DNA of 14,448 nucleotides, from the NCBI GenBank assembly GCA_016209865.1, contig JACQVL010000189.1, positions 1 to 14,448 of the forward strand. Reading direction: 5' to 3'. Below the pieces are notes generated by a model. That model was given only the letters and a program-made list of their open reading frames with translations, made no database searches and was not told where the DNA came from. Numbering within the stretch: position 1 is the first letter of the stretch; each line of letters opens with the position of its first letter. This DNA comes from Candidatus Latescibacterota bacterium (GTDB lineage: Bacteria; JAAXHH01; JACQVL01). Below, in pieces: positions 1 through 14,448 of this stretch. The translations under genes were made by a program, and so were the position numbers.

Positions 1-467
1 CCCCAGGACGACAGCAGACGACCGTCAGGAGCGAACTTGTGCACCCGCGAATTCCCGTAGCCGTCGGACACGTAGAAGACTCCATCAGACCGGACGGCCA
101 CATCGGTCGGGATGTTGAACGGACTCCCGTCTGGGTGCGGGATCCCTTTCGTCCCGACCGTCATGAGCACCTTCCCCTCTGTCGTACACTTGATCAGGAG
201 GTGCGCGTCCATGTCGACAAAATAGAGATGGTCATGCCCGTCGATCCAGAGGCCATGCGCCCTCATGAACACGTCCTCACCCCAGGCGTGTAAGAACCGG
301 CCGTCCCGGTCGAAGACGATGACCGGATGAGCGCTCCGATTGAACACGTACACCCGATCCTGCGAATCGACGACGACCGCCGGAGTCTGTGTGAACGCCC
401 ATCCGTCGGGGAGCCGGGGCCAACCCTCAGCCACTTCGTACGTGTGCAGACCTGTGCCGAGTTTCAT
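1..467 (-). CDS. NHL-repeat six-bladed beta-propeller protein (C-terminus cut by window edge)
   Basis: I translated this reading frame directly; the ATG is at 467-465 and about 155 codons are visible before the window ends, so the protein is incomplete. It reads as NHL/peptidyl-hydroxyglycine-amidating-lyase-like propeller blades. Recurrent 'V..D..DRVYVFNR', 'HGLWIDGHDHLYFVD' and 'PTDVAVRSDGVFYVSDGYG' segments alternate with 'F..DG..L..WG' turns. That last block (about residues 125-155) is the family's most typical stretch. No signal peptide is visible at this start, so it is probably cytosolic. The ATG overlaps the stop of the upstream dehydrogenase gene (ATGA), so translation is likely coupled. 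Bacterial relatives are often called lactonase-like or 6-bladed propellers, but real substrates are rarely known; a lactone or sugar-acid hydrolase role is only inferred from the neighbouring dehydrogenases. Confidence 0.8.
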   Translation of the reverse strand, partial: MKLGTGLHTYEVAEGWPRLPDGWAFTQTPAVVVDSQDRVYVFNRSAHPVIVFDRDGRFLHAWGEDVFMRAHGLWIDGHDHLYFVDMDAHLLIKCTTEGKVLMTVGTKGIPHPDGSPFNIPTDVAVRSDGVFYVSDGYGNSRVHKFAPDGRLLSSW

Positions 468-1534
468 CGTACCTGTCCCTCCTTCGTCCATGATGCCCAT
501 GTCTCACGATAACGATCGAGTTTCATCCGAAGTCCCGGCCGGTCGAGCACCGGGGTGTTGACGACGTACGGCGGCACCTCCCCGCGGGCGACGGCGAGCG
601 CGGCGTTGACACAGTCATGCCCGATATCCCGGAACAACTCATGCGTCCAGGCCAGGGCATGAGGAGCTAAGATGACGTTGTCGAGGGTGAGCAACGGATC
701 GTCCGGCGCGGGGGGTTCGACCTCGAACACGTCTAACGCCGCCCCCTGGATGCGTCCCTCTTGCAGCGCCCGTACCAGCGCCGCCTGATCGATGATCGGC
801 CCCCGCGCGGTGTTGACGAGAAACGCGGTCGGCCGCATCAGGCTCAACTCTCGCTCGCCGATCATCCCCCGCGTCTGCGGGGTCAGCGGGCAATGGATGG
901 AGACGAGGTCGCTCGTCCGCAGGAGCGTCTCCAGGTCGACCAGCTCCACGCCGAGCGCGGCGGCATCTGTCTGGTTGACCACCGGGTCAGCGGCCAGGAT
1001 TCGGGACGGCCCGAACGGACGCAGGAGGCGGACGACCTCCCGGCCGATGTGACCGACCCCGATCAGCCCGATCACCCGGTCGCGGAGCTCGCACCCGTTC
1101 CAGCGGTAGCGCTCGTTCCACCGGCCTTCGCGGACGAGTCTGTCTTTGATCCACACGCGATGACAGAGGGCTAACATCAGGGCGAGGGTCGCGCTGGCCA
1201 CCGGCCGGCGGGTGGCTTCGGGGGTGATCGTCACGATGACGTCCGCCTCCGTCGCCGCGTTCAGGTCGACCATCTCATATCCGACGCCGGTGCGCGCGAT
1301 GAGGGTCAACCGCTCGACGCCCACGAAGCTGGCCGGGACGTAGGGCTGTCCCATCGAGATGACCGCGTCGCAGTCCCGGAGCTGGCCACTCGTCACCGGG
1401 CGTTCATCGCGCGAGAAGAAAGAGTGGGGAATTCCTGCCTGTGTGAGGCCGTCAAGCCCGAAGTCCTGGAAGACCGGCTTTCCGTCCGGTCCTCGCAGAT
1501 CAGCGACCAGGGCGACACGGAAGTCAAGCGGCAT
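464..1534 (-). CDS. D-isomer-specific 2-hydroxyacid dehydrogenase (NAD-dependent)
   Basis: The 356-residue protein fits the D-2-hydroxyacid dehydrogenase / phosphoglycerate dehydrogenase-like family, which interconverts 2-oxoacids and D-2-hydroxyacids with NAD(P)H. The Rossmann motif GVGHIG is at residues 159-164, with D183 at the end of the next strand, which favours NAD. The catalytic Arg is R244 in NTARG, the Glu is E273 in the FEVEPP block, and the acid-base His is H292 in APHAL. All three active-site residues are therefore present. The ATG at 1534 has an AAGGAG ribosome site at 1547-1542 with 7-nt spacing. Its stop overlaps the start of the propeller gene downstream. The C-terminus is about 20-30 residues longer than in many homologues. 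The substrate is unknown; hydroxypyruvate, glyoxylate or sugar-acid derived 2-oxoacids are plausible from context only. Confidence 0.92.
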   Translation of the reverse strand: MPLDFRVALVADLRGPDGKPVFQDFGLDGLTQAGIPHSFFSRDERPVTSGQLRDCDAVISMGQPYVPASFVGVERLTLIARTGVGYEMVDLNAATEADVIVTITPEATRRPVASATLALMLALCHRVWIKDRLVREGRWNERYRWNGCELRDRVIGLIGVGHIGREVVRLLRPFGPSRILAADPVVNQTDAAALGVELVDLETLLRTSDLVSIHCPLTPQTRGMIGERELSLMRPTAFLVNTARGPIIDQAALVRALQEGRIQGAALDVFEVEPPAPDDPLLTLDNVILAPHALAWTHELFRDIGHDCVNAALAVARGEVPPYVVNTPVLDRPGLRMKLDRYRETWASWTKEGQVR

Positions 1535-1553
1535 GGAATGACTCCTTCGTGCT

Positions 1554-1621
1554 CACCACAAAGGCACAAAGAGCACAAAGGTATAGAAATTCTTCTTCGT
1601 GTCCTTTGTGTCTTTGTGGTG
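1554..1621. repeat. Imperfect inverted repeat of CACAAAG words between genes
   Basis: The left arm CACCACAAAGGCACAAAG (1554-1571) matches the reverse complement of 1604-1621 at 17 of 18 positions. An extra AGCACAAAG unit (1572-1580) extends the left arm. RNA from either strand would form a long hairpin, but neither side is followed by a T run, so it is not a standard intrinsic terminator. Repeats of this 'CACAAAG / CTTTGTG' kind are, from general knowledge, scattered between genes in many environmental bacterial genomes; whether this one is mobile or structural cannot be decided here. It splits the minus-strand cluster between the transporter and the dehydrogenase. Confidence 0.75.
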
Positions 1622-1640
1622 AAAAATGTTGTTCCTCTAT

Positions 1641-3632
1641 TCAAAACAAAATCTGCGACGTTGATTTGGCGATGAGCACCAACGAGACCGCCGCCATGCC
1701 GATCAACCCCAGCCCGCACCCGTACCCGGCGAGCAGGACGGGCGCGTATCCCATCCACGTTCGGTGACCGTACCGGCGGGCGAAGTAGTACCGGCCGAGC
1801 ATCGCGCCGGTGAACGTCAGGATCGTGTAATGCGGCCAGGCGCCGATCCCCCCGATCAGTCCGTAGAACAGGAGGGACGGGGCATGCAGGAGTGTCAGAA
1901 CCCCGTAGAGCGCGGCCGCCGTCGCCACGCCCGCCCCGAGGTACTCCCACCGGATGATCTGGCCGAGGACGTTCGCGCCGCCGGGGATCGTCGATTTCAC
2001 CCACAGCGTCTGCATCGTTGCCTGCAGCGGCCACATCTTCTGGACGTACGGGTAGGCGGCAGACGGGATGGGGGCGAGCTTCCAGATGAGCGAATAGAAG
2101 AGAAAGCTGAACACGACCATCAGGACGAGGCTGAGGACGGACAGACGGACGAGACTCCCAAATTTCGTCTTGGTCAACTCCAGTTGCCGGAATGTGGCCA
2201 CCGTCGCGCTGTAATCGTTCATCGGCACCGGAGCGAACCAGATCGCCGCCCCCTTGTAGCCGGACAGGTAGAACGAGCCTTCCCGCGCGTACGGGAACGA
2301 CGACCCGTACGGCGAGCCGGTGATGCCGACCATCCTGGCCCCGATGTACGAGAAGAACGGCGTCCACAGGAACCCGAACAGGGCGGAGAGCCACCAGGGG
2401 AAATCGGGGACGAGGAGGTAGACAAGATAGATGTAGCAGAGGGTGGAGAGCGTCCACAGACCGAGCGGAAGAGGCAGTCGGATGTCGCCCCGGCCGGGCG
2501 GCGGCTCGCGTGGGGCCAGCCGGTTGCCAGACTGTCCGCTCCGCCCCGCCGTCAGCGCCCGGACGGCGGAGACGAGTCCGATCACGCCGATGACGAGGGA
2601 TGTCCCGATCGACGAGAAACTCAGCCAGAAATCCACCTTGTTGTTGATGTCCGTCGGGATCGTGCTCATCCCCGGCGTCCAACTGTGGAGGATGCCTGCG
2701 TGGTACAGCAACGGGTTGGCGATGAACGTGACGAGCATCGACGAGATGAACGTCCCGACGACAATCCAGAACGGGAGGACGAACCCGGCCAAGAGGGAGG
2801 CGAGGTCGGTGCCCAGGCCGATCGGGCTGGCGGGCAGGACGGAGCGGACGCGCGGGGTGAAATCCGCGAACGGGATGGGGACGATCTCCTGGGTCTTCGT
2901 CAGGATGATGCCGGAGATCGTCGGGACGACGACGTAGATCATCCCCCACGCCATCCCGACCATCGACCCGACGGTGAACACCCGCCACCGCCAGGTCTCC
3001 GTGCCGGACGAGGATTCGGCTAAGGCGGTCGCGCCGGAGGCCTGGACCGGGGCCATGGGGAACGGGAGCCGCTCGACATCGGCGGTGACGCGGAACAGGA
3101 CGTACCCGATCGACAGGGTGCTCACCAGGCCGAGGACGGCGGCGACCAGGGCCAGGCCGACCGGTCTGACCCAGTCGGGGGACAGGAACGTGCGGTCGAT
3201 GAGCGCCACCGCCCCACGGGGCGGCACGACCCAGCCGGGGATGTATTGCGCGAGGCCGTCCGCCTGGGGGGACTGGATCAGGTACTGGTTCCAGATCATC
3301 GTCGCAAACGGCCCGCCGCTGGCCGACAGGCCGCCCGCTAACCAGTAGAGGATGATCGTCTCTTGCGGCTTGAGGCGGACGAACAACCGCTTGCTGATCT
3401 CGATGAACATGATGATCGTGACCCACTCCGCCGCTCCCGCGAAACTCTTGCCCGTCACCAGCTCCAGGTAGATCGAGCCGGGCAGCATGATCAGGCCGAC
3501 GAACAGCGCCGCCCAGACCGTCTTCACGCTGAACCCGTGCTCGTACGGCGCGTCGTCAGGGACGATGGGCGGGTGCTCTTCGCGCAGGAAATCGTCGTGA
3601 ATCGTCTCACGGCGCGGAGCGGGGGTGGACAT
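1641..3632 (-). CDS. OPT-like multi-pass membrane transporter
   Basis: This 663-residue protein is very hydrophobic, with many membrane segments (for example about 37-58, 69-86, 92-110, 157-181, 218-245, 276-308, 341-360, 390-430, 495-520, 563-600 and 628-656). A loop at about residues 185-206 reads ERLPFPMAPVQASGATAL, which resembles the conserved Pro-rich loop of the oligopeptide transporter (OPT) superfamily; the length also fits. OPT proteins import peptides, amino-acid derivatives or metal chelates, probably by proton symport. The ATG at 3632 has an AGGAGGT ribosome site 8 nt upstream. Its first 26 nt overlap the 3' end of the PLP-enzyme gene, so the two are co-transcribed and probably coupled. 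This suggests that it imports the compound the cluster processes. The family call is moderate; an unassigned permease is the alternative. Confidence 0.65.
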   Translation of the reverse strand: MSTPAPRRETIHDDFLREEHPPIVPDDAPYEHGFSVKTVWAALFVGLIMLPGSIYLELVTGKSFAGAAEWVTIIMFIEISKRLFVRLKPQETIILYWLAGGLSASGGPFATMIWNQYLIQSPQADGLAQYIPGWVVPPRGAVALIDRTFLSPDWVRPVGLALVAAVLGLVSTLSIGYVLFRVTADVERLPFPMAPVQASGATALAESSSGTETWRWRVFTVGSMVGMAWGMIYVVVPTISGIILTKTQEIVPIPFADFTPRVRSVLPASPIGLGTDLASLLAGFVLPFWIVVGTFISSMLVTFIANPLLYHAGILHSWTPGMSTIPTDINNKVDFWLSFSSIGTSLVIGVIGLVSAVRALTAGRSGQSGNRLAPREPPPGRGDIRLPLPLGLWTLSTLCYIYLVYLLVPDFPWWLSALFGFLWTPFFSYIGARMVGITGSPYGSSFPYAREGSFYLSGYKGAAIWFAPVPMNDYSATVATFRQLELTKTKFGSLVRLSVLSLVLMVVFSFLFYSLIWKLAPIPSAAYPYVQKMWPLQATMQTLWVKSTIPGGANVLGQIIRWEYLGAGVATAAALYGVLTLLHAPSLLFYGLIGGIGAWPHYTILTFTGAMLGRYYFARRYGHRTWMGYAPVLLAGYGCGLGLIGMAAVSLVLIAKSTSQILF

Positions 3633-4788
3633 GGGCAGGACCTCCTAATTCTTCCCTTAACCGCCGGGCGATGATCTCTTCCTCCCCGTCGATCAGGCAG
3701 TGGGGGTTCACTGAGATCTGACCACCGCCCCCGCCGAGCACGATGCGCGGCTCGCCGTCGTACAGCCGCTGTGCGAGTGTTTCGGCGGTCACGCCAAGCG
3801 CTCGTTCATCCAGGGTGATCACGACCCGACATGGACACTGGGCGGTGTACTCATGCTTCTCGGCGTTGGGCCGATGGATCGTACAGGACACGCCCGGATG
3901 CTCGCCGAACGCCCGGATGAACGACTGCGCCCGCCGTTCCCACGCGGCCAGATGGGCGTCGAAATCCATGCTCATGTACCGGTCGAGCGCGCACACCGTG
4001 GCGACGACATCCTCCCGGCCGACCTTCATCGAGCGTCCGATGCCGAACGGGGGGAGGACACGCATCTGGACGGTGGCTCCATCGATGAGGTCTTTCCGAC
4101 CGTACAGAATCCCGGTGTCGTTCGGTCCCTGGATATCCTTCCCCCCACTGAACGCGACGACGTCGGCGCCCATCGTGATGAACTTCCGGATGTTCTCGCG
4201 CGGCGGGGTCTCGGCCGCGGCATCGAGGATGAGCGGCAAGCCATGCCTGTGTGCTGTGCGGAGCATGACGTCCAGCGCCTCGTCGCCTTTGTTGGTATTC
4301 GCGAAGTACACGAACACCGCCGCCGCCGTGCGTTCGCCGACCGCTCTCTCGACATCGTCCGCCGTGAAGCCGTTCTCGGTCCCGACGAAGATCAACCGGG
4401 CTCCGGAGACCGCATACGACCGGTCATGGATTTGGGCGCAGACCTTCGGGATGACCACCTCGTTCTTCAACCCCGTCGTGTCCGGGAGTTGATGGTACCG
4501 GTCAGGGACCGTCCCAGCGATACAGGAGGCAGCGGCCAGACTCAGGCCCGCGTCCGCCCCTGCCGTGATCAGTCCCGCCTCCGCGCCCGTCAGCCGGGCG
4601 ATCTCACGACTCGCCGCCGCCAGTAACTCATCCATATGAACGAAGTATTTCGAGGCTTCGACCCACGCCGCGACCACGTCGGGCGGCATGATACTGCCGC
4701 CCAGGTAGCTCATCGTCCCACTCGCGTTGATGAGGGTTCGAACGCCCAGACGGTGGTACGGGTTCATTGACTTCCCGCACTGATTCAC
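3607..4788 (-). CDS. SelA-like / class V-fold PLP-dependent enzyme
   Basis: The 393-residue protein belongs to the fold-type I PLP enzymes related to SelA (L-seryl-tRNA selenium transferase) and D-glucosaminate-6-phosphate ammonia-lyase. The opening 'YHRLGVRTLINASGTMSYLG' (residues 11-30) is typical of that group. The cofactor Asp is D189 in LILDAAAE and the Schiff-base Lys is K217 in FSGGKDIQGP. With no selenocysteine genes or tRNA(Sec) in view and no SelA N-terminal tRNA-binding region, a metabolic lyase, racemase or aldolase role is more likely than selenium transfer. The GTG start at 4788 directly follows the cyclase stop, with GGAGG only 4 nt away. ATG at 4767 (residue 8) matches family N-termini better and may be the true start. 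The 3' end overlaps the transporter gene by 26 nt. Confidence 0.85.
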   Translation of the reverse strand: MNQCGKSMNPYHRLGVRTLINASGTMSYLGGSIMPPDVVAAWVEASKYFVHMDELLAAASREIARLTGAEAGLITAGADAGLSLAAASCIAGTVPDRYHQLPDTTGLKNEVVIPKVCAQIHDRSYAVSGARLIFVGTENGFTADDVERAVGERTAAAVFVYFANTNKGDEALDVMLRTAHRHGLPLILDAAAETPPRENIRKFITMGADVVAFSGGKDIQGPNDTGILYGRKDLIDGATVQMRVLPPFGIGRSMKVGREDVVATVCALDRYMSMDFDAHLAAWERRAQSFIRAFGEHPGVSCTIHRPNAEKHEYTAQCPCRVVITLDERALGVTAETLAQRLYDGEPRIVLGGGGGQISVNPHCLIDGEEEIIARRLREELGGPAHVHPRSAP

Positions 4789-6969
4789 TCATCCTCCCTT
4801 CACGCGGTAGACCTCCAGCGGGTGTTCCTTCCCCTTGACCTTCAGCGGTTCGAGCGGCTGGGCCTGGATGGCATGCCGGACCTGCTCGTACGCCGCGGCC
4901 GTAATCAAAACCTCCCCCGGTTTCGCCACGTCACACAGGCGTTTGCCCGTGTTCACCGTGTCCCCGAGAGCCGTGTAGTTCAGCCGGTCCGGGCTGCCGA
5001 CGTTGCCCACGACCGCCTCCCCGACGTTGATGCCGATCCCGACCTGACAATGTGGACTGTCCGTTTCCTCGCTCAGCCGGCCCGTCGCCGACCGGATGGC
5101 CAGCGCGCAGCGCACCGCGTTCAACGCCATGTCCTCCCCCTCGAACACCGCCATCACTTCGTCCCCGACGTATTTATCGACTTCCCCATGATACTGGGCG
5201 ATGGCCATCGCCTGCACCGTCAGGTACCGGTTGACGAGTTCGATCACCTCTTCCGGGGAGACTTTCTCGGAATACGACGTAAACCCACGGATGTCGGAGA
5301 AGAGGACGGTGATCGTCCGGCGCGTCCCGCCGAGCATCGGAGCCGCCTGTTGCTCCGCCGCCTGGGCGATGAGGTCGACGGCCGACCGCGGGACGAATTT
5401 CTCCATCTGGAGTTTGGCACGCAGGCCGGCGATCATCTCGTTGATCCGGCGGGCCAGATGCCCGATCTCGTCCCGGGACTGGATGGCGACGTGGACGGTC
5501 AGGTCCCCCTGTCCGACCTGTTCCGCGACGTTGCCGATGACCTGCACCGGCTTGACGACCGTCAGGCGGGTGAACAGAATCAGCACGCCGCACGCCGCCA
5601 AGGTCGTGATGAGGGCGGTGATGAGGGAGAGACGGCGGTTGCGTTGGATGGCTTGTTGCGTTTCATCCAGCGAGATCGTCGTCTCGACGACCGCCCGGTA
5701 GATATGATCCGCCCCGTGGCAGCCCTGGCACTTCTCCTCGTTGGAGATGACTGTGAACTGGACGAGCTGGTTGTGTGTGGTGTCGATGATCGTCGCGTCC
5801 AGGCCCGTCCGGAACGCGTCCTGGACGGCAGGTGGGGATGGAGCGGTCGGACTGGTGCTCTTCTCGCCGGCGAACACCTCTTCCGCGCTCGGGTTGAAGA
5901 CATGGAGGGCGGCGACTCCCTCGATGTCCCGGTACTGCTCGACGAGGCGGAAGCCGAACACCCCCTTCCCGGTCAGCATCAGCGTCTTGATCCCCAGCCC
6001 GATGCCCTGGCTGAGGAGGGCGGGCTGGAGGGCTTCTATGCGGGCCGCCGGATCGCCGGACTTGGACACCGAGGTCGCCAGGGCGAGCACCCCGCGCGAG
6101 GGGCCTGCATCAGTATGACACCGGCTGCATTTTTCGTCATGCGGGAACGACGAGAGCGACGTGACGGTGCGCGTCGAGTCGGTCTCCGTGACGACCATTC
6201 CCGGTTCGCCCGTTCTCGCCGCCTGTCCGGCTTGCGCCGTCACCGCTCCGGCGTCCGGCACACGCCCGACGGTGTACCGCTTCTGCAGGGTGGGATCGAA
6301 CAAGACCGCTCCGGACAACCCCTGGATCGTCGTCAGCCGTGTGAGGTACGTCGTCAGAGAATCCCCTCCCTGAGCGAGCATCTGGTACGTGATCGTCTCC
6401 CTGATGACTCTCGCTACGGCGGCCGTGGTCGAGTCCTGCACCGCCTGCCAGGAGACGCTGGCGGGGGCGTTGGGTCGTTCCGTCGTCAGCATGACCGCGC
6501 CCCGGAAGTCCTCTCCCTGCGTATGGCATACCCGGCACGCTCGTTCGTTGGGCAGCGGTTGAATCTGGGTGACGCGCCGTGTCGTGCCCTCGGTCTCGAC
6601 GTAGCGAGTCTGTGCCGTCTGGTCATTCAACACCCTGACCACCCGCTGATCACCCGACATCAAGCGCATGTTGGGGTCGGACGGTTTATAGATCTCCTGA
6701 CCATCTTTATCGTAGATGCGCAGACTCGCCCACTTCTGGGAGCGACGGACGTCGTCCAGCAGGTTCGCCAGGAGAGGGCCGTCCCCGGCTAACATCGCGT
6801 TGCGGAGGGTGGCGGTAAACGAGGAAACGAGGCTGTTCGCCCGTTCCTCAGCCTGCTGCATGAGGGTATCGGTCTGGCGGCGGACGCTCAACGTGACCAG
6901 CGCGCCGAACCCGGCGATCAACGTCAAGATGATCAGTCCGACGACTTTGATGGACAGACTGGTGCGCAC
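4789..6969 (-). CDS. Membrane class IIIb nucleotidyl cyclase with three CxxCH haem-c motifs and HAMP domain
   Basis: The 726 residues read as a transmembrane sensor cyclase that should make cAMP. Membrane helix 1 spans about 7-28 and helix 2 about 447-467, enclosing some 415 extracytoplasmic residues. These carry C145xxC148H149, C281xxC284H285 and C414xxC417H418, each followed by an Arg (RG or RA) about seven residues later and spaced 136 and 133 residues apart. A HAMP domain (about 468-522) leads to the catalytic domain (about 550-725). Visible catalytic residues are metal-binding D559 (FSDIRGF) and D603 (VGDEV), base-selecting K599 and T666 (YTALGD), and transition-state N673 and R677. The K/T pair marks class IIIb, usually adenylyl and sometimes bicarbonate-responsive. 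CxxCH outside the membrane implies covalent haem c, so redox or a diatomic gas is a likely signal (inference). It starts with GTG at 6969, with a weak GAGAG ribosome site. Confidence 0.93.
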   Translation of the reverse strand: MRTSLSIKVVGLIILTLIAGFGALVTLSVRRQTDTLMQQAEERANSLVSSFTATLRNAMLAGDGPLLANLLDDVRRSQKWASLRIYDKDGQEIYKPSDPNMRLMSGDQRVVRVLNDQTAQTRYVETEGTTRRVTQIQPLPNERACRVCHTQGEDFRGAVMLTTERPNAPASVSWQAVQDSTTAAVARVIRETITYQMLAQGGDSLTTYLTRLTTIQGLSGAVLFDPTLQKRYTVGRVPDAGAVTAQAGQAARTGEPGMVVTETDSTRTVTSLSSFPHDEKCSRCHTDAGPSRGVLALATSVSKSGDPAARIEALQPALLSQGIGLGIKTLMLTGKGVFGFRLVEQYRDIEGVAALHVFNPSAEEVFAGEKSTSPTAPSPPAVQDAFRTGLDATIIDTTHNQLVQFTVISNEEKCQGCHGADHIYRAVVETTISLDETQQAIQRNRRLSLITALITTLAACGVLILFTRLTVVKPVQVIGNVAEQVGQGDLTVHVAIQSRDEIGHLARRINEMIAGLRAKLQMEKFVPRSAVDLIAQAAEQQAAPMLGGTRRTITVLFSDIRGFTSYSEKVSPEEVIELVNRYLTVQAMAIAQYHGEVDKYVGDEVMAVFEGEDMALNAVRCALAIRSATGRLSEETDSPHCQVGIGINVGEAVVGNVGSPDRLNYTALGDTVNTGKRLCDVAKPGEVLITAAAYEQVRHAIQAQPLEPLKVKGKEHPLEVYRVKGG

Positions 6970-6983
6970 GGGCAGACTCTCTT

Positions 6984-7017
6984 TTCCTGACCCCTGATTC
7001 CTGACCCCTGACCCCTG
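6984..7017. repeat. Perfect 14-bp tandem repeat upstream of the cyclase gene
   Basis: TTCCTGACCCCTGA occurs twice with no gap (6984-6997 and 6998-7011), followed by a partial copy CCCCTG (7012-7017). It fills most of the 55-nt spacer between the oxidoreductase and the cyclase and lies just upstream of the cyclase ribosome site. Its role is unknown. It could be a slippage-prone spacer or a member of a dispersed genomic repeat. Confidence 0.85.
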
Positions 7018-7024
7018 TGTTGCC

Positions 7025-8077
7025 TCACACCGTCTCCACCTTCCCCGACACGGTGGACCGGTACGCCGCGTCTAACAGCAGCACCGACCGCATCGCCGCC
7101 TCGCCGGGCGCGAAGTTCGTCGTCGTCTTGCCGAGGATGAGGTCGACGAAGTTGTTGGGCGGGCCCTCACAACTGTACGCCCCGGCGTCCGGGGCGAGGT
7201 CGAGCACCACGTCCTGCTTGTCATGACGATGGAGCGCCAGCCGCGCGCGCTCGCAGTCGAGCAGGAGCATGCCCTCCGACCCGAACACTTTGATGTCGAC
7301 CTGGTAAGTCTGGCCGTCCGGCACCGTGCCCGCCCCGGAGACCGTCCCGATCGCCCCGCCCTCGAACCGCACGGTGATCGCATCGTACATCTCCACGCGC
7401 GACTCGGAGGCCGCCATCATAGCGAACACCTGGTGCGGGACGAGGCCGGTCAGCCAGCCGAGCATCCCGATGCTGTGGGAGAGCTGGGCGTGTCCGTACC
7501 CGCCGCCCGCCACGGCCGGGTCGGCCCAGGTCGCCGGGTCGGGCTCGAACATCATCTCCCCGTACTGAAACTTCTGGCCGCGCAGGAGGGTGCGGATGGG
7601 TGAGGCCATGTGGCAGACGATCGACTCGACCCGGCCGAGCAGTCCCGCATCGACGAGCCGCTTCGCCTCCTGGACGAACGGCCTGTAATGCCAGCCGTAC
7701 GGGACGAGGAGATGGAGGCGGCGCTCGTCCACCAACCGGACGAGGTCGCGGGCGTCCGCCGCACGCGTACACATCGGCTTCTCGACCATCACGTGGAGGC
7801 CCCGCTCCAGCGCCGCGCGGGCGTGTTCGTGATGGAGCGTGTGAGGACTGGTCACGACCACGCCGTCCAGTTCGACCTCGTCCAGGAGCGCCCGGTAGTC
7901 TTCGGTGGCGTACGGGAACCCGAACCGTTCCTTCACCTGCTGGAGTTCGTCCTTCCCCAGGCGGCAGACCGCCCGGAGTTCCACATCCGGCCGGCTCTTG
8001 AGGATGGGGAGATGATTCGCGGTCGCCCACCATCCGGCCCCGATAAACCCGATCCGCGCGACTGTCTTCGCTGCCAT
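7025..8077 (-). CDS. Gfo/Idh/MocA family oxidoreductase
   Basis: The 350-residue protein matches this family of NAD(P)-dependent sugar, inositol and sugar-acid dehydrogenases in length and layout. The nucleotide-binding loop is GAGWWA (residues 13-18), with the usual third Gly replaced by Ala as in many members. The hallmark EKP is at residues 99-101, where the Lys contacts cofactor and substrate. The C-terminal half (about 125-350) forms the substrate-binding sheet, with a GGGYGHAQLSHSIG segment probably lining the pocket. It has no signal peptide and is cytosolic. The ATG at 8077 has GGAGG 9 nt upstream. It is the second gene of the minus-strand cluster, between a propeller protein and the haem cyclase. 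The substrate is not readable; context suggests a cyclic polyol, sugar or derivative. Confidence 0.92.
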   Translation of the reverse strand: MAAKTVARIGFIGAGWWATANHLPILKSRPDVELRAVCRLGKDELQQVKERFGFPYATEDYRALLDEVELDGVVVTSPHTLHHEHARAALERGLHVMVEKPMCTRAADARDLVRLVDERRLHLLVPYGWHYRPFVQEAKRLVDAGLLGRVESIVCHMASPIRTLLRGQKFQYGEMMFEPDPATWADPAVAGGGYGHAQLSHSIGMLGWLTGLVPHQVFAMMAASESRVEMYDAITVRFEGGAIGTVSGAGTVPDGQTYQVDIKVFGSEGMLLLDCERARLALHRHDKQDVVLDLAPDAGAYSCEGPPNNFVDLILGKTTTNFAPGEAAMRSVLLLDAAYRSTVSGKVETV

Positions 8078-8098
8078 TGTAGTGTCCCTCCAAAAAGC

Positions 8099-8171
8099 AA
8101 GGACGAAGTACGAAGGACAAAGTGCGAAGAAGCTGTTCCTAATCCCCCTTCGTCCTTAATCCTTCGTCCTT
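8099..8171. repeat. Imperfect inverted repeat of AAGGACGAAG words
   Basis: The 24-nt arm at 8099-8122 matches the reverse complement of 8148-8171 at 20 of 24 positions, with a 25-nt loop. Each arm is itself built of two near-copies of CTTCGTCCTT, and a further TAGTCCTT follows on the right. It occupies the 99-nt spacer between the short propeller gene and the oxidoreductase gene, ending just before the propeller stop codon. There is no T run on the minus-strand exit side, so strong intrinsic termination is not expected. It is similar in style, though not in exact sequence, to the repeat at 1554-1621. Confidence 0.75.
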
Positions 8172-8176
8172 AGTCC

Positions 8177-8809
8177 TTATCTTTCTCGTTCCCCGCGATA
8201 GATCGCCCGCGTGTCCGCGTCGCCGACCCAGAAGGTCCCTTGCCAGACGGTGAACCCGTGCGGCTCCGGCCCGTCAATCCCGATCCGATCCAGGATCGCG
8301 CCGGTAGACGGGTCGAGCAGGTACACCGCCCGGTGGTTCGTCTCCACACACCACAGCCGGCCGTTCTCCCAGGCCAGGCCGTGCGGCCGGGTGCCGGGCG
8401 CCGGGATGGCATGCCGGATCGTCCAGTCCGCCGGGTCGATCTGATAGATCGTGGCCGCGGGCGGGACGGCCATCCACAAGAGGCCATCGACCCATTCGAG
8501 GCCGTGGGCGCCGGTTGTCGTCGTCCCCGGCGTGGAGTAGGCCGCCAGGGTGGCGCCTGTCTGGGGATCGCACTGGAGGATCTCCCGGCTGTACGTCGAC
8601 GCGATCCACAGATGCGTGCCGCTGTTCGTGATCCCGCTGGGACGATCCGCCCCGGTGTCGAGGACGCCCCGGACGACGCCGTCCTCGAACCGCACACAGC
8701 TCGCCTGGTTCGTCCCCTGGTCGATGATCCACAGCCCGTCCGTCGTCGCCTGGAGCCCGTTCGGATGAGGGCCTGGCGATTCGAACGCTTTCACCAACCG
8801 TATGCGCAT
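8177..8809 (-). CDS. Short five-repeat beta-propeller protein (SMP-30/Vgb/NHL-like)
   Basis: This 210-residue protein has five roughly 43-residue repeats and little else. Each begins like HPNGL, RPSGI, GAHGL, RPHGL or EPHGF, continues with a 'G.LW' strand, and ends with a turn such as DPQTG or DPSTG. This is the layout of SMP-30/virginiamycin-lyase-like (Vgb) or glutamine-cyclotransferase-like propellers, which normally have six or seven blades and about 270-300 residues. It is therefore unusually small: a five-bladed propeller, a reduced form or a dimer-completed ring. No signal peptide is seen. The ATG at 8809 has GGAGG 6 nt upstream and a good promoter in front, making it the first gene of the cluster. 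The hydrolase or binding function is unknown; Vgb-type His residues are suggested by the PHG motifs but not proven. Confidence 0.82.
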   Translation of the reverse strand: MRIRLVKAFESPGPHPNGLQATTDGLWIIDQGTNQASCVRFEDGVVRGVLDTGADRPSGITNSGTHLWIASTYSREILQCDPQTGATLAAYSTPGTTTTGAHGLEWVDGLLWMAVPPAATIYQIDPADWTIRHAIPAPGTRPHGLAWENGRLWCVETNHRAVYLLDPSTGAILDRIGIDGPEPHGFTVWQGTFWVGDADTRAIYRGERER

Positions 8810-8847
8810 GTGTTTCCTCCATTCTTGCGAAAGAGTCTGTTGTCGGC

Positions 8848-8876
8848 ATAATGCCAGAGGGACGGCTCGTTGTCAA
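8848..8876 (-). promoter_or_regulatory. Sigma-70-type promoter for the minus-strand cluster
   Basis: Reading the minus strand, TTGACA (8876-8871) is followed after exactly 17 nt by CATTAT (8853-8848). The -35 is perfect and the -10 matches 4 of 6 positions. Transcription would begin near 8841, giving a leader of about 32 nt that contains the GGAGG site of the first gene. No other equally good promoter was noticed upstream of the later minus-strand genes, but they were not searched exhaustively. Confidence 0.65.
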
Positions 8877-8910
8877 GTCCCAAAATCCATACTTCTGAAG
8901 AAGAAACCGA

Positions 8911-8939
8911 TTGACTTCCTATCCGTTCTACGATATATT
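8911..8939 (+). promoter_or_regulatory. Sigma-70-type promoter for typA
   Basis: TTGACT (8911-8916) and TATATT (8934-8939) are separated by exactly 17 nt. The start of transcription would be near 8946, giving a leader of about 85 nt. This promoter lies back to back with the minus-strand one at 8848-8876; their -35 boxes are about 34 nt apart. Confidence 0.7.
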
Positions 8940-9030
8940 GAATAATCTTTGGCTGATCAAGGGCCGATGTGTGAGACTGAAATATGTCATGGGAATTATT
9001 GACTGCCAACCACCGATCACAAGGAGTCGT

Positions 9031-10854
9031 ATGGAACTGACCCGGCGACAGACTATCCGTAATATCGCCATTATCGCACACGTGGACCATGGAAAGACGA
9101 CCCTGGTCGATGCGATGCTCCGCCAGACCCGCGTCCACCGGAACATCGACGAGATGGGTGAACGCATCATGGATTCGATGGAGCTGGAGCGGGAACGCGG
9201 CATCACGATTAAGGCTAAGAACGCGAGCGTCAACTACAACGGGGTGAAGATCAATATCGTGGACACGCCCGGCCACGCAGACTTCGGGGGTGAGGTCGAA
9301 CGGACACTCCGGATGGTGGACGGTGCCCTCCTGCTGATCGATGCCAAAGAGGGGCCGATGCCGCAGACGCGGTTCGTGTTGCGGAAGGCGCTCGAATTGG
9401 GACTCCCGGCGATCGTCGTCGTGAACAAGATCGACCGCCCCGAGACGGATCTTGACGATGTGGTCAATCACACGTTCGACCTGTTCGTGGAACTGAAGGC
9501 AACCGATGAGCAACTCGACTTCCCGGTCGTCTACACCTCCGCGACCGCCGGGACGGCGACCCGAAATCCCAGCCAGCCGGGCCGCGATCTTGTGCCCCTG
9601 TTCGAGACGATCATCCAGGCAGTCCCCGCACCGATGATCTATCCAGACCGTCCACCCCAGATACTCGTCATGGCACTCCATTACGACTCATACAAGGGTA
9701 AAATGGGGATCGGCAAGCTCCAGTCCGGATCGATTCGCAAAGGACAACCCCTGCAACAGCTCATGGCCGACGGCGGCCAGGCATCTGGCAAAGCCATCGG
9801 TCTGCTCGTGTTTGAAGGCCTCGACCGCCGGGATGTCGAGGTCGCAGAAGCCGGAGAGATCGTCGCAGTCGCAGGACTCCCCGACATCCGTATCGGGGAC
9901 ACGATCGCTGACCTGGGCACCTCGATCGCGCTCCCGTCGGTCAAGATCGATGAGCCGACCGTGCAGATGACGTTCGGGGTGAACACGAGTCCGTTCAGCG
10001 GCCGTGAGGGGCAGCACGTGACATCCCACAAGCTCCGGGACCGGTTGTTCAGAGAGATGGAAACGAACATCTCACTCCGGGTGGAGGAAACAGAGAGTGC
10101 GGACACGTTCCTCGTCGCGGGACGGGGAGAACTGCACCTCGCCGTCTTAATCGAGACGATGCGGCGTGAGGGGTACGAACTCCAGGTCTCACAGCCGGAG
10201 GTGATCGTGAAGACGGTCGACGGCGTCACGATGGAGCCGTACGAATTCCTGTCCATCGACGTGCCGGGGGTTTACCAGGGGTCGATCATGGAAGAGCTGG
10301 GGCGACGACGCGCGGAGCTTGTGACGATGTCCCCGCTCGCGTCCGGAGAAATCCATCTGGACTACTCGATCCCAACCCGCGACGTGATCGGACTCAAGAG
10401 TGAACTGCTGACCGCCACGCGTGGGACTGTCATCATGCACCACGTGTTTGACCGGTACCGGCAGATCGGCCGGGACATTCAACGGGTGCCCTCGCACGGG
10501 TCACTGATCGCGAGTGAAGCGGGTACCAGTACCGCCTACGGGCTCAACAATGCCCAGGATCGAGGGACGTTGTTCATCGGAGTCGGAGTGGGCGTGTACC
10601 CCGGGATGATCGTCGGCCAGCACGCGCGGGATAAGGACCTGGAAGTCAATGCCTGTAAAACGAAACACCTGACGAATATGCGCGCCGCCGGGTCGGATGA
10701 AGCGATCATTCTGACACCACCGAAGGAAATCACCCTGGAATATGCCCTGGAGTATATCGGTCCGGACGAACTCGTCGAAGCAACCCCCCTCAGCATCCGC
10801 CTGCGTAAAAAACTCCTCGACGCCAACCAGCGCAAACGTGCGAAAGCCGCATGA
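9031..10854 (+). CDS. typA: Translational GTPase TypA/BipA
   Basis: This ribosome-associated GTPase of the EF-G/LepA superfamily helps assemble 50S subunits and adapt translation under stress or cold. The GTPase elements, counted from this start, are AHVDHGKT at residues 16-23 (G1), RGITI at 56-60 (G2), DTPGH at 78-82 (G3) and NKID at 132-135 (G4), with a TSA (G5) further on. The beta-barrel, EF-G-like domains and the BipA-specific C-terminus follow, ending in a Lys/Arg-rich tail. The length of 607 residues is normal for the family. ATG at 9031 has AAGGAG at 9021-9026 and gives the family N-terminus. The frame stays open back to 8911, but that stretch holds the promoter and has no homology to TypA. 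It is a conserved housekeeping gene, divergent from the cluster on its left. Confidence 0.97.
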
Positions 10855-10881
10855 GCGTGTAGGAAGACATCTGAAAAATAC

Positions 10882-10909
10882 TTGACAGTCCGACATTCTG
10901 GCGTAGTCT
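10882..10909 (+). promoter_or_regulatory. Probable promoter for the WD40 gene
   Basis: A perfect TTGACA (10882-10887) is followed after 16 nt by TAGTCT (10904-10909), a weak -10. A slightly shifted -10 in the same AT-containing stretch is possible. It lies in the 117-nt gap between typA and the WD40 gene, in which no clear intrinsic terminator for typA is visible. Confidence 0.5.
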
Positions 10910-10971
10910 ATGCAATACGGTGACGTACAGCGGACTGGTGTGATGGGCTCAACTGGCGAGAGGCTCAGTCT

Positions 10972-13047
10972 ATGAGAGCAACACGGCATGTGGCGTGGCT
11001 GGTGCTGTCCTGCGTGATACTCCTGTGGAGGAGTCCGGAGGCTCAGACGATCACCGCGTCCCGGGGGAAGACGCTCTCAGGACACTTGCTGTATGTCTTG
11101 CCCGTCACGTTCAGTCCGGATAGCCGGCTGGTCGCCAGCGGGAGCATGGATGAGACGATCCGGCTGTGGACGGTCGATAAGGGAAAGGCTCTCCGCACCC
11201 TCAAGGGACACTCGAACTGGGTGATGGGGGTGGCGTTCAGCCCGGACGGCACGCGGCTGGCCAGTGGGAGTCTGGATGAGACGATCCGGCTGTGGACGGT
11301 CGATAAGGGAAAGGCTCTCCGCACCCTCAAGGGACACTCGAAAGGAGTGACATCCGTCGCGTTCAGCCCGGATGGGAAGCTCCTCGCCAGCGGGAGTCTG
11401 GATGCCTCTATCATCCTGTGGTCGGCGGACACCGGCCAGGCTCTCAGGACGCTGTCAGGCCATGTGAAGGGAGTGACATCCGTCGCGTTCAGCCCGGATG
11501 GCCGGTTCTTAGCGAGTAGCAGCATGGATGAAACCGTCATCCTGTGGTCGATGGAGACCGGTCAGGCGCTGAGAATCCTCCGGGGCCATTCGGATGAGGT
11601 GACGTCAGTGGCGTTCAGTCCGGACGGCACGCGGCTGGCCAGTGGGAGTCTGGATAAGACGATCGTCCTGTGGTCGATCCAGGTGGATCAACCCCCCCGG
11701 ACGTTGACCGGCCATGCGGATGGGGTCCGCACGGCGGCATTCAGTCCGGATGGGCAATGGCTGGCCAGTGGGAGTCTGGATAAGACGATCGTCCTGTGGT
11801 CGGTGGACACCGGCCAGGCCCTCACCACCCTGCGCGGGCATGGGGACGTGATTCGCGCGGTGGCGTTCAGCCCGGACGGGGCGTGGCTGGCCAGCGGGAG
11901 CGGGGACACCACAGTGAGACTCTGGGCGCTCGAAGGGGTGGGGAAGCGGGTCGTCGTCGAAGCGCCCCCGGCGCAGCCCCCGAGCCCCATCCAGGTCACG
12001 ACGCCGGTGCAGGTGTCAACCCCCATTCAGGTCGCCACCCCGATCCAGCCATCCTCTCAGCCTTCGGCCCCCGTCCAACCGCTATCCCCAACGCCGGCTC
12101 CATCCCCGCCCCAGGCACCCCCCACGCCCCTTCCTCCGGCGCGTACCGTCGCGATCGAGCAGTGGCAAACCCTGTCCGGGCACTCCTCGTATGTCATGAC
12201 GGTGGCGTTCAGTCCGGATGGAAAGCGGTTAGCCAGCGGGAGCGATGACCGCACGGTCGCGCTCTGGTCGGTGGACACCGGCCTGGTCCTCCGGAGACTC
12301 ACCGGCCATACGAACCGTATCGAGTCGGTGGCGTTCAGCCCGGACGGGAAGCTCTTAGCCAGCGGGAGTTGGGATAAGACGATCAAACTCTGGTCGGTGG
12401 ACACCGGCCAGACGCTCAGAACCCTAATCGGTCATACAGACGTGGTCAGGTCGGTGGCGTTCAGTCCGGACGGCAAGTGGCTGGCCAGCGGGAGTTGGGA
12501 CATGACGGTCAAATTGTGGCTGGCAGGGACCGGCCAACCGTTCGGCACCCTGGCGGGCCATACGGATGTGGTGACGTGCGTCGCCTTCAGCCCGGATGGG
12601 AAGGTTGTAGCCAGCGGGAGTATGGATCGCACCATCAAGCTCTGGTCGACGGAGACGGGACAGGAACTCAAGACCCTGGTGGGACACGCCGGGGAGGTGT
12701 ACACGGTGGCGTTCAGCCCGGACGGGAAGCTCTTAGCCAGCGGGAGTTGGGACAAGACGATCAAGCTCTGGTCGGTGGACACCGGCCAGACGCTCAAGAC
12801 GTTGACCGGCCATTCGGATCGCGTTGAGTCTATAGCCTTCACTCACGACGGCACGCAGTTAGTGAGTGGGAGCAACGATACGACCGTGGCGCTCTGGTCG
12901 GTCGAAATCGGCCAGATGCTCGGCATGAGCCGGGGGCAGTCGCATTGGGTGATGTCGGTGGCGTGCAGCCCGGATGGCACGCGGTTGGCTAGCGGGAGCT
13001 GGGATAAGACGATCATCCTGTGGACGGTGAAGAAAACGGGGTTATAA
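10972..13047 (+). CDS. Exported WD40 protein with two seven-bladed propellers
   Basis: The 691-residue protein contains 14 WD40 repeats, each 42 residues (126 nt), with the pattern H..V..VAFSPDG..LASGS.D.T..LW. The first seven start at H38, 80, 122, 164, 206, 248 and 290; the second seven start at H404, 446, 488, 530, 572 and 614 and Q656. Residues 323-403 form a proline-rich linker with repeated 'TPIQV' units. So two complete seven-bladed rings are predicted on a flexible tether. The N-terminus is basic then hydrophobic (about 1-25), a likely export signal. C14 after VLS could instead be a lipid-anchor Cys, although that lipobox is imperfect. Such proteins act as binding scaffolds; no enzyme domain is present. 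The ribosome site GCGAGAGG lies 8 nt before the ATG. The partner is unknown. Confidence 0.95.
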   Translation: MRATRHVAWLVLSCVILLWRSPEAQTITASRGKTLSGHLLYVLPVTFSPDSRLVASGSMDETIRLWTVDKGKALRTLKGHSNWVMGVAFSPDGTRLASGSLDETIRLWTVDKGKALRTLKGHSKGVTSVAFSPDGKLLASGSLDASIILWSADTGQALRTLSGHVKGVTSVAFSPDGRFLASSSMDETVILWSMETGQALRILRGHSDEVTSVAFSPDGTRLASGSLDKTIVLWSIQVDQPPRTLTGHADGVRTAAFSPDGQWLASGSLDKTIVLWSVDTGQALTTLRGHGDVIRAVAFSPDGAWLASGSGDTTVRLWALEGVGKRVVVEAPPAQPPSPIQVTTPVQVSTPIQVATPIQPSSQPSAPVQPLSPTPAPSPPQAPPTPLPPARTVAIEQWQTLSGHSSYVMTVAFSPDGKRLASGSDDRTVALWSVDTGLVLRRLTGHTNRIESVAFSPDGKLLASGSWDKTIKLWSVDTGQTLRTLIGHTDVVRSVAFSPDGKWLASGSWDMTVKLWLAGTGQPFGTLAGHTDVVTCVAFSPDGKVVASGSMDRTIKLWSTETGQELKTLVGHAGEVYTVAFSPDGKLLASGSWDKTIKLWSVDTGQTLKTLTGHSDRVESIAFTHDGTQLVSGSNDTTVALWSVEIGQMLGMSRGQSHWVMSVACSPDGTRLASGSWDKTIILWTVKKTGL
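11147..11342 (+). repeat. Identical 70-bp stretch in adjacent WD40 blades 1 and 2
   Basis: Bases 11147-11216 and 11273-11342 are identical over 70 nt, offset by exactly one 126-nt blade unit. Identity that includes synonymous positions indicates recent duplication or gene conversion between neighbouring blades. Confidence 0.9.
12326..12796 (+). repeat. Near-identical 93-bp stretch in WD40 blades 9 and 12
   Basis: Bases 12326-12418 and 12704-12796 (offset 378 nt, three blade units) differ at only two sites (12375/12753 and 12387/12765), both synonymous (GAT/GAC and AAA/AAG). This points to a recent exchange or duplication inside the second propeller. Confidence 0.9.
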
Positions 13048-13077
13048 CGGAGGCTCGATTCGAGAGAGAGGTTGCTG

Positions 13078-13854
13078 ATGTTTCGACTCGACAACAAGAT
13101 TGCGATCGTGACGGGCGCGGCGTCAGGGATCGGACGCGCGATCGCCACGCTCTATGCTCGACAGGGTGCGCGGGTGGTCATCGCCGATATCAACGCGCCT
13201 GGGGCCGAGGTGGTGGCCGCCGAGATCACTGCGGGCGGCGGGGTCGCGCACGCCCAACCGGTTGACGTGACGGACGAGGCGCAGGTGCAGGCGGCGATGG
13301 CGGCGACGGTCGAACGGGATGGACGGCTGGACATCCTCGTCAACAACGCGGGCATCAGTCAGGTCGGCAACCTGCTGGAATGCACGGCGGAGGAATTCGA
13401 CCGGATCATGGCGGTGAACGTCAGGGGCGTCTTCCTCTGCGCGAAGCATGGGGTCGCCCAGATGCTCGCCCAGACTCCGCCGGGCGGAGTGGTAGTCAAT
13501 ATCGGGTCGGTGGCTGGAATGGTGTCGGTTGACCGGCGGGTGGCGTACGGGCCGAGCAAAGGGGCGGTCATCGCATTGACCCGGTCGATCGCGATGGATT
13601 TCGTGGGACAGAACATCCGGGCGAACGCCATCTGCCCGGGGACGGTGCACACTCCGTTCGTGGAAGGGTTTCTGGTACGGTACTACGCGGATCGGGTGGA
13701 TGAGATGCGCCAGACGCTCCATGCCCGCCAGCCGATCGGCCGGATGGGCAAGCCGGAGGAGATCGCCCACGCCGCGCTCTACTTAGCGTCCGACGAGGCC
13801 GCGTTCGTGACCGGCTCCGCCCTCGTCATCGACGGCGGCTTGACGGCGAAATAA
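13078..13854 (+). CDS. Short-chain dehydrogenase/reductase (classical SDR)
   Basis: The 258-residue enzyme is a classical NAD(P)-dependent SDR. The cofactor loop TGAASGIG is at residues 12-19, with D37 at the end of the second strand favouring NAD. NNAG is at 89-92 and structural Asn is N114. The catalytic S144, Y157 and K161 (YGPSK) are present, as is CPGTVHTPF after the active site. The CPGTVxTP block and the 'YLASDEAAFVTG' tail resemble the 2-keto-3-deoxy-L-fuconate dehydrogenase / BDH2-like branch, so a hydroxy or sugar-acid substrate is possible but unproven. ATG at 13078 was chosen over an in-frame TTG at 13072 because GAGAGAGG lies 6 nt upstream. It begins 30 nt after the WD40 stop with no obvious promoter between, so it is probably co-transcribed. 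Confidence 0.93.
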   Translation: MFRLDNKIAIVTGAASGIGRAIATLYARQGARVVIADINAPGAEVVAAEITAGGGVAHAQPVDVTDEAQVQAAMAATVERDGRLDILVNNAGISQVGNLLECTAEEFDRIMAVNVRGVFLCAKHGVAQMLAQTPPGGVVVNIGSVAGMVSVDRRVAYGPSKGAVIALTRSIAMDFVGQNIRANAICPGTVHTPFVEGFLVRYYADRVDEMRQTLHARQPIGRMGKPEEIAHAALYLASDEAAFVTGSALVIDGGLTAK

Positions 13855-13875
13855 CCAGTTTTCTCAAAAAATTTC

Positions 13876-13904
13876 TTGACAAAAACAGGACACTTTTATA
13901 TATT
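13876..13904 (+). promoter_or_regulatory. Strong promoter of arsR with start point at the ATG
   Basis: TTGACA (13876-13881), a 17-nt spacer and TATATT (13899-13904) form a near-consensus sigma-70 promoter. Seven bases beyond the -10 is 13911, one base before the arsR ATG. The mRNA is therefore predicted to be leaderless or nearly so, which agrees with the lack of any Shine-Dalgarno sequence there. Confidence 0.8.
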
Positions 13905-13914
13905 TAGAAATATG
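13900..13914. promoter_or_regulatory. Candidate ArsR operator 1
   Basis: ATATTTAGAAATATG contains the perfect inverted repeat ATATTT / AAATAT around a 2-nt centre (13900-13913). It overlaps the -10 element and the start codon, exactly where an autorepressor would block transcription. A related element lies at 14252-14266. Assignment to ArsR is inferred from position and the repeated occurrence. Confidence 0.6.
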
Positions 13915-14223
13915 AAAACGATAGATCAGCTCACGCTCGCGCCGATTCAGGCAGAACCGCGTCACGTCGAGGCGTGCAAGGCGCTCAGCCACCTGACCCG
14001 TCTCCGGGTTTTCTTCCATCTGGTCAAGCAGGGGGCGGACGGGGACTCCGTCGGGAACATCCAGCAGGCGGTCAACGTGCCTGGCCCGACTCTCTCGCAT
14101 CATCTGGACATCCTGCAGCGCGCCGGTCTCCTGGCATCCCGGCGGGAAGAACGGTTTATCTTCTACAGGGTGAACAGAGAGACCGTCTCCGACCTGGTGC
14201 GGCTGTTGACCGCGTGCTGTTGA
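13912..14223 (+). CDS. arsR: ArsR/SmtB-family arsenic-responsive repressor
   Basis: The 103-residue protein is a winged-helix ArsR-family repressor. The conserved ALSHLTRLRV segment (about 24-33) precedes the helix-turn-helix (about 46-74, with GPTLSHHLDIL as recognition helix), and the wing follows (about 75-86, RREERFIFYRV). The E. coli-type CxC in the recognition region is absent; the only cysteines are C22 and a terminal pair C102-C103. In family terms an As(III) site made from C-terminal vicinal cysteines, as in the Acidithiobacillus-type ArsR, is likely. ATG at 13912 is preferred to an upstream in-frame start because the promoter occupies that stretch. It sits upstream of arsM, so the effector is probably arsenite or methylarsenite. 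Small size and AT-rich flanks are unlike its GC-rich neighbours. Confidence 0.88.
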   Translation: MKTIDQLTLAPIQAEPRHVEACKALSHLTRLRVFFHLVKQGADGDSVGNIQQAVNVPGPTLSHHLDILQRAGLLASRREERFIFYRVNRETVSDLVRLLTACC

Positions 14224-14228
14224 GTTTC

Positions 14229-14237
14229 TTTTTTTTT
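14229..14237 (+). other. Run of nine T after arsR
   Basis: Nine consecutive T (within TTTCTTTTTTTTT, 14225-14237) follow the arsR stop. A short GCGG/CCGC stem (14199-14202 with 14210-14213) lies upstream, but 11 nt separate it from the tract, so at best this is a weak attenuator. It stands out in otherwise GC-rich DNA. Confidence 0.35.
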
Positions 14238-14251
14238 GCTCGAATATTTCC

Positions 14252-14266
14252 ATATTTCTAAAGATG
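14252..14266. promoter_or_regulatory. Candidate ArsR operator 2 upstream of arsM
   Basis: ATATTTCTAAAGATG matches the element at 13900-13914 at 12 of 15 positions and is also an imperfect palindrome (one mismatched pair). A second ATATTTC directly precedes it (14244-14250). It lies 36 nt upstream of the arsM start, so ArsR may control arsM separately from arsR. Confidence 0.5.
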
Positions 14267-14301
14267 TCGAGACAATTCACAACCCAACGAGGAGGAAAAC
14301 G

Positions 14302-14448
14302 ATGGAACCGACAAGTCCACGCACACTCGTCAGAGAAGCCTACGGCAAGATCGCTCAGAGCCAGAAGGGATGCGGATGTTGCGGTGAGGGAGAGACCGAC
14401 ACCAGGGCCTTCGCCAGGGCGCTCGGGTATTCAGACGAGGAGTTACAC
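14302..14448 (+). CDS. arsM: Arsenite S-adenosylmethionine methyltransferase, N-terminus only
   Basis: I translated this frame directly; 49 codons are visible before the window ends. The start 'LVREAYGKIAQ', a Cys-rich GCGCCG stretch (C24, C26, C27) and the tail 'ARALGYSDEELH' match the N-terminus of bacterial ArsM, in which the usual next segment is the SAM-binding GLGCGNP (beyond the window). ArsM methylates As(III) to mono-, di- and trimethyl arsenicals with SAM and usually has 260-290 residues. The ATG at 14302 has a strong GAGGAGG ribosome site (14289-14295). With arsR it forms an arsenic-methylation module. The call depends on a short fragment but the motif order is specific. Confidence 0.85.
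   Translation, partial: MEPTSPRTLVREAYGKIAQSQKGCGCCGEGETDTRAFARALGYSDEELH

Follow-up and report, generated by a model that had tools for sequence, protein, structure and literature searches.

The DNA analysed here, a window of 14,448 nucleotides that forms one contig of a Candidatus Latescibacterota genome (356 contigs, 83% complete), encodes what is probably an inner-membrane adenylate cyclase of class IIIb in which the usual single periplasmic haem-c Cache domain (sCache_heme), joined to the catalytic domain through a transmembrane (TM) segment and a HAMP domain, has been tripled in tandem, so that the state of the haems would set cAMP output. From its N to its C terminus the 726-residue protein carries TM1, three tandem haem-c modules, TM2, a HAMP domain and a class III cyclase domain, the two membrane segments being the strong ones in its hydropathy profile:

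4789..6969, minus strand: open reading frame of the triple haem-c sensor adenylate cyclase (726 aa, GTG start, stop at 4789-4791)
6889..6957, minus strand: TM1, about residues 5-27, at a Kyte-Doolittle peak
5569..5631, minus strand: TM2, about residues 447-467, at a Kyte-Doolittle peak
5419..5568, minus strand: HAMP domain, residues 468-517 (Pfam PF00672, E 5e-12)
4801..5316, minus strand: class III cyclase catalytic domain, residues 552-723 (PF00211 Guanylate_cyc, E 3.4e-22; CyaB 3r5g, E 2.8e-27)

An initial annotation of this DNA had described a complete HAMP-cyclase of class IIIb, and both parts of that description hold, with Pfam finding the HAMP and Guanylate_cyc domains at the E values listed and alignment with CyaB (3r5g) recovering every residue sought: D559 and D603, which bind the metals, K599 and T666, which select adenine in the IIIb pattern, and N673 and R677. 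At the positions of K599 and T666, 2w01, which we take to be the guanylyl-type Cya2, has E and G. The K/T pair predicts ATP as the substrate and cAMP, rather than cGMP, as the product, and some of the proteins behind the 13 cNMP-binding-domain matches in the source genome could act as cAMP readers.

Between TM1 and TM2, the three modules follow one another directly:

6466..6840, minus strand: R1, first PF21563/sCache_heme module, residues 44-168 (PF21563 E 2.7e-12; 3b47 E 2e-9, 3b42 E 3e-6)
6058..6465, minus strand: R2, second PF21563/sCache_heme module, residues 169-304 (PF21563 E 0.001 alone; its AF2 model matches 3b42/3b47)
5632..6057, minus strand: R3, third and membrane-proximal PF21563/sCache_heme module, residues 305-446 (PF21563 E 4.1e-7; the haem domain of the single-haem cyclase L011 aligns here)

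Pfam matches the whole protein to PF21563, "Mcp40H-20_sensor", in three stretches (E 5e-24); this domain was recently renamed sCache_heme, and its family, sCache_heme (DUF3365/Tll0287), is treated in the text of a 2026 preprint (Deshpande et al., 2026; PMC12889525). Searched singly, R1 and R3 both exceed the PF21563 cut-off, and R2, one of the three whole-protein stretches, scores 19.8 bits, under the 27-bit cut-off. An iterated profile of family members, with the repeats themselves included, finds each of the three with an E value of roughly 1e-25 or lower, and R2 matches the profile of alignment A1, of which it is itself part, at 3.8e-44. Direct comparison points the same way, the pairs among R1, R2 and R3 scoring 20.6, 16.2 and 14.4 bits in phmmer against best values of 13.0, 12.4 and 13.9 bits from about 1,970 shuffles with CxxCH held in place; the R2-R3 pair, at 14.4 bits versus 13.9, is by itself marginally above chance, and the profile evidence for homology of the repeats is, at the level of sequence, stronger than these pairwise scores.

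Structure prediction for the weakest copy agrees with the profiles. R2, the sole module modelled on its own, gave an AF2 model with pLDDT 75.7 from an alignment of four rows, with secondary structure in the order H-H-E-E-H-E-E-(CxxCH helix)-E, where CxxCH sits in a short helix (110-114) ahead of strand 122-133, as an insert that precedes the final strand of the Cache fold. The top Foldseek matches of this model are 3b42 and 3b47 (E 9e-6 and 3e-4, probability 1.00), on which its rigid superposition is poor, as expected if the chains are domain-swapped; next among extracytoplasmic sensors comes the WalK sCache domain, which leads when alignments are ranked by structural Z. R2 is thus modelled as folding like 3B42/3B47. 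A full-length model built from a two-row alignment (pLDDT 39.5) was discarded and gives no arrangement of the modules. Profile matches, phmmer scores above those of shuffles and the best solved matches of the R2 model together place all three modules, as predicted domains, in PF21563/sCache_heme, the family of the haem-c domains of Geobacter GSU0582 and GSU0935. The initial annotation had proposed a haem module of about 130 residues triplicated in tandem, for which similarity between the segments should be detectable; it is, and sequence profiles, a conserved column of distal ligands and the model of the middle copy agree on the triplication.

The haem sites themselves lie at matching positions in the three modules:

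6523..6537, minus strand: first CxxCH (CRVCH), residues 145-149, in R1
6115..6129, minus strand: second CxxCH (CSRCH), residues 281-285, in R2
5716..5730, minus strand: third CxxCH (CQGCH), residues 414-418, in R3
6793..6795, minus strand: M59 in R1, equivalent by alignment column to the axial Met60 of GSU0935
6379..6381, minus strand: M197 in R2, equivalent to Met60 by alignment column
5977..5979, minus strand: M331 in R3, equivalent to Met60 by alignment column

The motifs start at residues 145, 281 and 414, giving the gaps of 136 and 133 that had been reported, and the protein has no others; the Arg described as lying about seven residues further on is found exactly 7 past each haem His (R156, R292 and R425). 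Every copy also has a distal Met, a feature that the initial annotation had overlooked. Of the 64 aligned rows, 52 have M in the Met60 column, the most Met-rich of the alignment, and all three repeats have it there. The first haem Cys comes 86, 84 and 83 residues after the distal Met in the M59, M197 and M331 copies, versus 80 in GSU0935. Residue counts along chain 3b42, taken from its alignment with R1, put Met60 of GSU0935 opposite M59; in that chain M26 lies 80 residues ahead of the haem Cys, the same gap as from Met60 to Cys140. In GSU0935 the reduced haem has Met60 as its distal ligand, which comes off when the haem is oxidised and gives way to NO or CO, and both GSU0582 and GSU0935 show redox-linked Met release and displacement by NO/CO (PMC8396549); sCache_heme domains fused to signalling outputs have the properties of NO sensors, according to the text of PMC12889525. 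As each module has its own CxxCH and its own distal Met, the three predicted haem sites look complete and of the redox/NO type. Two profile matches above cut-off in the source genome represent cytochrome c assembly, so the maturation proteins whose absence would have spoken against covalent haem are encoded alongside the cyclase, and the DNA of this genome also contains many clustered CxxCH-like matches. Overall, what the initial annotation observed is confirmed, and its interpretation is supported.

These conserved residues bear on two other ways of reading the array. The modules have the Cache fold, whose domains mostly bind small ligands and use no cofactor, and the highest-Z structural alignments include WalK-type sCache and CitA, so the signal might be a small ligand in the Cache pocket, with the haems as structural or redox bystanders. 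We regard this as clearly unlikely, since the most conserved Met column is that of the distal Met, which points to a haem-centred function, and relatives with CxxCH carry covalent haem and respond through its ligation (PMC8396549; text of PMC12889525). Far less probable still is that the triple array is an artefact of assembly or frame, or a decaying pseudogene, an idea to which the fragmented and incomplete source genome and the failure to find other triple genes lend something: no stop codon interrupts the reading frame, ligands and catalytic residues are intact, and the repeats are about 16-27% identical in alignment A1, which makes repeat misassembly impossible and indicates that, judged from their sequences, the repeats are old.

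In the mechanism that we favour, modelled on characterised relatives, each haem would be ligated by His and Met when reduced, and the Met would be released on oxidation or displaced by NO or CO; its loss would rearrange the N-terminal helices of the Cache fold, and the change in membrane-proximal R3 would travel via TM2 and HAMP into the cyclase homodimer, altering cAMP synthesis. By this analogy we infer redox or gas control of cAMP by the cyclase. More speculatively, R1 and R2 would add haem sites whose potentials or ligand affinities probably differ, and these might broaden or fix the range of the response or pass electrons to and from R3. Three haems per polypeptide (six per dimer) that differ in potential or gas affinity and feed one cAMP output would make a graded or multi-threshold sensor of periplasmic redox state or NO, a proposal we offer tentatively and hold to be rather unlikely. 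A natural three-haem array on a cAMP-forming enzyme would lend itself to asking how several haem sites merge into one signal, and whether serial sensor modules broaden the potentials or ligand levels that a cell reads.

The history of the repeats gives R3 a special place. In both trees R3 tends to group with L011, inside a set dominated by cyclase sensors, and R1 and R2 fall outside it, with moderate support, long branches and a short domain; R2 has a long branch and is the most diverged copy. Under the same limits of long branches and a short domain, a topology that joins the three repeats in one clade was not rejected (p-AU 0.275), and one that joins the three repeats and all cyclase sensors in one clade was (p-AU 0.010). 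It is plausible that R3 is ancestral, descended from a single-haem cyclase, and that R1 and R2 were gained by duplication or fusion. Such a history would suit an enzyme in which only R3 senses, with R1 and R2 serving as haem-carrying spacers or relaying electrons between cytochromes of the periplasm and R3, and lacking a sensory role of their own: R3 adjoins TM2, the single-haem cyclase L011 aligns at R3 and onward through TM2, HAMP and cyclase, and R2, which falls below threshold when searched alone, has diverged far enough that it might be functionally degenerate. We nonetheless doubt this reading, as R1 and R2 have both kept CxxCH, the distal Met and the Arg at +7, though their divergence would have allowed the loss of ligands that were not needed.

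The gene for the predicted sensor cyclase lies in a run of genes on one strand, metabolic genes among them. Six genes share the minus strand across 464-8809, encoding a Vgb-lyase-like propeller, a GFO/IDH/MocA oxidoreductase, the haem cyclase, a DgaE-like PLP ammonia lyase, a membrane protein and a 2-hydroxyacid dehydrogenase, of which the GFO/IDH/MocA oxidoreductase lies upstream of the cyclase and the DgaE-like PLP enzyme, the polytopic membrane protein and the 2-hydroxyacid dehydrogenase lie downstream. The longest open reading frame of the PLP gene starts directly after the cyclase stop, so the cyclase and the catabolic genes may be co-transcribed. The predicted polytopic membrane protein of this run (1641-3632, minus strand, 663 aa) matches nothing in NCBIfam or in Pfam (best E there 2.4) and by eye resembles an OPT-like transporter. 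Short direct repeats with the unit AGGGGTC occupy about 6972-7020 of the window, just upstream of the cyclase start codon. Elsewhere, the plus strand at 10972-13047 encodes 691 residues with 14 WD40 repeats, a series that a proline-rich linker divides, and a TypA/BipA gene lies next to it.

The genome searches, which covered 898 genomes in all, part of them with the sensor profile, and from which part of the matches was fetched, indicate that the tandem triplication is unusual and that the one-haem version is not rare. Among the fetched loci we recognised 38 other genes for one-haem sensor cyclases, including L011 (from a Spirochaetes genome), L114, L041 and L057; L011 and L114 have a single haem and the same TM-HAMP-cyclase layout. 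About 100 other domain-bearing proteins in the fetched loci yielded no second PF21563 copy in Pfam, a profile that can overlook a weak second copy and in one search overlooked R2 itself, and a second tandem protein, three-copy orthologues included, was not found in the five genome samples where it was sought. The triple-haem cyclase is the only protein found with the sensor domain in its source genome, and a plasmid search matched, among the matches listed, only the HAMP-cyclase part. Four loci (L049, L052, L054 and L060) were rejected as tandem-copy relatives, their two CxxCH motifs, about 37-40 residues apart, lying within one PF21563 domain; they may be a variant in which a single Cache module holds two haems. 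Four others (L078, L081, L086 and L090, from the class of genome G323) carry Lys where the distal Met would stand (ELKMKGD), which suggests another haem ligation in this sub-group.

The initial annotation had also held that a three-haem sensor on a cyclase was not well described. That judgement survives for the triplication alone, because the module belongs to a named family (PF21563/sCache_heme) and cyclases fused to one such haem module are common and have been listed before, in a figure legend of PMC12889525. In the text of that preprint the word "tandem" is absent and the architecture section describes no multi-copy array, and our literature search for a tandem haem-c sensor cyclase returned nothing beyond it. 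Within one phylum, that of genome G100, the single-haem sCache_heme-cyclase is widespread: the domain profile matches 52 of 95 genomes, and all 29 new loci fetched (L123-L151) are cyclases, which suggests a conserved redox/NO-cAMP system in this phylum. Haem-c Cache domains have only recently been recognised as a class of redox/NO sensor outside the cytoplasm. With one-haem cyclases widespread in at least one phylum, redox/NO-controlled cAMP would be a broader theme than work on chemoreceptors had suggested.

Among named systems, the closest to each module are the Geobacter sulfurreducens chemoreceptors GSU0582 and GSU0935 (3B47 and 3B42; PF21563), which are homologous to it, share the position of CxxCH and the distal Met60, and have in common with the triple-haem cyclase a TM-sensor-TM-HAMP layout; they have one haem domain and a chemotaxis output, whereas here there are three domains and a cyclase output. 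The two-CxxCH transducers GSU0591 and GSU0599, and DcrA, are likewise haem-c signal transducers (PMC8396549), with other outputs; placed beside the cyclase by their description, they may or may not carry tandem PF21563 copies. The nearest relatives as whole proteins are the 38 single-haem sCache_heme-HAMP-class III cyclases (L011, L114 and L057 among them), whose domain order downstream of the sensor is identical and of which L011 is 36% identical to the triple-haem cyclase over the aligned part. Those enzymes have one module of about 130 residues, in contrast to the three of the cyclase described here, which therefore stands outside a class defined by exactly one sensor module.
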